64,000 bases of DNA. It comes from Cupriavidus consociatus (GTDB taxonomy: Bacteria; Pseudomonadota; Gammaproteobacteria; Burkholderiales; Burkholderiaceae). A model generated the notes under the pieces. It saw nothing but the letters and a program-made list of their open reading frames with translations. It made no database searches and was not told where the DNA came from. Shown here piece after piece: positions 1 to 64,000 of this stretch; position 1 is the stretch's first letter; the number at the start of each line of letters is the position of its first letter. The stretch is taken from the NCBI RefSeq assembly GCF_017814975.1, contig NZ_JAGIQA010000002.1, positions 186,001 through 250,000 on the forward strand, written 5' to 3'. A program made the position numbers and the translations under genes.

Positions 1-616
1 CCACGGTGCCGCTGATGCTCGAATACACCGGCGAATGCGAGTTGATGCTGCCGTTCTTCGCCAGCTCGGCGATCGAGCCCTGCGACATGCCCAGCACGCG
101 CAGCTGGTCGCGGTAGGCGCGCATCTCGGCGGAGGCGATCGCCAGTTCGCTCTCGCGGCGCTGCAGCTCGCCGCGGCCGATCACGTCGGCGGCAAACAGC
201 TGGCGCGCGCGCTCGGCGTTGCGCACCTGCAGGTCGTGCTGCGCCTCGCTCTTCAGGAACGACATCTGCGCGGCGCCCAGCTCGCTGCTGTGCAGGCGCG
301 CCAGCACCTGGCCGGCCTTCACTTCCTGGCCGAGCGTGGCATACAGGTCGGTGACGCGGCCGGTCACGCTGGCGCCGATGCGCGATACGCGCTGCTCATC
401 GAAGTCGATGCGGCCGGCCACGCGCAGCATCTCGCTGAACGGGGAGGTGGTGACCGGCGCCACCTTCAGCGACTGCTGCAGGTTGCCTTCCGGCTGGATC
501 ACGCCGGGCGGCAGCTTGGGCGCTTCGGCAACGGGTTCAGGCTTGTCGGAACAGGCCGCCAGGCTGAGCGTCAGGACGGCAGCGGCCGTCAGCGAAAGCA
601 GGAAATTGGGACGCAT
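1..616 (-). CDS. Efflux RND periplasmic adaptor (CzcB/HlyD-like), C-terminus beyond window
   Basis: Periplasmic adaptor that would link an inner-membrane RND pump to an outer-membrane channel in heavy-metal or drug export. It starts at ATG 616 and runs leftward off the window, so only about 205 residues are visible. The N-terminus is a lipoprotein signal with lipobox LAAC (Cys22). A Pro-rich linker follows, then a biotinyl/lipoyl-like segment around residues 80-110 (SVTGRV...LGQEVKAGQVLARL) and the start of an alpha-helical hairpin. The stop codon of the upstream TolC-family gene (619-621) lies two bases before this start, so the two are co-transcribed. The metal specificity cannot be read from this part; CzcB-like is inferred from the operon layout. 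Confidence 0.85.
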   Translation of the reverse strand, partial: MRPNFLLSLTAAAVLTLSLAACSDKPEPVAEAPKLPPGVIQPEGNLQQSLKVAPVTTSPFSEMLRVAGRIDFDEQRVSRIGASVTGRVTDLYATLGQEVKAGQVLARLHSSELGAAQMSFLKSEAQHDLQVRNAERARQLFAADVIGRGELQRRESELAIASAEMRAYRDQLRVLGMSQGSIAELAKNGSINSHSPVYSSISGTV

Positions 617-618
617 GG

Positions 619-2103
619 TTATTTCTGTTCGATGGTGGAGGTCGGCGGCAGGCCTGGCGCGGCAGTGGCGCCCGGGGCGGTCGACATGAGCTTTTCGATC
701 TGGATGGCGGCCAGCTGCTGCTCGTACTGGGCGGCGATCAGCTCGTTGCGCGCACTGCGCAGCACGCGCTGAGCATCGATGAAGTCAAGGATGCCGCGCT
801 CGCCGAAGCGGTAGGCGGCCTCGGCCACGCCCAGCGCCGACTCGGCCTCGCGCACGATGCCGGACTCCAGCGCGGTCACCTGCGCCTGCGTGATCTCGTA
901 CTGGCGGTAGGCGGATTCCAGTTCCTGCGCCAGCTCGAACTCGCGCATTTCCAGCGCGCTCTGCGCCTGCGTCGCCTGCGCGGTGGCCTCGCCCACCGGG
1001 CCGCGGCGGCGGTCCCACAGCGGGATGGTCATGACCAGGCCGATCTGCGAGACGTTGTTGTCGGGCTGGCGGTCGGTGCTGGCGCGCACCGCCACTTCCG
1101 GCCAGCGCAGCGAACGCTGGTAGTCGACGCCCAGGCGGGCGCGCTCCAGTTCCGTGCGGCGCTGGACCAGTTCGGCATTGCTCGCGGTCATGGTGTCGCG
1201 CAGCACCGGCAGCGGCGGCACGTCCGGCGACTGTGCCAGCGTGCCGTCCAGCGAGAACTGGCCCGGCATGGCGCCGCCAACCTGCTGGCGCAGCGCGGCC
1301 TTGGCCTGGTTCACGCGCAGCTCGGTGGTCTGCTGGTTCTTCTGCGAGGCCAGCAGTTCGGTCTCGGCCTTGATCAGTTCATAGCGCGGCGCTTCGCCCA
1401 CCTCCACGCGCAGGCGTGCGCGCGAATGGATCTGCCGCATCATCGCCAGGTCTTCTTCCGCGGCATGCAGCTCGCTTTCACGACGCAGCACATCGTAATA
1501 GGAAGTCTTGACGCGCGCGGCAAGGTCTGCGCGGAAGCCCTGGCGGGCCGCCTGCGACGACTCCAGGCCGCGCGAGGCCATGGCCTCGCGCAGGCTGCGC
1601 TGGTGCGGGTAGTCCAGCTTCTGCACCACGGCGTAGCTCGGCGCATTGCCGCTGGTCACGCCGGGTTGCTTGCCGGACAGGCGGCCGTACATCACTTCGA
1701 CCTGCGGATTGGGATAGGCGCGCGCGCTGCTGATGGCGGCGCTGGCGGCATCGACATTGGCCTCGGCCACGGCGACGCCCTTGTTGGTCGACTGCGCCAT
1801 GTCGAGCAGTTGCGGCAGCGAGAAAGCCGGGCCGGCCGCCGCACCGGCGGGGCGCGCGGATGCCGCCTTGGGCACGGCCGTGGCGGCCACCAGTTCGGCG
1901 CCGGGCGTGGGCGCCGGGGCGGCGGAAATCTTCGCGGAAGGCTTGGAGAGCGGTGCGGCCGGTGAGGCAGGGATAGCGGGCTTGGTGCCCGCTGCCCCCG
2001 CGGCCTTCGCCGGAGCGGCGCCCTGCTCTCCGGCATGGGCCGGGGCAGCGGCGAACGCGAGCAGCGAAAGCGACGCGATCAGGGTCAGCTTGGTTGTTGT
2101 CAT
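619..2103 (-). CDS. TolC-family outer membrane channel (CzcC-like)
   Basis: Outer-membrane channel of a tripartite RND efflux system, 494 aa. ATG 2103 is chosen over the longer upstream reading because it gives a clean signal peptide (MTTTKLTLIASLSLLAFAA...AHA). An Ala/Pro-rich linker of about 80 residues follows, then two repeated OEP (outer membrane efflux protein) coiled-coil domains, with typical text such as RAYPNPQVEVMYGRLSG and YRFGERGILDFIDAQRVL. Length fits CzcC/CusC proteins. The adaptor gene begins 2 bp after its stop. Upstream on the same strand, 213 bp away, is a small secreted protein, an order reminiscent of czcI-czcC-czcB. The substrate (Co, Zn, Cd or other) is inference. Confidence 0.85.
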   Translation of the reverse strand: MTTTKLTLIASLSLLAFAAAPAHAGEQGAAPAKAAGAAGTKPAIPASPAAPLSKPSAKISAAPAPTPGAELVAATAVPKAASARPAGAAAGPAFSLPQLLDMAQSTNKGVAVAEANVDAASAAISSARAYPNPQVEVMYGRLSGKQPGVTSGNAPSYAVVQKLDYPHQRSLREAMASRGLESSQAARQGFRADLAARVKTSYYDVLRRESELHAAEEDLAMMRQIHSRARLRVEVGEAPRYELIKAETELLASQKNQQTTELRVNQAKAALRQQVGGAMPGQFSLDGTLAQSPDVPPLPVLRDTMTASNAELVQRRTELERARLGVDYQRSLRWPEVAVRASTDRQPDNNVSQIGLVMTIPLWDRRRGPVGEATAQATQAQSALEMREFELAQELESAYRQYEITQAQVTALESGIVREAESALGVAEAAYRFGERGILDFIDAQRVLRSARNELIAAQYEQQLAAIQIEKLMSTAPGATAAPGLPPTSTIEQK

Positions 2104-2316
2104 GAGTCCGGAATGCAAGCAATGCGACGCCTGCGCCATGCCGCGGCGCGCCCCGGCGCGAGTCACGGCGGGACGGACCACGGCAGCGGCTTACCCGCGC
2201 GCGGTAGCGGCGGGCAGGCTGGCGGTATCAGGCAAGGGGGCGCGGCCCGCGGCACGGCAGCTGCGGGGGCAGCGCGTGCGCGCGGGGGAGCGGCAAGGCG
2301 TATGAACGCCCGGCGC

Positions 2317-2718
2317 TCAGGAGCGGAATATCGGCGGCCGGAAGAAGGTCGAAGGCGGCGGCCCGGCGCGGCCTGGGGGATATTGCGCGACATCCCCCGT
2401 GGGCAGCAGCAGCTTCACCGGGGGCAGGGCAATGAGGGCACTGGACTCTTCGATTTCGTCCAGCAGGTCCAGCGGATCGAGCAGGTCGGCCGACCAGATA
2501 TTGCAGTACCCGGGTGGCGGGTCTGCGCAGATGTCGTCGTCATGCAGGCCATCGTCGCCAGGAACGATGACGCGGCCCATGTCGTCCACCGACTCCAGCG
2601 CGGCCAGCTCGGTACTGGCCTGCAGCTCCGGCTGCACCGACGCGCGTGCGTCCGCCACCGCTCCAAAGGAGAGCAGTGACAGGCACATGGCAGTCAACAG
2701 CAGGAACAACAATCGCAT
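2317..2718 (-). CDS. Small secreted acidic protein heading the efflux operon (CzcI-like position)
   Basis: 133-aa protein of unknown biochemical role. ATG 2718 is preferred to the upstream in-frame starts because it opens directly into a signal peptide (MRLLFLLLTAMCLSLLSFGA) with cleavage near ADA-RA. The mature part is short and acidic, with a DDDIC segment and a CN pair that could bind metal, and it ends in a Pro-rich tail (PPSTFFRPPIFRS). Small periplasmic proteins in this position upstream of czcC-type genes are known as CzcI in Cupriavidus; I infer the analogy from size, signal peptide and position, not from a sequence match. A strong palindrome lies about 75 bp upstream. Confidence 0.6.
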   Translation of the reverse strand: MRLLFLLLTAMCLSLLSFGAVADARASVQPELQASTELAALESVDDMGRVIVPGDDGLHDDDICADPPPGYCNIWSADLLDPLDLLDEIEESSALIALPPVKLLLPTGDVAQYPPGRAGPPPSTFFRPPIFRS

Positions 2719-2791
2719 GGGTCGGGGGCTGGAAGCACGGGCGAAAGCGCCATTCTGGCAAGGCGCACGCCGTGCTGCGGTACAGCATTGT

Positions 2792-2828
2792 AACGTAACG
2801 ATTACGATTGACAGAGAATCGTTACGTT
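2792..2828. promoter_or_regulatory. 12-bp perfect inverted repeat, candidate operator of the efflux operon
   Basis: AACGTAACGATT (2792-2803) and AATCGTTACGTT (2817-2828) are perfect inverted repeats separated by 13 bp. On the minus strand a TACAAT hexamer (reverse of 2787-2792) abuts the repeat and could be the -10 box for the efflux operon, with the palindrome covering the -35 region. Such a site suits a two-component response regulator or a metal-sensing repressor. The regulator itself is not in the window. Confidence 0.6.
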
Positions 2829-2975
2829 CGTTCCCTATCGAAGACGGAAGATGGGCAGTGGAAGTTGGAAATTCGGCATTTTGCTGCATGCGAGCGAAAA
2901 GGCTGAGGCGTTATACCAAGTCGTGGATTTAGGGCTATCCCTTCGCAACGAGGCGCCAACCAGGCCAACACTGTA

Positions 2976-3000
2976 TGTTAGACAGTGCTACTGTCTAACA
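2976..3000. promoter_or_regulatory. Palindrome TGTTAGACAGT-N3-ACTGTCTAACA, likely operator
   Basis: Perfect 11-bp inverted repeat (2976-2986, 2990-3000) with a 3-bp spacer, 55 bp before the HTH-nucleotidyltransferase gene. A further half-site TAGACAGT lies at 3039-3046, and looser ACAGT/ACTGT copies fall between. Several half-sites directly upstream of a gene whose own product has a winged-helix N-terminus suggest autoregulation. The gene-free stretch 2719-3054 holds this site and the efflux operator, and nothing else that I recognise. Confidence 0.6.
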
Positions 3001-3054
3001 CGCAGTACAATTGTATGTAGTACAGTATCACTGTTCAATAGACAGTTCGATGCT

Positions 3055-3657
3055 ATGCGAAACGCTCTTTTGGCCGAGCTCTTTGGAGGCGAGCAGCGCT
3101 TCGCGCTGCTTAGGGCGCTCTACATGAGTCCCGGCAAGCAATATTCACCCGCGGAACTGGCCCGCCTTACCGGAGCAGACAGCGGAAATGTGACCCGTTG
3201 GCTAAGGCGATGGGCTCAGGTGGGGCTTACAGTACGCCATCAGGATGGGCGAAATGTGCTTTATCGTGCAGCCGAGTCCCCTGCGTTGGCGGGGCTAACC
3301 GATATCGTACGGCGCAGCGATGCGGTACTTGACGATATCAGGGCGGCACTCCCGGAGGAGACTGAGATGGCCGCGATATTCGGATCGGTGGCGCGCGGCG
3401 AGGAGAAGGCAGAGTCGGATCTTGACGTATTGGTGCTGGGCGAGGAACTCAGTTCGATCCGCATCAACGCCCTGTTGAAAGCTGTGGGACGGAAGCACGG
3501 CCGCGACATCCATGCCTCGGTCTTCTCGCGGTCCGAGTTCGAGGAGATGCTGGCCGGCGGCAACAGCTTCGCGGTCGGGGTGATGCAACAGCCGATGATT
3601 TTGCTGAAAGGAGAATTGGCCCATGGCCGCACGAAAGCCATCAACGCTGGCACTTGA
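3055..3657 (+). CDS. Winged-helix / nucleotidyltransferase (MNT) fusion, antitoxin-like
   Basis: 200-aa two-domain protein. Residues about 1-80 form an HTH domain (QRFALLRALYMSPGKQYSPAELA, then GNVTRWLRRW). Residues about 100-200 are a minimal nucleotidyltransferase with the GSVARG motif (110-115) followed by the metal-binding DLD (122-124). ATG 3055 fits the domain start; the longer upstream reading would run through the operator repeats. MNT proteins paired with HEPN proteins act as antitoxins that AMPylate the partner (known for MntA-HepT). Here the next gene overlaps by 35 bp and is HEPN-sized. Autoregulation through the upstream palindromes is inferred. Confidence 0.75.
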   Translation: MRNALLAELFGGEQRFALLRALYMSPGKQYSPAELARLTGADSGNVTRWLRRWAQVGLTVRHQDGRNVLYRAAESPALAGLTDIVRRSDAVLDDIRAALPEETEMAAIFGSVARGEEKAESDLDVLVLGEELSSIRINALLKAVGRKHGRDIHASVFSRSEFEEMLAGGNSFAVGVMQQPMILLKGELAHGRTKAINAGT

Positions 3658-4084
3658 AGAGCCGCAAGTTGTCCGAGCGGAGCGGATGCAGAACAAGCAG
3701 ATGGTCCAGGAACTCTTGCGCGCGGCCGTGCAGAAGTTCCAGGACACCAAAGTCGCTGGCGTTTCCGACCCGACAAAGTTTGAAGCCGCTTACGACGCCA
3801 TCCTGTTCGCGGCGCTTGCCGTGTTTGCCGCCCAAGGCTTCCGGCTATCCGCGGCACACGGCCACCATCGAATCGCGCTGGAGGGCCTGGTCGGATCCCT
3901 CGAAGGCGGGCAGCTGCTGCTGGACGAACTTGATGGCCTGCTATCGATCCGCAATTCGAAGTACACGGGATTTGCCACGGTCAGGGCACCCGACCTGCGC
4001 CTGGCCCTGGCACTTGCGGAGCGCATGCTGAACGAGACCTCGCAATGGCTGCATGCGAATCACCCGGAGATGCTGAAGGCTTGA
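3623..4084 (+). CDS. HEPN-like partner of the nucleotidyltransferase (putative toxin)
   Basis: 153-aa, mostly helical protein that begins inside the end of the nucleotidyltransferase gene. It has a good ribosome binding site (AAAGGAG, 3607-3613) about nine bases before ATG 3623. The size, the helical character and the tandem arrangement fit the HEPN half of an MNT-HEPN toxin-antitoxin pair. The usual RNase motif R-x4-6-H is not evident: the best candidate segment reads IRNSKYTGF, with Tyr where His would be expected. It may therefore be a diverged or non-nuclease HEPN protein. The family call depends largely on context. Confidence 0.5.
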   Translation: MAARKPSTLALEEPQVVRAERMQNKQMVQELLRAAVQKFQDTKVAGVSDPTKFEAAYDAILFAALAVFAAQGFRLSAAHGHHRIALEGLVGSLEGGQLLLDELDGLLSIRNSKYTGFATVRAPDLRLALALAERMLNETSQWLHANHPEMLKA

Positions 4085-4243
4085 CAGTCCGACGTCGACG
4101 GGCCCCCACTTGCGTGGCCTGGACTGGCATGAGGTCTCCAGCGCGCACGAGCGTTGTCGCGTGGCTGCGCGGTGCCAGGCCTGGCCTCAGCCCCGGTAGC
4201 GGGCTGCACGAGCACGGGTGCGCACCACCCGAACCAACGCCGC

Positions 4244-5869
4244 TCAGACCACCCTGAACCCGTGCGTGCCGTCGCGCTCCAGTTGCGCGATCAGGCCGAA
4301 CTCCCAGTCGAGGTAGCCCTGCATCGCCTCGCGCGGATTGCCGGTGCCTTCATATGGCCGGCGATAGCGGTCGGTGCGCTCGGACGCCAGGTGCGTCTCG
4401 CCGGACTCCAGCGGCAGCCCGGCCGCGATCCACGCCTGCGTGCCGCCTTCCAGCACCACCACCTCCGCATCGGTCAGCCGCCGCAGGTCGGCGGCGGCAA
4501 AGCGCGCGAGCAGGCTGGAGCCGCACGTCAGCACATAGCGCCGTGCCTGCGGGATGCGCGCCAGCGCACCCGCCAGCTGCGCGCGGATGACGAAGTGCGC
4601 ACCGGGGATATGGCGCTTGACGTAGTTGGCGCTGGCGGTGAAGTCGAGCACCACGGTGCTGCCGTCCGCGCCCTTGTCGAGCCACGCGGCGAGTTCGGCG
4701 GCCGTCGCCGCCGGCACCGCCGGGGGCACCGGCACGTCGGCCGCCACCGTGCCGGACTCGCTGCGCGCGGCGGCATCGGCCGGCTCCACCACCCAGACCT
4801 CCCAGCCCATCTGCGCCAGCCATGATCCCGTCATGCTGGCGCGCACGTCGTCGTCATCGGCGAGCACGAAGCGCGCGCCCCGCACCGGGGCGTTGTGGTC
4901 GGTTTCCTGCACCAGCTGTCCGCCCGGCGCATTGGCGAAGCCCGGCAGGTGCCCGTCTGCGAATTCCTCCGGCGTGCGCACGTCGAAGCGGTACACGGTG
5001 CGGCCCGGTTCCTGCAGCGATGGCAACGCGGCCAGCGCGATGCGGCGCACGCCGGCACGGTCGGCGATCGCGCGCGCGCCGCGGCGGGCGCTGTCGCGGT
5101 TGTCGCTGCTCACCTCGGCGGGGGCGCGGCGGCTCGCGCCGTGGTCGAGCTGCTGGCCCGCCAGCGTCCAGCCGATGGTGCCGTTGCGCAGCGCCGCCAC
5201 CGGGTTGGGAATGCCGGCGTTGACCAGCGACTGCGTGCCGATGATGCTGCGCGTGCGGCCGGCGCAGTTGACGATCACCTGCGTGTGCGGGTCGGGCGCC
5301 AACTCGCGCACGCGCAGCACCAGTTCGGCACCGGGCACGCTGGTGGCAGTGGGAATGCTCATGGTCTGGTACTCGTCGAAGCGGCGCGCGTCGACGATCA
5401 CCGCATCGGCCTTGCTGTCGATCAGGGCCTGCACCTGCTCGGCGGACAGCGAGGGCGTATGGCGCCTTGACTCGACCACTTCACCGAACGACTTGCTCGG
5501 CACGTTGACGTCGCGGAACACCTCGCCGCCGCCGTCGATCCATCCGGCCAGCCCGCCTTCGAGCCCATGCACATTGGTATAGCCCAGTGCTTGCAGCACC
5601 GACGCCGCGCGCGGCGCGAGGTCTTCGCCGGCATGCTCGCCGTAGACCACGATCAGCGTGTCGCGGCGCGGGATGCGCGTCCAGGCCTCCAGCTCAAGCC
5701 TGGACAGCGGGAAATTGGCGGCCCATAGCGGATGCGCCTGCGCGAAGGGGTCTTCCTCGCGCACGTCGATCAGCGCGATCTCGGCGCCGGCCAGCAGGGC
5801 CTGGCGCACCTGCGCGCGGGTGAAGGTCGGGAATGCCGTGTCGGCTGGCGTGGCGTGCTGGATGGTCAT
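4244..5869 (-). CDS. Four-domain rhodanese-like sulfurtransferase
   Basis: 541-aa cytosolic protein made of four consecutive rhodanese domains (about residues 14-118, 135-245, 265-365, 385-485), each recognisable from a V-D-[VA]-R or similar strand and a GG-x3-W end. Only domains 2 and 4 keep a Cys in the active loop (NCAGRTR, Cys202; TCGSSL, Cys449). Domains 1 and 3 have VVYGEH and VLADDD instead. Rhodaneses move sulfane sulfur, for example from thiosulfate or persulfides to cyanide, sulfite or glutathione. The start at 5869 lies five bases after the stop of the thiol dioxygenase, so the pair is an operon for thiol-sulfur oxidation. The tail (about 490-541) carries no recognised domain. Confidence 0.85.
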   Translation of the reverse strand: MTIQHATPADTAFPTFTRAQVRQALLAGAEIALIDVREEDPFAQAHPLWAANFPLSRLELEAWTRIPRRDTLIVVYGEHAGEDLAPRAASVLQALGYTNVHGLEGGLAGWIDGGGEVFRDVNVPSKSFGEVVESRRHTPSLSAEQVQALIDSKADAVIVDARRFDEYQTMSIPTATSVPGAELVLRVRELAPDPHTQVIVNCAGRTRSIIGTQSLVNAGIPNPVAALRNGTIGWTLAGQQLDHGASRRAPAEVSSDNRDSARRGARAIADRAGVRRIALAALPSLQEPGRTVYRFDVRTPEEFADGHLPGFANAPGGQLVQETDHNAPVRGARFVLADDDDVRASMTGSWLAQMGWEVWVVEPADAAARSESGTVAADVPVPPAVPAATAAELAAWLDKGADGSTVVLDFTASANYVKRHIPGAHFVIRAQLAGALARIPQARRYVLTCGSSLLARFAAADLRRLTDAEVVVLEGGTQAWIAAGLPLESGETHLASERTDRYRRPYEGTGNPREAMQGYLDWEFGLIAQLERDGTHGFRVV

Positions 5870-5874
5870 GACTT

Positions 5875-6483
5875 CTAGGCTTCGCGGGAACGGTCCCACA
5901 GGTTGGGCAGGGTCGGGTTGGAATACCCGGAAATAAAGGGCTTGCGCGTGCCGTCCTCGGCGTAGACCGAGCGGCGCACCGCGCCGATATTGGCGCCGTA
6001 CACGTGGATGCTGACCGAGACGCGGTCGTCGTGCACGTTGTTGACGCGATGGATGTCGCCTACCGTGGGCGACACGGCTTCGACCTGCCCGGGCTGCAAT
6101 CGCACCGGTTCGCCCTTCGGCACGGGACGGCCGGCGGCGTCGAGCACGAAGGGCTGCGACTCTTCCGCGCCGCGCAGCATGCCGATCAGGCCCCATACGG
6201 TGTGGTCATGGATGGGCGTGCGCTGCCCCGGGCCCCAGACAAAGCTGACGACCGAGAAGCGCTCGGCGGAATCGCAATGCAGCAGGTGCTGCTGGTAATA
6301 CTCTGGGTGCGGCTCGGCCCATGCCTCGGGCAGCCAGTCGTCGCGTGCCACCAGCCGCGCCAGCAGCGCCCCGCCCTCGCGCAGGATGCGCGGCTCGTCG
6401 GGATGCTGGTCCAGCAGCGCGGCCAGGCCGGTGATGAAATCGCGCAGCGGGGCAAGCCCGCTGGCATCGGGGGAACTGCTCAT
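5875..6483 (-). CDS. Thiol dioxygenase of the cysteine dioxygenase family (Gln-type)
   Basis: 202-aa cupin enzyme that oxidises a thiol to a sulfinate with O2 and ferrous iron. The iron ligands are His92, His94 (PIHDHTVWG) and His145 (GDIHRVNN). The Ser-His-Tyr relay is visible as S158-x-H160-x-Y162. In the position where mammalian-type enzymes carry the Arg that holds cysteine carboxylate, this protein has YYQQHLL. That pattern defines the Gln-type group, which includes 3-mercaptopropionate dioxygenases, so 3-mercaptopropionate is a likelier substrate than cysteine (inference). It lies upstream of the four-domain rhodanese and 84 bp after an SfnB-like flavoprotein gene, within an organosulfur block. 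Confidence 0.85.
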   Translation of the reverse strand: MSSSPDASGLAPLRDFITGLAALLDQHPDEPRILREGGALLARLVARDDWLPEAWAEPHPEYYQQHLLHCDSAERFSVVSFVWGPGQRTPIHDHTVWGLIGMLRGAEESQPFVLDAAGRPVPKGEPVRLQPGQVEAVSPTVGDIHRVNNVHDDRVSVSIHVYGANIGAVRRSVYAEDGTRKPFISGYSNPTLPNLWDRSREA

Positions 6484-6567
6484 GAAATGCCTCCGGGGGT
6501 AGTTCTGTCTTCGGGCCCTCTGTGGGGCGCTGCCGCTGCAAACATAACACGGTCGCGGCGGCCGCGT

Positions 6568-7803
6568 TCATGCCAGCGGCGGCGCATGCACCTGCAGGCC
6601 CAGTTGGTGCTTGCCGGCTGCGACCAGGATCGAGTCGTTCTGCGGCGTATGGATGCGGCTGCACAGCACATCGCGATAGTGCCGCTCGAGCGGATGGTTG
6701 CGGCTCAGGCCGTGGTTGCCCGCGAGCTGCAGCGCCAGTTCCACCGCGCGGATCGCGTTGCCGGTCACCGTGAACTTGAGCAGGCCGCTGTCCGCAGCCG
6801 CAGGCGGCGCACCGGCGTCGGTGCGCGCGGCGGCATCGTCGAGCAGGACCTGATTGGTCCGCAGCAGCGCGCCGATCTCGCCGATGGTTTCCTGCACGCG
6901 CGGCAGCGTGGCCAGCGGCGCGCCCAGGCTGCCGGGTGCGCGCTCGCGCACGAAGCCGCGCACCCACGACCCGGCGGCGCGCGCCACTGCGTCATAGAGG
7001 CTGCCGAGCAGCACGATCATCCACGCCTGCTGGTCAGCGTTGGCATCGGTGTCGGCCTGGCTCGCGCCCGCCGGCGCCCAGGCGGCGGGCAGGCGGATAT
7101 CGACCGCGTGGTCGGGCGGGATCCAGATATTGTCGAGCACGGTCTCGTGGCTGCCCGAGGCGCGCAAACCCAGGTGGTTCCAGTTCTCGACGACGCGCAC
7201 GCCGGCCACGCCCGCTGCGGGACCCGGCACCAGGAATACCCCCACGCGCGGCTGCGGCTCGTCGGTGCGTGCCCAGACCGCCAGCCAGCGCAGCGCGGGG
7301 ATGCCGGTGCTGTACAGCTTGCGGCCACTCAGGCGCCAGCCATCCGCAACCTGCGTGGCGATGGTGCCGGGCAGGCCGCCGCGCGCAGGGGAGCCGAGCC
7401 CGGGCTCGACGCGCAGCGCGTTGATCAGCGCCCCCTCCTGGACCGCGTTGGCAAAGACCTGCTCGCGCACCACCTGCGGCCAGTGCGAATCGGGGCGCGC
7501 GATGGCGCGATGCTGCAGCCAGGTCATGGTCAGCACCAGCGCCGTGGCCGGCTCGCCACCCGCGATGGCCGCGATGATGCGGCGCGCCTGCGCCAGCCCG
7601 GCCCCGCCGCCGCCGTAGTCGCGCGGCACCACCTGCGCGATCAGGCCATGCGCATGCAGCTGCGCGAAATTGTCATGCGGGAAGCTGGCCGCCGCGTCGT
7701 GCGCGGCGGCGCCGGCGGCGAAGCGCGCCGACAGCCCGCCCAGCACTTCGCCAAGGCGCGCGTCGCCGGCTGGCAGGCGGCGCAGGGATGAAGTCGAAGA
7801 CAT
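6568..7803 (-). CDS. Acyl-CoA dehydrogenase-fold flavoprotein (SfnB/DszC-like)
   Basis: 411-aa protein of the acyl-CoA dehydrogenase superfamily. Visible are the N-terminal helical domain with PRDYGGGGAGL, the central beta domain (WRLSGRKLYSTGI, then LGLRASGSHETVLDNIWIP) and a C-terminal four-helix region (LALQLAGNHGLSRNHPLERHYRDVL). Members next to sulfonate or sulfone genes (SfnB, DszC type) are FMNH2-dependent monooxygenases or desulfurisation enzymes rather than true CoA dehydrogenases. ATG 7803 is chosen because the longer reading continues into the divergent promoter. It faces an SsuD-like gene across a 235-bp intergenic region. The substrate is unknown. Confidence 0.8.
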   Translation of the reverse strand: MSSTSSLRRLPAGDARLGEVLGGLSARFAAGAAAHDAAASFPHDNFAQLHAHGLIAQVVPRDYGGGGAGLAQARRIIAAIAGGEPATALVLTMTWLQHRAIARPDSHWPQVVREQVFANAVQEGALINALRVEPGLGSPARGGLPGTIATQVADGWRLSGRKLYSTGIPALRWLAVWARTDEPQPRVGVFLVPGPAAGVAGVRVVENWNHLGLRASGSHETVLDNIWIPPDHAVDIRLPAAWAPAGASQADTDANADQQAWMIVLLGSLYDAVARAAGSWVRGFVRERAPGSLGAPLATLPRVQETIGEIGALLRTNQVLLDDAAARTDAGAPPAAADSGLLKFTVTGNAIRAVELALQLAGNHGLSRNHPLERHYRDVLCSRIHTPQNDSILVAAGKHQLGLQVHAPPLA

Positions 7804-7915
7804 GGAAAGGGACTCCGGGAGGGATGGCTGGCAATTCGGAAAGCTTGCGGCAGCTCGAGCCGAATGCCACCGATGCCGCATAGCGTAGCGCCGCGCCCGC
7901 GTTCCGGGAACGACG

Positions 7916-7928
7916 CTTATTGAATAAG
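7916..7928. promoter_or_regulatory. CTTATT-G-AATAAG palindrome in divergent sulfur promoter region
   Basis: A perfect 6-bp inverted repeat around one base lies between the divergent SfnB-like and SsuD-like genes, with further TTATTC runs at about 7940 and 7975. CysB/Cbl-type LysR regulators of sulfur starvation bind AT-rich TTAT/ATAA arrays in front of ssu and tau genes. That assignment is inferred from context. Confidence 0.4.
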
Positions 7929-8038
7929 GTCCGTCGTTTTTATTCGTTAGTCGCGGCGCGCCACGGGCGTACTTTATTCCCCAGTCCATACAAGACCCGG
8001 GCGGCACGCCGCCGCCATCACCGAACAGGAGCGTACCA

Positions 8039-9136
8039 ATGCCAGTCGATTTCATCGGCATGATCCAGAGCCAGAAGCAGTCCGAGATCCATCCCCCCGC
8101 GGGGCCCGTGATCGACCGCGACTATGTGCGCGCCTTTGCGCAGGCGCACGAGCAGGCCGGCTTCGACCGCATCCTGGTGCCGCACCATTCGACCGGGCCT
8201 TCGGCCACGCTGACGATCGCGTATGCCGCGAGCGTGACCGAGCGCATCCATTTCATGCTCGCGCACCGGCCCGGCTTTACCGCGCCGACGCTGGCGGCGC
8301 GCCAGATCGCCACGCTCGACCAGTTCAGCGGCGGGCGCCTGGGCGTGCATGTCATCTCCGGCGGCTCCGACAGCGAGCAGCAGCGCGACGGCGATTTCCT
8401 CGACCATAACCAGCGCTATGCACGTACCGACGAGTACCTGCACATCCTGCGGCGCATCTGGACCGAGCCGCAGCCGTTTGACCATGCTGGCGAGTTTTAC
8501 CGCTTCACGCAGGGCTTTTCCGAAGTCAGGCCGGCACAGCAGCCGCATGTGCCGATCTACTTCGGCGGCGCGTCCGATGCGGCGTTGAAGGTCGCCGGCA
8601 AGCATGCCGACGTCTACGCGCTGTGGGGCGAGTCGCTCGACCAGGTGCGCGAACTGACCACCCGCGTGCGCGCGGAGGCGGCCAGGCATGGCCGCACCGT
8701 GCGCTTCTCGGTGTCGTTCCGCCCGGTGCTGGCCGAGACCGAAGAGAAGGCGTGGGCGCGCGCCGACAGCATCCTGGAACGCACCCGCGCACTGCGCGTG
8801 CAGGCCGGCTACAGCCGTGGCGGCCCGCAGCAGAGCGAAGGCGCGCGCCGGCTGCTGGCCGCCGCCGACAAGGGCGACCGCGTCGACCAGCGCCTGTGGA
8901 CCGCGATCGCGCGCGAGACCGGCGGTCGCTCCAATTCCACCGGCCTGGTCGGCACGCCAGAGCAGGTCGCGCATGCACTGCTGCCGTACTACGAACTGGG
9001 CGTGACCACCTTCCTGATCCGCGGCTTCGACCCGCTCGAAGACGCCGCTGACTACGGGCGCGAGCTGATCCCGCGCGTGCGCGAGCTGGTGGCGCAGCAC
9101 GATGCCGCCAGCGAGGCGGAACGCCGCGCCGCCTGA
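8039..9136 (+). CDS. SsuD-like LLM-class FMNH2-dependent (alkane)sulfonate monooxygenase
   Basis: 365-aa bacterial-luciferase-like TIM-barrel monooxygenase. Family signatures are visible: FDRILVPHHS near residue 50, FSGGRLGVHVISGG around 105, and a DEYLHILRRIWTEP segment followed by YFGGASDAALKVAGKHADVYALWGE, as in SsuD. SsuD uses reduced FMN and O2 to release sulfite from alkanesulfonates. No SsuE-type flavin reductase gene adjoins it, so reduced flavin must come from elsewhere. The substrate-binding protein gene follows after 57 bp, and the two ABC membrane and ATPase genes come next, giving one sulfonate or sulfone uptake and desulfonation operon. Confidence 0.85.
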   Translation: MPVDFIGMIQSQKQSEIHPPAGPVIDRDYVRAFAQAHEQAGFDRILVPHHSTGPSATLTIAYAASVTERIHFMLAHRPGFTAPTLAARQIATLDQFSGGRLGVHVISGGSDSEQQRDGDFLDHNQRYARTDEYLHILRRIWTEPQPFDHAGEFYRFTQGFSEVRPAQQPHVPIYFGGASDAALKVAGKHADVYALWGESLDQVRELTTRVRAEAARHGRTVRFSVSFRPVLAETEEKAWARADSILERTRALRVQAGYSRGGPQQSEGARRLLAAADKGDRVDQRLWTAIARETGGRSNSTGLVGTPEQVAHALLPYYELGVTTFLIRGFDPLEDAADYGRELIPRVRELVAQHDAASEAERRAA

Positions 9137-9193
9137 CCACTGCAGCCATAAGCCACCACAACAAACCCACAACAAGAATCGGGGAGTCTCTCC

Positions 9194-10207
9194 ATGAGCC
9201 ACAAGCACAACGACACCGACCCGCGCCGCCGCAGCGTGCTGCGACTTGCCGGCGCCGCCGCGGTCGCCGCGCCCGCATTGATCCTTTGCCGCCAGGCCTG
9301 GTCCGCGCCGCGCAAGCTGACCTTCGCCTGGAACCAGAATTCGTTCTGCCTGACGCCGGTCGTGGTGGCGCAGGAGAAAGGCTTCTTCGAGAAAAACGGA
9401 CTGCAGGTCGACCTGATCAACTACAGCGGCTCGACCGACCAGTTGCTGGAATCGATCGCCACCGGCAAGGCCGATGCCGCGGTCGGCATGATCCACCGCT
9501 GGCTCAAGCCGCTGGAGGCAGGCTTCGACGTCAAGATCATCGGCAGCTCGCACGGTGGCTGCGTGCGCCTGGTGGGAGCGAAAGCGGCGGGCGTGACCAG
9601 CCTGCAGCACCTGAAGGGCAAGACCGTGGGCGTCAGCGACCTGGCCGCGCCCGGCAAGCACTTCTTCACTATCCTGCTGGCCAGGAACGGCATCGACCCG
9701 GACAAGGACATCACATGGCGCCAGTATCCGGCCGACCTGCTCGGCGTGGCGGTCGACAAGGGCGAGATCCAGGCCATCGCCGACGGCGATCCCAACCTCT
9801 ACCTGCTGGAGAAGCGCACCAACGGCGCCTATGTGGAGCTGGCCACCAACCTGACCGGCGAATATGCGCGCAAGGTGTGCTGCGTGGTCGGCGCGCGCGG
9901 TGAACTGGTGCGCAATGACCGCCCCGCCGCCGCGTCGCTGGCGCGCGCCATCGTGCAGGCCACGGACTACGTCAACGAGAACCCCAACGAGGCCGCGAAG
10001 GTCTTCGCCAAATACTCGCCCAGGATCAATCCGGACGACCTGCGCAAGCTGTACGCGACGCTGACCTATACGCACCACCCGACCGGCGCCGACCTGCGCG
10101 ACGAGATTGCGTTCTACGCCGACGATTTCCGCCGCATCGGCGTGCTGAAGAAGACCACCGATGCCAAACGCCTGGCGCAGCATGTGTACGCCAACGTACT
10201 GGGGTAA
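9194..10207 (+). CDS. ABC transporter substrate-binding protein (SsuA/NMT1-like), Tat signal
   Basis: 337-aa periplasmic binding protein. It carries a twin-arginine type leader (RRRSVLRLAGAAAVAAPALI) ending near residue 36 (AWSA), then an NMT1/SsuA-like fold: KLTFAWNQNSFCLTPVVVAQEKGFF, GKADAAVGMIHRWLKP, and a hinge with LKGKTVGVSDLAAPGKHF. The mature protein would deliver a sulfonate-like or other small organosulfur ligand to the permease encoded three bases downstream. A ribosome binding site-like GGGGAG precedes the ATG. The ligand is inferred only from the SsuD-like neighbour. Confidence 0.85.
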   Translation: MSHKHNDTDPRRRSVLRLAGAAAVAAPALILCRQAWSAPRKLTFAWNQNSFCLTPVVVAQEKGFFEKNGLQVDLINYSGSTDQLLESIATGKADAAVGMIHRWLKPLEAGFDVKIIGSSHGGCVRLVGAKAAGVTSLQHLKGKTVGVSDLAAPGKHFFTILLARNGIDPDKDITWRQYPADLLGVAVDKGEIQAIADGDPNLYLLEKRTNGAYVELATNLTGEYARKVCCVVGARGELVRNDRPAAASLARAIVQATDYVNENPNEAAKVFAKYSPRINPDDLRKLYATLTYTHHPTGADLRDEIAFYADDFRRIGVLKKTTDAKRLAQHVYANVLG

Positions 10208-10210
10208 GCG

Positions 10211-11266
10211 ATGACGACAAGCCAACCTGCATTGGATGTACAGCTGGCGCGGCAGCCGGCCGCCGCGATTTCCGACACCCCCGCGCACGACGCCGCCCCG
10301 GCACGCATCTGGCCCGTTGGGCTGCTCGCGGCGCTGGCATGGGCCGGCTTCGGCGCTCTGACGTGGCGCTGGCCCAACCGCGTGGTCGGCTTCAGCGACT
10401 GGGCCTACACCGAGGAACTGGGCCTCGCGGCGCTCCTGGCTGCGGCCCTGCTGGCGCTGCTGGCGCTCGGCGGCCCGCACGTGCGCGCGCTGCAGCGGCC
10501 GCTGGCCGCACTGCGCATCGCCGGCCCGTGGCTGGTGGCGATCCCGGCGGCGCTGTCCGCATGGGAGATCCTGACCGCCAAGACCGCGATCCTGCCGACG
10601 CCGTTCTTCGCGCCGCCGCAGGCGCTGATCGAAGTCTATGCCGATGACTGGCGCCGGCTCGGCGACAGCGTGCTCAACACGCTGAAACTGCTGGGGCTGG
10701 GCGTGGCATATGGCGGGCTGGCGGGCTTCCTGGTCGGCGTTTCCATCGGCTGGTCGCGGCGCATCGGCTACTGGGTCCATCCGGTGCTGCGCGTACTGGG
10801 GCCGCTGCCCTCGACCGCGCTGTTGCCCCTGACCTTCTACTTCTTCCCGTCGAGCTATTCGGCGGCCGTGTTCCTGATCGCGCTGGCGACCGCCTTCCCG
10901 GTAGCCGTGCTGACGTGGTCCGGCGTCGCCGGCGTCAACAAGAGCTACTACGACGTGGCGCGCACGCTTGGGGCTTCGGGCTGGTTCCTGGTGTTGCGCG
11001 TGGCGATTCCCGCGGCGCTGCCGCAGGTGTTTGTCGGGCTGTTCATGGGGCTTGGGGCGTCGTTCTCGGTGCTGGTGACAGCGGAGATGATGGGCGTGAA
11101 ATCGGGGCTGGGGTGGTATCTGACCTGGGCGCAGGGCTGGGCCTCGTACGTGAACATGTATGCGGCGCTGATCGTGATGGCGCTGCTGTTTTCCGGGGTG
11201 ATTACGTTGCTGTTCGTGGCGCGGGACCGCGTGTTGTCGTGGCAGAAGGGGACGGTGAAATGGTGA
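10211..11266 (+). CDS. ABC transporter permease (SsuC-like) with extra N-terminal membrane segments
   Basis: 351-aa inner-membrane subunit. The C-terminal 250 residues are a BPD-type permease with the EAA-like loop (YYDVARTLGASGWFLVLRVAIPAALPQVFVG) that contacts the ATPase. It is longer than the usual 250-270 aa of SsuC: about 100 extra N-terminal residues hold two further hydrophobic segments (around residues 35-52 and 70-92). It begins 3 bp after the binding-protein gene, and its stop overlaps the ATPase start, so the three are translationally coupled. Confidence 0.85.
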   Translation: MTTSQPALDVQLARQPAAAISDTPAHDAAPARIWPVGLLAALAWAGFGALTWRWPNRVVGFSDWAYTEELGLAALLAAALLALLALGGPHVRALQRPLAALRIAGPWLVAIPAALSAWEILTAKTAILPTPFFAPPQALIEVYADDWRRLGDSVLNTLKLLGLGVAYGGLAGFLVGVSIGWSRRIGYWVHPVLRVLGPLPSTALLPLTFYFFPSSYSAAVFLIALATAFPVAVLTWSGVAGVNKSYYDVARTLGASGWFLVLRVAIPAALPQVFVGLFMGLGASFSVLVTAEMMGVKSGLGWYLTWAQGWASYVNMYAALIVMALLFSGVITLLFVARDRVLSWQKGTVKW

Positions 11267-12237
11267 GCGTGGTGGAGCGGTTGAAAGCCGCCGGGGCTTA
11301 CGGACGCGGGCAGAAGGCTTCCCTCTCCCGCGCAGTGGGAGAGGGGTCGGGGGTGAGGGCAGGCGGTGGCCGTGCTGCAGGCGATATAGGTGCTGCAGGC
11401 GCCGGCCCTCTCCCCCAGCCCCTCTCCCGCGAGCGGGAGAGGGGAGTTAACGCGGCGGCAGGTGATGACTCGAAAGTACTGACCGGGGCCCGTATCGGGA
11501 TCCATCAGGTCAGCCACTGGTTCGGCCACGGCAACGAGCGCCTGCAGGTCCTCGACCACGTCGACCTCAGCGTCGCCCCCGGAGAATTCGTTGCCCTGCT
11601 CGGTCCCAGCGGCTGCGGCAAGTCCACGCTGCTGCGCCTGGTCGCCGGCCTGGACCAGCCCACGTCCGGCGAGATCCTGCAGGACGGCACGCCCATCACC
11701 GAGCCCGATCCCTCGCGCATAGTGGTCTTCCAGGATCCCACGCTGTACCCGTGGCGCCGCGTCTGGAACAACGTCGCGCTAGGGCTGCAGGCGCAGGGCA
11801 TCCTCGCGCAGCAGCGCCATCGCGTCGACGACGCGCTGCGCCGGGTCGGGCTGGAATCGTTCGCGCGCGCCTTCCCCCACCAGCTCTCCGGCGGCATGGC
11901 GCAGCGCGTGGCGCTGGCGCGTGCGCTGGTCAACGATCCGCGCCTGCTGGTGCTGGACGAGCCGCTGGGCAAGCTCGATTCGCTGACACGGCTGGCGATG
12001 CAGAGCGACCTGGTCGAACTGTGGCAGCGCTCGCGCTTCTCGGCGCTGCTGGTCACGCATGACGTGGAAGAAGCGCTGTTCCTGGCGCAGCGCGTGATCG
12101 TGTTCAGCCAGCGGCCCGCGCGCATCGCGGCGGAACTCAGGGTCGACCTGCCCTACCCGCGCCATCGCGGCGACCCGCGCCTGACCGAATTGCGTCACGA
12201 AGCGCTGCGCCACCTGGGACTGGACGCGAGCTGGTAA
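11260..12237 (+). CDS. ABC transporter ATPase (SsuB-like) with repeat-derived N-terminal extension
   Basis: 325-aa ATPase of the sulfonate-type ABC transporter. The core begins near residue 82 (RIGIHQVSHWFG) and shows Walker A GPSGCGKST, Q-loop VVFQDPTLYPW, signature LSGGMAQRVALARAL and Walker B LLVLDEPLGKLD. ATG 11260 overlaps the permease stop by 7 bp. The first 80 residues or so are unusual: they are encoded by a pair of CCCTCTCCCGC/GCGGGAGAGGG palindromes (11321-11444), the same dispersed repeat found between genes elsewhere here. The reading frame stays open through the repeat, and no ATG, GTG or TTG lies in frame between the repeat and the core. Either the repeat is translated or a non-standard start such as CTG is used. 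Confidence 0.8.
   Translation: MVSVVERLKAAGAYGRGQKASLSRAVGEGSGVRAGGGRAAGDIGAAGAGPLPQPLSRERERGVNAAAGDDSKVLTGARIGIHQVSHWFGHGNERLQVLDHVDLSVAPGEFVALLGPSGCGKSTLLRLVAGLDQPTSGEILQDGTPITEPDPSRIVVFQDPTLYPWRRVWNNVALGLQAQGILAQQRHRVDDALRRVGLESFARAFPHQLSGGMAQRVALARALVNDPRLLVLDEPLGKLDSLTRLAMQSDLVELWQRSRFSALLVTHDVEEALFLAQRVIVFSQRPARIAAELRVDLPYPRHRGDPRLTELRHEALRHLGLDASW
11321..11444. repeat. REP/BIME-like palindromic repeat inside the ATPase reading frame
   Basis: CCCTCTCCC/GGGAGAGGG (11321-11345) is followed by GGTGAGGGC. A second palindrome, CCCCTCTCCCGC/GCGGGAGAGGGG (11419-11444), stands in mirror orientation after GGCCCTCTCCCCCAG. This is the same two-hairpin unit as at 24926-25046, but here it lies in the 5' end of a coding region. 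Confidence 0.85.
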
Positions 12238-12268
12238 TGTCCGATCGCAGCATCTGGCGGGCCGCGTC

Positions 12269-13441
12269 TTGAACGGCCCGCAGCCCCATGCGTGGCTGAA
12301 CGCACTGCTCGTCCTGGCCGAGAAAAGCCAGCTGGGCCTGCTGTGGCTGTGGCATGCGCTGGGGCTGAGCGGCACCAGCCATGGCCAGCCGGCCTGGCCA
12401 TGGGCGCGGCGCATTGCCGGCGAAACGCTGCTGATCGACCTTCCCCTCGCGCGGCAGGTCGGCTTCAGCCTGTGCGCGCTCGCCTTTGCCGTGCTGGCGC
12501 TCGTCGTCGCCCTGGCATGGCGCCGGGGCCGCCCCGTGCTCCTGGTGTCAGCCGGGCTGGCCCTGCTGCTCGCGCCGTGGCCGGAGGCATCGCTGCTGCT
12601 CGGCCCGGCCAGCCCCACAAGTTTCCACGCCAGCCCTACCCGTTTTGCCGTCGATAGCATCGTGCTGGGGCAACGCACCTACGCACGGCATTGCACCGCG
12701 TGCCACGGCAATGACGGCCGCGGCGAAGGCCCGCTGGCCGCCAGCCTGCCGCAATGGCCGCCGACACTGGTCAGCCCCCTGCTTGCACGCCGTGCCGAGG
12801 GCGAACTGTTCTGGCACGTGCTGTCCGGCATGCGCGACCGGCGCGGGCGTCCAACCATGCCGGCGTTCCGCGGCCAGCTTGCCGATCGCGAGGCCTGGGC
12901 CGTGATCGACTACATGAAGGCGTTGTCGGCAGCCAACAGTGCCGAAGGCAACTGGCCCGTGCCGCTGCGGTTGCCGGAGATGGCCATCCGCTGCGGCGAC
13001 GCCGCGCCGGTGGCGCTCTCGCAATGGCGCGGCGGGCAGCGCGTGCGGCTGGTGGCAGTGGACGGGACCGCCGCGTCCCTGCCGTATGAAGACCCGCGCT
13101 TCCTGACCGTGCTCGTCACACGGGACGGCCGCGTGCCGGCGCAGGTGCCGCGTTTCCGCGCAGGCTGCACGGCAGCGGCCCGGGCCTGGGAAGCCATGGC
13201 GGCGATCGCCGGCCTGCCGCCGGCAGAACTGGCGGGCACCCAACTGCTGGCGGATAGCGCGGGATGGCTGCGCGCGCGCGGCACGCCGGGCACTGCATGG
13301 TCCGATGCCGACCTCGTCTGCGTGTCCGGGCCGGCCGCCGCGGCGCCGGCCATGCCCGCCGGCATCGATGGCCTGACGGCGTTGCTGCTGCGCATGGATG
13401 CCGAGCCGGTACGCTTCGTCAAAGGCGGATTCATCCATTGA
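12269..13441 (+). CDS. Membrane-anchored monohaem cytochrome c
   Basis: 390-aa protein. The N-terminal 110 residues contain hydrophobic segments (about 12-32, 62-84 and 88-102). A class I cytochrome c domain follows with haem motif CTACHG (Cys142, Cys145, His146) and a likely Met ligand in RGRPTMPAF. The C-terminal 170 residues form a thioredoxin/SCO-like or unknown periplasmic domain that I do not recognise. The start shown is TTG 12269, 31 bp after the ABC ATPase; no in-frame ATG lies nearby, so the start is uncertain. A periplasmic electron carrier placed directly behind a sulfonate-type ABC operon suggests oxidation of a sulfur product such as sulfite (inference). Confidence 0.7.
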   Translation: MNGPQPHAWLNALLVLAEKSQLGLLWLWHALGLSGTSHGQPAWPWARRIAGETLLIDLPLARQVGFSLCALAFAVLALVVALAWRRGRPVLLVSAGLALLLAPWPEASLLLGPASPTSFHASPTRFAVDSIVLGQRTYARHCTACHGNDGRGEGPLAASLPQWPPTLVSPLLARRAEGELFWHVLSGMRDRRGRPTMPAFRGQLADREAWAVIDYMKALSAANSAEGNWPVPLRLPEMAIRCGDAAPVALSQWRGGQRVRLVAVDGTAASLPYEDPRFLTVLVTRDGRVPAQVPRFRAGCTAAARAWEAMAAIAGLPPAELAGTQLLADSAGWLRARGTPGTAWSDADLVCVSGPAAAAPAMPAGIDGLTALLLRMDAEPVRFVKGGFIH

Positions 13442-13573
13442 GCAGTGATTGTTCGCTGGCAGCGAATTCTGACTTTCCAGCCGCAGCCGCCATCGGCCTC
13501 GCCCGGGACAGTACCCTCGGCTTCATGAAGGACCAGCCTGGAACGCTGACATGTTGTGGTTGAGGGTGGCGCC

Positions 13574-14656
13574 ATGAGCGCCATGGGAAGTTCGCGGCCC
13601 CTGCAGGGCATCGCACTGATGGTTGCCGCGGTGGCATGCTTTGCCGCGCTCGATACGATGACCAAGATCACCGGCGCCGCCGTGCCGGTGGTGATGGCGC
13701 TGTGGGTGCGCTATCTCGCGCAGGCGGCACTGACCGGCGCGGTGCTGCTGCCGGCGCGCGGCCGCATCCTGCTGCGCACGCGCCGGCCGTGGCTGCAGGC
13801 AACGCGCGCGGTAACGATGCTGCTGTCCAGCGCCTGCGCCTTCTTCAGCCTGCAGGTGCTGCCGGTGGGCGAGTTCACCGCGGTGGTCAGCCTGACGCCG
13901 CTGGCGATCGCGCTGGCGGCGGCGACGCTGTTCGGGGAGTGCATGTCGGCGCTGCGCTGGCTCTGCCTGCTGGCCGGATTTGCCGGCGCGCTGGTGGTGA
14001 TCCGGCCCGGCGCCGACGTGGAGCCGGCCATGCTGCTGCCGCTCGCGGCGGTCTGCCTCAATGCCGCCTACCAGTTGCTGACCAGCGTGCTGACCCGGAC
14101 CGACGGCGGCGGCACCACGCATTTCTATACCGGCTGCATTGCCGCGGTGCTGCTGTCGGCGGCGCTGCCGCTGGCATGGACCTGGCATGTCGACGCGCTG
14201 CACTGGTGGCTGCTGGCGGGCATGGCGCTCGCCGGCTGCGCCGGGCACATGTTCCTGGTGCTGGCCTATGCGCGTGCGCCCGTTGGCGTGCTGACGCCCT
14301 ATCTCTACCTGCAGATCGCCTTCGCCATGCTGGGCGGCTGGCTGGTATTCGGCTGGCTGCCCGACGCCTGGTCGCTGCTGGGCGTGGCGATGATTGCCGC
14401 CAGCGGCGTGGCCGGCACCGCGGTGGCGGCCCGCGAACGCGCCTTGCCGGCACGGCCGGCGGCGCAAAGCGAGCGCGGTCTAGCGTTTCACCTTGCCGCG
14501 AGCGCTGCGCCGCCGGAGCGCGCTGCGGCCATGGGTACGCCGTTCGTCACCGCCTCCAGCCATTGCAGCGAGCGCAGCCCGTCCTGCGCGACCGGCAGCG
14601 GGGGCGCCACGCGGAAGGCATCGTTGAACACCTCCAGCGACAGCGGTCCCCGATAG
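13574..14656 (+). CDS. EamA/DMT-family transporter
   Basis: About 360-aa drug/metabolite transporter with ten predicted membrane segments and two EamA repeats (GIALMVAAVACFAALDTMTKI... and AAVCLNAAYQLLTSVLTR...). ATG 13574 is preferred over the GTG six codons earlier. Family members end near residue 290, but this frame stays open for another 60 residues of low-complexity text and overlaps the 3' end of the convergent gene by 169 bp. The tail therefore probably reflects loss of the original stop codon. The substrate is unknown; the neighbours suggest an aromatic or shikimate-type metabolite. Confidence 0.8.
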   Translation: MSAMGSSRPLQGIALMVAAVACFAALDTMTKITGAAVPVVMALWVRYLAQAALTGAVLLPARGRILLRTRRPWLQATRAVTMLLSSACAFFSLQVLPVGEFTAVVSLTPLAIALAAATLFGECMSALRWLCLLAGFAGALVVIRPGADVEPAMLLPLAAVCLNAAYQLLTSVLTRTDGGGTTHFYTGCIAAVLLSAALPLAWTWHVDALHWWLLAGMALAGCAGHMFLVLAYARAPVGVLTPYLYLQIAFAMLGGWLVFGWLPDAWSLLGVAMIAASGVAGTAVAARERALPARPAAQSERGLAFHLAASAAPPERAAAMGTPFVTASSHCSERSPSCATGSGGATRKASLNTSSDSGPR

Positions 14657-15369
14657 CCGGCCCGCAGCACGGCACGCGTGAAGCCGGCCACGGGCAGGTC
14701 TCCCTGGCCGGGGAAATTGCGGTGGTGGCGGCTCCAGGTGCGCACATCCAGCGACATGCGTGGTGCATCTGCCAGCTGGACAAAAAAGATCCGCTCGGCC
14801 GGCACGGCATCTAGGCCATGCAGCGTATCCCCCAGCGCGAGCGTATGGAAGCTGTCCAGCATCAGCCCCAGCGCGGGATGCCCGGCGCGCTGCACGATGT
14901 CCCAGGCCTGCCGCCAGCGGCGCACATGGCGGCCCCAGGCCAGCGCCTCGTAACCCAGGCGCAGGCCGCGGCGGGCCGCGGCTTCGGCCAGCACGTGCAG
15001 ATCGGCGGCGGCGCGCGCGGGATCGTCCAGAGCCGCTTCCTGCACGTTGCTGCAGACCAGCGCCAGTTCCACACCGAGTTGCTCCATTGCGTCGAACTTC
15101 CGCCCTGCACGCACCAGCTCCGCGGCGGACAGGCCGCCCGGCATGGCCTCGAAATCGCGCAGCGGCTGGTAGAGCAGGATCTGCAGCCCGAGGTCCGCGG
15201 CCATGCGCCGGACCTCGGCGGGCGTGCCGGGGAATTGCAGCAGGTCGTCCTCGAAGATCTCCACGCCGTCGAAACCGGCGCCGGCAGCGGCTTGCAGCAT
15301 CTGCGGCAGCGATCCCGACAAGGTGACGGTGGCGATCGATTTGCGCAGCGGGGCAGAAAAAGGAGTCAT
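14488..15369 (-). CDS. TIM-barrel protein, 3-dehydroshikimate dehydratase-like (sugar phosphate isomerase/epimerase fold)
   Basis: 293-aa AP-endonuclease-2-type TIM barrel. Motifs are AGFDGVEIFEDDLLQF, LGYEALAWGRHV, LGLMLDSFHTLA and FFVQLADAP, with Glu, Asp, His and Glu metal ligands as in bacterial dehydroshikimate dehydratases (AsbF, or the N-terminal half of QuiC1). Such enzymes convert 3-dehydroshikimate to protocatechuate. Genes for type II dehydroquinase, shikimate dehydrogenase and an HPPD-like dioxygenase nearby support this role. In QuiC1 the TIM barrel is fused to an HPPD-like domain; here a stand-alone HPPD-like gene lies at 21675. ATG 15369 gives the natural domain start. A hydroxypyruvate isomerase role is the main alternative. 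Confidence 0.75.
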   Translation of the reverse strand: MTPFSAPLRKSIATVTLSGSLPQMLQAAAGAGFDGVEIFEDDLLQFPGTPAEVRRMAADLGLQILLYQPLRDFEAMPGGLSAAELVRAGRKFDAMEQLGVELALVCSNVQEAALDDPARAAADLHVLAEAAARRGLRLGYEALAWGRHVRRWRQAWDIVQRAGHPALGLMLDSFHTLALGDTLHGLDAVPAERIFFVQLADAPRMSLDVRTWSRHHRNFPGQGDLPVAGFTRAVLRAGYRGPLSLEVFNDAFRVAPPLPVAQDGLRSLQWLEAVTNGVPMAAARSGGAALAAR

Positions 15370-15503
15370 GGCGGTCAGTCGGGATGGCGGCTTGGATTTC
15401 CCAAGGTTATGAGCCATCATTGCCCGCAACAACCGTCATTCGCGCGCATGCGTGCGACAATCGCTCCAATGCAATCATCTATCGCGCGAAGCAAGGGTTA
15501 ACC

Positions 15504-16271
15504 ATGGAAAACGAACCGCTGAACCGGCGCGACTGGATCGCCGGGCTGGAGAAAGGCCTGGCCATCCTGGAGGCCTTCGACCACGACCATCCGCGCCTGA
15601 CCCCGACGCAGGCGGCCGAGCGCACCGGCCTGACGCGCACCGCGGCGCGCCGTTACCTGCTGACGCTGGAGCACCTGGGCTACACCACCAGCGACGGCAC
15701 GCTGTTCAGCCTGACGCCGCGCGTACTCAAGGTGGGCTGGTCGTACTTCGATTCGGCGCGGCTGCCGCGCACGGTGCAGCCGTTCCTGCAGCAGATCACC
15801 GCGCAGCTTGGCGAGGCCGCCTACCTGAGCGTGCTCGATGGCTGGGAGCTGGTGTTCATCGCCCGCACCAGCACCAACCGCGTGATGAGCACGGGCTTTG
15901 TGCTGGGCGCGCGGGTGCCGGCACCGCTGGGCTCGGCGGGCGTGATGATGCTGGCGTCGCGGCCGGAAGAACAAGTCAGGACATGGCTAGAGAACGTGGT
16001 GCTGGCGCCTTACACGCCCTACACCATCCTGCAGCACGACCGGCTACTGGAAGAGATCCGCAAGGCCGGCGCGCAGGGCTATGCGATGCTGGAGCAGCAG
16101 TTGCAGACCGGCGTGCGCGGCGTGGCGGTGCCGCTGCGCGATCGCCACGGCAAGGTGATCGCCGCGCTGTCGGTGAACATGCCGATCGGCGACGAGACTC
16201 CGCAGCAGGCGCTGGACCGCGTGCTGCAGGTGATGCAGGACACGGCGCTGCTGATCATGCGCGTGCTGTAG
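15504..16271 (+). CDS. IclR-family transcriptional regulator (PcaR/PobR-like)
   Basis: 255-aa regulator with an N-terminal winged helix (LEKGLAILEAF, then TPTQAAERTGLTRTAARRYLLTLEHLGY, residues about 10-70) and a C-terminal IclR effector domain (GWSYFDSARLPRTVQPFLQQI ... GVRGVAVPLRDRHGKVIAALSVNMP). PcaR, PobR and QuiR-type members control protocatechuate and quinate catabolism. It is transcribed divergently from the dehydroshikimate dehydratase-like gene with a 134-bp intergenic region, so regulation of that gene is likely. Confidence 0.85.
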   Translation: MENEPLNRRDWIAGLEKGLAILEAFDHDHPRLTPTQAAERTGLTRTAARRYLLTLEHLGYTTSDGTLFSLTPRVLKVGWSYFDSARLPRTVQPFLQQITAQLGEAAYLSVLDGWELVFIARTSTNRVMSTGFVLGARVPAPLGSAGVMMLASRPEEQVRTWLENVVLAPYTPYTILQHDRLLEEIRKAGAQGYAMLEQQLQTGVRGVAVPLRDRHGKVIAALSVNMPIGDETPQQALDRVLQVMQDTALLIMRVL

Positions 16272-16276
16272 CGCGC

Positions 16277-17230
16277 CTAGCCTTCCAGCGACGTCGCCAG
16301 CGCGTGCGGCCCCTGTGTCAGTTGCGCCTTGAGGAAGGCCAGGCACACGCGCATGCGCGCCGAGGCCGATGCCCGCGCGCTGGTGACGGCCCAGATGTCG
16401 GACGGATGCTGCCAGCCGGGCAGCACGCGCACCAGGTCGCCCGCCCGCACCGCGGCAGCCACGTCCCAGACCGACGCCATGATGATGCCGTAGCCCTCGA
16501 GGGCCCACTCGTGCGTCACGTCGGCAACATTCGATGCCATCGGGCCGGTGACTTTCGTTGTCTCCCAGGCGCCGTCCTGCCCCTGCAGCCGCCACACGCC
16601 GAACGCCTGGTCGCGCTCGCGCAGCAGCAGGCAGTCATGGCGCGGCAGGTCGGACGGATGCTCCGGCATGCCACGTCGCGCCAGGTAGGCCGGCGCAGCG
16701 CACAGCACGCGGCTGCCGGTGGCGATGCGGCTGGCGATCAGGTGCGGCTCCTGCACGTCGCCCACGCGGATATCAAGGTCGAACTGCTCGCCGATCAGGT
16801 CGACGCGGCGATCCAGCAGCTCCAGCCACACCTCCAGCCCCGGATGTTGCTGCCGCAGCAGCGACAGCACCGGCGCCACGTGCCGGCGCCCCAGCCGCAG
16901 GCTGGTGGCGATGCGCAACTGGCCGCGCGCCTCGCCGCCGGCACCGCCGACCGCTTCCAGCATGCCGTCCACGTCTTCCAGGATCTTCTGCGCCCAGGCA
17001 AACGCACTCTCGCCTTCGGCGGTGACGCTGACGCGGCGCGTGGTGCGGTGGAACAGCCTTGCGCCGAGCATGGCCTCGAGCATGGCGATGCGCTTGCTCA
17101 CATGGGCCGGCGAAATGCCCGTCTCCTGGGCCGCGGCGATAAAGCTGGCGCGCCGCGCCACCGTGCAGAACAGCCGCAGGTCGCGCAGGAACGGGTCATT
17201 GTTCGCGCTGGGCGCATGCTGAGTTTCCAT
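16277..17230 (-). CDS. LysR-family transcriptional regulator
   Basis: 317-aa LysR regulator. Its N-terminal HTH (residues about 15-72: LRLFCTVARRASFIAAAQETGISPAHVSKRIA...LGARLFHR) is followed by a periplasmic-binding-like effector domain (GQLRIATSLRLGRRHVAPVL...). ATG 17230 is chosen as the natural domain start. It is divergent from aroQ with about 100 bp between them and converges on the IclR gene with a 5-bp gap, so aroQ is the probable target. Most similar in style to the TTG-type LysR group acting on aromatic catabolism. Confidence 0.85.
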   Translation of the reverse strand: METQHAPSANNDPFLRDLRLFCTVARRASFIAAAQETGISPAHVSKRIAMLEAMLGARLFHRTTRRVSVTAEGESAFAWAQKILEDVDGMLEAVGGAGGEARGQLRIATSLRLGRRHVAPVLSLLRQQHPGLEVWLELLDRRVDLIGEQFDLDIRVGDVQEPHLIASRIATGSRVLCAAPAYLARRGMPEHPSDLPRHDCLLLRERDQAFGVWRLQGQDGAWETTKVTGPMASNVADVTHEWALEGYGIIMASVWDVAAAVRAGDLVRVLPGWQHPSDIWAVTSARASASARMRVCLAFLKAQLTQGPHALATSLEG

Positions 17231-17332
17231 GGCAGTGGATGATGGGACGAGGGCTAAACGATAGGCTATCGGCCGTGGCCGCGCCAGCAGCGCGGCAGAT
17301 TGAAGGGAACATGAAGCGGACATGAAGGAGAC

Positions 17333-17809
17333 ATGATGAAGACAGTACTGGTGCTCAACGGGCCCAACCTCAACCTGCTCGGCACGCGCGAGCCGGCCGT
17401 CTACGGCAGCGAAACCCTGGCCGACGTGGAACGCATCTGCCAGCAGGCCGCGCAGCGGCTCGGGCTGCGGGCGGAGTGCCGGCAGAGCAACCACGAAGGG
17501 CAGCTGATCGACTGGATCCACGAGGCGGGCAAGCTGTGCGCGAGCGGCGAGATGGCCGGCGTGGTGCTGAACGCGGGCGCGCTCACGCATACGTCGATTG
17601 CGCTGCACGATGCCATCAAGGGCGCAGCAGTGCCGGTGATCGAGTACCACGTCTCCAACGTCCATGCGCGCGAGGCGTTCCGGCACAAGTCGTGGATTTC
17701 GCCCGTGGCGGTGGCGGTGATGGCGGGGCTGGGGGTGAAGGGATATGGGCTGGCGGTGGCGGCGGTGGCGCAGGTGACGGGGGTGGCGGCGCAAACAGAT
17801 CCGGCGTGA
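17333..17809 (+). CDS. aroQ: Type II 3-dehydroquinate dehydratase
   Basis: 158-aa dodecameric-type enzyme interconverting 3-dehydroquinate and 3-dehydroshikimate. Family signature LVLNGPNLNLLGTREPAVYGS covers residues 5-25 with the catalytic Tyr24. QSNHEGQLIDWIHEA, NAGALTHTSIALHDA and EYHVSNVHAREAFR follow, with His and Arg active-site residues. Tandem MM at the start; ATG 17333 or 17336. Its place next to a dehydroshikimate dehydratase-like gene, a shikimate dehydrogenase, a porin and an MFS carrier indicates a catabolic rather than biosynthetic copy. Confidence 0.95.
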   Translation: MMKTVLVLNGPNLNLLGTREPAVYGSETLADVERICQQAAQRLGLRAECRQSNHEGQLIDWIHEAGKLCASGEMAGVVLNAGALTHTSIALHDAIKGAAVPVIEYHVSNVHAREAFRHKSWISPVAVAVMAGLGVKGYGLAVAAVAQVTGVAAQTDPA

Positions 17810-17843
17810 GCGCTGCCCGGCCGCCGTCTCATGCCGGCGGTTT

Positions 17844-17874
17844 GCTCCCCTCTCCCGCAGGCGGGAGAGGGAGC
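17844..17874. repeat. REP-like hairpin between convergent genes
   Basis: GCTCCC-CTCTCCCGC followed by GCGGGAGAGGGAGC forms a long perfect stem with a 2-base loop. It sits alone between aroQ and the convergent porin gene and belongs to the same CTCTCCCGC family as the repeats at 11321-11444 and 24926-25046. In this position it could act as a bidirectional terminator or mRNA stabiliser. Confidence 0.75.
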
Positions 17875-17909
17875 ACACCCGCAGCGAGGGATAGGCTTGC
17901 GCTGCGCGC

Positions 17910-18974
17910 TCAGAACTTGTGCCTGACCCCCGCCATCACTCCCAGCCGCGTCTTGTTCCCATAGGTATTGCCGCTGTTCACAAATGCCGCTCCGCTGTTC
18001 AGCGCAATCCACTGCCCCTGCAGGTGGGTGTAGTCCACCTCCACATAGACATCGGTACGCTTGCTGAAGTTGTAGTCCAGCATGCCCGCGGTGGTCAGCC
18101 GCTTGCCGCCCTGCCCCGCGTGCCGCAGCCAGTCGTACTGGAACGTGCCGATGAAGGCCAGCGCATCCGTCAGGCTGAAGCGCGTGCCGACATAGCCCAC
18201 GTTGTTGCGATAGTCCGCCACGTCGAGCCGGTTGTTGGTATAGCCCAGGTAGTATTGCGACCGCGCCGCCTTCCACGTCCCGCCCACGCCCCACACCGTC
18301 TGCTTGCTCGCTTGCGCCGCCGGCACCGCGCCGAAATAGGCCGAGGTGACGTTCTGCGTCTGCTGGTAGACCGCGCCGATTTCCAGCGGCCCCGAGCTGT
18401 ACACCAGCGACCCGGCCGCCGCCGAATTGGTCTTCATGCTGCCCGGCACCTCGCCGAAGGTATAGGCCGCCGCCACCTGCAGGCCGTCGAAGCTCTTGAT
18501 GTACTTGAGCGTGTTGTCGTAGCGCAGCCCGGTGTAGTTGCCGCCCTGGTAGCCGACGATGGAGTTGTTGGCAAAGGCCATCGCCTCGTACGACGACAGC
18601 ACTTCATGCGCCAGCGTGTACTGGCGGCCGAGCGCGAGCTTGCCGTAAGGACCATCGAAGCCGACCACGGCGGTACGCCCGAACAGCCGCCCGCCCTGCT
18701 GGCTGGTCCCCGTGTCGGGCGAGAAGCCCGACTCCAGGATGAACCACGCCTTGTTGCCGCCGCCGATATCCTCGGTGCCGCGGATGCCCCAGCGGCTGCC
18801 GGTCAGCACGCCGTCGGTCATCTGGGTGCGGCTGTGGCCGGCCGCGTCTTCGTTGGTGCTGTAGCGGATGGTGGTATCGAGCAGGCCGTAGAGCGTGACG
18901 CCGCCGGAAGTCTGGGCGACAGCGGGCACGCTGCCCGCGCCCAGCGCGAGCAGCGCAATGAGTCGTTTATGCAT
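17910..18974 (-). CDS. Gram-negative trimeric porin (OmpC-like, Burkholderiaceae type)
   Basis: 354-aa outer-membrane porin. It opens with a signal peptide (MHKRLIALLALGAGSVPAVAQ) and the hallmark SGGVTLYGLLDTTIRYSTN. The loop-3 region (NNSIVGYQGGNYTGLRYDN) follows, and the protein ends in the terminal Phe (GVRHKF) needed for BamA recognition. A 16-stranded general porin is expected. It lies between aroQ and an MFS transporter gene, so it may be induced for uptake of the same hydroxylated cyclic acids (inference). Confidence 0.92.
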   Translation of the reverse strand: MHKRLIALLALGAGSVPAVAQTSGGVTLYGLLDTTIRYSTNEDAAGHSRTQMTDGVLTGSRWGIRGTEDIGGGNKAWFILESGFSPDTGTSQQGGRLFGRTAVVGFDGPYGKLALGRQYTLAHEVLSSYEAMAFANNSIVGYQGGNYTGLRYDNTLKYIKSFDGLQVAAAYTFGEVPGSMKTNSAAAGSLVYSSGPLEIGAVYQQTQNVTSAYFGAVPAAQASKQTVWGVGGTWKAARSQYYLGYTNNRLDVADYRNNVGYVGTRFSLTDALAFIGTFQYDWLRHAGQGGKRLTTAGMLDYNFSKRTDVYVEVDYTHLQGQWIALNSGAAFVNSGNTYGNKTRLGVMAGVRHKF

Positions 18975-19042
18975 CGGAAGTGTTGTCTCTGGCTTTGTTG
19001 TTGTCGTCTGGCGGCACCAGCGGTGCCGCCGGGGGCGTGTGG

Positions 19043-20371
19043 TCAGACGGCGTCAGGCACCTTGCGCGGCGCGAGGAAGAACAGCCACGTCAGCGCGATG
19101 AAGTAAGCGCACGGGATCATCGTGAACAGCACCGCGTAGTTGTTGTGGGTCGCGGTCAGCACGTAGCCCACCAGCTGCGTCATGAACATGCCGCCGATCG
19201 CGCCGATCATGCCGCCAAAGCCGAACACCGAGCTGACCACGTGCTTGGGCGTGTAGTCCATCACCATGCTCCAGATATTGGCGGTCCAGGCCTGGTGCGC
19301 GCCGATCGCCACCGAGATCGCGGCCACGGCCATCCACAGGCTGCTGGCGCCGGCGGCCATCACCACCGAGGTGATGCACACGGCAAAGACCAGCATTGAC
19401 AGCAGCCGCGCCCGCACCGCCGGCATGCCGCGCGCGATCAGCCACGACGACAGTGCACCGCCGCCCACGCTGCCCACGTCGGCGCACAGGTAGATCACGA
19501 TCAGCGGAATGCCCATCTGCGTCACGCTGATGCCGAGCTGGTATTGCTGGTTGAGGAACGGCGGCAGCCAGTACAGGTAGAACCAGAACACCGGCGCGGT
19601 GATGGCGTAGGCCAGCGCGAAGGCCCAGGTGCCGCGCATGCGCAGGATCTGCGCATAGCGGATGCGCTGGGCCGGCGGATCGGTGTCGCGGGTGATGTGC
19701 GCCAGTTCCGCGGCGGTGACGGTCGGGTGCTGCTCCGGGTTGTGGTAGCGCGCGAACCAGAATGCCAGCCAGATCGCGCCCAGTGAAGCGATCACCAGGA
19801 ACGCGGCCTGCCAGCCCCACGCCTGCAGGATCAGCGGCAGCATGATCGGCGTCAGCATCGCGCCGACGTTGGTGCCGGCATTGAAGATGCCGGTGGCGAT
19901 GGCGCGCTCGCTGGCCGGGAACCAGATGCGCGTGGTCTTGACGCAGGCCGGGTAGTTGGCCGCTTCCGACAAGCCGAGGAAGAAGCGGCAGATCATGAAG
20001 CCGACCGCAGACGCCGCAAACGCATGCGCGCCGCAGGCAATGCTCCACAGCAGCACCGCCAGCGCAAAGGCGCGCTTGACGCCAACCAGGTCGATGAAGC
20101 GGCCCTGCAGCGCAAAGCCGATGGCATAGCCCACCTGGAACCAGAAGTTGATATTGGCGTAGTCCTGCGCGGTCCAGGCCATGGCCTTGGCCAGCACCGG
20201 CTGCAACACGCCCAGCGCGGCGCGGTCCACATAGTTCAGCGTGGTCGCGAAGAACACCAGCGCCAGCATGCCCCAGCGCACCTTGCCGAAGGCAAAGGCG
20301 GCGCGCACCTTGTCGCCGAGCGAGTTGCCGAGCGCGGAAGCCGCTGGCAGCTCCTTGTGAGTCGTTGTCAT
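19043..20371 (-). CDS. MFS transporter, ACS family (ExuT/phthalate-permease-like)
   Basis: 442-aa major facilitator with 12 membrane segments. The anion:cation symporter group is indicated by TTLNYVDRAALGVLQP near residue 48, the RFFLGLSEAANYPACVKTTRIWFPASERA stretch and the YWLPPFLNQQY motif. ATG 20371 is the natural start (MTTTHKEL), with GAGACAGACAAC upstream. The downstream position of the porin and the upstream position of shikimate dehydrogenase on the same strand suggest one operon importing quinate/shikimate or a sugar acid. Confidence 0.85.
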   Translation of the reverse strand: MTTTHKELPAASALGNSLGDKVRAAFAFGKVRWGMLALVFFATTLNYVDRAALGVLQPVLAKAMAWTAQDYANINFWFQVGYAIGFALQGRFIDLVGVKRAFALAVLLWSIACGAHAFAASAVGFMICRFFLGLSEAANYPACVKTTRIWFPASERAIATGIFNAGTNVGAMLTPIMLPLILQAWGWQAAFLVIASLGAIWLAFWFARYHNPEQHPTVTAAELAHITRDTDPPAQRIRYAQILRMRGTWAFALAYAITAPVFWFYLYWLPPFLNQQYQLGISVTQMGIPLIVIYLCADVGSVGGGALSSWLIARGMPAVRARLLSMLVFAVCITSVVMAAGASSLWMAVAAISVAIGAHQAWTANIWSMVMDYTPKHVVSSVFGFGGMIGAIGGMFMTQLVGYVLTATHNNYAVLFTMIPCAYFIALTWLFFLAPRKVPDAV

Positions 20372-20478
20372 GTTGTCTGTCTCCACCAATGGATAAGAAG
20401 TCTTCCTTGCCGGCGTGCCTTTTTGTGGTGGCTCGCGCGCGGCCCGGGGCAGGGCTTGCGCCCCCGCCCGTCGATGCA

Positions 20479-21312
20479 TCAGTACCGGATCTGCGCCACC
20501 TCGCGCAGCGCGTCGGGCGTGGCCGTGCCGTACCCGAAGAACTCCAGGTAGGCCGGGATCATCTCGAACAGCATGTCCGTGCCCACCTGCACCTTGCAGC
20601 CGCGGGCCAGCGCGGCCTGCAGCAGCGGCGTGTATTCCTGCTTCATCACCACCTCGCCGACCATCGCGCCGGGGGCGATGCGCGCCACGTCGAACGGCAG
20701 CGGATCGCCGGGCTGCATGCCCAGCGGCGTGGCATTGACCACCACGTCGAAGCCCGCCGGGTCGGCCGAGCCGGTACTGACGCGCAGCGCCGGGTAGTGC
20801 GCGGCGAGGCGCTGCGCCAGGGCGCACGCGGCCGCCTCGCGGGCGTCGAACAGCGCCAGCTCGGCCACGCCGGCCGCCGCCAGCGAGGCGGCGATCGCGC
20901 TGCCCACCCCGCCGCTGCCCGACACGATGGCGCGCGCGCCTTCCAGCCGGCAGCCTTTGCGCCGGATGCCGCGAACGAAGCCCTCACCGTCGAACTGGTC
21001 GCCGACCAGCGTGCCGTCGTCGCGCCGCAGCACCGCGTTGCAGGCGCCGGCGATGCGGGCGGCGGGCGTCAGTTCGTCGACCAGCTCGACGGTGGCGACC
21101 TTGTGCGGCATGGTCACCAGCGCGCCGCGGATATTGGTCAGGCGGAACAGCGCCGGAAATACCGTCGCGTAGTCGTCCGGCCTGACCCCCATCGGGATCA
21201 CGGCGGCGTCGATGCCTTGCCGGTCGAACCAGGGGTTGTAGATCATCGGCGCCTTGAACGATTCCGTCGGATAGCCGATGTGGGGGATTAGCGTGGTCTT
21301 GCCGTGGATCAT
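20479..21312 (-). CDS. Shikimate / quinate dehydrogenase
   Basis: 277-aa AroE-family oxidoreductase. The N-terminal substrate domain shows IPHIGYPTESFKAPMIYN, PALFRLTNIRGALVTMPHK (catalytic Lys of the family) and GACNAVLRRDDGTLVGDQFDGEGF. The Rossmann domain has VSGSGGVGSAIAASL and NATPLGMQPGDPLPFD. It oxidises shikimate, or quinate, with NAD(P). Location with aroQ, a dehydratase-like TIM barrel and an MFS carrier argues for catabolism. ATG 21312 gives the standard length. I cannot distinguish quinate from shikimate preference. Confidence 0.85.
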   Translation of the reverse strand: MIHGKTTLIPHIGYPTESFKAPMIYNPWFDRQGIDAAVIPMGVRPDDYATVFPALFRLTNIRGALVTMPHKVATVELVDELTPAARIAGACNAVLRRDDGTLVGDQFDGEGFVRGIRRKGCRLEGARAIVSGSGGVGSAIAASLAAAGVAELALFDAREAAACALAQRLAAHYPALRVSTGSADPAGFDVVVNATPLGMQPGDPLPFDVARIAPGAMVGEVVMKQEYTPLLQAALARGCKVQVGTDMLFEMIPAYLEFFGYGTATPDALREVAQIRY

Positions 21313-21674
21313 GGTGTGCCTGGGTTCCGGTGATTCGCGCTTCCCGGACTCCGGCATGGGGCCTCTGTATGGACCTGGCAGGGAGACGGGGGCGCGTCGT
21401 TGACCGGAGATTAGTGGCCGCCCAGCGCACAGCCAACTGTCGCATATGGCACTCTGCGCGATTAATGAACGTACATGCGCGATCAAGGCGCCGAATGCGG
21501 GTTTCTACGGGTCCGTTGCGAAGGGCGCCAACGCGCGGGTTGCCTCGGCGCCGTTGCTACTATCGGTCGTCGCCGCAAGGCCCGGCACCGCGCCCGGCAC
21601 CGCGCCCGCAATACGTCGCAATACGCCGCAATACGCCGCAATACCCCCGCAATACCCAGACAGGAGCCCATACC
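21313..21674. other. 362-bp intergenic region between shikimate dehydrogenase and HPPD-like gene
   Basis: Divergent promoter region. It contains a 12-bp direct repeat (GGCACCGCGCCC twice, about 21583-21606) and the 10-bp tandem repeats at 21607-21657 listed separately. No protein-coding gene, RNA gene or convincing operator palindrome was recognised. Confidence 0.6.
21607..21657. repeat. Tandem 10-bp repeat CGCAATACGC (about five units)
   Basis: Five head-to-tail units of CGCAATAC plus two variable bases (GT, GC, GC, CC, then a unit with one extra C). The array ends 18 bp before the ATG of the HPPD-like gene, just upstream of its CAGGAG ribosome binding site (21661-21666). Copy-number change would alter the 5' leader length. 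Confidence 0.8.
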
Positions 21675-22745
21675 ATGAGCGCCGCAACCGACTCTTCCCC
21701 GCGCGCCGATGATGTCCAACCGTGGGACAACCCGCTCGGCATCCGAGGCTACGAGTTCATCGAGTTCGCTTCGCCAGATCCGGCCGCGCTCGGCCGGACG
21801 CTGGAACGCCTCGGCTTCGCCGCGATCGCGCGGCATCGCCACAAGGCGGTGAAGCTGTACCGGCAGGGCGAGATGAATTTCATCGTCGATGCCGAGCCGG
21901 ATTCGTTCGCCACGCGCTATGCGGCGCGGTATGGCTTGTCGATCTGTGCGATCGGGATTCGCGTCGACGATGCGGCGGCAGCGTTTGCGCGAGCGCTGGA
22001 GGCCGGCGCATGGCCGTTCGAGGGTGGCACGGTGGGGCCGATGGAGCTGAATATTCCCGCCATCCAGGGGATCGGACAGTCGGTCTTGTATTTCATCGAC
22101 CGCTGGCGCGGGAAGGAAGGCCGGCCCGGCGATGTCGGGGATATCTCGATCTACGACGTGGATTTCCGGCCGCTGCCGCCAGCCGGCGACATGCCCGACG
22201 CCGGCCTGCTCCGCGTCGACCACCTGACCCAGGCGGTCGATCCCGGCCACCTGGAGGAATGGCTGGAGTTCTACCGCAAGGTGCTGGGGTTCCGGGAACT
22301 GCGCAGCGGCGGCGAGTCCCACGCGCTGGTATCGCCATGCGGCAGCATCCGCATCCCGCTGTACGAGAAGGGAACGACGCGCCACGACCAGATGCGTCAT
22401 TACCTGTCAGATCAGCACGGCGAAGGCATTCAGCACATTGCGCTGGCCAGCGGGGACATTCTGGCCAGTGCCGCGGCACTGGCTGACCGTGGCGTGCAGT
22501 TCGTGCAGCCGCCGCCGGCCTACTACGATGCCTTGCCGGCGCGGGTGCCAGGCCATGGGCTCGACCTGGCCGCACTGCAACGCTACGGCATCCTCGTCGA
22601 TGGCACCGGCCCTCGCGGGCGCTTCCAGCAAGCCTTCCTGAAACGCGAGGCAGGCGAGTTTTTCTTCGAGGTCGTCCAGCGTGATGGTCATGAGGGCTTC
22701 GGCGAGGGCAACCTGCCTGTCCTCGAAGCGCTGTCGACGCGCTGA
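21675..22745 (+). CDS. 4-hydroxyphenylpyruvate dioxygenase-like protein (HPPD / QuiC C-terminal type)
   Basis: 356-aa non-haem iron dioxygenase with two VOC repeats. The opening NPLGIRGYEFIEFASPDP and the end FFFEVVQRDGHEGFGEGN are HPPD hallmarks. Iron ligands would be His in RVDHLTQ, His in GEGIQHIAL and Glu in FFFEVVQ. HPPD makes homogentisate from 4-hydroxyphenylpyruvate, and automatic annotation would say so. However, the region before the second iron ligand is shortened (HALVSPCGSIRIPLYEKG), and the gene stands in a shikimate-degradation cluster. In bifunctional QuiC1 proteins such a domain is fused to the dehydroshikimate dehydratase. A role as the split partner of the TIM-barrel protein at 14488 is therefore possible. 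Confidence 0.8.
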   Translation: MSAATDSSPRADDVQPWDNPLGIRGYEFIEFASPDPAALGRTLERLGFAAIARHRHKAVKLYRQGEMNFIVDAEPDSFATRYAARYGLSICAIGIRVDDAAAAFARALEAGAWPFEGGTVGPMELNIPAIQGIGQSVLYFIDRWRGKEGRPGDVGDISIYDVDFRPLPPAGDMPDAGLLRVDHLTQAVDPGHLEEWLEFYRKVLGFRELRSGGESHALVSPCGSIRIPLYEKGTTRHDQMRHYLSDQHGEGIQHIALASGDILASAAALADRGVQFVQPPPAYYDALPARVPGHGLDLAALQRYGILVDGTGPRGRFQQAFLKREAGEFFFEVVQRDGHEGFGEGNLPVLEALSTR

Positions 22746-22928
22746 TACCCTGCGCCGCCTGGGCGCGGCACCTTCCTTCCTGCTTTCCTCCCCCTGCGCC
22801 GGCCCCCATGCCGGCGTTGTCTTGCCTACTCTCCTCCCATGACGGACGCAATAGTGCCTCACAAGGCGCTTATATCCGATCTTGTCTCATTTTTTTGATT
22901 ATTTCATTCCGTAAACCAGAACTTCTTA

Positions 22929-22994
22929 TTGACGACCGCCGATCTTCCGCCTACATTTCGACCAACGCATCAATTTTCCGGAACGTACTGTTCC
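22929..22994 (+). promoter_or_regulatory. xsc promoter with downstream GGAAC-N5-GTTCC operator
   Basis: TTGACG (22929-22934), 17 bp, TACATT (22952-22957) form a near-consensus sigma-70 promoter. The inverted repeat GGAAC-GTACT-GTTCC (22980-22994) lies just downstream of the expected start point, where a repressor would block transcription. AGAACTTCT overlaps the upstream edge. The same arrangement with the same spacing is found before the taurine permease (49430-49494). Confidence 0.75.
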
Positions 22995-23027
22995 ACTTTA
23001 TAACACCCCAACCAGGAGACACCCGCC

Positions 23028-24884
23028 ATGCGCGACCTCGAAACCACCAAGCAGCCCGCCGTTTCCGGTGGCTCGGCCGCCGCGAAGGACAGCCAGGTTC
23101 CGGCTGGCCCGCAGACCATGACCCCGTCCGAAGCCTTCGTCGAAACGATGGCCGCCAACGGCGTGACCGACATGTTCGGCATCATGGGCTCGGCCTTCAT
23201 GGACGCCATGGACATCTTCGCCCCCGCCGGCATCCGCCTGATCCCGGTGGTGCACGAGCAAGGCGCCGGCCACATGGCCGACGGCTACGCCCGCGTGTCC
23301 GGCCGCCACGGCGTGGTGATCGGCCAGAACGGCCCCGGCATCTCCAACTGCGTGACCTCGATCGCCGCCGCCTACTGGGCCCACAGCCCGGTGGTGATCG
23401 TCACCCCCGAAGCCGGCACCATGGGCATCGGCCTGGGCGGCTTCCAGGAAGCCAACCAGCTGCCGATGTTCCAGGAGTTCACCAAGTACCAGGGCCACGT
23501 CACCAACCCGGCGCGCATGGCCGAATTCACCGCGCGCTGCTTCGACCGCGCCAAGGCCGAAATGGGCCCGACGCAGCTGAACATCCCGCGCGACCACTTC
23601 TACGGCAAGATCACCGCCGAGATTCCGAAGCCGCAGAACCTTGATCGCGGCCCCGGCGGCGAGCAGAGCCTGAACGAGGCGGCCGAGTTGCTGGCCAATG
23701 CCAAGTTCCCGGTGATCATCTCGGGCGGCGGCGTGGTGATGGCCGATGCGATCGAGGAATGCAAGGCCCTGGCCGAGCGCCTGGGCGCGCCGGTGGTGAA
23801 CAGCTACCTGCACAACGACTCGTTCCCCGCCAGCCACCCGCTGTGGTGCGGCCCGCTGGGCTACCAGGGCTCCAAGGCCGCGATGAAGCTGATCTCGCGC
23901 GCCGACGTGGTGGTGGCCCTGGGCTCGCGCCTGGGACCGTTCGGCACGCTGCCGCAGCACGGCATGGACTACTGGCCGAAGAACGCCAAGATCATCCAGA
24001 TCGATGCCGACCACAAGATGCTGGGCCTGGTGAAGAAGATCTCGGTGGGCATCTGCGGCGACGCCAAGGCTGCCGCCATCGCGCTGACCCAGCGCCTGGC
24101 CGGCCGCACGCTGGCATGCGACGCCAGCCGCGATGGCCGCGCCACCGAAATCGCCAACGAAAAGGCGGCGTGGGAGAAGGAGCTGGATGACTGGACGCAT
24201 GAGCGCGACCCGTACAGCCTGGACATGATCGAGGAGCAGAAGAACGAGCGCACGCCCACCGGCGGCCACTACCTGCATCCGCGCCAGGTGCTGCGCGAGC
24301 TGGAAAAGGCCATGCCGGAAGATGTGATGGTGTCGACCGACATCGGCAACATCAACTCGGTGGCCAACAGCTACCTGCGCTTCGAGAAGCCGCGCAGCTT
24401 CTTTGCGGCGATGAGCTGGGGCAACTGCGGCTACGCCTTCCCCACCATCATCGGCGCCAAGGTCGCGGCTCCGCATCGCCCGGCCGTGTCATACGCCGGT
24501 GACGGCGCCTGGGGCATGAGCCTGATGGAAACCATGACCTGCGTGCGCCACAACATCCCGGTGACCGCGGTGGTGTTCCACAACCGCCAGTGGGGCGCGG
24601 AGAAGAAGAACCAGGTGGACTTCTACAACCGCCGCTTCGTCGCGGGCGAGCTCGACAACCAGAGCTTCGCCGAGATCGCCAAGGCAATGGGCGCGGAAGG
24701 CATCGTGGTGGATCGCCTGGAAGACGTGGGCCCGGCACTGAAGCGCGCCATCGACCTGCAGATGAATCATGGCAAGACCACGATCATCGAGATCATGTGC
24801 ACGCGTGAACTGGGCGACCCGTTCCGCCGCGATGCGCTGGCCAAGCCGGTGCGGTACCTGGACAAGTACAAGGACTACGTCTGA
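23028..24884 (+). CDS. xsc: Sulfoacetaldehyde acetyltransferase
   Basis: 618-aa ThDP enzyme that converts sulfoacetaldehyde and phosphate to acetyl phosphate and sulfite, the desulfonation step of taurine degradation. It has the three domains of the acetolactate-synthase fold. These are an N-terminal Pyr domain with the catalytic Glu in PVVHEQGAGHMADGYARVSG, a central domain, and a C-terminal PP domain with the ThDP motif GDGAWGMSLMETMTCVRHN. MFGIMGSAFMDAMDIF and the C-terminal ELGDPFRRDALAKPVRYL are typical of Xsc. About 30 residues precede the usual family start. A CAGGAG ribosome binding site lies upstream. It is followed by pta after 223 bp holding a repeat pair. Confidence 0.97.
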   Translation: MRDLETTKQPAVSGGSAAAKDSQVPAGPQTMTPSEAFVETMAANGVTDMFGIMGSAFMDAMDIFAPAGIRLIPVVHEQGAGHMADGYARVSGRHGVVIGQNGPGISNCVTSIAAAYWAHSPVVIVTPEAGTMGIGLGGFQEANQLPMFQEFTKYQGHVTNPARMAEFTARCFDRAKAEMGPTQLNIPRDHFYGKITAEIPKPQNLDRGPGGEQSLNEAAELLANAKFPVIISGGGVVMADAIEECKALAERLGAPVVNSYLHNDSFPASHPLWCGPLGYQGSKAAMKLISRADVVVALGSRLGPFGTLPQHGMDYWPKNAKIIQIDADHKMLGLVKKISVGICGDAKAAAIALTQRLAGRTLACDASRDGRATEIANEKAAWEKELDDWTHERDPYSLDMIEEQKNERTPTGGHYLHPRQVLRELEKAMPEDVMVSTDIGNINSVANSYLRFEKPRSFFAAMSWGNCGYAFPTIIGAKVAAPHRPAVSYAGDGAWGMSLMETMTCVRHNIPVTAVVFHNRQWGAEKKNQVDFYNRRFVAGELDNQSFAEIAKAMGAEGIVVDRLEDVGPALKRAIDLQMNHGKTTIIEIMCTRELGDPFRRDALAKPVRYLDKYKDYV

Positions 24885-24925
24885 GCCTGAGCTTGCCCAG
24901 AACCCTCGCTTGCGACCGGTGTGCT

Positions 24926-25046
24926 CCCTCTCCCGCTTGCGGGAGAGGGTTGGGGTGAGGGCCAGGCGCAACCACGAAGTCACACGCTTCGGTATGGCGC
25001 GCGCCTGCCCTCACCCCCTGCCCCTCTCCCGCAAGCGGGAGAGGGG
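24926..25046. repeat. REP/BIME-like repeat pair between xsc and pta
   Basis: Two mirror-image hairpins: CCCTCTCCCGC-TT-GCGGGAGAGGG (24926-24949) followed by TTGGGGTGAGGGC, and CCCTCACCCCCTG followed by CCCCTCTCCCGC-AA-GCGGGAGAGGGG (to 25046). The unit matches those at 11321-11444 and 17844-17874. Between two co-directional genes of one pathway it may stabilise upstream mRNA and lower downstream expression. Confidence 0.85.
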
Positions 25047-25107
25047 AGCCAATCACCAGCATGACAAGGGCTACGGCCCTTTTTTCAGGTTTACCGAGCC
25101 AACCACC

Positions 25108-26142
25108 ATGAAACCCATCCTCCGCATCATCGACCGCGCCCGCGCCGCCCCTCGCCGCATCGTGCTGTGCGAGGCCGAAGACCCGCGCATCCTGCAGGCC
25201 GCGCAGCGTGCCACGCAGGAAGGCATCGCGCGCATCGTGCTGGTCGGCAATCCGCGCCAGATCAGCGCCGCCGCCGCCATCCACGGCATCGCGCTGGACG
25301 GCATCACGCTGGTCGATCCCGCCACCTCGGCACTCGCGCCCTCCTTCGCGCAGCAGCTCTACGCGCTGCGCCAGAAAAAAGGCATGACGCTGGACGAAGC
25401 CAGGCGCGCGGTGCTCGATCCGCTGTGCTTTGCCAACCTGATGGTGCGCCTCGGCCATGCGGACGGCTCGGTCGCGGGGGCGGAACACACCACCGCCGAC
25501 GTGGTGCGCAACGCGATCCAGCTGATCGGGCTGGCACCCGGCTTCCGGCTGGTGTCGAGCTTTTTCCTGATGATGCTGTGCGAGCCCTTCCATACGCTCA
25601 AGGGCGGCCTGATCTTCTCTGACTGCGGGCTGGTGGTCGATCCCGATGCCGAGGCATTGGCCGATATCGCCATGGCCGCCGCCGACAGCGCACGTGCGCT
25701 GCTGAACGACGAGCCGCGCGTGGCGATGCTGTCGTTCTCCACCAGCGGCAGCGCCCACCACGCCGCCGTCGACAAGGTGGTGGCCGCCACCGAGCGCGTG
25801 CGCGCGCAGCGCCCCGGCCTGGCCATCGATGGCGACGTGCAGCTCGATGCCGCCATCGTCGCGGAGATCGCAGCGCGCAAGGTCGCGCATTCGCAGGTCA
25901 ACGGCCGCGCCAACGTGCTGGTGTTCCCCAACCTCGAGAGCGGCAATATCGGCTACAAGCTGGCCGAGCGCGTCGGCGGCGCCAAGGCCATCGGACCGAT
26001 GCTGCAAGGGCTGAGCAAGCCCGCCAACGACCTGTCGCGCGGCTGCAGTGCCGACGACGTATTCCATGTCATCGCCGTCACCGTGGTCCAGGCGCAAGCC
26101 ACCGCGGAACAGGCCAGCAAAGGCGAGCAGGCGGCGGCATGA
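25108..26142 (+). CDS. pta: Phosphate acetyltransferase
   Basis: 344-aa short-type Pta consisting of the PTA/PTB domain only. It moves the acetyl group of acetyl phosphate made by Xsc to CoA. Visible motifs include RIVLCEAEDPRILQAAQ at the start, RLGHADGSVAGAEHTTADVVRNAIQLIG in the middle and MLSFSTSGSAHH and NVLVFPNLESGNIGYKL near the end. ATG 25108 is preferred because the longer reading runs back into xsc and the repeat pair. Its TGA overlaps the ATG of the sulfite exporter gene (ATGA), so the two are translationally coupled. Confidence 0.95.
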   Translation: MKPILRIIDRARAAPRRIVLCEAEDPRILQAAQRATQEGIARIVLVGNPRQISAAAAIHGIALDGITLVDPATSALAPSFAQQLYALRQKKGMTLDEARRAVLDPLCFANLMVRLGHADGSVAGAEHTTADVVRNAIQLIGLAPGFRLVSSFFLMMLCEPFHTLKGGLIFSDCGLVVDPDAEALADIAMAAADSARALLNDEPRVAMLSFSTSGSAHHAAVDKVVAATERVRAQRPGLAIDGDVQLDAAIVAEIAARKVAHSQVNGRANVLVFPNLESGNIGYKLAERVGGAKAIGPMLQGLSKPANDLSRGCSADDVFHVIAVTVVQAQATAEQASKGEQAAA

Positions 26143-26909
26143 AAGCGGAATTGTTGTTGCCGCTGCTCGGGCTGCAAGCCCTGCTCGGCGCGGGCACCTA
26201 CTTCCAGACGGTGACCGGCTTCGGCCTGGGCATGATCGTGATGGGCGCCACCAGCGGGCTGGGGCTCGCGCCGGTGGCCACCGTTGCCGCCGTGGTCAGC
26301 CTGGTGACGCTGGCCAACAGCGCCTGCGCGTTGCCCGGCAAGCTGGAGCATATCGACTGGCGCGCAGTGGGCGCGGCCGCCATCGGCATCCTGCCGTCGG
26401 TGCTGGTCGGCGTGCTGGTGCTGGAATACCTGAGTTCCAGCGCCGCCACGCTGCTGCAGTTGCTGCTGGGCGCGGTGATCCTGTATGGCGGACTCAGCGC
26501 GGCCTTCCGGCCGGAACCGCTGCCAAGACGCTCCGGCGACGGCAGCTTCTTCATGAGCGGCGTGTTCGGCGGGCTGCTGAGCGGCATGTTCGGCGTGTCC
26601 GGGCCGCCGCTGATCTTCCAGTTCTACCGGCAGCCGATGAAGCCCATAGAGATCCGCTGCGCGCTGATCCTGGTGTTCACCGTCACGTCCAGCGTGCGCA
26701 CGCTGTTCTCGGCGTGGCAGGGCCAGCTCGATGGCGCGATCTGGCTGCAGGCCGCGTTCGGCGTGCCGGTGGTGGTGGTCGCCACGCTGCTGGGGCGGCG
26801 CTTTCCGCCGCCGTTCTCGCCAGCCACGACGCGGCGCGTCGCGTTCGGCGTGCTGGTCGGAATCGGTGTCAGCCTGATGCTGCCGGCGATCTCGGCGTGG
26901 ATGCGGTAA
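26139..26909 (+). CDS. tauE: TauE/SafE-family sulfite exporter
   Basis: 256-aa TSUP membrane protein with seven to eight hydrophobic helices and two repeats (FQTVTGFGLGMIVMG and GVFGGLLSGMFGVSGPPLIFQFYRQP). Its position directly behind pta, overlapping by four bases, is the classic arrangement for the exporter that removes sulfite released by Xsc. In Cupriavidus taurine clusters the gene is also called tauZ. Sulfite as the substrate is inferred from this context. Confidence 0.9.
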   Translation: MKAELLLPLLGLQALLGAGTYFQTVTGFGLGMIVMGATSGLGLAPVATVAAVVSLVTLANSACALPGKLEHIDWRAVGAAAIGILPSVLVGVLVLEYLSSSAATLLQLLLGAVILYGGLSAAFRPEPLPRRSGDGSFFMSGVFGGLLSGMFGVSGPPLIFQFYRQPMKPIEIRCALILVFTVTSSVRTLFSAWQGQLDGAIWLQAAFGVPVVVVATLLGRRFPPPFSPATTRRVAFGVLVGIGVSLMLPAISAWMR

Positions 26910-26937
26910 GGGCGCCGGCAGCGCCCTCCCCGCGCGT

Positions 26938-28242
26938 TCAGGCCACCGTTCCCGCCGGCTGCGCCAGCGGCGCGGCGTCTTCCTGCTCCCCGCTGCCGCC
27001 GGCCTGCCCGAGATCCATGCCGGTGGTTTCCGGCAGCAATACCGCGGCGACCACCACCATCGCATAGCCAACCCCGGCAACGATCGCGATCGCGATCGGC
27101 AGCGAGGTGTGGCCCGAACTCAGCCACCCGACCGACAACGGGAACAGCGAGCCGATCACGCGGCCCGCGTTGTACGAGACGCCATAGCCCGTCGCGCGGA
27201 TATCGTTGGGATAGGACTCGGAGATGGTTGCACCGATGCCGGCGAACACGCCCTGCATCAGCACTCCCAGCGGGAACCCCAGGAACAGCATCGACGTGTT
27301 CGACACCGGAATCACCATGTAGACCAGCGCGGCCACGAACGCACCCGCCGCGAACACGATGTAGGTCAGCCGCCGGCCCCAGCGGTCAGTGGCGTAGGCC
27401 CCCGCCACGTAGCCGACCAACGAGCCGATGATGGTGACCGTCAGGTACGAGCTGGTGCCGAACACCGACAGGCCGCGCTCGGTCTTGAGGAAGGTCGGCA
27501 GCCACGTGGCAATGGCGTAGTACGCCCCCAGCATGCCGCCCGAAAGCAGGCTGCACAGCAGCGTCTTCGACAGCAGCGGACCGCGGAACAAGCGGCCGAG
27601 CCCGGCCAGCGCAGAGCCTTGCCGCCCCGCCGCGCGGCTCTTCAGGAAAATCTCCGGCTCCTCCAGGTTGCGGCGCAGGTAGATCACCACCAGCGCCGGC
27701 AGGATGCCGAGGAAGAAGCAGACGCGCCATGCCGTTTCCGCCGGCAGCACGCTGAAGGTGATCGCATACACGATCGCCGCCGCGCCCCAGCCGAAGGAAT
27801 AGCTGCTGGCGGTAAAGCCCGAGTATTTGCCGCGGTGCGCCGGGTTGCGGATCATCTCCGTCACCAGCACCATGCACAGCGACGACTCGCCGCCGAAGCC
27901 AAGCCCCTGGATCATGCGGAACAGCATCAGCTGCTCCGGCGACTGCGCCAGCCCGCACAGGAAGCAGGCACCCGCGAACACGATGATGGTCCAGCGCAGC
28001 ACGCGCACGCGCCCGTAGCGGTCGGCCAGGATACCGGCGCCGATTGCGCCGACCAGCGACGACACCAGCGTCCACGTGACGATGGCGCCTGCCGTGGACT
28101 TGCTCATGCCCCACTGCCCCAGCAGCGTGGAGATGAGGAAGGAATAGATCATGAAGTCGAATACGTCGACGGCATGCCCCAGGAACGCGCCATAGAAGCC
28201 CTTGCGCTCCATGCGCGACAAATCACGGAACCAGTCGAACAT
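26938..28242 (-). CDS. MFS transporter (aromatic/sialic acid-type, SHS/AAHS-like)
   Basis: 434-aa 12-helix transporter. The RMERKGFYGAFLGHAVDVFDFMIYSFL opening, the loop 2-3 motif GILADRYGRVRVLRW and FRMIQGLGFGGESSLCMVLVTEMI are typical of lactate/sialic-acid/aromatic-acid carriers. The start at ATG 28242 lies 65 bp after the stop of the amidase gene on the same strand, so both probably belong to one transcript starting at the GntR operator near 29871. It converges on tauE. The substrate would be an amide or acid used by that operon (inference). Confidence 0.85.
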   Translation of the reverse strand: MFDWFRDLSRMERKGFYGAFLGHAVDVFDFMIYSFLISTLLGQWGMSKSTAGAIVTWTLVSSLVGAIGAGILADRYGRVRVLRWTIIVFAGACFLCGLAQSPEQLMLFRMIQGLGFGGESSLCMVLVTEMIRNPAHRGKYSGFTASSYSFGWGAAAIVYAITFSVLPAETAWRVCFFLGILPALVVIYLRRNLEEPEIFLKSRAAGRQGSALAGLGRLFRGPLLSKTLLCSLLSGGMLGAYYAIATWLPTFLKTERGLSVFGTSSYLTVTIIGSLVGYVAGAYATDRWGRRLTYIVFAAGAFVAALVYMVIPVSNTSMLFLGFPLGVLMQGVFAGIGATISESYPNDIRATGYGVSYNAGRVIGSLFPLSVGWLSSGHTSLPIAIAIVAGVGYAMVVVAAVLLPETTGMDLGQAGGSGEQEDAAPLAQPAGTVA

Positions 28243-28253
28243 GATTCCCCTCC

Positions 28254-28300
28254 CCAGTGGTGTGTGATGTGGTGTGGTGTGGTTGGTTGGTTGCGGTGGT
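28254..28300. repeat. GTGTG/GGTTG-rich low-complexity run
   Basis: Short G/T tandem stretch (GTGGTGTGGTGTGG then GGTTGGTTGG) in the 65-bp gap between amidase and MFS genes. It is purine-pyrimidine biased, G-rich on the plus strand, and of no known function. Confidence 0.5.
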
Positions 28301-28307
28301 CCGCCGG

Positions 28308-29792
28308 CTACGCTGCCGGCCGCGGCGGCGGCCGGCAGCGATGGCCTGCTTCCTCCAGCAGGCTGGCAAAACGCAGGGCAGTGAGATCCTGGTAACGGCC
28401 GGCGACGATCTGCACGCCGACCGGCAGGCCGCCGGTGCCTGGCCCGAATGGCGCGATTGGCGCGACGGCCGAAGGCAGGCCGCACAGCCCGGAATGGCCG
28501 GCCCAGAACAGCTGCGTGGTCATTGGCTGCGGGCGGCCGTTGACGGTGATGGTGCGCTGCCAGGGCTCGCCCGCCTCGTCAAGGACAAAGGCCGTGGTGG
28601 CCGCGGCCGGGCATAGCAGCACGTCGTAGCCGGTGAAGAAGCTGCGCCAGGCGGCGGCAAAGCGTTCGCGCGCAACCTGCAACCGCAGCCAGTCACGGTG
28701 GCTCAGCGTCGCGCCGGTGTCCTGCAGGGTGGCATAGCCATGATCGCCCACCGCGGCGGTGGCACTGCGGGCGAGCGCATCGGCAAAGGCGGCGTCGTCC
28801 ATGTGCACGGAGGTGGTGGCGCGCAGCAGCGTCACGTAGACATGCCACAGCTCGCCGGCGTCGAAGTCCGGCCGCACATGCCAGTCGACGCGGGCGCCCT
28901 TGCCGGCCAGCCAGTGCCCAAGCTGCTCGATCCGCCCGGCAACCTCGGCGTCGGCTTCCGCCTGGGCATGGGTCGGCAGCACGGCAACGCGGAAGTCGGC
29001 GAGCGAGCGGTACGGGCATGCTGGCAACTGCAGGCGGTATGGCAGCGCCTCGTCATCGGCCGGCCCCGCGATCGTGCGCAGCACCAGTTCGAGGTCGCGC
29101 GCGCTGCGGGCCAGCGGTCCGGCGACATTGATGTCCTGTTCCCCGAAGCGCGCCGCGCCGGTGCCGTGGCCTGCCAGCGGCACCAGCCCGTGACTCGGCT
29201 TGAGCGAGAAGATGCCGCAATAATGCGCCGGGTTGCGCAGCGAGGAACCGATGTCGGAACCCACGTCGAAGAACGACAAACCCGCGCAGACCGCCGCGGC
29301 GCTGCCGCCGGACGAGCCGCCCGGCGTGCGGGACGGATCGTGCGGATTGCGGGTCGTGCCGTAGATGGCGTTGTAGCTCTGCCAGTCGCGCAGCCCGAGC
29401 GGGACGTTGGTCTTGCCGAGCAGGACCGCGCCGGCTTCGCGCAGCCGTTGCACCACTACGGCATCGCGCTGGGCGGCGTGCCCGCGCAAGGCAGGATTGC
29501 CGCAGGTAGTCGGCCAGCCGGCGACGTCGAACGATTCCTTGACCGAGAACGGCACGCCGTCGAGCACGCCGCGCGCCTGCCCCGCGCGGCGGCGCCGGTC
29601 GCTGTCGCGCGCCGCGGCACGCGCTGCGCTGAAATCCGACAGCACCAGCGCGTTGATGGCGCCGTGCCATTGCTGCCACGCTGCCTCGCACGCGTCTACC
29701 AGTTCCTCCGATGAAACTGAGCCGCCGGCGAGCCGTTGTGCCACCTCCCATAGCGGCGGAAAGCCGCCAGTCGTCCAGTCCGGCAGGTTCAC
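28308..29792 (-). CDS. Amidase (amidase signature family)
   Basis: 494-aa AS-family hydrolase. The Ser-cisSer-Lys triad is visible: Lys85 in FSVKESFDV, the GGSSGGSAAA loop (Ser160/161) and the nucleophile region GSDIGSSLRNPA (Ser184, with Ser183 in place of the usual Gly). It would hydrolyse a carboxylic amide to acid and ammonia. Upstream lies the GntR-type operator GGTATACTATATTCC (29868-29882), and downstream in the same direction is an MFS carrier. It is thus the outermost member of the GTATAC regulon. The substrate is unknown; a related glutamyl-tRNA amidotransferase role is excluded by the isolated context. Confidence 0.85.
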   Translation of the reverse strand: MNLPDWTTGGFPPLWEVAQRLAGGSVSSEELVDACEAAWQQWHGAINALVLSDFSAARAAARDSDRRRRAGQARGVLDGVPFSVKESFDVAGWPTTCGNPALRGHAAQRDAVVVQRLREAGAVLLGKTNVPLGLRDWQSYNAIYGTTRNPHDPSRTPGGSSGGSAAAVCAGLSFFDVGSDIGSSLRNPAHYCGIFSLKPSHGLVPLAGHGTGAARFGEQDINVAGPLARSARDLELVLRTIAGPADDEALPYRLQLPACPYRSLADFRVAVLPTHAQAEADAEVAGRIEQLGHWLAGKGARVDWHVRPDFDAGELWHVYVTLLRATTSVHMDDAAFADALARSATAAVGDHGYATLQDTGATLSHRDWLRLQVARERFAAAWRSFFTGYDVLLCPAAATTAFVLDEAGEPWQRTITVNGRPQPMTTQLFWAGHSGLCGLPSAVAPIAPFGPGTGGLPVGVQIVAGRYQDLTALRFASLLEEAGHRCRPPPRPAA

Positions 29793-29867
29793 ATTGGCTC
29801 CTTGTCGTTATCCGCGCGGTTCAGGCGCGGTGGGGGGCGTATGGGCTCAGGAGGTGCTGCGATTGTG

Positions 29868-29882
29868 TTGGTATACTATATT
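29868..29882. promoter_or_regulatory. GntR-type operator 1 (GGTATACTATATTCC) before amidase
   Basis: Identical over 15 bp to the reverse complement of the site at 37123-37137, and matches the core of the sites at 30243, 31123, 34982 and 36948. It lies 76 bp upstream of the amidase start. The rest of 29793-30034 shows no convincing gene. Confidence 0.7.
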
Positions 29883-30034
29883 CCGTCTTTCGCGCAGTGC
29901 AAGGCTAATGTGCGTGCGGATACCGCGCTGGCAGCGCCAGAAGGAACGGAAGGTTGCGACGGCGCGCAGGACGCGTGCCAGGAGGGAAAAGGGGAAGGAG
30001 CGGCGCGCTGCGCCGCCCGGTCATTCAGGCTGGA

Positions 30035-30210
30035 TCAGCAATGGCTTCGGCGCGGCGCGCGGCCGCCCAGCGCCAGCAAGAAGCGGCCGATATCGCGCAG
30101 GCGCAGCGGCATCAGCGGTGAGGCGTGGCGCACGGCGTCGCACGCTGCAAAGTGGCGCAGCAGTTGCTGGCCTACGGGTTGCGACAGGTAACGTTGCTCG
30201 GGCGACTGCA
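30035..30210 (-). CDS. Small hypothetical protein (58 aa) under a GntR-type operator
   Basis: Possible short gene, starting ATG 30210 (MQSPEQRYLSQPVGQQLL) and ending GGRAPRRSHC. I do not recognise a family. Support is contextual: the operator GTATAC (30243-30248) lies 33 bp upstream, where a promoter would be, and no other gene uses that site. The composition (basic, with a helical stretch LRLRDIGRFLLALGG) is compatible with a real small protein. The ribosome binding site is weak (GGGATTTACC). It could equally be a decayed gene remnant. Confidence 0.35.
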
Positions 30211-30237
30211 TGGTAAATCCCAATTGACCTTGAGTGC

Positions 30238-30252
30238 CTACAGTATACACAT
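30238..30252. promoter_or_regulatory. GntR-type operator 2 (CAGTATACACATTA region)
   Basis: GTATAC at 30243-30248 in an A/T-rich context, between the GntR gene (ends 30377) and the 58-codon reading frame at 30035-30210. It is the weakest match of the six sites, because the flanking TATA is replaced by ACATT. Confidence 0.5.
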
Positions 30253-30376
30253 TATTGGTGCAGTGCGTCATTCGCAAGCATGCAATGCCCTGTTGCGGGG
30301 CATGCAATGGCAATGACAACGCGGATTGGGGAAATACCGGCCGGGAGCGGGTGACAGCCCGGGCCGCAGCCTTCGC

Positions 30377-31084
30377 TCAGGCCGCCTGCACCGCGCCCTG
30401 CCCGCCCACCGGCAGGTCGGCCGCCTTGGCGGCGCTGTAGACATGGCGCGCGGCCAGCAGCGCGGCAAGGTCCGCGTCGCCGGCGATGACGGCCTGCAGG
30501 ATCTGGGCATGCTCGTCCCAGTTCTGGCGCGCGCGCACCACGTTGGCGGGGCCGAACAGCACCGCGGTGCGCTCGCGCAGCGAGCGCATCATTTCCTGCA
30601 GCACGCTGTTCGCGGCGATGGTGCCGAGCACCTCATGGAAGCGGGTGTTGAGCGCCAGCAGCTCATCCGCGCGGCCCTGTGCGGCCGCTTCCATGCCCTG
30701 GCGCAGCACCGTTTCCAGTTCCGCCACCAGCGCCGGGTCGCGCCGCTGCGCGGCAAGCTTGGCGTTGAGGCCTTCCAGCGTGGCGCGCACCTCGACCATC
30801 TCGCGCGCGATCACCGGCGACAGGCTTGCCACGGTCGCGCCGCGGCGCGGCTCGATCAGCACCAGTCCTTCGCTCGCCAGCGCGCGCAGCGCCTCGCGCA
30901 CCGGGATGCGCGACACGCCCAGTTCCGCCGACAGCTTGTTTTCCACCAGCCGCTCGCCCGGCGCGTACTTGCCATTCAGGATGCCTTCGCGCACCTTGTC
31001 GGTGACAAGGGCGAACAGCGGCGAGTGGCTGGCGCCGAGGCTCAGCGGCTCGGCGGGCGCGGCGGAAGACGAAGTGAGGGACAT
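30377..31084 (-). CDS. GntR-family regulator (FCD/FadR subfamily)
   Basis: 235-aa regulator. The N-terminal winged helix covers residues about 20-85 (VREGILNGKYAPGERLVENKLSAELGVSRIPVREALRALASEGLVLIEPRRGATV). The C-terminal all-helical FCD ligand domain has the metal/ligand residues of the family (EVRATLEGLNAKLA, NTRFHEVLGTIAANSVL, DEHAQILQAVIAGD). It lies at the end of the ferredoxin-reductase operon with its own upstream GTATAC site (31123). FCD regulators bind short palindromes such as TNGTATACNA, so it is the natural regulator for all six GTATAC sites in 29.8-37.2 kb. The ligand is probably a carboxylic acid intermediate (inference). Confidence 0.88.
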   Translation of the reverse strand: MSLTSSSAAPAEPLSLGASHSPLFALVTDKVREGILNGKYAPGERLVENKLSAELGVSRIPVREALRALASEGLVLIEPRRGATVASLSPVIAREMVEVRATLEGLNAKLAAQRRDPALVAELETVLRQGMEAAAQGRADELLALNTRFHEVLGTIAANSVLQEMMRSLRERTAVLFGPANVVRARQNWDEHAQILQAVIAGDADLAALLAARHVYSAAKAADLPVGGQGAVQAA

Positions 31085-31120
31085 GGGTCGGCAGAGGCGT
31101 AGGCGGAAAGGCTGGCGTTA

Positions 31121-31135
31121 TTGTATACCAGCCTC
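31121..31135. promoter_or_regulatory. GntR-type operator 3 (TTGTATACCAGCC) before the GntR gene
   Basis: GTATAC at 31123-31128, 39 bp upstream of the GntR start codon, suggesting autoregulation. A related GCATAC follows at about 31141. It lies in the 71-bp gap behind the ferredoxin reductase gene. Confidence 0.6.
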
Positions 31136-31155
31136 CTCTTGCATACCGCCATGTC

Positions 31156-32157
31156 TTAACAAGGGTGTTGGAAGGTAAAGCTGTCCGCGTAGATATGATC
31201 TGGACTGGCGCCGCGCGCCAGGAAAGCGGCACGGGCGTCACGGATCATGTCGGGCGAGCCGCACAGGTAGATGGCGTGTTCGCTCAGGTCGCCCAGGTCG
31301 GCCAGCGCCGCGTCGTGCACATGGCCACGCCTGCCCTGCCAGTCCGCCCCGGCGCGCGACAGCACCGGGACGTACTGGAAGTCGTAGAGCCGTTCGCCCC
31401 ACCCGGCGATGTCGTCGTGCAGGTAGAGGTCCTGCGCCTGGCGCATGCCCCAGTACAGCGACACCGGCGGGCAGTCGGGATCGCCCATCAGCGATTCCAG
31501 GATCGCCTTGATTGGCGCCATGCCGGTGCCGGTGGCCACCATCAGCAGCGGCCGGTAATCGCGGGCGCGATAGAAGAAGTTGCCGAGCGGCAGTTCGACG
31601 TCGATCGCATCGCCGGCCTTCATGCGCGGCAGGATGCCGTCGGTAAAGGCGCCGCCCGGAATGCGGCGCACGTGCAGATCGACGCGGCCGTCGCGTGGCA
31701 CCGAAGCCATCGAAAAACTGCGCGCGAGCCCGTCGGTGCTCAACAGCTTCAGGTACTGGCCGGGGCGGTAGTCGAGCGCGCCAGCGTCCGGCACCTCCAG
31801 CTCCACGTGCATGACGTCCGCCGACAGCTGGCGCACCGCCTGCACCACCGCGCGGTGCCGCGCGGGCTCGGCGCAGGCCTCGTCCTCGCGTGCGGCGCTG
31901 ATGACGAGGTCGGCCAGCGGCTGCGCCTGGCAAGCCAGCGCGTAGCCGGCGGCGGCTTCGTCCGGCGCGAGGCCGAACGGTTCCTCGTCGTAGCGCACCT
32001 GCCCGTCGAGCAGGCGGATGCGGCAGGTGCCGCAGCCGCCCAGCTGGCAATCGTGCGGCAACGCGATGCTGGCGCGCTGCGCGGCCTGCAGCAGCGTCTC
32101 GCCGCGCTCGACAAAAAAGACCTGCTGCGTTTCGGCGATCTGGATGCGGTACGACAT
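31156..32157 (-). CDS. NAD(P)H-dependent ferredoxin/oxygenase reductase with N-terminal 2Fe-2S domain
   Basis: 333-aa three-domain reductase of the BenC/phenol-hydroxylase P5 type. Residues 1-90 are a plant-type ferredoxin (CQLGGCGTCRI, then ALACQ). Residues about 100-195 are a FAD domain (YRPGQYLKL, RSFSMAS). The rest is the NAD domain (LLMVATGTGMAPIKAILE, LCGSPDMIRDA). It passes electrons from NAD(P)H to an oxygenase or its ferredoxin. It is last in the operon diiron oxidase, aldehyde dehydrogenase, GlcG-like, reductase (gaps 25-27 bp). The most likely clients are therefore the haem-oxygenase-like diiron protein and the two ferredoxins at 38.8 and 39.5 kb. Confidence 0.9.
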   Translation of the reverse strand: MSYRIQIAETQQVFFVERGETLLQAAQRASIALPHDCQLGGCGTCRIRLLDGQVRYDEEPFGLAPDEAAAGYALACQAQPLADLVISAAREDEACAEPARHRAVVQAVRQLSADVMHVELEVPDAGALDYRPGQYLKLLSTDGLARSFSMASVPRDGRVDLHVRRIPGGAFTDGILPRMKAGDAIDVELPLGNFFYRARDYRPLLMVATGTGMAPIKAILESLMGDPDCPPVSLYWGMRQAQDLYLHDDIAGWGERLYDFQYVPVLSRAGADWQGRRGHVHDAALADLGDLSEHAIYLCGSPDMIRDARAAFLARGASPDHIYADSFTFQHPC

Positions 32158-32184
32158 GGAACCTCCGCTGAGACGAACTTGTAC

Positions 32185-32664
32185 TTACTTCTTGATGTCG
32201 GCCTGCACCAGCACCTTCAGGTCCTGCGGCGCCAGCAGCTCGGCCAGCGCCTGCAGCGCCGCCAGCCCGGCCTGCGTGTCCTGCTCGCCGTTGCCGCCGG
32301 ACAGGCCGATGCCGCCGATGACCTCGTCATTGACCACGATCGGGAAGCCGCCGACGAACGCCGCGAACTTGCCCTCGAAGCTCCACTGGATGCCAAAGGC
32401 CTCGTTGCCCGGCAGCGCCGGCCCGTTGGGCGGCGTAGTGAACAGGTGGGTGGAGCGCTTGTGGCCCGCGGCGGTAAAGGCCTTGTTCCATGCGATCTGC
32501 GGCCCGGTGATGCGGGCGCCGTCCATGCGTTCGAGCGCGAGCGGGTAGCCGCCCTCGTCGACCACGCAGATCGACTCCAGCACGCCGATTTCTTCCGAGC
32601 GCCGGATCGCGGCGGCAACCATGTGGCGCGCTTCGCGCAGTTCCAGCTTGATGGCTTTCTTCAT
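32185..32664 (-). CDS. GlcG/HbpS-family protein (DUF336)
   Basis: 159-aa protein of the GlcG/HbpS family, homologues of which bind haem or corrinoids or accompany oxidative catabolic operons without a defined reaction. The LELREARHMVAAAIRRSEEIG start, the VCVVDEGGYPLALERMDGA-type strand and GGFPIVVNDEVIGGIGLSGG are diagnostic. It lies between the aldehyde dehydrogenase and reductase genes with 27-bp gaps on both sides and is surely co-transcribed. Its role in this pathway is open. Confidence 0.85.
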   Translation of the reverse strand: MKKAIKLELREARHMVAAAIRRSEEIGVLESICVVDEGGYPLALERMDGARITGPQIAWNKAFTAAGHKRSTHLFTTPPNGPALPGNEAFGIQWSFEGKFAAFVGGFPIVVNDEVIGGIGLSGGNGEQDTQAGLAALQALAELLAPQDLKVLVQADIKK

Positions 32665-32691
32665 GTCTGTGACTCCTTGCGACGGCCGGGC

Positions 32692-34137
32692 TCAGGCGCC
32701 CCGGTAGACCGTCTTGACCTGCGTATAGAACTCCAGCCCGGTGCGGCCCGACTCGCGGAAGGTCGAGGTGCTCGACCTCTTGACCCCGCCGAACGGCGCG
32801 TTGACCAGGTTGCCCGTGGTGGTGCGGTTGATCTTGACCGTGCCCGCCTCGATGTCGGTGGCGAAGTGGTGGATGTAGCGCGGGTTGCCGGTGACGATGG
32901 CCGCGGCCAGGCCGTACTCGGTATCGTTGGCCTTGGCGATGGCGTCGGCATAATCGGTGAAGCCGATGATGGCGATCACCGGGCCGAAGATCTCCTCGCG
33001 CGCGATCCGCATCGCTTGCGTCACGTCGGTGAATACCGTCGGCGCGACGTAATAGCCCTTGTCGAAGTCAGCACCGGTCAGGCGCGTGCCGCCGCACAGC
33101 AGCGTTGCCTCGGACTTGCCGATGTCGATGTAGCGCAGCACGGTTTCCAATTGCTTGTGCGAGGCCAGCGGCCCTAGATCCATCCCCGGCGTCATGCCGC
33201 TGCCGACGTTCAGCGTCGCGATTTTCGCCAGCAGGCGCTCGGTGTATGCGGCCTTGACCGACTCGGCCACCAGCACGCGGCTGGTGCCGGTGCAGGCCTG
33301 CCCCGACAGCGAGAAGCCACCCTTGATGGTCAGGTCGACGGCGCGATCGAGGTCGGCGTCTTCCATCACGATCAGCGGGTTCTTGCCGCCCAGTTCCATC
33401 TGCGTGCGCGTGGTCAGCGGCGCGGCGCGGTGGATCTGCTCGCCGGCGCGCGACGAACCGGTGAACGAGATCGCGCGCACGGCCGGCGCCTCGGTGATGG
33501 TCGCGCCGATCTCGGTGGCGCTGCCGGTGATGAAGTTCAGCACGCCCTTGGGCAAGCCGGCCTTGATCAATGCCTCGGCCAGCCGGTAGCCCGACAGCGG
33601 TGCCTCTGACGACGGCTTGAACACCACCGTGTTGCCGGTCACCAGCGCCGGCGCGATCTTGCGCGCGGGGATCGACACCGGGAAATTCCACGGCGCGATC
33701 ACCGTCACCACGCCCAGCGGCTCGCGCTGGCTGTAGACGAGCTGATCGGGGTCGTCGTTCGGATACACCTCGCCGGTGAAGGTCTGCCCTTCCACGGCAT
33801 AGAAGCGCAGCGTCTGGGCCGAGCGCAGCACCTCGTCGCGCGCCAGCGCCAGCGCCTTGCCTTCCTCGCGGGTCAGCTCGGCGGCGATGCTGTCGGCATG
33901 GGCTTCCAGGTGCTCCGCCGCGCGGTTGAGGATGGCGGCGCGCTTGCCGACGGGAGTCTTTCTCCAGCCGGCAAAGGCCGCCGCCGCGGCGGCCACGGCC
34001 GCCTGCGCGTCAACTGCGGACGACGCCTGGAAGCGGCCCACAAGGTCGGCGGTGTCGGCCGGGTTGACGTTGTCGAAGGTGCGGCCCGACTGGCAGGCCG
34101 TCCATTCGCCGTCGATATGGTTCAGGAATATGGTCAT
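32692..34137 (-). CDS. NAD(P)-dependent aldehyde dehydrogenase
   Basis: 481-aa aldehyde dehydrogenase of the vanillin/benzaldehyde/succinate-semialdehyde type. The catalytic residues are Glu248 (MELGGKNP) and Cys282 (SGQACTGTSR); the cofactor-binding segments APWNFPVSIPARKIAPALVTGNT and FTGSSRAGEQI are present. It oxidises an aldehyde to its acid. It lies 25 bp behind the diiron oxidase gene in the same operon, which suggests that the oxidase yields an aldehyde. The substrate cannot be specified from sequence. Confidence 0.92.
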   Translation of the reverse strand: MTIFLNHIDGEWTACQSGRTFDNVNPADTADLVGRFQASSAVDAQAAVAAAAAAFAGWRKTPVGKRAAILNRAAEHLEAHADSIAAELTREEGKALALARDEVLRSAQTLRFYAVEGQTFTGEVYPNDDPDQLVYSQREPLGVVTVIAPWNFPVSIPARKIAPALVTGNTVVFKPSSEAPLSGYRLAEALIKAGLPKGVLNFITGSATEIGATITEAPAVRAISFTGSSRAGEQIHRAAPLTTRTQMELGGKNPLIVMEDADLDRAVDLTIKGGFSLSGQACTGTSRVLVAESVKAAYTERLLAKIATLNVGSGMTPGMDLGPLASHKQLETVLRYIDIGKSEATLLCGGTRLTGADFDKGYYVAPTVFTDVTQAMRIAREEIFGPVIAIIGFTDYADAIAKANDTEYGLAAAIVTGNPRYIHHFATDIEAGTVKINRTTTGNLVNAPFGGVKRSSTSTFRESGRTGLEFYTQVKTVYRGA

Positions 34138-34162
34138 CGTCGGTGCGGATGCGCGGCGCCGC

Positions 34163-34894
34163 TCAGGCGGCCATGTCCAGTTCGGGCAGCGGCAGCTCTT
34201 TCTCGACGTAGTCGTGGTAGAGCGCCGTGGTGTACAGCAGCCGCATCTGCGCGCCGATCTCGCAGATCTTCAGGCAGCGCTGCTGCAGCTCCGGGGTGTT
34301 GGCGTGCTCCAGCACGATCTGGTAGCCGCGTTCGCCGTGGATCTCGTCCGAGACGATATGCAGGTCGAAGAACTCGACTTCTTCATCGGTGAACTGGTAC
34401 TGGTCGCGCAGCGTCGGGGTCTGCTTGCGGTAGATCGACGGCACCTGCGACTCCAGCCCGACCACCAGGCCGGCCACGGCCACGATCGGATCCTCGCGCA
34501 TGGCCACCGCGTAGCACCAGCTCTGCAGGCCGCGCGTGGTGGGCGACATGTTGTCCGGGTCGATCACGCGCTCGCGCGTGGTGCCGCAGGCTTCGGCAAA
34601 GCGGATCAGCAAGTCGGTGTGACGGTCGCCGCCGATCTCTTCCTCGTACATGTTGGCGAGCAGGAAATCCTTGGCTTCGGTATAGCGGTCCGGCGTACGG
34701 GCGTAGATGTAGCCCAGGTAATCCGCGAACGGGCCGACGTAGTGATAGTGGTTCTCGGCCCAGCGCGCGAGATGGGCGCGGGTCAGCTTGCCGCTGGCCC
34801 AGGCCACGCTGAACGGCGCCTTGTTGGCGCTCTTGCCTTTGATGGCTTCTTCAAGGGCGGCACGGAAATCTTCGCGGTTCATCAGTTCGGCCAT
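34163..34894 (-). CDS. Haem-oxygenase-like diiron oxidase (HDO; TenA/PqqC/CADD fold)
   Basis: 243-aa all-helical protein, usually annotated as TenA/iron-containing redox enzyme. All six ligands of the HDO diiron site are present with CADD-like spacing: Glu85 and His92 (NMYEEEIGGDRH), Glu148 (VGLESQVP), and His179, Asp183, His186 (HIVSDEIH). Known HDOs (UndA, BesC, SznF, CADD) use O2 for N-oxygenation or oxidative C-C cleavage of amino acids and fatty acids, often giving an aldehyde. ATG 34894 follows operator 4 by about 90 bp and heads an operon with aldehyde dehydrogenase, a GlcG-like protein and a reductase. A new catabolic reaction is likely; the substrate is unknown. Confidence 0.85.
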   Translation of the reverse strand: MAELMNREDFRAALEEAIKGKSANKAPFSVAWASGKLTRAHLARWAENHYHYVGPFADYLGYIYARTPDRYTEAKDFLLANMYEEEIGGDRHTDLLIRFAEACGTTRERVIDPDNMSPTTRGLQSWCYAVAMREDPIVAVAGLVVGLESQVPSIYRKQTPTLRDQYQFTDEEVEFFDLHIVSDEIHGERGYQIVLEHANTPELQQRCLKICEIGAQMRLLYTTALYHDYVEKELPLPELDMAA

Positions 34895-34980
34895 GACGGG
34901 GGCTCCTGGTTGGCGATGTGGGGCGATTCGGTGGGTTGGATGCCAGGCCCGGGTCGCAGACAGATCGGGCTCGGCATGGT

Positions 34981-34996
34981 TGTATACTATATACAT
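34981..34996. promoter_or_regulatory. GntR-type operator 4 (TGTATACTATATACA) before the diiron oxidase
   Basis: The most symmetrical of the six sites: TGTATA-CTA-TATACA (34981-34995). It lies in the 176-bp gap between the ornithine-cyclodeaminase-like gene and the diiron oxidase start (34894). Confidence 0.75.
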
Positions 34997-35070
34997 TCAA
35001 TCAGCGACGACAAGGGCTCTGTTGACTAATCACGTCAGTGTTTACCCGGCGCTGGAGCGATCGGCGCCGC

Positions 35071-36012
35071 TCACGCGGCGCGGCGCTCCGCCCCGCCGGC
35101 GATGCGCGACCAGGCGAGGCCGGCCAGCGCCACGTCTTCCAGGCCCACGCCGACCGACTTGTAGATCACGATGTCACCCTCGCTGTCCTCGCGCTGCCTT
35201 GGCGACACCTTGCCGAGCACGACGTCGGCCAGTTCGACGATCTTTTGCGCCGGCAGCGCCTCGGGATCGGCCAGCACGATATCGCCGGCCTCGCGGGTCG
35301 ATTGCGGCCGCCACTCCACCACCACCGCGGCGGCGCGGCGCAGCGCGGCGTCATCCAGTTCGCGCGTGTGCGGCAGGCTGGAGCCGATGGCGGCCACGAA
35401 GGCGCCCGGCCGGATCGACGTGCCGGCGAACAGCGGCGTGGTTGCGCGCGAAGCCGTGACGATGACGTCGGCCTCGGCCACCGCTGCATCGGGCTCCGCC
35501 AGCACGACCGGGATGCCGCACAGCGCCGACAGCCGCGCGGGCATGCCGGCGTCCGCGTGCGGATCGGACACCAGGATGCGTTCCAGCCCCAGCGTGGCGC
35601 TGAGCTGCTGCGCGTGCTGCACGCCCTGCGTGCCGGCGCCGAACAAAGCCAGCGTGCGCGCACCGGGACGCGCCAGCCGCTGCGCCGCCAGCGTGGTGCA
35701 GGCCGCCGTGCGCAGGCGCGTGATGGCGCCGGCATCGAATGAAGCCAGCGGGCGGCCGTCTTCGGCCGAGAAAATCAGGATGACAAAGGAGAACTGGCCG
35801 TTGATGGTGGTGTAGACCTTGGCCCCGGCCACGCCCTGCTGGGGGATCACCGCCCCCAGCGTGGACAGCTTGACGCCGCCGGCCTCGGTGCGGACACGTT
35901 CCTGCATCGCGGCCTCGCCACGCCCGAAGCTGGAAAACGCCGCCTCCATGACCTGCCGGGCATCTTCCGGGGTGACGTGGGCATCGATCATCGCGTCTGT
36001 GATGTGCTGCAT
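35071..36012 (-). CDS. Ornithine cyclodeaminase / mu-crystallin family oxidoreductase
   Basis: 313-aa NAD(P)-binding protein. It begins with the family dimerisation segment (ITDAMIDAHVTPEDARQVMEAAFSSFGRGEAAMQERVRTEAGG). Then come the substrate segment GAKVYTTINGQF and the Rossmann motif LALFGAGTQGVQHAQQL, followed by ADVIVTASRATTPLF. The family includes ornithine cyclodeaminase, alanine dehydrogenase, ketimine reductase and 2,3-diaminopropionate synthase-like enzymes. It lies 60 bp behind a TSUP permease gene on the same strand. In the regulon it would release ammonia from, or reduce an imine formed from, an amino-acid-like intermediate (inference). Confidence 0.85.
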   Translation of the reverse strand: MQHITDAMIDAHVTPEDARQVMEAAFSSFGRGEAAMQERVRTEAGGVKLSTLGAVIPQQGVAGAKVYTTINGQFSFVILIFSAEDGRPLASFDAGAITRLRTAACTTLAAQRLARPGARTLALFGAGTQGVQHAQQLSATLGLERILVSDPHADAGMPARLSALCGIPVVLAEPDAAVAEADVIVTASRATTPLFAGTSIRPGAFVAAIGSSLPHTRELDDAALRRAAAVVVEWRPQSTREAGDIVLADPEALPAQKIVELADVVLGKVSPRQREDSEGDIVIYKSVGVGLEDVALAGLAWSRIAGGAERRAA

Positions 36013-36072
36013 GGGAACTCCGCTGGTTGGGTTGAACTGGAAAAATTCGGAAGCGCCGCGGGCCCGCCGGCA

Positions 36073-36828
36073 TCAGGCAAGGGCCGCGCGGCCGAGCACG
36101 CCCAGCGCGCCGGCCGCGCACAGGCCCAGCAGCAAGCGGCGCACCGCGGTGGGCGACACGCGCCCGCGCAGCCGGTTGGACAGCGCGAAGCCGGCCAGCA
36201 GGAACGGTGCAAGCACCAGCGCCAGCACCAGTTGCCGCAGGCCGAAGCGCCCCGCCAGCGCCAGCATGGCGAGCGACAGCACGGCGCCGCCGGACAGGAT
36301 GCAGCCCATGGTTGCGCGCAGCGGCGCCGGCGCCATGTGCTGCATGACCAGCGCGAACGGCGGCGCGCCGGCCGAGGTGATGGTGCCCATGAAGCCGGAC
36401 AGGGTGCCCGCAACGACCACGTTGCGCGCGGTCGGCAGCAGACGCCAGCCCAGCAGGCTCAACGCCACGGCGGCGAGGATCGACACCGAGAACAGCACCG
36501 CCAGCGGTCCCGGCGCCAGCCAGGCGATGGTCAGCACGGCCGCGGCGCCGCCAAGGGCGCGGCCCGCCAGCGCAAGACCGGCGATGTCCCAGACGATGGC
36601 CTCGCGCTCACGCAAAGCGCCCATCAGCGACAGGCAGCAGCCCATTGCCAGCAGCGGCCCAGGTACCAGGTCCGGGAAGAAGATCGCGCCCAGCGGCGCC
36701 GACAGCATGGCAAAGCCGATCCCACCCACGCCCTGCAGGCAGGCGCCCGTCAGGATGAGCGCTCCCATCGACAGGTAGGCCGGGACGGACAGGCCGGCGG
36801 GCAGCAGCGTGAGCAATGTGTCGGGCAT
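36073..36828 (-). CDS. TauE/SafE-family (TSUP) membrane permease
   Basis: 251-aa protein with seven or eight membrane helices and the two TSUP repeats (ILTGACLQGVGGIGFAMLSAPLGAIFFPDLVPGP, and GTLSGFMGTITSAGAPPFALVMQ). The family carries organosulfur or small carboxylic compounds and anions. It is the first gene on the minus side of a divergent region holding two GTATAC operators, so it belongs to the same regulon as the diiron oxidase. The sequence is distinct from the tauE gene at 26139, and no sulfur chemistry is evident nearby. Confidence 0.82.
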   Translation of the reverse strand: MPDTLLTLLPAGLSVPAYLSMGALILTGACLQGVGGIGFAMLSAPLGAIFFPDLVPGPLLAMGCCLSLMGALREREAIVWDIAGLALAGRALGGAAAVLTIAWLAPGPLAVLFSVSILAAVALSLLGWRLLPTARNVVVAGTLSGFMGTITSAGAPPFALVMQHMAPAPLRATMGCILSGGAVLSLAMLALAGRFGLRQLVLALVLAPFLLAGFALSNRLRGRVSPTAVRRLLLGLCAAGALGVLGRAALA

Positions 36829-37206
36829 GGCGGAAGTGGTGGGGGCGGGGACAGCCGGACGGCCGGGTTGGTTGACGGATCGCCCGGGGAACGGGGACGC
36901 GTCCCGCTCATCTTGCTCGCTTGTCCCGCCGACATCGATACATAACGGTATACAGTCTACATATCCATGGGATGCCAGGCAACCGGCCTGGGCAGCCCAT
37001 GCACCACCGGAAGGGGCTGAAAGCGGCCAGATTCCCCATAAATGTGCGCTTCACAGCGACTCCGCACCGTTCTCGCCTAAGCGTAAGTCCGGATGCGAAA
37101 TCGCTTGGCGCGAAGATGCTCTGGAATATAGTATACCGACACGGGTGCAGCGCAGCCCGATGGAATCGAATCGCCCCCACAAACCCTCCGCCCCCAGGGA
37201 GTCTTC
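36829..37206. promoter_or_regulatory. 378-bp divergent regulatory region with GntR-type operators 5 and 6
   Basis: No gene is seen here. Operator 5 reads GGTATACAGTCTACATAT (36947-36964) and lies about 120 bp before the TSUP gene. Operator 6 reads GGAATATAGTATACC (37123-37137), 70 bp before the permease on the plus strand, and is the reverse complement of operator 1. The divergent operons are therefore under the same control as the amidase and diiron oxidase operons. Confidence 0.75.
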
Positions 37207-38745
37207 ATGTCACAACAAGTCGTGATCGGTGCCGCGCACTGGATCTATCTGTCAGGGGTAGCAGTCATCGTGCTGACGATGATCCTGCGCGCCAATGTTG
37301 TCGTCCCGTCGATCGTCGGCACTGCCCTGGTCGTCTTTGCGCTGACCGGAAGCCCGGTGTCGGCACTGGGCGGAGTGTTTTCCGCGAGCCTGGTCGCCGC
37401 CAAGGAGCTGTTCAATATCTTCCTGGTGATCGCCTTCATGACGGCGCTGCTCAATGCGCTCAAGACGCTGCGCTCCGACATACGCATGGTCGAGCCTTTC
37501 CGCGTGGTGATGAAGAACGGGCATTCGGCGTTCTTTATCCTGGCGGGCATCACCTACGTCATCTCGCTGTTCTTCTGGCCGACGCCGGCGGTGCCGCTGG
37601 TCTCGGCCATCCTGCTGCCGGCCGCGATCGCGGCGGGGCTGCCGCCGCTGGCGGGCGCGATGGCGATCGCAATCGCCGGGCAGGGCATGGCGTTGTCGTC
37701 GGACTACGTGATCGGCGTCGCGCCGGGGATCAGCGCCAAGGCCGCCGGCGCGGCGGTCAGCGCCGCGGTGGTGGCCGACCGCGCGCTGGCATTGTCAATC
37801 ATCACCGGCTGCATTGCGCTGTGCCTGGCATACCTGTCGATGCGCAAGCACATCGTACCGGCCTGCGGCACCCTGCTCGACCGCTGGCAGGCGCAGGCAG
37901 GCGGCACCGCCGAGGCCATCGACGGCGGCATCACCTTCGACAAGGCCGAGATCGCCAGGGGCACCGCCCACACCGAACCGCTTGCCACCGACAGCAATAT
38001 CGAGGCAAGCCTGTCGATGGTCGCGAGGCGCCGGGTGAAGTGGTCGAAGTGCTTCGCCATCGTGACGCCGATTGCCTTCCTCGCCGTGGTCGCCGTGATG
38101 GTGCTGCCCAAGCTCGGCGCCGGCGTGCAGGATCTCAAGGGCGGCGACGCGGCCGCGCTGGTCGGCGGGGTCGCGGCGGTGCTGATGATGCTGGCGACGC
38201 TGGCGGCCGAAGGCCCGCGCCGCATGCTCGACGTCTGCCCGGAACACATCACCGATGGCTTCGTCTTCGCCTTCAAGGCGATGGGCTCGGTGCTGCCGAT
38301 CGCCGGCTTCTTCTTCGTGGGCGCGGGCGAAACTGCCGCGCAGATCCTCGGCCTGCCGCCGGGCAAGGCGCCGAGCCTGCTGTTCGAACTGATCCAGGCC
38401 TACCAGCACATGATCCCGGACAACCACGTGCTGGTCGCCTTCGGCGTGCTGCTGGTCGGCATGATCACCGGCATCGACGGCTCCGGTTTCGCCGGCCTGC
38501 CGCTGACCGGCACGCTGGCCGGCGCGCTCGGCCCGGTGGTCGGCTTCGACCCGGCCACGCTGGCGGCCGTTGGCCAGATGGGCGCGGTCTGGACCGGCGG
38601 GGGCACGCTGATCGCCTGGTCGTCGCTGATCGCGGTGGCCGGCTTCGCCCGTGTGCCGGTGCTGGAAGCGGTGCGCGCGCTGCTGCTCCCGGTGCTGATC
38701 GGGCTGGGCTGCTCCACCGTGGCGGCAATGGTGTTGTGGTCGTAG
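37207..38745 (+). CDS. Ion-transporter superfamily permease (GntP/CitMHS/DcuC-like)
   Basis: 512-aa membrane protein with about 12 helices, of the ion-transporter (IT) superfamily. Characteristic are the hairpin-loop regions FWPTPAVPLVSAILLPAAIAAGLPPLAGAMAIAIAGQGMALSSDYVIG and GMITGIDGSGFAGLPLTGTLAG, which resemble the re-entrant loops of H+ or Na+-coupled carboxylate carriers. It is the first gene of the plus-strand arm, followed 57 bp later by ferredoxin genes, and operator 6 lies 70 bp upstream. It probably imports the substrate of the regulon. The compound is unknown. Confidence 0.8.
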   Translation: MSQQVVIGAAHWIYLSGVAVIVLTMILRANVVVPSIVGTALVVFALTGSPVSALGGVFSASLVAAKELFNIFLVIAFMTALLNALKTLRSDIRMVEPFRVVMKNGHSAFFILAGITYVISLFFWPTPAVPLVSAILLPAAIAAGLPPLAGAMAIAIAGQGMALSSDYVIGVAPGISAKAAGAAVSAAVVADRALALSIITGCIALCLAYLSMRKHIVPACGTLLDRWQAQAGGTAEAIDGGITFDKAEIARGTAHTEPLATDSNIEASLSMVARRRVKWSKCFAIVTPIAFLAVVAVMVLPKLGAGVQDLKGGDAAALVGGVAAVLMMLATLAAEGPRRMLDVCPEHITDGFVFAFKAMGSVLPIAGFFFVGAGETAAQILGLPPGKAPSLLFELIQAYQHMIPDNHVLVAFGVLLVGMITGIDGSGFAGLPLTGTLAGALGPVVGFDPATLAAVGQMGAVWTGGGTLIAWSSLIAVAGFARVPVLEAVRALLLPVLIGLGCSTVAAMVLWS

Positions 38746-38802
38746 GCGCGCGCGAGCATCACCACCGCAGCCGGATTTCCCTGATTCTTCCCAGAACGAA
38801 CG

Positions 38803-39138
38803 ATGCCCAAAGTCACCTTCCACAAGCTCGGCGAAACCTTCACCGACGAGGTCAAGCCCCAGACCAACCTGGTTGTCCGCGCCGGCATCCGGCAGTTCCC
38901 CTACCCCAACCTGCGCTATGAGTGCGGCATGGGCAAATGCTCCAAGTGCGCCTGCCGCGTGCTCGCCGGCGCCGAGCACCTGCCGCCGCCCAACTGGAAG
39001 GAAAAGAAGCAGCTCGGCGGCCGGCTGGAGCAGGGATACCGGCTGGCGTGCCAGCTGTGGATCGAGCATGACATCGAGCTGGCGCAGGATGATCTGCCGG
39101 CGCCCGCCGCGCTCGCCACGGCGACCGCGGGAGCCTGA
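38803..39138 (+). CDS. 2Fe-2S ferredoxin (plant type)
   Basis: 111-aa plant-type ferredoxin. Cluster ligands follow C-x4-C-x2-C (YECGMGKCSKCAC) with the fourth Cys in YRLACQLW. The basic, Trp-containing stretch PPPNWKEKKQLGG before the last Cys is an unusual insertion shared in outline with the second ferredoxin. It is encoded 57 bp after the permease and 1 bp before a small unknown gene. It would shuttle electrons between the reductase at 31156 and the diiron oxidase (inference). Confidence 0.88.
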   Translation: MPKVTFHKLGETFTDEVKPQTNLVVRAGIRQFPYPNLRYECGMGKCSKCACRVLAGAEHLPPPNWKEKKQLGGRLEQGYRLACQLWIEHDIELAQDDLPAPAALATATAGA

Positions 39139-39139
39139 C

Positions 39140-39457
39140 ATGTTCGTGCTGCTCACCAGCCGCCCCGGCCAGTTCCGCACCGAACCGACCGACGGCATGA
39201 CCGCGGTCGAGGCGTACGACTACGTCTTCTACGGCAAGCGCACGGCCCGCTTTGTCATCGCCGAGCTGGCGGCCGATACCAGGGTGCGGGTGCAGGAGGA
39301 AACCCCGCCCGGCGTCGTCAACCTGGTATCGACCAGGTTCCTCGAAAAATACGCCACGCTGGAGGCCGCCCGCGCCGCGCTGCGCGAGCTGGCCAGCTTC
39401 GGCACCATGGACATCGCCCTCGTGCCCACGCCGCTCGCCGTGGGCGGCCGATCCTGA
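39140..39457 (+). CDS. Small conserved-looking protein of unknown function between two ferredoxins
   Basis: 105-aa protein, start ATG 39140 one base after the ferredoxin stop, so certainly co-translated. The sequence (MFVLLTSRPGQFRTEP, YDYVFYGKRTARFVIAEL, RVRVQEETPPGVVNLVSTRFLEKY) suggests a small alpha/beta fold, with no cysteines and no signal peptide. I recognise no family. Placement between two ferredoxins in a diiron-oxidase regulon suggests a component, assembly or effector protein of the oxygenase (analogous to small coupling proteins), which is speculation. Confidence 0.75.
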   Translation: MFVLLTSRPGQFRTEPTDGMTAVEAYDYVFYGKRTARFVIAELAADTRVRVQEETPPGVVNLVSTRFLEKYATLEAARAALRELASFGTMDIALVPTPLAVGGRS

Positions 39458-39490
39458 AGCCACCCGACCGTACGCTACGCATTCATCGCC

Positions 39491-39820
39491 ATGATCCAGA
39501 TCACCTTCCTCACCAACCACGGCAAGACGGTCAGCGCGCCGGTCAACAGCAACCTGCTGCGCGTGTCGCTGCGCGAGCAGGGCGGCATTCCGTTCAAATG
39601 CGGCGGCGGCCTGTGCGGCACCTGCAAGTGCCGCATCGACAAGGGCCGCGAGCATACCGACGCGGTCAAGCCGAAGGAAAAGAAACTGCTGACGGAAGAC
39701 GAACTCGCAGCGGGCTTCCGGCTGGCTTGCCAGACCTTCATCGATGGCGATATCGCGGTGTCGTGGCAGCCGAAAGACGTGATTGCTCGAAGACAGACTG
39801 CCGCTGCCGGCGAAGGCTAG
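39491..39820 (+). CDS. 2Fe-2S ferredoxin (plant type), second copy
   Basis: 109-aa ferredoxin with ligands C-x4-C-x2-C (FKCGGGLCGTCKC) and a fourth Cys in FRLACQTF. It resembles the ferredoxin at 38803 in length and overall plan, including a Lys-rich stretch (KPKEKKLLTEDEL), but differs enough not to be a recent duplicate. It is last in the plus-strand arm of the GTATAC regulon, 33 bp after the small unknown gene. Confidence 0.88.
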   Translation: MIQITFLTNHGKTVSAPVNSNLLRVSLREQGGIPFKCGGGLCGTCKCRIDKGREHTDAVKPKEKKLLTEDELAAGFRLACQTFIDGDIAVSWQPKDVIARRQTAAAGEG

Positions 39821-40206
39821 AAAGGCGCGGTCAGTGCTCGGGCTCACCCGGCGATGTATCCGACGGTCTCGCCACTTTGCTCTATCCCCATACCCATCGG
39901 GTATGGGAAACAACTTTTTCTGTCTTGGACGCCTGCAACTCCAGGGCCCATACTCCGGCCGACTGGCAACTGGTCCAGTCATGGTCGCGAATCGATAAGT
40001 GACGGACCTCGCTGCTGTCCCTGATCGATCCTCTGCCGCAGTGCTGCAGCGTCATGCATGAAGCTGCCTGAAACCCCTCTTTTGGATTGCGAAATTGGCG
40101 AGGTGACGAAGATCGCCGATGCTCGATGCCTGCCAAAGCCGGCATCGGCCATGCCGCAAGCGGCCTCGCCGCTGGGCGCTCACAACACCAAACGGAGACA
40201 AGCCAC
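39821..40206. other. 386-bp gene-free region with a 9-bp palindrome
   Basis: CCCATACCC-ATC-GGGTATGGG (39887-39907) is a perfect inverted repeat 67 bp behind the second ferredoxin, followed by AAACAACTTTTT. It may be a terminator for the ferredoxin operon, or an operator of the next gene. Nothing else is recognised before the MBL-fold gene. Confidence 0.55.
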
Positions 40207-41097
40207 ATGATGCAAGCGCGCACCTTCGGCGACCTCAAGATCACCCGCATCCTCGAATATGCGGGGCCGACGCACGATCCCGCGTTCCTGTTCCCGGACA
40301 TCGGCCGCGCCGTGCTTGACGCCCATGCTGACCTGATGGCGCCGCACCATTGGATACCGCACATGAACAAGCTGATCGTGACGATCCAGTTCTGGGTGGT
40401 CCATGCGGGGGACAGCATCATCGTGGTCGATACGGGCGTTGGCAACTTCAAGCCGCGCGCCGGCATCGCGCGCATGCACAGGCTCAACACGCTGGTGCGC
40501 GAGTGGTTGATCGCGGCTGGCGCACCGCCGGAAAAGGTCACCCATGTCGTGATGACGCACCTGCACGCGGACCACGTCGGATGGAACACCACCTGGCAGG
40601 ACAACCGCTGGGTGCCGACCTTTCCCAACGCGCGCTATTTCATCCCCAAGGATGACTTCACATTCTGCGACGAGGGCCGGAACAAGGAGCCGGGCGTGGT
40701 GGACGTGTTCGGTGAGTCCTTCTTTGACAGCGTGATGCCAGTGGTCAGCGAAGGTCTGGCGGAAATGATGGTGCCTGGGCAGGAGATCGCGGGCTGCCTG
40801 CAGGTAGAACCCGCTGCGGGCCATAGTCCCGGCCAGGTGGCGTTCCGCATCCGTTCGCGCGGCGAAGAGGCGGTCTTCTGCGGCGATATCCTGCACAGCC
40901 CGCTGCAGATCGTTCGCCCTGACGTGAACTCCGGCTATTGCATCCGCCCCGACCTGGCGCGCAGCACGCGCCTGGCCTTCCTGAATGACGCCGCCGAGCG
41001 CGAGGCGCTGATCCTGCCGGTGCATTTCGGCGAGCCCTATTGTGGCTACGTCAGGCGCCAGGGCCCAGGCTTCCGCTTCGAGCCCGCCACCTGGTAG
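40207..41097 (+). CDS. MBL-fold metallo-hydrolase
   Basis: 296-aa metallo-beta-lactamase-fold hydrolase. The zinc motif is HLHADHVGW (His118, His120, Asp122, His123); further ligands are expected in AAGHSPGQ and FCGDILH. AHL lactonase-like and quorum-quenching-type proteins have similar size and motifs. Its place at the head of a muconolactone-type cluster suggests that it opens a lactone ring (inference). Tandem ATGs at 40207 and 40210. The following LysR gene, 84 bp downstream on the same strand, may be co-transcribed. Confidence 0.85.
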   Translation: MMQARTFGDLKITRILEYAGPTHDPAFLFPDIGRAVLDAHADLMAPHHWIPHMNKLIVTIQFWVVHAGDSIIVVDTGVGNFKPRAGIARMHRLNTLVREWLIAAGAPPEKVTHVVMTHLHADHVGWNTTWQDNRWVPTFPNARYFIPKDDFTFCDEGRNKEPGVVDVFGESFFDSVMPVVSEGLAEMMVPGQEIAGCLQVEPAAGHSPGQVAFRIRSRGEEAVFCGDILHSPLQIVRPDVNSGYCIRPDLARSTRLAFLNDAAEREALILPVHFGEPYCGYVRRQGPGFRFEPATW

Positions 41098-41181
41098 CGA
41101 CGCGGCGGCCGTTATCCCGCCGCCGCATGCCCGCCGACGCGGGTATCGGTGGCACAGTCAGTACGCCGCGAGACCAGCAGC

Positions 41182-42093
41182 ATGGCCGTTCCCTTCGACA
41201 TCACCGATTTCCGCCTCTTCGTCAATGTGGCGGAAACACGCAGCCTGACCCGTGGCGCGGAGCGTTCCTTCCTCTCCTTGCCGGCGGTCAGCAACCGCAT
41301 CAAAAACCTTGAAGACACGCTCGGGGTACGATTGCTGGAGCGCTCGCCCCAGGGCGTGACGCTGACGGCAGCCGGCGAGGTTTATCTCCAGCATGCCCGC
41401 GTGGTGCTTGCCGAGCTGGAACGGCTTACGGGCAACCTCCAGCCGTTCACCACAGGCCTTTCCGGGCAGCTCAAACTGGTGGCCAATACCACGGCAATCA
41501 CGGAGTACCTGCCCCCGGTGATCGGTGACTACCTTGCCAGCCATCCGGATGTACGCATCGATGTCCGCGAGCGCCTGAGCGATGACATTGTCCGCCTGGT
41601 GCGTGAAGGCGGCACCGACCTCGGCATCATCTCCGGCAATGTGCCCACCGCCGGCTTGCAGGCTGTTCCCTTTGTCAAGAGCGCGCTGATCCTGGTTGCA
41701 CCGCTGGGCCACCCGCTGCTGACGCAGCGCGAGGTCTGGTTCGAGCAGTCGCTGCAATATGCCTTCGTCGCGCTGCTCGATGGCAGCGCCTTCCAGATGT
41801 TCATGACACGCGCCGCAGGGGCGCTGCACAAACCCATGACCATCCGCGTGCATGTGGCCAGCTACGATGCCATCTGCCGCATGGTCGCAGCCGGCGCCGG
41901 CATCGCCATCATGCCCAAGGCCGCGTTCGCGCGCCTCAAGGGCGAGCAACCGATCGGCGCCTGCGACCTGCGCGATGACTGGGCCGTGCGAACCTTCCAG
42001 GTTTGTGCGCGCGACCTCGACGGCCTGTCCAGCTTCGCCCGTGAATTTGCCAACCGGCTGATCGGCCGCTATGCACCGGGGATCAACGGCTAG
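41182..42093 (+). CDS. LysR-family transcriptional regulator
   Basis: 303-aa LysR protein. The HTH covers residues about 8-65 (DFRLFVNVAETRSLTRGAERSFLSLPAVSNRIKNLEDTLGVRLLERSPQGVTLT), followed by the effector-binding domain (GQLKLVANTTAITEYLPPVIGDYLASHPDVRIDVRE). ATG 41182 gives the normal domain start; an earlier GTG/ATG adds eleven residues. It precedes the CoA-transferase genes by 116 bp, where a CCTTA-N9-TAAGG motif (42114-42132) has LysR-box character, so it probably controls that operon. Confidence 0.85.
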   Translation: MAVPFDITDFRLFVNVAETRSLTRGAERSFLSLPAVSNRIKNLEDTLGVRLLERSPQGVTLTAAGEVYLQHARVVLAELERLTGNLQPFTTGLSGQLKLVANTTAITEYLPPVIGDYLASHPDVRIDVRERLSDDIVRLVREGGTDLGIISGNVPTAGLQAVPFVKSALILVAPLGHPLLTQREVWFEQSLQYAFVALLDGSAFQMFMTRAAGALHKPMTIRVHVASYDAICRMVAAGAGIAIMPKAAFARLKGEQPIGACDLRDDWAVRTFQVCARDLDGLSSFAREFANRLIGRYAPGING

Positions 42094-42113
42094 TTCGCGG
42101 GCTGCCTTCGGGA

Positions 42114-42132
42114 CCTTAAGCCAGCGCTAAGG
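42114..42132. promoter_or_regulatory. CCTTA-N9-TAAGG, candidate LysR binding site
   Basis: Five-base inverted repeat spaced like a T-N11-A LysR box (CTTA-N9-TAAG). It lies 78 bp upstream of the CoA-transferase subunit A gene, directly behind the LysR gene. Confidence 0.4.
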
Positions 42133-42209
42133 GTGCTTGCAGAACCCGAAATTGTGAGGCCGCCCGCTGCATGGCAACCTAGTCTCGCCAGACAACAACG
42201 AAGCGAGAC

Positions 42210-42908
42210 ATGATCGATAAGCTCTACAGAACGACGCGCGAAGCGGTGGACAACATCCCCGACGGCGCCACCATCGCGATCGGCGGATTCGGTGGCGCCG
42301 GCATGCCCGATGCACTGATTGACGCCCTGATCGAACAGGGCGCCACCGATCTCACGGTAGTCAGCAATAACGCCGGCAACGGCGACACCGGACTGGCTGC
42401 GCTGCTCAAGGCGCGTCGCGTGCGCAAGCTGGTGTGCTCGTTCCCGCGCCAGCGCGATGCCCACGTCTTTGAAGCCCTGTACCGCGCCGGCCAGATCGAG
42501 CTGGAAGTGGTGCCGCAGGGCACGCTGGCGGAGCGCCTGCGCGCCGCCGGCAGCGGCATCGGCGCGTTCTACACGCCGACCGGCTTTGGCACGCTGCTGG
42601 CCCAGGGCAAGGAGACGCGCCAGATCGACGGGCGCGGCTACGTGCTTGAGCATCCGATCCATGCGGACGTTGCGTTGATCAATGCGGAGGCGGCCGACCG
42701 CTGGGGCAACCTCGTCTACAACAAGACCGCGCGCAATTTCGCTCCCGTCATGGCGATGGCGGCAAGCCAGACGATCGCCGCGGTGGCGCGGATCTGCGAG
42801 CTGGGCGAGCTGGACCCGGAAGCCATCGTGACGCCCGGCATCTTCGTCAGCCGCGTGGTGCTGCGCGACAGCGCGCACGCACAAGCTGCGCCCATGCAAG
42901 CGGATTGA
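42210..42908 (+). CDS. pcaI: 3-oxoadipate (or methyl-3-oxoadipate) CoA-transferase subunit A
   Basis: 232-aa alpha subunit of a family I CoA-transferase. The signature GGFGGAGMPDALIDALIEQG follows the start, and then PRQRDAHVFEALYRAGQIELEVVPQGTLAERLRAAGSGIGAFYTPTG. With subunit B it activates 3-oxoadipate with succinyl-CoA. The neighbouring muconolactone isomerase-like and EthD-like genes suggest a modified 3-oxoadipate pathway, in which the substrate could be 4-methyl-3-oxoadipate (the mml pathway known from Cupriavidus and Pseudomonas reinekei). Confidence 0.9.
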   Translation: MIDKLYRTTREAVDNIPDGATIAIGGFGGAGMPDALIDALIEQGATDLTVVSNNAGNGDTGLAALLKARRVRKLVCSFPRQRDAHVFEALYRAGQIELEVVPQGTLAERLRAAGSGIGAFYTPTGFGTLLAQGKETRQIDGRGYVLEHPIHADVALINAEAADRWGNLVYNKTARNFAPVMAMAASQTIAAVARICELGELDPEAIVTPGIFVSRVVLRDSAHAQAAPMQAD

Positions 42909-42913
42909 GAACC

Positions 42914-43576
42914 ATGGACCAAGTAGCCAAGAACCTTCTGGCCGCGCGCGTGGCGCGCGACATCCCCAACGGATCGTATGTGAACCTGGGCATCGGCCTG
43001 CCGACCCTGGTGGCCAACCACCTGCCCCGCCACCGCGAAGTCATCCTGCACAGCGAGAACGGCGTGCTCGGGCAATGGTCGGCTGCGGAGCCCGGGCAGG
43101 AAGACTGGGACCTGATCAATGCGGGCAAGGAAGCCATCCGGCTGGAGCGAGGCGCGGCCTTTTTCCATCATGCCGACGCCTTCGGCATGATGCGCGGCGG
43201 CCATCTGGATATCTGCGTGCTTGGGGCATTCCAGGTATCGCAACGCGGCGACCTGGCCAACTGGCACACCGGGGCAGCCGACGCCATTCCGGCGGTCGGC
43301 GGCGCCATGGACCTGGCCATCGGCGCCAGGCGCGTGTTCGTGATGATGGACCACATGACCAGGGACGGTGCCAGCAAGCTGCGCCGCCAATGCAGCTATC
43401 CGCTGACGGGGCTTGCCTGCGTGAGCCGCGTCTACACCGAACTCGGCACCTTTGCCATCGGTGCGCAAGGGGTGTCGGTCATCGAGATCATCGGCGACAT
43501 GTCGCCGCAGGCGCTCCAGTCAGTCACAGACGTGGATCTCGACTTCTCCACGCTGGCCATGGCCGAGCCTGCCTGA
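42914..43576 (+). CDS. pcaJ: 3-oxoadipate (or methyl-3-oxoadipate) CoA-transferase subunit B
   Basis: 220-aa beta subunit. The catalytic glutamate lies in HSENGVLG (Glu48). GIGLPTLVANHLP near the start and GAMDLAIGARRVFVMMDH in the middle are typical. ATG 42914 lies six bases after the subunit A stop; an in-frame TTG at 42905 overlaps that stop and is less likely. A 3-oxoacid (acetoacetate) CoA-transferase is the alternative, but context favours the oxoadipate type. Confidence 0.9.
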   Translation: MDQVAKNLLAARVARDIPNGSYVNLGIGLPTLVANHLPRHREVILHSENGVLGQWSAAEPGQEDWDLINAGKEAIRLERGAAFFHHADAFGMMRGGHLDICVLGAFQVSQRGDLANWHTGAADAIPAVGGAMDLAIGARRVFVMMDHMTRDGASKLRRQCSYPLTGLACVSRVYTELGTFAIGAQGVSVIEIIGDMSPQALQSVTDVDLDFSTLAMAEPA

Positions 43577-43665
43577 TTCCCGCCGGGAACGCCAGCGCCC
43601 CCGGGCATCGATGCATGCTGGGGCGCCGGACAAACAAAGAACGAAACGCAATACAGGAGACAACC

Positions 43666-44952
43666 ATGTTAGCTTGGTACAAGACCGGGACTGCCCAGCA
43701 GAAGAAGACGTTCTGGGCATGCTATTCGGGCTGGGCGCTGGATTCCTTCGACATGCAGATGTTCAGCTTCCTGCTGCCCGCCCTGACGCTGGCATGGGGG
43801 CTGACCAAGGCTGAAGTCGGCGTGCTTGGGACCGTTGCGCTGATCGTTACCGCCATCGGCGGCTGGGGTGCCGGCATACTCAGCGACCGCTATGGCCGCG
43901 CGCGCATCCTGGTGGTGGCGATCGTCTGGTTCACACTGTTCGGCGTACTCGCCGGCTTCGCCCAGACATACCAGCAACTCGTCGTCGCCCGCATGCTTCA
44001 GGGCCTGGGCTTTGGCGGCGAATGGGCGGTCGGCGCGGCGCTGATGGCAGAAGTGATCGACCCCAGGCATCGGGGCAAGGCCATGGGCTATGTGCAATCG
44101 GGCTTCGCGCTGGGCTGGGCGCTGGCGGTCGTCGTGGCGACGCTGTTGCTGGCCTGGCTTCCGCAGGAGCTGGCATGGCGCGTGGCGTTCTGGAGCGGCA
44201 TCATCCCCGCGTCGATCGTGCTGTTCATCCGGCGCCATATCAAGGATGCACCGATGTTCGAGCGCGCCCGGCAAAGCCGCGCGCCGCGCGCTTCGCTGGC
44301 CTCGGTGTTCAGCCGCAAATACGCGCGTTCACTGATCCTGTCGAGCGTGCTGGTGATCGGCCTGCAGGCCGGCTGCTATGCCATCCTGGTCTGGTTGCCG
44401 TCCCTGCTCAGCCAGCGGGGAGTCGCGCCGACATCGATGATCGTCACGGTCTTCATCATGGCCTTCGGCTCGTTCTGCGGCTTCGCGTTCGCAGCCGATC
44501 TGTGCGATCGCATCGGGCGGCGGCCGACGCTGATCCTGCTGTCGGTCTGCGCGTGGATCGTCACCGTCAGCTACATGCTGCTGCCGCTGAACACCACGCT
44601 TGCCGCCGTCCTCGGCTTCCTGGTCGGGTTCTCGGCAATCGGCATGTTCGCCGCCCTTGGGCCTTTCCTCAGCGAGCTGTTTCCGACCAATGTGCGCACA
44701 ACCTGCATGGGCTTCGCCTATAACGTGGGCAAGTCGGTGGGCGCGGGTTCCGTCGTCGGCGTCGGCGTACTCTCCACTCACATTGGCCTGGCCAATGCCA
44801 TGGGGACATTTTGCCTGGTGGCCTATGCCTTCGCGGTATTCGGCATGCTGCTGTTGCCCGAGACCCGCGGCATCGCCATCGAGTCCATCGGCGAAGACGG
44901 CGATCGCCTCGCGCCGGCGCCCCTGGCCGAACCGGCGCGGGCGCATGCCTGA
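43666..44952 (+). CDS. MFS transporter (aromatic acid/lactone type)
   Basis: 428-aa 12-helix carrier. It shows the AAHS/SHS family features CYSGWALDSFDMQMFSFLLPAL, GILSDRYGRARILV and RMLQGLGFGGEWAVGAALMAEVI. A CAGGAG ribosome binding site precedes ATG 43666. It stands between the CoA-transferase and isomerase genes in one direction, matching the MmlH/MmlK-type transporter of methylmuconolactone clusters. The substrate is inferred from context. Confidence 0.87.
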   Translation: MLAWYKTGTAQQKKTFWACYSGWALDSFDMQMFSFLLPALTLAWGLTKAEVGVLGTVALIVTAIGGWGAGILSDRYGRARILVVAIVWFTLFGVLAGFAQTYQQLVVARMLQGLGFGGEWAVGAALMAEVIDPRHRGKAMGYVQSGFALGWALAVVVATLLLAWLPQELAWRVAFWSGIIPASIVLFIRRHIKDAPMFERARQSRAPRASLASVFSRKYARSLILSSVLVIGLQAGCYAILVWLPSLLSQRGVAPTSMIVTVFIMAFGSFCGFAFAADLCDRIGRRPTLILLSVCAWIVTVSYMLLPLNTTLAAVLGFLVGFSAIGMFAALGPFLSELFPTNVRTTCMGFAYNVGKSVGAGSVVGVGVLSTHIGLANAMGTFCLVAYAFAVFGMLLLPETRGIAIESIGEDGDRLAPAPLAEPARAHA

Positions 44953-45024
44953 TAACGCGGCGCGAGGGCCAGCAAGGCGCGCAACGGCCACGCGTGAACC
45001 AATACCGAACCAAGAGGAGCCAAT

Positions 45025-45366
45025 ATGATTCGACTGCTGTACCTGCTGGTCAAGCCGGAAGGCATGTCCGACGAAACCTTCCGCGCGGAATGCCTGCGCC
45101 ACGACGAGATGTCGCACGATGTGCCCGGCCTGCACAAGTACGAGGTCCGCCTCGTCGCCGGACAGCCCACCGATACCCATGTGCCCTACTTCGACACCGG
45201 GCACGTCGATGCCATCGGCGAATGCTGGTTCGAGAGCGAAGCCGCCTACGCCACTTACCTGGCGTCTGATGTCCGCAAGGCCTGGTTCGAGCACGGCAAG
45301 ACCTTTATCGGCCGCCTCAAGCCATTCCGCACGGCGCCCGTCACCGGCGACGCCAGCGCGAGCTGA
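45025..45366 (+). CDS. EthD-like small protein, methylmuconolactone methylisomerase-like
   Basis: 113-aa dimeric alpha-beta barrel protein of the EthD type ([42 protein letters not shown]). 4-Methylmuconolactone methylisomerase (MmlI), which moves the methyl-bearing lactone ring from C4 to C3, has this fold and size and lies next to a CatC-like isomerase gene in mml clusters. The same order is seen here. The active-site His/Cys residues of MmlI cannot be verified by eye. Ribosome binding site AGAGGAG upstream. Confidence 0.7.
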
Positions 45367-45407
45367 CCGTCCAGACACACTGCATCCCGACAAGCGAGGA
45401 GACCCCC

Positions 45408-45683
45408 ATGCTTTATTGCGTACAGATGGAAGTGAAGATCCCGGAATCGCTTCCGGCAGACCGCGCCGAAGCGATCAAGGCCGCCGAAAAGGCGCGCGCC
45501 ATCGAAATCCAGAAGTCCGGCAAATGGCCCCACCTGTGGCGCGTGGCCGGCCGCTATGCCAATATCAGCATCTTCGACGTGGAAAGCAACGATGAGCTGC
45601 ACGACTTGCTGTCTTCGCTTCCGTTGTTTCCCTATATGACCATCGCGGTCACGCCGCTGGCGCGCCATCCATCGGCGATCTAG
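45408..45683 (+). CDS. Muconolactone delta-isomerase family protein (CatC-like)
   Basis: 91-aa protein of the muconolactone isomerase family (MLYCVQMEVKIPES start, then KSGKWPHLWRVAGRYANISIFDVESNDELHDLLSSLPLFPYM, matching CatC). CatC moves the double bond of (methyl)muconolactone to give an enol-lactone, which a hydrolase opens to 3-oxoadipate. It is last in the plus-strand operon, 41 bp behind the EthD-like gene. No catA/catB gene is present, so the cluster handles the lower pathway only. Confidence 0.9.
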   Translation: MLYCVQMEVKIPESLPADRAEAIKAAEKARAIEIQKSGKWPHLWRVAGRYANISIFDVESNDELHDLLSSLPLFPYMTIAVTPLARHPSAI

Positions 45684-45716
45684 CGACGGCCTGGCAGCGG
45701 TTTCAACGACGGGCGG

Positions 45717-47447
45717 CTACCGCCGCCTCGTCGCCACCAACCCCGCCACCTCATCCAGCATCGCCATATCCACCGGCTGCGCCAGGTCCAGCGCCAGCGT
45801 GTGCCGGTAATACGGGCTGAGGTCCAGCCCGACCCCCAGCCCCAGCACTTCCACGTCGCGCAACGTCTCGTGCCGCGCCACGACGGCCTTGAGGTGGTTG
45901 TCGAGATAGCTGGCATCGTTGGCCAGCCCGGTGGCGGTATCCATCGGGCTGCCATCGGACACCACCAGCAGGATGCGGCGAGTCTTGCCGGTAGCGTGCA
46001 GCCGCGCGCAGGCCCACTCCACCGCCTCGCCATCCACGCCTTCGCGGAACAGGTCGGCCTTGAGCAAGGCGGTCATGTCGGTGCGCGCACGGCGCCAGCT
46101 GCGCGCGGCATCCTTGAACACCATGTGACAGGTTTCGTTGAGCCGGCCAGGGTGAGCCGGCCGGCCGCGCGCGAGCCAGTCGGAGCGGGCGCGGCCGCCG
46201 TTCCAGGCGTTCGTGGTGAAACCCAGCACCTCGGTGGCCACGCCGGCCTGGTCGAGGGCACGCGCGAGCAGGTCGAGCAGCAATGTCAGCGGCTCCGCCC
46301 GCGCCTTCATCGATCCCGAGCAGTCCACCAGGAAACCCACCACGCAATCGGCATGCGCCTTGTACGCTTCGCGGCGGAACAGGCGCCGCTCGGCGGGCGA
46401 GCTGACCAGTTGCGCCAGCCGGCGGCCGTCGATGCGGCCGCTTTCCTCGCCGAAGGACCAGCCATCGACACGCGGCTGCGCCAGCGCGGCGCGCAGCTTG
46501 CGGGCCAGCCGCGCCACGTTGACGCCGGCGCGGGCAATGCGCGCGTCCAGCCGCGTGCGGTACTCGTCGAGCAAGGCACGGCGCACCAGCGTGGCGGCGC
46601 GCACTTCGCGGTCGTAGCGGGTGGTGAAGATGCGGTAGCCATCGGCGGCGTCGGCCAGCACGCGGCTGTGGCCGCTGTCGGCGAGCGCGAAGGCTTCGGC
46701 GGGTGGCTCGTCGAAATCGAGCCATAGCGCAAAGCCGGCGCGTGCTGAGGAAACGGCATTGTCGTCATCCTCGCCGGCATGCGGCGCTTCGCTGCGGACC
46801 ATGTCCGCGACGGTACGTGCCAGCGCCAGCGCATGCACGGCAAACCCGGACTGGTCGTGGCGATGCGCGCGCAGCCCGGCCAGCGCCGTGCCCAGCACGG
46901 GGATGATGGCGGCGCGCGTGCCCTCGATCAAGTCTTCGGTCTCTTCCAGCACCGGCTCACCGCTCAGGCGCGACCACGCCACCTGCGCCACGGTGTAGAG
47001 CAGGATGCCGAGATGGCCCTCGGTCAGCCCCGAGCGATGGAACGCGCGCGACCATGCCATGAAGCGGTGCCGCAGGTTCGCTGCCACGCCGGCCATGCCG
47101 CGCGGCAGGCGGGTTTCGCAGCGCAGTTGCTCGAGCAGCTCGAAGACCAGGCGCTCGACCGGATCGGCGGGACAGAGGCTGCGGTGCAGCGTGGCATCGG
47201 AATGCGCCTGCCGCAGCGCCGCGCCGTCGGCGGCGCCGCGCAGGCAGGCCGCCGTGTCGGTATCCGGATCGGTACGCAGGTGCGGCGCGTGCTGCGGCAC
47301 CGGCCGCATCGCGCGCCATAGCTTTCCATCGCGGAAATGCAGCGCGGCGTCGCCGGTCAGCGCGCGCACGGCGGCTCCGGAGAGCTCGTCCTGCCGCTGG
47401 CGCCGGCGCAGCTGCGCGGCCGGCGCCGTGGCCGACGCCGCGGTCAT
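45717..47447 (-). CDS. CobT-like VWA-domain protein
   Basis: 576-aa protein. The C-terminal 200 residues are a von Willebrand A domain with MIDAS motif DCSGSMKAR, plus LLVVSDGSPMD. The upstream part resembles CobT, the large AAA+-associated subunit of aerobic cobaltochelatase, but lacks the long acidic stretch typical of CobT. ATG 47447 overlaps the stop of the AAA+ partner gene (ATGA). No cobN or cobalamin gene is nearby. The pair may be a MoxR/VWA-style metal-insertion or remodelling chaperone for an enzyme of a neighbouring cluster (inference). Confidence 0.8.
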   Translation of the reverse strand: MTAASATAPAAQLRRRQRQDELSGAAVRALTGDAALHFRDGKLWRAMRPVPQHAPHLRTDPDTDTAACLRGAADGAALRQAHSDATLHRSLCPADPVERLVFELLEQLRCETRLPRGMAGVAANLRHRFMAWSRAFHRSGLTEGHLGILLYTVAQVAWSRLSGEPVLEETEDLIEGTRAAIIPVLGTALAGLRAHRHDQSGFAVHALALARTVADMVRSEAPHAGEDDDNAVSSARAGFALWLDFDEPPAEAFALADSGHSRVLADAADGYRIFTTRYDREVRAATLVRRALLDEYRTRLDARIARAGVNVARLARKLRAALAQPRVDGWSFGEESGRIDGRRLAQLVSSPAERRLFRREAYKAHADCVVGFLVDCSGSMKARAEPLTLLLDLLARALDQAGVATEVLGFTTNAWNGGRARSDWLARGRPAHPGRLNETCHMVFKDAARSWRRARTDMTALLKADLFREGVDGEAVEWACARLHATGKTRRILLVVSDGSPMDTATGLANDASYLDNHLKAVVARHETLRDVEVLGLGVGLDLSPYYRHTLALDLAQPVDMAMLDEVAGLVATRRR

Positions 47448-48457
47448 CGCGCGGACTCCGACGCGGCCGCAACCGCGGCGGTGTCGCCGGGCAGCTGCCC
47501 GAAGCAGCGCTGGTAATACTCCGCCACCACCGGCCGCTCGGCCTCGTCGCACTTGTTCAGGAAGGTCAGCCGGAACGCCAGCCCCGGATCGCGGAAGATC
47601 TGGCAGTTCTCGGCCCAGCTGATCACGGTGCGCGGCGACATCAGCGCCGACAGGTCGCCCGCCGCAAACCCGCGCCGCGTCAGCCCCGCCATGGCCACCA
47701 TGGCGTCGACCAGCGTGCGGCCGGCGTCGTTGTCCAGCTCGGGCACGCGCGCCAGCACGATGCCCGCCTCTTCCTCATGCGGCAGGTAGTCCAGCGTGGC
47801 GACCACGTTCCAGCGGTCGATCTGCGCATGATTGAGCAACTGGGTACCGTGATAGAGCCCGTTGACGTTGCCGAGCCCCACGGTATTCGAGGTGGCAAAC
47901 AGGCGGAACGACGGATGCGGCCGGATCACCCGGTTCTGGTCGAGCAGCGTGAACTTGCCGTCGCGCTCCAGGATGCGCTGGATCACGAACATCACGTCGG
48001 GCCGGCCCGCGTCGTATTCATCGAAGATCAGCGCCACCGGCCGCTGCAGCGCCCACGGCACGATGCCTTCCTGGAATTCGGTCACCTGGCGCCCGTCGCG
48101 CACGACGATGGCGTCCTTGCCGACCAGGTCAAGCCGGCTGATATGCCCGTCCAGGTTGACGCGCACGCACGGCCAGTTGAGCCGCGCCGCCACCTGCTCG
48201 ATATGGGTGGATTTGCCGCTGCCATGCAGCCCCTGCACCATCACGCGCCGGTCGCGCATGAAGCCGGACAGGATCGCCAGCGTCACCTCCGGCTGGAAGC
48301 GGTAGGCCGGGTCGACCTCCGGTACGTGGTCGTCGCGCTCGCTGAAGGCTGGCACCATCAGGCCGGAATCGATGCCGAACATCTCGCGGACCGGAATCAT
48401 CCGGTCCGGCTTGCCATACTGCTCTTGCGTCACCTCATGCTCCTCGTTGGTCGCCAT
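47444..48457 (-). CDS. CobS-like AAA+ ATPase (MoxR group)
   Basis: 337-aa AAA+ ATPase close in plan to CobS. It has Walker A GLHGSGKST (Lys82), Walker B LIFDEYD, sensor region RLFATSNTVGLGNVNGLYHGTQLLNHAQIDRW and the N-terminal P-V-R-E-M-F-G-I start. ATG 48457 is taken because the GTG four codons earlier overlaps the best ribosome-binding sequence (AAGG). It is translationally coupled to the VWA protein. CobS and CobT hexamers power the cobaltochelatase CobN; here the chelatase subunit is absent. Confidence 0.85.
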   Translation of the reverse strand: MATNEEHEVTQEQYGKPDRMIPVREMFGIDSGLMVPAFSERDDHVPEVDPAYRFQPEVTLAILSGFMRDRRVMVQGLHGSGKSTHIEQVAARLNWPCVRVNLDGHISRLDLVGKDAIVVRDGRQVTEFQEGIVPWALQRPVALIFDEYDAGRPDVMFVIQRILERDGKFTLLDQNRVIRPHPSFRLFATSNTVGLGNVNGLYHGTQLLNHAQIDRWNVVATLDYLPHEEEAGIVLARVPELDNDAGRTLVDAMVAMAGLTRRGFAAGDLSALMSPRTVISWAENCQIFRDPGLAFRLTFLNKCDEAERPVVAEYYQRCFGQLPGDTAAVAAASESAR

Positions 48458-48514
48458 GCCTTTTTTCACCTTGGCACCGCGACCAGCGGAGCTACCCGCG
48501 TGACGCCGTGCGCG

Positions 48515-49363
48515 CTATTCGTCCTCTTCGGCGCTTTCCGCGCCTTCCGCGCCGCCTTGCCAGCTGCTGGCGCTTTCGGCCTCGATCGCCGCCAGCGCGC
48601 TCGCCGCGCGCTGCAGCGCGGGCAGCAGCTGCACCACCTTGTCGCGCGCCACGCGCATGACCGGGGCCTGCAGCGCTAGTCCCAGGTTGGACTTGCCGCC
48701 ATCCGCGGCCGGCACCAGCACGCCGATGCAGACCAGCCCGGGCAGGAATTCCTCGTCATCCAGCGCGTAGCCGTCACGCTTCACGCGCTCCAGTTCCGCT
48801 TCCAGCTGCGCGTGATCGGTCAGCGTGTTCTGCGTGTACCGCTCCAGCTCCGCATGCGCCAGCAGCCGCTGCCGCTGCGCCGGCGCCAGCTGCGCCAGGA
48901 ACAGCTTGCCGGTGGCCGAGCAGTGCGCCGGCACGCGCGAGCCCGGATGCAGGTAGAAGCGCAGCGGCGCCGCGGTTTCCACGCGGTCCAGGTACAGCAC
49001 CTCGCCGCCCGAGAACGCGGTCAGGTTGCAGCTCTCGCCCACCTCTTCCACTAGCCGCCGCAGCACCATGTGGCGCGCGCCGTGCGAGGTGCTGTTGAGC
49101 AACAGGTTCTCCGCCAGCCGGCGCAGCCGCAGGCCGGTGCCGTATTGCCGTCCGTCGCCATTGCGCTGGATCAGTCCTGCCGCCTCGAGCTGCTGCAGCA
49201 TGCGGTGCAGCGTGGGCTTGGGCAGGCCGGTTTCTTCCACCAGCGCCTGCAGGTTGAAGGACTGGTCCTTCTCCGCGATGACTTCGAGCAGGCCGAACAA
49301 ACGCAGTGCCGGCGTGTCTCCGTCGGGCTTGGCGTCACTTTTGGCGAGGCGCATATCGTTCAT
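48515..49363 (-). CDS. IclR-family regulator next to the taurine cluster
   Basis: 282-aa IclR protein. The HTH covers residues about 20-80 (ALRLFGLLEVIAEKDQSFNLQALVEETGLPKPTLHRMLQQLEAAGLI), followed by the effector domain (GESCNLTAFSGGEVLYLDRVE, VPAHCSATGKLFLAQL, NLGLALQAPVMRVA). ATG 49363 is chosen because GGAG lies six bases upstream; two earlier ATGs (49373-49378) have no such site. The C-terminus is Ser/Glu-rich. It is divergent from the permease gene, whose promoter carries the GGAAC-N5-GTTCC palindrome of a size typical for IclR operators. I infer that it controls this promoter and that of xsc. Confidence 0.85.
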   Translation of the reverse strand: MNDMRLAKSDAKPDGDTPALRLFGLLEVIAEKDQSFNLQALVEETGLPKPTLHRMLQQLEAAGLIQRNGDGRQYGTGLRLRRLAENLLLNSTSHGARHMVLRRLVEEVGESCNLTAFSGGEVLYLDRVETAAPLRFYLHPGSRVPAHCSATGKLFLAQLAPAQRQRLLAHAELERYTQNTLTDHAQLEAELERVKRDGYALDDEEFLPGLVCIGVLVPAADGGKSNLGLALQAPVMRVARDKVVQLLPALQRAASALAAIEAESASSWQGGAEGAESAEEDE

Positions 49364-49697
49364 GCCTGGCTCCATCATAGGTAAGTTTCATTTTCAGAGT
49401 CAAATCATATCAATTATCGAAACTTCTGGTTGACCTTCCGCCTAGGAGGGCCTACATTCCGGTGAAACAATAATTTTTCGGAACAACTGGTTCCGGATTT
49501 TTAAGTAAACACCGGAGACTAGTCGACATGGACGGATAAGCATCCCGCACCCGGGATTGCAAGCACTGAACCGACCACGGCCCTGGCTGGCGTTTCCCGC
49601 GCCGCCACCTATACCGAAGAGAAGCCGTGGCGCCTGCCAAAAACGCTGGTCTGGCTGCAAGTAGCACCGGCAGCACGCGCAGCACAGGAGACACACC
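49364..49697 (+). promoter_or_regulatory. 334-bp taurine-permease promoter region, operator and long leader
   Basis: TTGACC (49430-49435), 17 bp, TACATT (49453-49458) form the promoter. CGGAAC-AACTG-GTTCCG (49479-49495) is the downstream operator, and AAACTTCT abuts the -35 box. The leader is about 230 nt long. It contains a ribosome binding site-like CCGGAGA before a three-codon reading frame (ATG GAC GGA TAA, 49528-49539). Promoter and operator match those of xsc in sequence and spacing. Confidence 0.75.
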
Positions 49698-51134
49698 ATG
49701 ATCCAACAACCCCAGTCCGGCAACGGACTTTCCCACGGCCTCAAGCAACGCCACATGACCATGATCGCGCTTGGCGGCGTGATCGGCGCCGGCCTGTTCG
49801 TCGGCAGCGGCGTCGTCATCAAGTCGGCCGGCCCCGGCGCGGTCCTTTCCTTCCTGATCACCGGCCTGCTGGTGGTGCTGGTCATGCGCATGCTTGGCGA
49901 GATGGCCTGCGCGCTGCCCGGCACGGGCGGCTTCTACGAGTATGCGCGCGAAGCCTGGCGCGACCGCCCCGCGGTGGGCAACCTCGCCGGCTTCCTGACC
50001 GGCTGGATGTACTGGTACTTCTGGGTCATCGTGGTGGCGCTCGAAGCCGTCGCCGGCGCCGACCTGGTGCGCTACTGGCTGCCGGACGTGCCTAACTGGA
50101 TCATCAGCCTGGTGCTGCTGGTGATGCTGACGCTGACCAACCTGGTATCGGTCAAGTCGTTCGGCGAGTTCGAGTTCTGGTTCGCCTCGATCAAGGTCGC
50201 GGCAATCATCGTGTTCCTGTTCGTCGCCGGCGTGTACGTGCTGGGTCTGGCTCCCGGCGCCCAGGGCATGCAGGTGGCCAACCTGACCGTCAACGGCGGC
50301 TTCCTGCCGAACGGCATCGTGCCGGTGCTGACCGGCGCGGTCGCGGCCACCGGCTTCTACTTCGGCGCCGAGATCGTCACCATCGCCGCCGCCGAGACCG
50401 CCGAGCCGCAGAAGGCAGTGGCCAAGGCCACCAGCTCGGTGATCACGCGCGTGCTGGTGTTCTATGTCGGCTCGATCCTGCTGGTGGTATGCCTGGTGCC
50501 GTGGAACTCCAACAGCATCGCCACGCCGTACGTCAGCGCGCTGAACGTGATGGGCGTGCCCGCCGCCGCGCAGATCATGAACGCGATCGTGCTGACCGCG
50601 GTGCTGTCGGCGCTCAACTCCGGCCTGTACGCTTCGTCGCGCATGCTGTTCGCGCTGACCCGCCGCGGCGATGCGCCGCAGTCGCTGGCCCGCGTCAGCC
50701 GCAACGGCGTGCCGGTGCGCGCGATCCTGGTGGCCACGCTGTTCGGCTACGGTGCGGTGGTGATGTCCTATGTCTCGCCCGATACGGTGTTCGCCTTCCT
50801 GGTCAACTCGTACGGCACCGTCGCCATCTTCGTCTACATCCTGATCGCGATCTCGCAGCTGCGCCTGCGCTCGCGGCTGGAACGCGAAGCGCCGGGCCTG
50901 CTGCGGGTGCGCATGTGGTGCTTCCCGTATCTCACCTATGTCGCGATCCTGGGCATGCTGGGCATCGTGATTGCCATGGCCTTTATCCCCGACCAGCGCA
51001 CCCCGCTTGCGCTGGGGGTGGTCAGCCTGCTGATCCTGCTGATTGCCTACGGCGCGCGGCAACTGTTTCGCCGTGGCGCGGAGCCGGTAGTGCCGCTGGC
51101 AGAGATGCCAGGGCCCAACCTCCACAAGTATTGA
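49698..51134 (+). CDS. APC-family amino acid permease (GabP-like), likely taurine importer
   Basis: 478-aa amino acid/polyamine/organocation transporter with 12 helices. The diagnostic first helix and loop read LKQRHMTMIALGGVIGAGLFVGSG, followed by GEMACALPGTGGFYEYAREAWRD, as in GABA and aromatic amino acid permeases. A CAGGAG ribosome binding site precedes ATG 49698. It is followed by tauR, tauX and tauY in the same direction, and in taurine-degrading bacteria such a gene can replace the TauABC transporter. Taurine (or GABA/beta-alanine) is inferred from context. Confidence 0.85.
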   Translation: MIQQPQSGNGLSHGLKQRHMTMIALGGVIGAGLFVGSGVVIKSAGPGAVLSFLITGLLVVLVMRMLGEMACALPGTGGFYEYAREAWRDRPAVGNLAGFLTGWMYWYFWVIVVALEAVAGADLVRYWLPDVPNWIISLVLLVMLTLTNLVSVKSFGEFEFWFASIKVAAIIVFLFVAGVYVLGLAPGAQGMQVANLTVNGGFLPNGIVPVLTGAVAATGFYFGAEIVTIAAAETAEPQKAVAKATSSVITRVLVFYVGSILLVVCLVPWNSNSIATPYVSALNVMGVPAAAQIMNAIVLTAVLSALNSGLYASSRMLFALTRRGDAPQSLARVSRNGVPVRAILVATLFGYGAVVMSYVSPDTVFAFLVNSYGTVAIFVYILIAISQLRLRSRLEREAPGLLRVRMWCFPYLTYVAILGMLGIVIAMAFIPDQRTPLALGVVSLLILLIAYGARQLFRRGAEPVVPLAEMPGPNLHKY

Positions 51135-51197
51135 TGTGCCACGCGGCGCGCCAGTGCAGTAAGCTGGCGCGCTGTGCCGTTTAGCTGCCCCCGCACC

Positions 51198-52769
51198 ATG
51201 AGCCTCAAGTCCCCCTCCACCATGTGGTTCCAGCTGTTCCAGCAGCACGCCCTGTCCGGCCTGAGCCTGCAGGGCAAGATCCGCCAGATGCTGGTGTCGG
51301 CGATCCTTGACGAGCAACTGCCGCAGGGCGAGCCACTGCCGAGCAGCCGCGAACTGTCCGCGCAGCTGCGCGTGGCGCGCAACACCGTGGTGCTGGCTTA
51401 CCAGCAGCTGGTCGATGAAGGCTACCTGGTGGCGCGCGAACGCAGCGGCTATTTCGTCAATCCCGAGATCCTCGGCACGCGCGTCAGCGGCGTGGCCTCG
51501 CTGCGCGGCGAGCCGGTGCCCGCACGCGGCGGCGAACCGGACTGGGATCGGCGCTTCGTGTTCCGCCCCACGCAGCAGCGCAATATCGTCAAGCGCGCCA
51601 ACTGGCGCGACTACACGTACCCGTTCATCTACGGCCAGTACGACCCCACGCTGTTCCCCACCGCCGACTGGCGCGAATGCTGCCTGAAGGCGCTCAGCGT
51701 GCTCGATATCCACGACTGGGCCCAGGACATGATCCTGCGCGACGACGAGTCGCTGGTGCAGCAGATCCGCACGCGCGTATTGCCGCGCCGCGGCGTCTGG
51801 GCCGGCGCCGACGAGATCGTGGTCACCGTGGGCGCGCAACAGGCGCTGTACCTGCTGGCCGACCTGCTGGTCAGCCCCGATACGCCGGTCGGCATCGAAG
51901 ACCCCGGCTACCCGGATGCGCGCAATATCTTCGGCTCGCATACCTCGCATCTCGTGCCACTGCCGGTCGACGGCGAGGGCCTGGTGCTATCCGACGCGCA
52001 GCGCGCGTGCGACTACGTCTACGTCACGCCCGGCCACCAGTGCCCCACCACGGTCACCATGCCGCTCGCCCGCCGCCAGGCGCTGCTGCGCCAGGCCGAG
52101 GAGGCGGACTTCGTGCTGATCGAGGACGACTACGAAAGCGAGAGCCGCTTCGAAGGCGATCCCACCCCAACGCTCAAGAGCCTGGACCGCGGCAACCGCG
52201 TGATCTACGTCGGCAGCCTGTCCAAGAGCCTGGCGCCGGGGCTGCGTATCGGCTATGTCGTCGGGCCGGCGCCGCTGATCGCCGAGTTGCGCGCGGCGCG
52301 GCGGCTGATGCTGCGGCATCCGTCCGCGTATATCCAGCGCGCGTTCTCGCTGTTCCTGTCACTGGGCCACTACGACGCGCACCTGCGGCGCCTGTCGGCG
52401 GCGCACCGCGAGCGCGCCGAGGCGGTGCTGGCGGCGCTGGCCGCGCATATGCCCGACTTCCGCCCCGTGCCGATCGCCGGCGGCGCGTCATGCTGGATCG
52501 AAGGGCCGCCCTGGCTCGACGCCGACGCGCTGGCGCGCCTGGCCGAGCTGCAGGGCGTGCTGATCGAGCCCGGCAGTGTTTTCTTCATGGCCGAGCCGGC
52601 GCCGCGCAACGTGTTCCGGCTGGGCTATTCGTCGATCTCGCTGGACCGCATCGAGCCCGGCATCCGCGTGCTCGCTGGCGTGGCGCGTGAGCTGCAGGCC
52701 ACCGGCGGCGCGGCAGGCGCGGCCGCAGCGGACGCCACCGTCACTTCCCACGCGCGCCCCGCGGCCTGA
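51198..52769 (+). CDS. tauR: MocR-type PLP-dependent regulator, TauR-like
   Basis: 523-aa GntR/MocR regulator. The N-terminal winged helix is at residues about 24-90 (GLSLQGKIRQMLVSAIL, PLPSSRELSAQLRVARNTVVLAYQQL). A class I aminotransferase-like domain follows, with the PLP lysine in SLSKSLAPGLR (Lys343) and YVTPGHQCPTTVTMP. TauR activates taurine utilisation genes in Rhodobacter and Paracoccus. Position between permease and tauXY supports the same job. ATG 51198 starts the protein; an in-frame GTG lies eight codons earlier. Confidence 0.85.
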   Translation: MSLKSPSTMWFQLFQQHALSGLSLQGKIRQMLVSAILDEQLPQGEPLPSSRELSAQLRVARNTVVLAYQQLVDEGYLVARERSGYFVNPEILGTRVSGVASLRGEPVPARGGEPDWDRRFVFRPTQQRNIVKRANWRDYTYPFIYGQYDPTLFPTADWRECCLKALSVLDIHDWAQDMILRDDESLVQQIRTRVLPRRGVWAGADEIVVTVGAQQALYLLADLLVSPDTPVGIEDPGYPDARNIFGSHTSHLVPLPVDGEGLVLSDAQRACDYVYVTPGHQCPTTVTMPLARRQALLRQAEEADFVLIEDDYESESRFEGDPTPTLKSLDRGNRVIYVGSLSKSLAPGLRIGYVVGPAPLIAELRAARRLMLRHPSAYIQRAFSLFLSLGHYDAHLRRLSAAHRERAEAVLAALAAHMPDFRPVPIAGGASCWIEGPPWLDADALARLAELQGVLIEPGSVFFMAEPAPRNVFRLGYSSISLDRIEPGIRVLAGVARELQATGGAAGAAAADATVTSHARPAA

Positions 52770-52907
52770 AAGCGTTGGCTGGCGCTGGCCCAAGCGATTG
52801 TCCCGAACTGGCGCTACAGCGGCGCGGCCGGCTTCCCTATCCTCGAGTCATGGCCGGTTCCGCAGCGTCTTGCGCGGGCCGGTGGACAACACTCAGGAGA
52901 CCAAGCC

Positions 52908-53324
52908 ATGTCCGATCGCAACACCGCCGCGGGTATCGAACTGCTGCAAGCCTTCAACGACGCCTGGAACCGTCACGACCTCGAAGCCCTGATGGGCTTC
53001 ATGGCCGATGACTGCGCCTTCCACGGCGTGGCCGGCAGCGAACTGCTGGGCCGCAGCTTCATCGGCCGCGACGCCGTGCGCGAAGGCTTCCAGCTCGCGT
53101 GGCAGACCTTCCCCGACGCGCAATGGGTCGATGGCGAGCACTTTGTCGTGGGCGACCGCGGCGTCAGCGAATCCACCTTCAAAGGCACCCGTGCCGACGG
53201 CGCCCGCATCGAAGCGCGCATGGTCGACGTCTTCACCTTCCGCGACGGCAAGATCGCGGTGAAGAACGCCTACCGCAAGGACCGCCCGCCGGTGGTGGCG
53301 CCGGTGGTGGCCGCGCAAGCCTGA
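52908..53324 (+). CDS. tauX: Taurine dehydrogenase small subunit, SnoaL/NTF2-like (TauX)
   Basis: 138-aa NTF2-like protein (GIELLQAFNDAWNRHDLEALMGFMADDCAFHGVAGSELLGRSFIGRDAVREGFQLAW ... DGARIEARMVDVFTFRDGKIAVKNAYRKDRPP). In Paracoccus and Cupriavidus, taurine dehydrogenase consists of such a small subunit and a FAD subunit. The FAD subunit gene follows after 16 bp. Ribosome binding site CAGGAG upstream. The function of the small subunit in catalysis is not known in detail. Confidence 0.85.
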   Translation: MSDRNTAAGIELLQAFNDAWNRHDLEALMGFMADDCAFHGVAGSELLGRSFIGRDAVREGFQLAWQTFPDAQWVDGEHFVVGDRGVSESTFKGTRADGARIEARMVDVFTFRDGKIAVKNAYRKDRPPVVAPVVAAQA

Positions 53325-53340
53325 ACGCAGGAGACGCGCC

Positions 53341-54783
53341 ATGGAAGCCGTAGTCCCCCGCAGTGCCCTGGGCGGCGAGCACACGACCGCGCCGTCGCGT
53401 CCGTACGACCCCGCCTACGACCCGCTGCATACCCCCACCCCCGGACAGGGCCGCGAGTACGCGCCCACCTACTGGATCGGCACCGCCGGCACGCCGCCCG
53501 CCGACGACGGCCCGATCACGCATGACATCGACGTCGACGTGGCCATCATCGGCTCCGGCTTCACCGGCCTGACCTGCGCGATCTTCCTGGCGGAGCAGTA
53601 CGGCATCAAGGCCACCGTGCTCGAAGCCAACCGTGTCAGCTGGGGCTGCAGCACGCGCAACGGCGGCCAGGCGCAATGCGCGTCGGGACGGCTCAAGCGT
53701 TCGCAATGGATCCAACGCTACGGACTCGATACCGCACTGCGCCTGCATGAGGAAGTGTGCGACGGCATGGAGACCTTCAAGGGGCTGATCAAGAATATCG
53801 ACTGCGACCCGCAGCCGGGTGGCCACCTGTATATCGCGCACCGCGACAAGGTGATGCCGGGGCTGGAGAAGGAAGCGAAGATCCTGCGCGAAATCTTCAA
53901 CTACGACGCGCGCATCCTCGATGCCGACACCGTGCGCCGCGAATACGTCGACGACAAGGAAGCCGCGGGCGCCATGCACGAGCCCGAAGGCATCGGTATC
54001 CACGCCGGCAAGCTGGCTTTCGGCTACCTGCGCCGCGCGCGCGAGCTGGGCGCCAAAGTGCATCCGTCCAGCCCCGTGACCGGCTGGGAAACGCGCAACG
54101 GCGTGCACTACCTGCGCACTCCCGGCGGCATCGTGCGCGCCCGCGCGGTGGGCGTCGCCACCGGCGGCTACACCTCGCAGTCGCTGCACCGCGAGCTCAA
54201 GAACCGGCTGTTCCCGATCCTGTCGAACTCGATCGTCACGCGCCCGCTGACCGCCGATGAACTGGCGGCGTGCAACTTCCGCACCACGCAGGTCATCACC
54301 GACACGCGCATCCTGCGCCACTACTACCGGCTGATGCCCGACGGCCGCCTGCAGATCGGCAGCCGCAGCGCGATCACCGGCAACGACGCGCCGCAGGACC
54401 AGTACAAGCAGAAGCTGATCGCCGACATGTACCGCAAGTTCCCGGCGCTGCGCGGCATCCAGATCGACTACTCGTGGTGGGGCTGGGTCGACGTCAGCCA
54501 CGACATGATGCCGCGCATCACGCAGCCAGATCCGTCGCAATCGATCTACTACGCGATGGGCTATGGCGGCAATGGCGTGATGTACTCCGCGCAGGCGGGC
54601 AAGCGGCTGGCGGCGCTGATCGCCGGCAAGGAATCGTCGCTGCCGCAGCTGCCGATCTTCCGCTCGCCGCTGCCGTTCCCGAATGTGCGCGAGATGGTGG
54701 AGTCGCAGATGTTCGCGCCGTTCCGCCGGATGGGGCAGCGGGTGCTGTATCACTGGTATCACTGGAAGGATGATGTGTTTTGA
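53341..54783 (+). CDS. tauY: Taurine dehydrogenase large subunit, FAD oxidoreductase (TauY)
   Basis: 480-aa DAO-family flavoprotein that deaminates taurine to sulfoacetaldehyde and passes electrons to the respiratory chain. The FAD-binding GxGxxG lies at residues 71-76 (IIGSGFTG), followed by TVLEANRVSWGCSTRNGGQAQCASGRLKRSQWI, as in gamma-glutamylputrescine and taurine oxidoreductases. C-terminal YAMGYGGNGVMYSAQAGKRLAALIAG completes the FAD site. Length, the tauX neighbour and tauR support the assignment. Its product is the substrate of Xsc, encoded 30 kb upstream. An oxidase acting on another amine is the alternative. Confidence 0.85.
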   Translation: MEAVVPRSALGGEHTTAPSRPYDPAYDPLHTPTPGQGREYAPTYWIGTAGTPPADDGPITHDIDVDVAIIGSGFTGLTCAIFLAEQYGIKATVLEANRVSWGCSTRNGGQAQCASGRLKRSQWIQRYGLDTALRLHEEVCDGMETFKGLIKNIDCDPQPGGHLYIAHRDKVMPGLEKEAKILREIFNYDARILDADTVRREYVDDKEAAGAMHEPEGIGIHAGKLAFGYLRRARELGAKVHPSSPVTGWETRNGVHYLRTPGGIVRARAVGVATGGYTSQSLHRELKNRLFPILSNSIVTRPLTADELAACNFRTTQVITDTRILRHYYRLMPDGRLQIGSRSAITGNDAPQDQYKQKLIADMYRKFPALRGIQIDYSWWGWVDVSHDMMPRITQPDPSQSIYYAMGYGGNGVMYSAQAGKRLAALIAGKESSLPQLPIFRSPLPFPNVREMVESQMFAPFRRMGQRVLYHWYHWKDDVF

Positions 54784-55206
54784 AGATGGGCGGCCGCATG
54801 GCCGCACTGCTTCTCCCATCCAAGCGCACTAGCTGGCATTCGGCGAGCCACCAAGCTCGCCCATTGAAGCGCCGGTCACATTGCCAGCGCCGGCATCCAT
54901 GCCATGCGGTGCCGCGCCGATCAAACGCCCACTTCCCTACCTCGGTTTAACTCACGAGCCAAACGCCGGGCGAACCCCGAGTCGCTTGAGCAATAGCCCG
55001 TGTACACACCGTCCCGTTAGGCCCTCGCTTTTCCACGCTCAATGCGCCCGCATATCGGCGCGCGCACACGCCTACCTTCAAAAGGCGGACGATTCCACGC
55101 GACTAATCGGAATCGTCGTATCGCCGTTCGGCCTTTCACCTCCTACTTTTCAAATACCGCACATTTTGGTGCGGCAACTCGGTATCACGTAGGAGGCATC
55201 ACCGTC
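54784..55206. other. 423-bp gene-free junction before the RiPP-like operon
   Basis: Transition from GC-rich host DNA to the AT-richer island. GCGGCC-GCAT-GGCCGC (54790-54805) directly behind tauY may terminate that operon. GACGATTCC-N12-GGAATCGTC (55088-55117) is a perfect 9-bp inverted repeat and a candidate operator. CCGCAC-N6-GTGCGG (55157-55174) forms a small hairpin just before the ribosome binding site AGGAGG (55191-55196). No other gene is recognised. Confidence 0.6.
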
Positions 55207-55278
55207 ATGAAAGAAATCAAGCTCGAATCCGCGAAAATGGCGAACTGGACCCAAATTGGCGAACCCATCAAGAAGTAA
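55207..55278 (+). CDS. Putative RiPP precursor peptide (23 aa)
   Basis: Very short reading frame starting at ATG 55207 with a near-perfect ribosome binding site (AGGAGG, 55191-55196, ten bases before the ATG). The peptide begins MKEIKLES, has its only Trp at position 14 within ANWTQIG, and ends GEPIKK. No Cys, Tyr or His is present. It is directly followed by a strong hairpin (55284-55309) and then, with a separate ribosome binding site, by a SagB-type dehydrogenase gene. This is the usual layout of a ribosomally made, modified peptide: precursor, attenuating stem-loop, enzymes, exporter. The size is like PqqA. I do not recognise a known precursor family, and function is inferred. Confidence 0.6.
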   Translation: MKEIKLESAKMANWTQIGEPIKK

Positions 55279-55283
55279 TTAAC

Positions 55284-55309
55284 TCAGGCGCCCCAGCCGG
55301 GGCGCCTGA
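55284..55309 (+). terminator. Perfect 11-bp hairpin after the precursor gene (attenuator/stabiliser)
   Basis: TCAGGCGCCCC-AGCC-GGGGCGCCTGA, stem 11 bp, loop 4. No U-run follows and GGAGGG (55311-55316) comes immediately after. It is more likely an attenuator or mRNA-end stabiliser that sets precursor above enzyme expression than a full terminator. Confidence 0.75.
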
Positions 55310-55323
55310 CGGAGGGAATTGAT

Positions 55324-56424
55324 ATGAACCTGCATATTAACCCCAATATATTTCTGATTTTTACACAAGATGGCGTTGTGCTATGGGACTTCGAAAGACA
55401 CCATCAATATGCCCTCGCTCCGGACTATGCTTCTCGCCTACTGGAAATTGCTTACAACGGCAGCACCCTCGCAACGGACACGCGGATTGATAGCGAGCTA
55501 CAAAGAAATAATATCGTCGCTAATCACGTGTTCGGACAGCATGATTGGGGCTGGGATATTCTTGCGCGCATATTTCATGTTGGAACCAAGGACATTCCAC
55601 AAAATTCAACACCCACGACCGCCCGGCAGTGGGCCATGAATCATGCTGCACTGTGCGTCGACACATTGAATCGCGAAATTCCGCCCTATAGAACTCAGTT
55701 CGCATGCCCCACCATTTCCTTGCCTGCGCCAGACCTATCGACCGTTGACAGTAAATCGCTCTGGCAAAGCTTGCTTGAGCGTCGGACCTGCAGAGAGTTT
55801 CGACAGGAGAGCGTGAATCGAGAAACACTAAGCACCATATTATATTCCACGTTCGGATTTCTAAGTGAGCGAGAAGAAGGAATCAATAAATACGTTCCAA
55901 AATATTTGCGCCAAAGAAGAAGTAGCCCATCTGGCGGCGGCTTGAACTCGACCGAGGTTTACATTTGGGCCCTTCGCATTGATGGATTACGTCCTGGGAC
56001 GTACCACTATAGCCCTGCCACCCACAGCCTCATGTTGATTAACGAAATCCCCGATCCAGATGTCCTGCCCGCTGTGCTGATGGGTCAGTATTTTTCCTCC
56101 GGGCTAGCTTTCGGCGCTTTCATCGCTAGCAGATTCGATCGAATGTGGTGGAAATACGGTCACTCAAGAGCCTATCGCGTATCGCTATTGGACATTGGCC
56201 ATCTATCTCAAACGTTTCAGCTGACAAGCACTGCGTGCGGCCTGAAGACATGGATATCCGCCGCATTCAAGGACAGCGACATTGAAAGATTGCTGGATAT
56301 CAAGTCGCTTAGTGAGCAGGTCCTTCTCTTCGTTGGCGCCGGCTATAGCAACGGCGAAGACCTCGATGCTGCGAGCCGACAGGTACTTGCCGAATACTCA
56401 ACGAGCAGCACAGATGAAACCTGA
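55324..56424 (+). CDS. SagB-type FMN dehydrogenase with RRE-like N-terminus
   Basis: 366-aa protein. Residues about 145-355 form a nitroreductase/SagB domain. The FMN-binding start reads ERRTCREFRQ (152-161), the SPSGGGLNSTEVYIW segment (201-215) replaces the PSGGGLHPxEvY motif of SagB, and a late YRVSLLDIGHLSQTFQLTSTACGL matches the family. Residues 1-60 read as three strands and a helix (FLIFTQDGVVLWDF, QYALAPDYASRLLEIAYNG), resembling PqqD-type peptide-recognition domains. SagB enzymes oxidise azolines to azoles or otherwise dehydrogenate peptides, usually beside a YcaO gene, which is absent. The next gene overlaps by 11 bp. Confidence 0.8.
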   Translation: MNLHINPNIFLIFTQDGVVLWDFERHHQYALAPDYASRLLEIAYNGSTLATDTRIDSELQRNNIVANHVFGQHDWGWDILARIFHVGTKDIPQNSTPTTARQWAMNHAALCVDTLNREIPPYRTQFACPTISLPAPDLSTVDSKSLWQSLLERRTCREFRQESVNRETLSTILYSTFGFLSEREEGINKYVPKYLRQRRSSPSGGGLNSTEVYIWALRIDGLRPGTYHYSPATHSLMLINEIPDPDVLPAVLMGQYFSSGLAFGAFIASRFDRMWWKYGHSRAYRVSLLDIGHLSQTFQLTSTACGLKTWISAAFKDSDIERLLDIKSLSEQVLLFVGAGYSNGEDLDAASRQVLAEYSTSSTDET

Positions 56425-57385
56425 AAACTACCCACCGACGACCATCTACGACGGGGAGACCGGATATCTGCTTGAGTGGGACAAGCAGTCCGCTGTCCGG
56501 GTGAGACCCTACAAATACAACTGCCAACCCACTAATAAGAATGACCCGAAGTCAGGAAACTGGTTCTTTCCCTCCGCCCTTTCTTTTCTGTCTCATCCTC
56601 TGCTGGCGCATCTCACGCCAGATCAAGTACAGGAACTCCTGGCAAGGAACCTGGTTAGCTTTCTAGAGTACACCACGTTGCTCGAGCATAGGATAGTCAA
56701 TAGATCAGTCGAACACATCGTCCATAATTGCCTACCGGTCGCAGTTCCGCATGGCATGTGTATGGATGCTTTACGCATTTATACCGACGAAGGATATCAT
56801 GCTGTCATGTCCGCAGATGTGGCACATCAAGTCTCCGAAATTTTCGGAATATCGCAAACTACGCGCCAATTCAGTCGAATATCGCGCCTTGAGGCGCTGG
56901 CTTCGGGCTTTCAACAACAGGCGCTCGGATGGTTCCTTATTGGCTTTGTTTCGGAAACGGCCATAACCAAGGAATTCGCCAAAATGGGGCGATCTGCCCT
57001 CGTACCTGCGGTCCACAGTATGCTTATGGATCACTTGTCAGACGAATGGAAGCACAGCCGATGCTTTGTCCGTATGTTCTCGTACCTCTGGCCGCGCCTC
57101 ACTCGCCCCGAACGGGAATTCTGCGCGACTCAGCTACCAGTAATCATTCAGGAATGCTTTCGCCTAGACGAGAGTCTCCTTGAGCGCGACCTGGCCGCAT
57201 TAGGTCTTGATAGCAACGTAGCGCAAACAATTTCGGCGGAAAGAAATAACGAAACGGCAAATCGTCTGCGTGCAAAGAATGGGGCAAGTGCAACGCTACA
57301 TGCCCTGCGAGAATGCGCATTCTTCAGCGAGCCGCGATATGTAGCCAATTTTGCCAAACATGGTCTTATTGATCCGGCGGGCTGA
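56414..57385 (+). CDS. AurF-type diiron oxygenase
   Basis: 323-aa helical protein. The complete ligand set of the AurF (p-aminobenzoate N-oxygenase) family is visible with near-identical spacing: Glu91, Glu126 and His129 (DEGYH), Glu181 (FVSETAI), His207, Glu211 and His214 (DHLSDEWKH). AurF-type enzymes N-oxygenate amines to hydroxylamines or nitro groups, or hydroxylate carbon, using O2. ATG 56414 lies inside the end of the SagB-type gene, so the two are coupled. In this setting the amine could be on the precursor peptide (N-terminus, Lys) or on a released product. Which one is open. Confidence 0.85.
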   Translation: MKPENYPPTTIYDGETGYLLEWDKQSAVRVRPYKYNCQPTNKNDPKSGNWFFPSALSFLSHPLLAHLTPDQVQELLARNLVSFLEYTTLLEHRIVNRSVEHIVHNCLPVAVPHGMCMDALRIYTDEGYHAVMSADVAHQVSEIFGISQTTRQFSRISRLEALASGFQQQALGWFLIGFVSETAITKEFAKMGRSALVPAVHSMLMDHLSDEWKHSRCFVRMFSYLWPRLTRPEREFCATQLPVIIQECFRLDESLLERDLAALGLDSNVAQTISAERNNETANRLRAKNGASATLHALRECAFFSEPRYVANFAKHGLIDPAG

Positions 57386-57403
57386 TCCGACAGGAGACCT
57401 ATA

Positions 57404-58606
57404 TTGCCAGACACTACCCCCAAAAACCATCGCTTACTGCTTCTTATCAGTCTTCTGATTCTATTGAGCGCTGTACCGCTCGACGTCATGCTACCGTCGT
57501 TTCCCGCGTTGGCCACCCACTTCCACACCGGGATTGACAATATAGCACTTTCGATCAGCATCTTCTCCATAGGCTTTTCGATTGCACAATTGTTCGTCGG
57601 TCCGCTATCCGATCGCTTCGGACGCAAGAAGCTGCTGATGATTGGAATTCTTCTTGCCCTTGTCGGAGCGACGGGTTGCATCTTCTCCTATAACTATGGC
57701 GTCTTCATTGCTTTTCGGGTTCTCCAATCCATCGGATGCGCCTCATTTGTTCTAGCCCAGGCCATTGTTCAGGACGCATTCAAGGGAACAGAAGGCGTGA
57801 GAACAAGAATCTTGACGACGACGTTGTCCGGCATATTTATTTCCTGCTCACCTTTGCTCGGATCCATTCTTCAATCCGCTTTAGGATGGGAGGGTAGTTT
57901 CTTACTATTCTCAATCATTTCCTTGATCATACTCTTTCAGGTTCACTATCGCTTCGAAGAAACTTCCAACATTCATCATGGCAGCATGCTGTTTTATGGA
58001 CGAGCCTACCTCCGGATACTTGGAAACCGACCTTTCCTGATCTACTCAGTGATTGGGGCTTTAGCCTTTTCCTGCCACCTGGCCTTCATCATTGTGTCAC
58101 CGACAATATTCATTGCCGGGCTTAAAATGAACAACTATCATTATTCCTTAGTGCTACTGGGTTACGGAACTGCCTATATAGCAGGTGGATATTTGGCATC
58201 ATACGCGGCGAAAATAATCGACACTCGCCAACAGATCAAGCTAGGGCTGCTGCTGATGATGCTATCCGGATTCCTCATGCTCGCGATGTCGCACTATGAA
58301 GCAGAGGCAGCCCTGACAGTTCTATTGCCGATGCTTGCCTGTACGGCAGGAACCGTATTTGTTCGTCCCGCGACTGCCACCGAAGCGATGAATCTATTCG
58401 ACGAGATCGCGGGTACGGCAGCAGCTGCGGGCAGCACTATAAGGTTCTGCGCTGCCGGGACCATCAGCGCCTTGGTCAGCGTAATGGGCAACAATACCAT
58501 TCTCAATCTGAGTTGGGCGATAATTATGTCGAGCATCACCAGCATACTCCTGTTCGCGTACTTGCAGACACCCATAGCAAAGGGATCCGCGGAATCGGAA
58601 GCCTAA
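57404..58606 (+). CDS. MFS exporter, Bcr/CflA (DHA1) type
   Basis: 400-aa drug-efflux-type transporter with 12 helices. ILLSAVPLDVMLPSFPALATHF and QLFVGPLSDRFGRKKLLMIG are the DHA1 helix 1 and loop 2-3 motifs. The start is TTG 57404 with a strong ribosome binding site (CAGGAGA, 57391-57397); no ATG is available at that distance. It lies 18 bp behind the diiron oxygenase and is the likely exporter and self-protection factor for the product. Base composition is clearly more AT-rich than in the flanking chromosome. Confidence 0.85.
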   Translation: MPDTTPKNHRLLLLISLLILLSAVPLDVMLPSFPALATHFHTGIDNIALSISIFSIGFSIAQLFVGPLSDRFGRKKLLMIGILLALVGATGCIFSYNYGVFIAFRVLQSIGCASFVLAQAIVQDAFKGTEGVRTRILTTTLSGIFISCSPLLGSILQSALGWEGSFLLFSIISLIILFQVHYRFEETSNIHHGSMLFYGRAYLRILGNRPFLIYSVIGALAFSCHLAFIIVSPTIFIAGLKMNNYHYSLVLLGYGTAYIAGGYLASYAAKIIDTRQQIKLGLLLMMLSGFLMLAMSHYEAEAALTVLLPMLACTAGTVFVRPATATEAMNLFDEIAGTAAAAGSTIRFCAAGTISALVSVMGNNTILNLSWAIIMSSITSILLFAYLQTPIAKGSAESEA

Positions 58607-58613
58607 TATCCTG

Positions 58614-59078
58614 ATGATCAAACTTTCCCCTCTTACTGAAGCTGAGTTTGAGAAATTCTCGCAGCGCTCGGTATCCGATTATGCGGAAAACATGACGAAA
58701 TGCTCAACTCTGACCATGTCTACGGCATTATCAAAAGCCGGCCAGATTTTCCGCAGGTACTTGCCACATGGACCAGACACACCGAATCATCATTTATTGT
58801 CAATTCGCCCAATATATGCAACGCATGCCGTAGGAGACATCTGGCTTCAAGTCAAAAAAAAAGATAAATCCGCATTCCTGTTTGACATCTACATTTATCC
58901 CGACTATCGCGGACTTGGTTATGCCAAGAGTGCCCTCTTGGCAGTTGAAGGCTATGTTCGGACACTTGGCGTATCCACAATCCGACTCCATGTATTCGGA
59001 CATAACCATGCTGCGCGAAGTCTGTATGGCAAGCTTGGCTATGCGGACAGTCATGTGACGATGATGAAAGACCTGTAG
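58614..59078 (+). CDS. GNAT-family N-acetyltransferase
   Basis: 154-aa GNAT protein. The acetyl-CoA-binding motif A reads IYPDYRGLGYAKSALLAVEGY, followed by RLHVFGHNHAARSLYGKLGYADS. ATG 58614 lies 7 bp behind the exporter stop, so it is the last gene of the island operon. It could acetylate the peptide product as a tailoring step, or inactivate it for self-resistance, as in microcin C-type systems. Neither can be decided from sequence. Confidence 0.85.
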   Translation: MIKLSPLTEAEFEKFSQRSVSDYAENMTKCSTLTMSTALSKAGQIFRRYLPHGPDTPNHHLLSIRPIYATHAVGDIWLQVKKKDKSAFLFDIYIYPDYRGLGYAKSALLAVEGYVRTLGVSTIRLHVFGHNHAARSLYGKLGYADSHVTMMKDL

Positions 59079-59236
59079 CGCGTACGACCATTTTTACGCT
59101 TGTCGGACCCCCACCGACACCCAAACCGGACCCCACCGCCTCCTCACCCTCCATGCCGCCGCAGTATGATGCCCAAGTCTCCCACCCCCGGGAGCATCGC
59201 GGCCGCATGCCGGCCGCAGTGCATCAGGAGGCACGC

Positions 59237-60415
59237 TTGGACCACCCCCGGCCGCTCCCGTCCGAACCCGCGCGCCCTGGCGACCTGGTCGTCGCCCGGC
59301 CTGAAGGGTTGTATTGCCCGCCCGGCGATTTCTATATCGATCCGTGGCGCCCGGTCGAGCGCGCGGTCATTACCCACGCCCACTCCGACCACGCCCGCTT
59401 CGGCCATGCGCATTACCTGTGCTCGGATCCCGGCCGCGGCGTGCTGCTGGCACGGCTGCCCGGCATCCACCTCAACACCCTGCCCTACGGCGAACGCATC
59501 ACCCATCACGGCGTCACGCTGAGCCTGCATCCGGCCGGACACGTGCTCGGCTCGTCCCAGGTGCGGCTGGAATACGGGGGCCAGGTCTGGGTGGCCTCCG
59601 GCGACTACAAGCTGGAGGCGGACGGAACCTGCGACCCGTTCGAGCCGGTGCCGTGCGATACCTTCATCACCGAAAGCACCTTCGGCCTGCCGATCTACCG
59701 CTGGCCGTCGCAGGCAACGCTGATGGCGGAGATCTTCCACTGGTGGCAGGCCAATGCGCAGGCCGGCCGCGCCAGCGTGGTCTACGCCTACACCTTCGGC
59801 AAGGCCCAGCGCATCCTGCATGGCCTGCTGCACCACGCCGGCGTCGATGGACTTCCCGGGCCGGTGATCGTGCATGGCGCGCTGGCCACGCTCAACGCCG
59901 CCTACGCCGACGCCGGCGTGGCGCTGCCGCCGATGGTGCTGGCGTCCGAGCTGCCGCCGCGCAGCCCGCTGCTGCGGCAGGCGCTGGTGGTGGCGCCGCC
60001 ATCGGCGCAACGCTCGGCGTGGCTGCGGCGCTTCGGCGATGCGTCCGATGCCTTTGCCAGCGGCTGGATGCAGTTGCGCGGCACGCGCCGGCGCCGCGGG
60101 GTCGACCGCGGCTTTGCGCTGTCCGACCACGCCGACTGGCCGGGGCTGCTGCAGGCAATCAGTGCCACCGGCGCTGGCCGCATCATCGTGACCCACGGCA
60201 ATGTGCCGGTGATGGTGCGCTACCTGAACGAACGTGGCTGGCAGGCGCAGGCGTTCGAGACCGAGTACGGCGACGACGATGAATCGGTGCGCGTGGAGGC
60301 GCAGGCGTCTGAAGCGGGGGATGGGGTCCACAATGGGGCCGATGACGGGGCCGATGACGGGGTCGGCGATAAAGCCGCCGAAAACGGCGCCAGCGAAGAA
60401 CAGGCCGCCCCATGA
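59237..60415 (+). CDS. Ligase-associated DNA exonuclease (MBL/beta-CASP-like)
   Basis: 392-aa metallo-beta-lactamase-fold nuclease of the bacterial DNA-repair cluster. It shows GLYCPPGDFYIDPWRPVERAVITHAHSDHARFGH with the HxHxDH zinc motif, AGHVLGSSQVRLEYGG, and GFALSDHADWPGLL near the C-terminus. TTG 59237 is chosen because AGGAGG (59226-59231) lies five bases before it; an in-frame ATG at 59153 would add 28 residues without domain character. The C-terminal 40 residues are a low-complexity Asp/Gly/Ala run. The stop overlaps the DNA ligase start (ATGA). Confidence 0.85.
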   Translation: MDHPRPLPSEPARPGDLVVARPEGLYCPPGDFYIDPWRPVERAVITHAHSDHARFGHAHYLCSDPGRGVLLARLPGIHLNTLPYGERITHHGVTLSLHPAGHVLGSSQVRLEYGGQVWVASGDYKLEADGTCDPFEPVPCDTFITESTFGLPIYRWPSQATLMAEIFHWWQANAQAGRASVVYAYTFGKAQRILHGLLHHAGVDGLPGPVIVHGALATLNAAYADAGVALPPMVLASELPPRSPLLRQALVVAPPSAQRSAWLRRFGDASDAFASGWMQLRGTRRRRGVDRGFALSDHADWPGLLQAISATGAGRIIVTHGNVPVMVRYLNERGWQAQAFETEYGDDDESVRVEAQASEAGDGVHNGADDGADDGVGDKAAENGASEEQAAP

Positions 60416-62085
60416 AAGCCTTCGCCGACCTCTACGCCGCGCTCGACGGCACCACCTCGACCAAGGCCCGGCTGGCCGCGCTGGTCGGCTACCTGCGTGT
60501 CGCGCCGCCGCGGGACGCGGCGTGGGCCGTTTACTTCCTGGCCGGCGGCAAGCCACGGCAGATCGTCCCGGTGTCGGTACTGCGAGAACTCGCGCGCGAA
60601 GCCGCCGGCCTGCCCGACTGGCTGTTCGAGGAGAGCTACCAGGCCGTGGGCGACCTCGCCGAAACCATCGCGCTGCTGTTGCCTGAACCCATGGACGCCG
60701 ACCACGCCGGCCTGGCCGAATGGGTCGAGCAGCGCCTGCTGCCGCTGCGCGGGCTGCCGCCGGAAGACCTGATGCCGCGCCTCGACGCGCTGTGGCGGCC
60801 ACTCGACGCGCAAGGCCGGCTGGTGCTGTTCAAGCTGATCACCGGCGCCTTTCGCGTCGGCGTGTCGCGCCTGCTGGTTACGCGCGCGCTGGGCGAGGTG
60901 GCGGGCATCGATCCCAAGCGCGTGGCCGAGCGCATGGTCGGCTACACGGACCTGTCGGCGCGTCCCGATGCCGCGCGCTTCCTCGCCCTGCTGGCGCCGG
61001 AGAGCGACGACGACCGCCAGCTGCGCGCCGGCGGCCAGCCCTACCCGTTCTTCCTCGCGCATCCGCTGCAGGCACCCGTCGAGCAGTTCGGCGACGTGCT
61101 CGGCGGCCTCGGCGGCTGGCTGGTCGAATGGAAATGGGACGGCATCCGCGCGCAACTGGTGTGCCGCGGCGGGCAGACCTGGCTGTGGTCACGCGGCGAG
61201 GAACTGATCACGGAGCGCTTCCCGGAGATCGTCGATGCCGCGGCAGCCCTGCCCGATGGCACGGTGCTCGACGGCGAGATCGTGATCTGGCAGCACGGCC
61301 GCGTGCAGCCGTTCGCGTTGCTGCAGCAGCGCATCGGCCGCAAGACGCTGAGCGCGAAGCTGCTGCGCGATGCGCCGGCGATCCTGATGGCGTACGACCT
61401 GCTCGAATGGCAGGGCGAGGACTGGCGCACCCGGCCGCAGGCGGAGCGCCGTGCGCGGCTGGAGCAGGTGGTCGCCAGCCACATCCATCCCGCGCTGGAG
61501 CTGAGCCCGCTGGTCGACGCCGACAGCTGGGAGCACTACGCGCGGCTGCGCGATGCCTCGCGCGACCTTGGCGTGGAAGGCTTCATGCTGAAGGCGGCGG
61601 ATGCGGCCTACGGCGCCGGCCGCACCAAGGACGTGGGCGTCTGGTGGAAATGGAAGATCGACCCCTATTCGGTCGATGCGGTGCTGATCTACGCGCAGCG
61701 CGGACATGGCCGCCGCGCCAGCCTCTATACCGACTTCACCTTCGCGGTATGGAACGCGCCGCAGGGTACGCCGGGGCGGACGCTCGTGCCGTTCGCCAAG
61801 GCCTATTCCGGACTGACCGACCAGGAGATGCGCGCAGTCGATGCCATCATCCGCCGCACCACCGTCGAGAAATTCGGCCCGGTGCGCAGCGTCGAGCCCA
61901 CGCAGGTGTTCGAACTCGGCTTCGAGGGCATTGCCCGCAGCGGCCGCCACAAGAGCGGCATCGCGGTGCGCTTCCCGCGCATGCTGCGCTGGCGCACCGA
62001 CAAGCCCATCGAGGAAGCCGACACCCTGGCCTCGCTGGAAGCCATGCTGCCCGGTGCCACCCCGCCCCGGGAGGACGCCGCATGA
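60412..62085 (+). CDS. ATP-dependent DNA ligase (Lhr-cluster type)
   Basis: 557-aa ATP-dependent DNA ligase. An N-terminal helical domain (residues 1-200, with [22 protein letters not shown]) precedes the adenylation domain with the nucleotide-accepting lysine Lys241 ([10 protein letters not shown]), [38 protein letters not shown] and an OB-fold end ([25 protein letters not shown]). It belongs with the exonuclease and Lhr-type helicase, with ATGA overlaps on both sides, a conserved repair operon in proteobacteria. Confidence 0.92.
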
Positions 62086-64000
62086 CTCCGCCGCGTGCCG
62101 CGCGCAAGCCGGCGGAGGACGGCGCCGCCGAGCCGCTCACCGTCGCGCAGGGCCTGCAGGCACTGTTCGATGTGCGCGGCTGGCAGCCGTTCGCGTTCCA
62201 GCGCGAGGTGTGGACCGCCATCGCGCGCGGCCAGAGCGGCCTGCTGCATGCCACCACCGGCACCGGCAAGACCTACGCGGCATGGCTGGGCGCGCTGATG
62301 GCATTCGGCACCCCGCGCGCCGCGCCGTCGCACGAGAAACCGGCGCCGCCCCTGACGGTGCTGTGGCTGACGCCGATGCGCGCGCTCGCCGCCGACACCA
62401 CGCGCGCGCTGCAGGCGCCGCTGGCGGAACTCGATCTCGACTGGACCGTGGCGCTGCGCACCGGCGACACCGGCAGCGCCGAGCGCGCCGCGCAACAGCG
62501 CCGCCTGCCGACCGCACTGGTGACCACGCCGGAAAGCCTGACGCTGATGCTGACCCGCGCCGATGCACAGGAAACCCTGCGGCGCGTGCGCATGGTGGTG
62601 GTCGACGAATGGCACGAGCTGATCGGCAACAAGCGCGGCGTGCAGGCGCAGCTGGCGCTGGCGCGGCTGCGGCAATGGCAGCCGGCGCTGATGGTGTGGG
62701 GACTGTCGGCCACGCTCGGCAACCTGCCGCATGCCGCCGAGGTGCTGCTGTCCGGCGTGCCGCAAGACCAGCGCGTGCTGGTGCACGGCCACGCGCCCAA
62801 GACGCTCGTCATCGACACGCTGCTGCCGGGCAATGCCAGCCGCTTTCCGTTCGCCGGCCACCTGGGCCTGTCGATGCTGCCGCACGTGGTCGAGGAGCTC
62901 GGGCACAGCGGCACCACGCTGGTCTTTCTCAATACCCGCTCGCAGGCCGAGCTGTGGTACCAGGCGCTGCTCGATGCGCGCCCCGACTGGGCCGGCCAGA
63001 TCGCGCTGCACCACGGCTCGCTCGACCGCGCGGTGCGCGAGTGGGTGGAGCTGAGCCTGAAGAACGGCGAGCTGCGCGCGGTGGTCTGCACTTCCAGCCT
63101 CGATCTCGGCGTCGACTTCCTGCCGGTCGAGCGCGTGCTGCAGGTGGGGTCGCCCAAGGGCGTGGCGCGGCTGCTGCAGCGCGCCGGGCGCTCCGGCCAT
63201 GCGCCGGGTCGCGCCTCGCGCGTGACGGTGGTGCCCACGCACAGCCTGGAGCTGGTGGAAGCGGTGGCCGCGCGGCACGCGGTGCAGGCGGGCCGGATCG
63301 AAGCGCGCGAGTCGCCCGACAAGCCGCTCGACGTGCTGGTGCAGCACCTGGTGACGGTGGCGCTGGGCGGCGGCTTCCGGCCCGAGGCGCTGCTGGCCGA
63401 GGTGCGCGGCGCCTGGGCCTACCGTGAGCTGGCTGACGCCGAATGGCAATGGTGCCTGGACTTCGTGCGCCAGGGCGGCGCCACGCTGTCGGCCTATCCC
63501 GACTTCCGTCGCGCCATACCCGACGAGGAAGGCGTCTGGCGCGTGCCCGACGCGGGGCTGGCGCGGCGCCACCGCATGAGCGTGGGCACCATCGTCAGCG
63601 ACGCCACCATGCAGGTGCGCTACTGGAGCCGCGCCGGCAGCGGCGGCGCCTCGCTGGGCTCGGTCGAGGAAGGCTTTATCGCGCGGCTGGCGCCGGGCGA
63701 CTGCTTCCTGTTCGGCGGCCGCCTGCTGGAGCTGGTGCGCGTGCAGGAGATGACCGCCTACGTGCGCCGCGCCACCGGCAGGCGCCCGGTGGTGCCGCGC
63801 TGGAACGGCGGCAAGATGCCGATGTCGACCGAGCTGGCCGAAGCGGTGATCGACACGCTCGAAGCCGCCGCCGCGGGCCGGCTCGATCCGCGCATCACGC
63901 CCGAACTGCCGCTGATCCAGCCGCTGGTGGACTTGCAGGCGCAGTGGTCGGCGCTGCCCACGCGCCAGACCCTGCTGGCCGAGTCGCTGCACTCGCGCGA
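62082..64000 (+). CDS. Ligase-associated DEXH-box helicase (Lhr-like), 3' end beyond window
   Basis: At least 639 aa are visible; the gene continues past 64000. It shows Q-motif RGWQPFAFQ, Walker A ATTGTGKT (57-64), motif Ia [15 protein letters not shown] box (175-178), SATLGN, and helicase C motifs [52 protein letters not shown]. This is the Lhr-core helicase, here with the beginning of the DUF4910-type or Lhr-specific C-terminal region. Full-length members have about 800-850 aa. It would unwind DNA or DNA/RNA hybrids for the ligase and nuclease partners. Confidence 0.92.

Follow-up and report, generated by a model that had tools for sequence, protein, structure and literature searches.

The 64,000-nucleotide stretch of the Cupriavidus consociatus genome analysed here (the window) carries one low-GC operon that is likely to encode a RiPP pathway, in which an RRE would grip the leader of a short precursor, a SagB-type enzyme would dehydrogenate the peptide, an AurF-type enzyme would oxygenate Asn13, and a small product would be exported. 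All features lie on the forward (+) strand. A Shine–Dalgarno site, AGGAGG (55191..55196), precedes an ATG at 55207 and a frame of 23 codons with its TAA stop at 55276–55278, the candidate gene for the 23-aa RiPP precursor (55207..55278). After a stem-loop with an 11-bp stem in the precursor–enzyme gap (55284..55309), there follow genes for a 366-aa SagB-type FMN dehydrogenase with an RRE-like N-terminal domain (55324..56424), a 323-aa AurF-type ferritin-like diiron oxygenase (56414..57385), a 400-aa Bcr/CflA-like MFS exporter (57404..58606), and a 154-aa GNAT acetyltransferase of accessory character (58614..59078). The SagB and AurF frames overlap by 11 bp, the MFS gene begins with TTG after a gap of 18 bp, and 7 bp separate it from the GNAT gene. 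The tiny gene with its AGGAGG site, the strong hairpin after it, and the four close-set co-directional genes described in a first-pass annotation were all recovered when the sequence was re-read, and family-profile matches bear out the identities given to the four proteins.

The precursor, MKEIKLESAKMANWTQIGEPIKK, comprises a leader (MKEIKLE-SAKM) and a core that starts at about A12-N13-W14-T15. In two other Cupriavidus loci (L011 and L012), a peptide is encoded in the same place with 83% and 74% identity. The leader pattern was found upstream of 96 of 103 SagB genes, compared to 2 of 3,758 random 300-nt stretches from the same loci; four of the seven SagB genes without it have a broken frame or a misplaced start (L062, L118, L136, and L138), L113 falls outside the pattern with its leader shifted by one residue, and the other two are the plasmid loci L141 and L142. 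Among 77 AurF-type precursors (the 78 minus L138, which the alignment script did not place), M1, E7, A12, and N13 are invariant and there are zero indels from M1 to N13. In-frame changes are mostly synonymous, with a pN/pS of 0.46 across 66 distinct AurF-type precursor sequences, 0.26 in three Cupriavidus precursors, and 0.31 in 13 precursors of loci with a carbamoyltransferase, while shifted frames gave values from 0.95 to 4.8. These substitution patterns indicate that the precursor is conserved and under purifying selection. The first-pass annotation had taken the 23-codon frame for a precursor, had staked this on its conservation, and had proposed looking for it upstream of co-occurring SagB and AurF genes; a family-specific short ORF is indeed kept in all 78 AurF loci, as well as in 15/15 carbamoyltransferase loci.

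The hairpin between precursor and SagB has a folding energy of −25.1 kcal/mol for the gap alone. The window hairpin and those of its nearest relatives (L011, L012, and L048) have perfect stems of 10–11 bp, with the same structure but other letters. Across the family, 69 of 99 precursor–SagB gaps fold with z < −2 against mononucleotide shuffles, and a perfect stem of at least 8 bp occurs in 31/99 gaps compared to 58/792 coding stretches. Hairpins are strong in the window and these three relatives and weaker across the family as a whole. Upstream of the precursor gene, the inverted repeat CCGCAC-N6-GTGCGG (55157..55174) recurs in L011 and L012 at a comparable position, with altered letters or extent, and 13% of window shuffles are equally good; it is possibly an operator or a 5′UTR hairpin. 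Many loci also carry an inverted repeat 5′ of the precursor ORF.

A short ORF and a stem-loop ahead of enzyme and efflux genes is likewise the layout of an attenuator, and the ORF could be a regulatory leader peptide, with SagB and AurF working on a free metabolite. The upstream repeats fit such a role, as do the runs of four or more T present in 40/99 gaps, whereas the window hairpin is devoid of a T-run, leader and core are tandemly duplicated within one polypeptide in three loci (L049, L053, and L189), the residues of the ORF shift along with the downstream enzyme, and SagB bears a predicted RRE. We regard attenuation as improbable. The tandem precursors, the enzyme-linked core motifs, and the predicted RRE also back the RiPP-like reading of the first pass.

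SagB matches PF00881 and TIGR03605 (119.5 bits, cut-off 78.4), and no second domain family was found in the protein. The nearest named SagB subfamily is TIGR04511 (putative peptide maturation dehydrogenase), which is matched by 47/47 aligned relatives, yet the window SagB scores 149 bits, far under the curated cut-off of 240. The structure model (pLDDT 88.5) has ThcOx, BmdC, and McbC among its nearest folds. Modelled separately (pLDDT 85.2), the first 96 residues resemble leader-bound lasso B1 proteins, ThcOx, MccB, and PqqD in fold comparison, suggesting that residues 1–69 (55324..55530) form the leader-binding RRE or peptide-clamp fold that marks a RiPP pathway. Comparing profiles of the N-terminus and 13 PqqD sequences gave no significant similarity, with controls in the same range, and a Pfam scan of 47 SagB relatives did not return PqqD. 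Upstream of distant SagB relatives of ∼390–430 aa (L063–L066), no leader-like short ORF was found within 400 nt.

The azoline oxidases ThcOx, McbC, and SagB partner a YcaO cyclodehydratase and work on Cys/Ser/Thr cores. The window SagB shares their nitroreductase fold and has its top Foldseek match among them, and ThcOx likewise carries N-terminal peptide-clamp domains (PMC5108345); they differ in their YcaO partner, none being found at the present loci. PMC12636437 states that nitroreductases of RiPP clusters usually accompany azole-installing YcaO proteins, which would favour a TOMM (thiazole/oxazole) pathway with its cyclodehydratase encoded elsewhere. However, Cys is absent from the window precursor and from most AurF-type cores, and YcaO, whose absence had already been remarked on in the first pass, was not found in the four operon proteins or, at eight loci, in 29 ORFs of the flanks. 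On these grounds we reject an azole pathway, and a TOMM pathway with a distant cyclodehydratase is very improbable. With no cyclodehydratase to serve, SagB most likely dehydrogenates a core residue. According to PMC12636437, a nitroreductase domain without a YcaO partner forms Z-dehydroPhe in another Pseudomonas RiPP.

AurF matches PF11583 at 75.5 bits (cut-off 29.6), and E91, E126, H129, E181, H207, E211, and H214, which align with what we take to be the metal ligands of AurF, are invariant in 32/32 aligned sequences, window included. The score above the cut-off and the seven conserved ligand positions place the protein in the AurF family, with a predicted metal site. It shares family and ligand positions with the AurF/CmlI-type diiron N-oxygenases, but these sit in aminobenzoate or NRPS pathways (the fragin/mangotoxin type is NRPS-linked), and the present AurF lies beside a ribosomal precursor gene. 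A partnership of the SagB/AurF pair with NRPS genes, raised in the first pass as evidence against a RiPP, did not materialize: no NRPS domain was found in the 29 flanking ORFs at eight loci, 19 of which have a Pfam match at 1e-5 and the rest none.

The core of the precursor tracks the second enzyme. A-N-[LWF] stands at fixed spacing from a Glu in 78/78 AurF loci, and S-N-[DN]-A-Y is found in 15/15 loci of a sister branch that pairs SagB with a carbamoyltransferase. A-N is absent from an AurF-less Pseudomonas clade (L101, L102, L103, and L172; SH-aLRT 99) that is nested in an AurF-locus fork with a value of 96, and two loci inside the carbamoyltransferase branch (L058 and L061) are without both the carbamoyltransferase and S-N-D-A-Y. 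As the same two neighbour genes flank 4/4 AurF-less loci and 40/52 long AurF loci, the most likely event is an in-situ loss of AurF; no gene common to the 52 long Pseudomonas-type AurF loci was found beyond SagB, AurF, and MFS. A wider hunt for independent AurF losses, covering 180 genomes of the family and 85 relatives of G1214, yielded one new locus (L235 in G1251). In an empty-site search at 30 Cupriavidus loci, 18 of them, including the window's own locus and that of L011's genome, yielded no upstream flanking gene within reach. The alignments reveal an association between core motif and second enzyme, a covariation that comes from few independent events.

We infer the reaction order, sites, chemistry (N-oxygenated or dehydrogenated), and small product size as follows. 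The M-K-x-I-x-L-E leader would be held as a β-strand by the N-terminal RRE of SagB, whose flavin domain would dehydrogenate a core residue, the best guess being Cα/Cβ of the aromatic residue or Leu after Asn (W14 here). AurF may then oxygenate the invariant Asn13, at best guess on N (the side-chain amide, or the α-amine once trimming exposes it). Host peptidases would trim the modified peptide, a small amino-acid-like product would leave through the MFS pump, and GNAT could cap it in some A-N-W-T operons, either as tailoring or as self-protection. AurF might also act within the RiPP pathway on another atom, by β-hydroxylation or at the alkene formed by SagB, with Asn kept for binding. The AurF relatives that we know of act on arylamines and free α-amines, not peptide amides; the window AurF scores 40.1 bits against a cut-off of 620 on the 4-aminobenzoate N-oxygenase model NF045603; and independent losses are few. 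Against this, A-N is the sole invariant core pair in AurF loci (77/77) and is missing from the nested AurF-less clade, and we consider action away from Asn possible but somewhat doubtful. The RRE–SagB core probably works with interchangeable second enzymes and releases a small amino-acid-like product. Our tentative proposal, for which we would claim slightly less than an even chance, is a RiPP class in which an RRE–SagB core enzyme acts with an AurF that N-oxygenates Asn within a ribosomal peptide, giving a small N-oxygenated, dehydrogenated amino-acid-like product, on a chassis that takes a carbamoyltransferase or nothing in sister lineages and perhaps reaches alphaproteobacteria and Bacillota.

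We read the operon as a RiPP pathway of undescribed type. Pantocin A, PQQ, and microcin C also derive small products from very short ribosomal precursors, but their pathways begin with E1-like or radical SAM enzymes and have neither SagB nor AurF. The pfl/pos (OS3) clusters of Pseudomonas (PMC12636437, PMC7726476), whose nitroreductase domain forms Z-dehydrophenylalanine, share with the present loci a precursor, a YcaO-free nitroreductase/SagB-type domain, GNAT, and transporters, but differ in having a long precursor (85 aa in Os17), an MNIO–nitroreductase fusion (650 aa in Os17), and a HEXXH enzyme. The present loci instead combine a precursor of 20–58 aa with a stand-alone SagB of ∼350–370 aa bearing a predicted RRE and with AurF or a carbamoyltransferase, and neither an MNIO fusion nor a HEXXH family was found among the four operon proteins. 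We recognized no description of SagB with AurF, or of SagB with a carbamoyltransferase, alongside short precursors in the literature searched, which covered few subscription journals. Precursors of 20–30 aa readily escape gene callers. If our reading is true, a widespread RiPP type, common in Pseudomonas, has so far gone unnoticed, and AurF-type oxygenation would extend to ribosomal peptides; the natural experiments (AurF and Asn jointly absent, a carbamoyltransferase with another core) make the enzyme–substrate assignment testable.

SagB matches at E 1e-20 or better occur in 57 of 398 Pseudomonadaceae species genomes, of which 54 hold the described locus type, 49 with AurF. Six of the 103 loci were assigned by hand; the set leaves out four matches without a fetched locus (G1073, G1083, G1084, and G1095), matches in frames of 646–665 aa (G847, G915, G924, G926, G692, and G1057), and the second match of G971, in a 359-aa frame. 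A contig scan of genomes with the AurF protein as query returned a single relative. In the plasmid collection, 93 records contain SagB relatives, most of them distant, and the two loci inspected, L141 (Priestia) and L142 (Maritalea), contain a short ORF, a hairpin, SagB, and MFS; their precursors are assigned by position only, because the peptides do not match the leader pattern.

The exporter matches PF07690 and scores 193.6 bits on the Bcr/CflA model TIGR00710, just under the cut-off of 200.9. An MFS gene was recorded in 78/78 AurF loci; the exporter of L189 is of the LysE type, not MFS. Both are types that move small molecules. GNAT (PF00583 in the window) is present in 4/78 loci, among those extending far enough downstream, all four with an A-N-W-T core; in L112 it was not found by BLAST or by reading ORFs. 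A supposed GNAT remnant in L048 was dismissed (BLAST E 0.029 over 17 residues, not significant), and the AurF fragment of L048 gave a BLAST E of 4e-5.

The interval 55207–59078 contains a 23-codon gene, a stem-loop and genes for a SagB-type dehydrogenase, an AurF-type diiron oxygenase, an MFS exporter and a GNAT acetyltransferase. The first two of the four enzyme and transporter genes overlap by 11 bp, and the next two follow after gaps of 18 bp and 7 bp, which bears out the tiny gene, hairpin and four tightly packed genes described in the first-pass annotation. The short frame recurs as MTKIILESAKMANWTQIGAPIKK in L011 (Cupriavidus sp. amp6) and as MKKITLETAKMANWTQIAAPKKK in L012, a Cupriavidus locus at a different genomic site. 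The comparison was extended to 103 loci that encode a SagB relative. They comprise the window, L011 and L012, 15 Burkholderiaceae relatives, 40 loci and 15 shorter ones from Pseudomonadaceae, a further 28 (20 plus 8 shorter) related to an AurF-less Pseudomonas, one of them from another family, and two plasmids. Each of the 103 received an assigned short ORF upstream of SagB; in six, with a disrupted SagB frame or a wrongly placed start, the assignment was manual. The leader pattern with a ribosome-binding site was found upstream of 96 of the 103 SagB genes, against 2 of 3,758 random 300-nt stretches from the same loci, and is the conserved upstream frame that the first-pass annotation proposed to look for in homologous loci; of the seven loci that miss it, four have a SagB start that is broken or misplaced, one is L113 and two are the plasmid loci. 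In-frame pN/pS was 0.46, 0.26 and 0.31 in three peptide sets, with 0.95–4.8 in shifted frames, and M1, E7, A12 and N13 are invariant in the 77 AurF-type peptides, with no indel between them. Judged by this conservation, the 23-codon frame is a gene. The loci most closely related to the window have a clear hairpin, but it is not universal. Upstream of the precursor gene, a small inverted repeat (window 55157–55174; upstream regions of L101–L191) is a candidate operator or 5′UTR element; its Pseudomonas version is often GTCAC...GTGAC, and for 56 of the 77 AurF loci no more than 10% of shuffled sequences gave an equally good repeat.

The G+C content of 55207–59078 is 46–54%, compared to 64–75% in the surrounding chromosome. 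For the flanks, 57 genomes were searched, 42 had the downstream gene and 30 loci were opened, the upstream gene being out of reach in 18. Since the two flanking genes lie side by side in 12 of these 30 Cupriavidus loci (gaps of about 86–372 bp, three calculated by hand from coordinates), compared to 4,370 bp apart in the window, the window operon is most likely an insertion. L011 carries the operon at the identical site (compared over window 49698–62085). The flanking proteins are 89–98% identical between the two genomes but the four enzyme and transporter proteins only 53–68%, suggesting that the operon at this site was replaced, or diverged very fast.

Which core motif the precursor carries depends on the operon's second enzyme, in the sense of an association between the two: A-N-[LWF] occurs in 78/78 AurF loci, and S-N-[DN]-A-Y in 15/15 loci of a sister branch with a carbamoyltransferase (PF02543/PF16861 in L050). 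In a tree built from 97 SagB sequences by a quick search, rooted at the midpoint and with SH-aLRT support values, an AurF-less Pseudomonas clade (L101, L102, L103, L172) is nested inside the AurF loci and has A-A-F or unrelated cores, while L058 and L061 are nested inside the carbamoyltransferase branch and are without both that enzyme and its motif. A methyltransferase gene (PF10672) and a dihydroxy-acid dehydratase gene (PF00920) flank each of the four AurF-less loci, and the same pair flanks 40 of 52 long AurF loci, which suggests that AurF was lost at this site. There are only three and two independent contrasts for the association, not enough for a test to reach significance, and in the counter-case L048 AurF is only a fragment, yet the A-N-W core is kept. 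The putative AurF–Asn link rests on few evolutionary events. Of the 78 loci that extend 4,300 nt or more beyond the start of SagB, four have a GNAT gene, each together with an A-N-W-T core; L112, also with an A-N-W-T core, is without GNAT.

Only SagB, AurF and MFS are common to all 52 long Pseudomonas-type AurF loci. When 29 ORFs flanking the operon at eight loci (window, L012, L107, L112, L113, L114, L116 and L190) were scanned against Pfam, no NRPS, YcaO or radical SAM domains were found; 10 of the 29 had no Pfam match. The first-pass annotation had likewise seen no YcaO or radical SAM gene in the operon. The operon is predicted to work like a RiPP pathway, has the computationally testable features of such a pathway, and would be a new type of RiPP in which the tailoring enzymes are exchangeable. 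We recognised no published description of the SagB, AurF and short precursor combination in the literature searched. Several known assignments were rejected: TOMM by content, YcaO not being found in the operon and the 29 flanking ORFs at eight loci; TIGR04511, the window SagB falling below the family cut-off; 4-aminobenzoate N-oxygenase as the identity of the AurF-type protein; and the pfl/pos type. The OS3 cluster described by Takeuchi 2020 (PMC7726476) is different from the window operon.

The sister branch (L049–L057, L059, L060, L062, L137, L139 and L187) combines a 29–58-aa precursor carrying S-N-[DN]-A-Y with SagB and an O-carbamoyltransferase-like protein, and with MFS in 14 of 15 operons; it is another undescribed type of RiPP-like operon, present in Burkholderiaceae and in some Pseudomonas. 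L048 is a decayed operon with intact precursor and SagB and the AurF fragment, in which no MFS was found. A short ORF, hairpin, SagB and MFS are also present on L141 (Priestia plasmid, Bacillota) and L142 (Maritalea plasmid, Alphaproteobacteria), possibly a minimal version of the operon; their ORFs do not match the leader pattern. Finally, L189 (3900–8083) has a tandem two-unit precursor, SagB and a LysE-type exporter replacing MFS, followed by an RRXRR-domain ORF and an aminotransferase.
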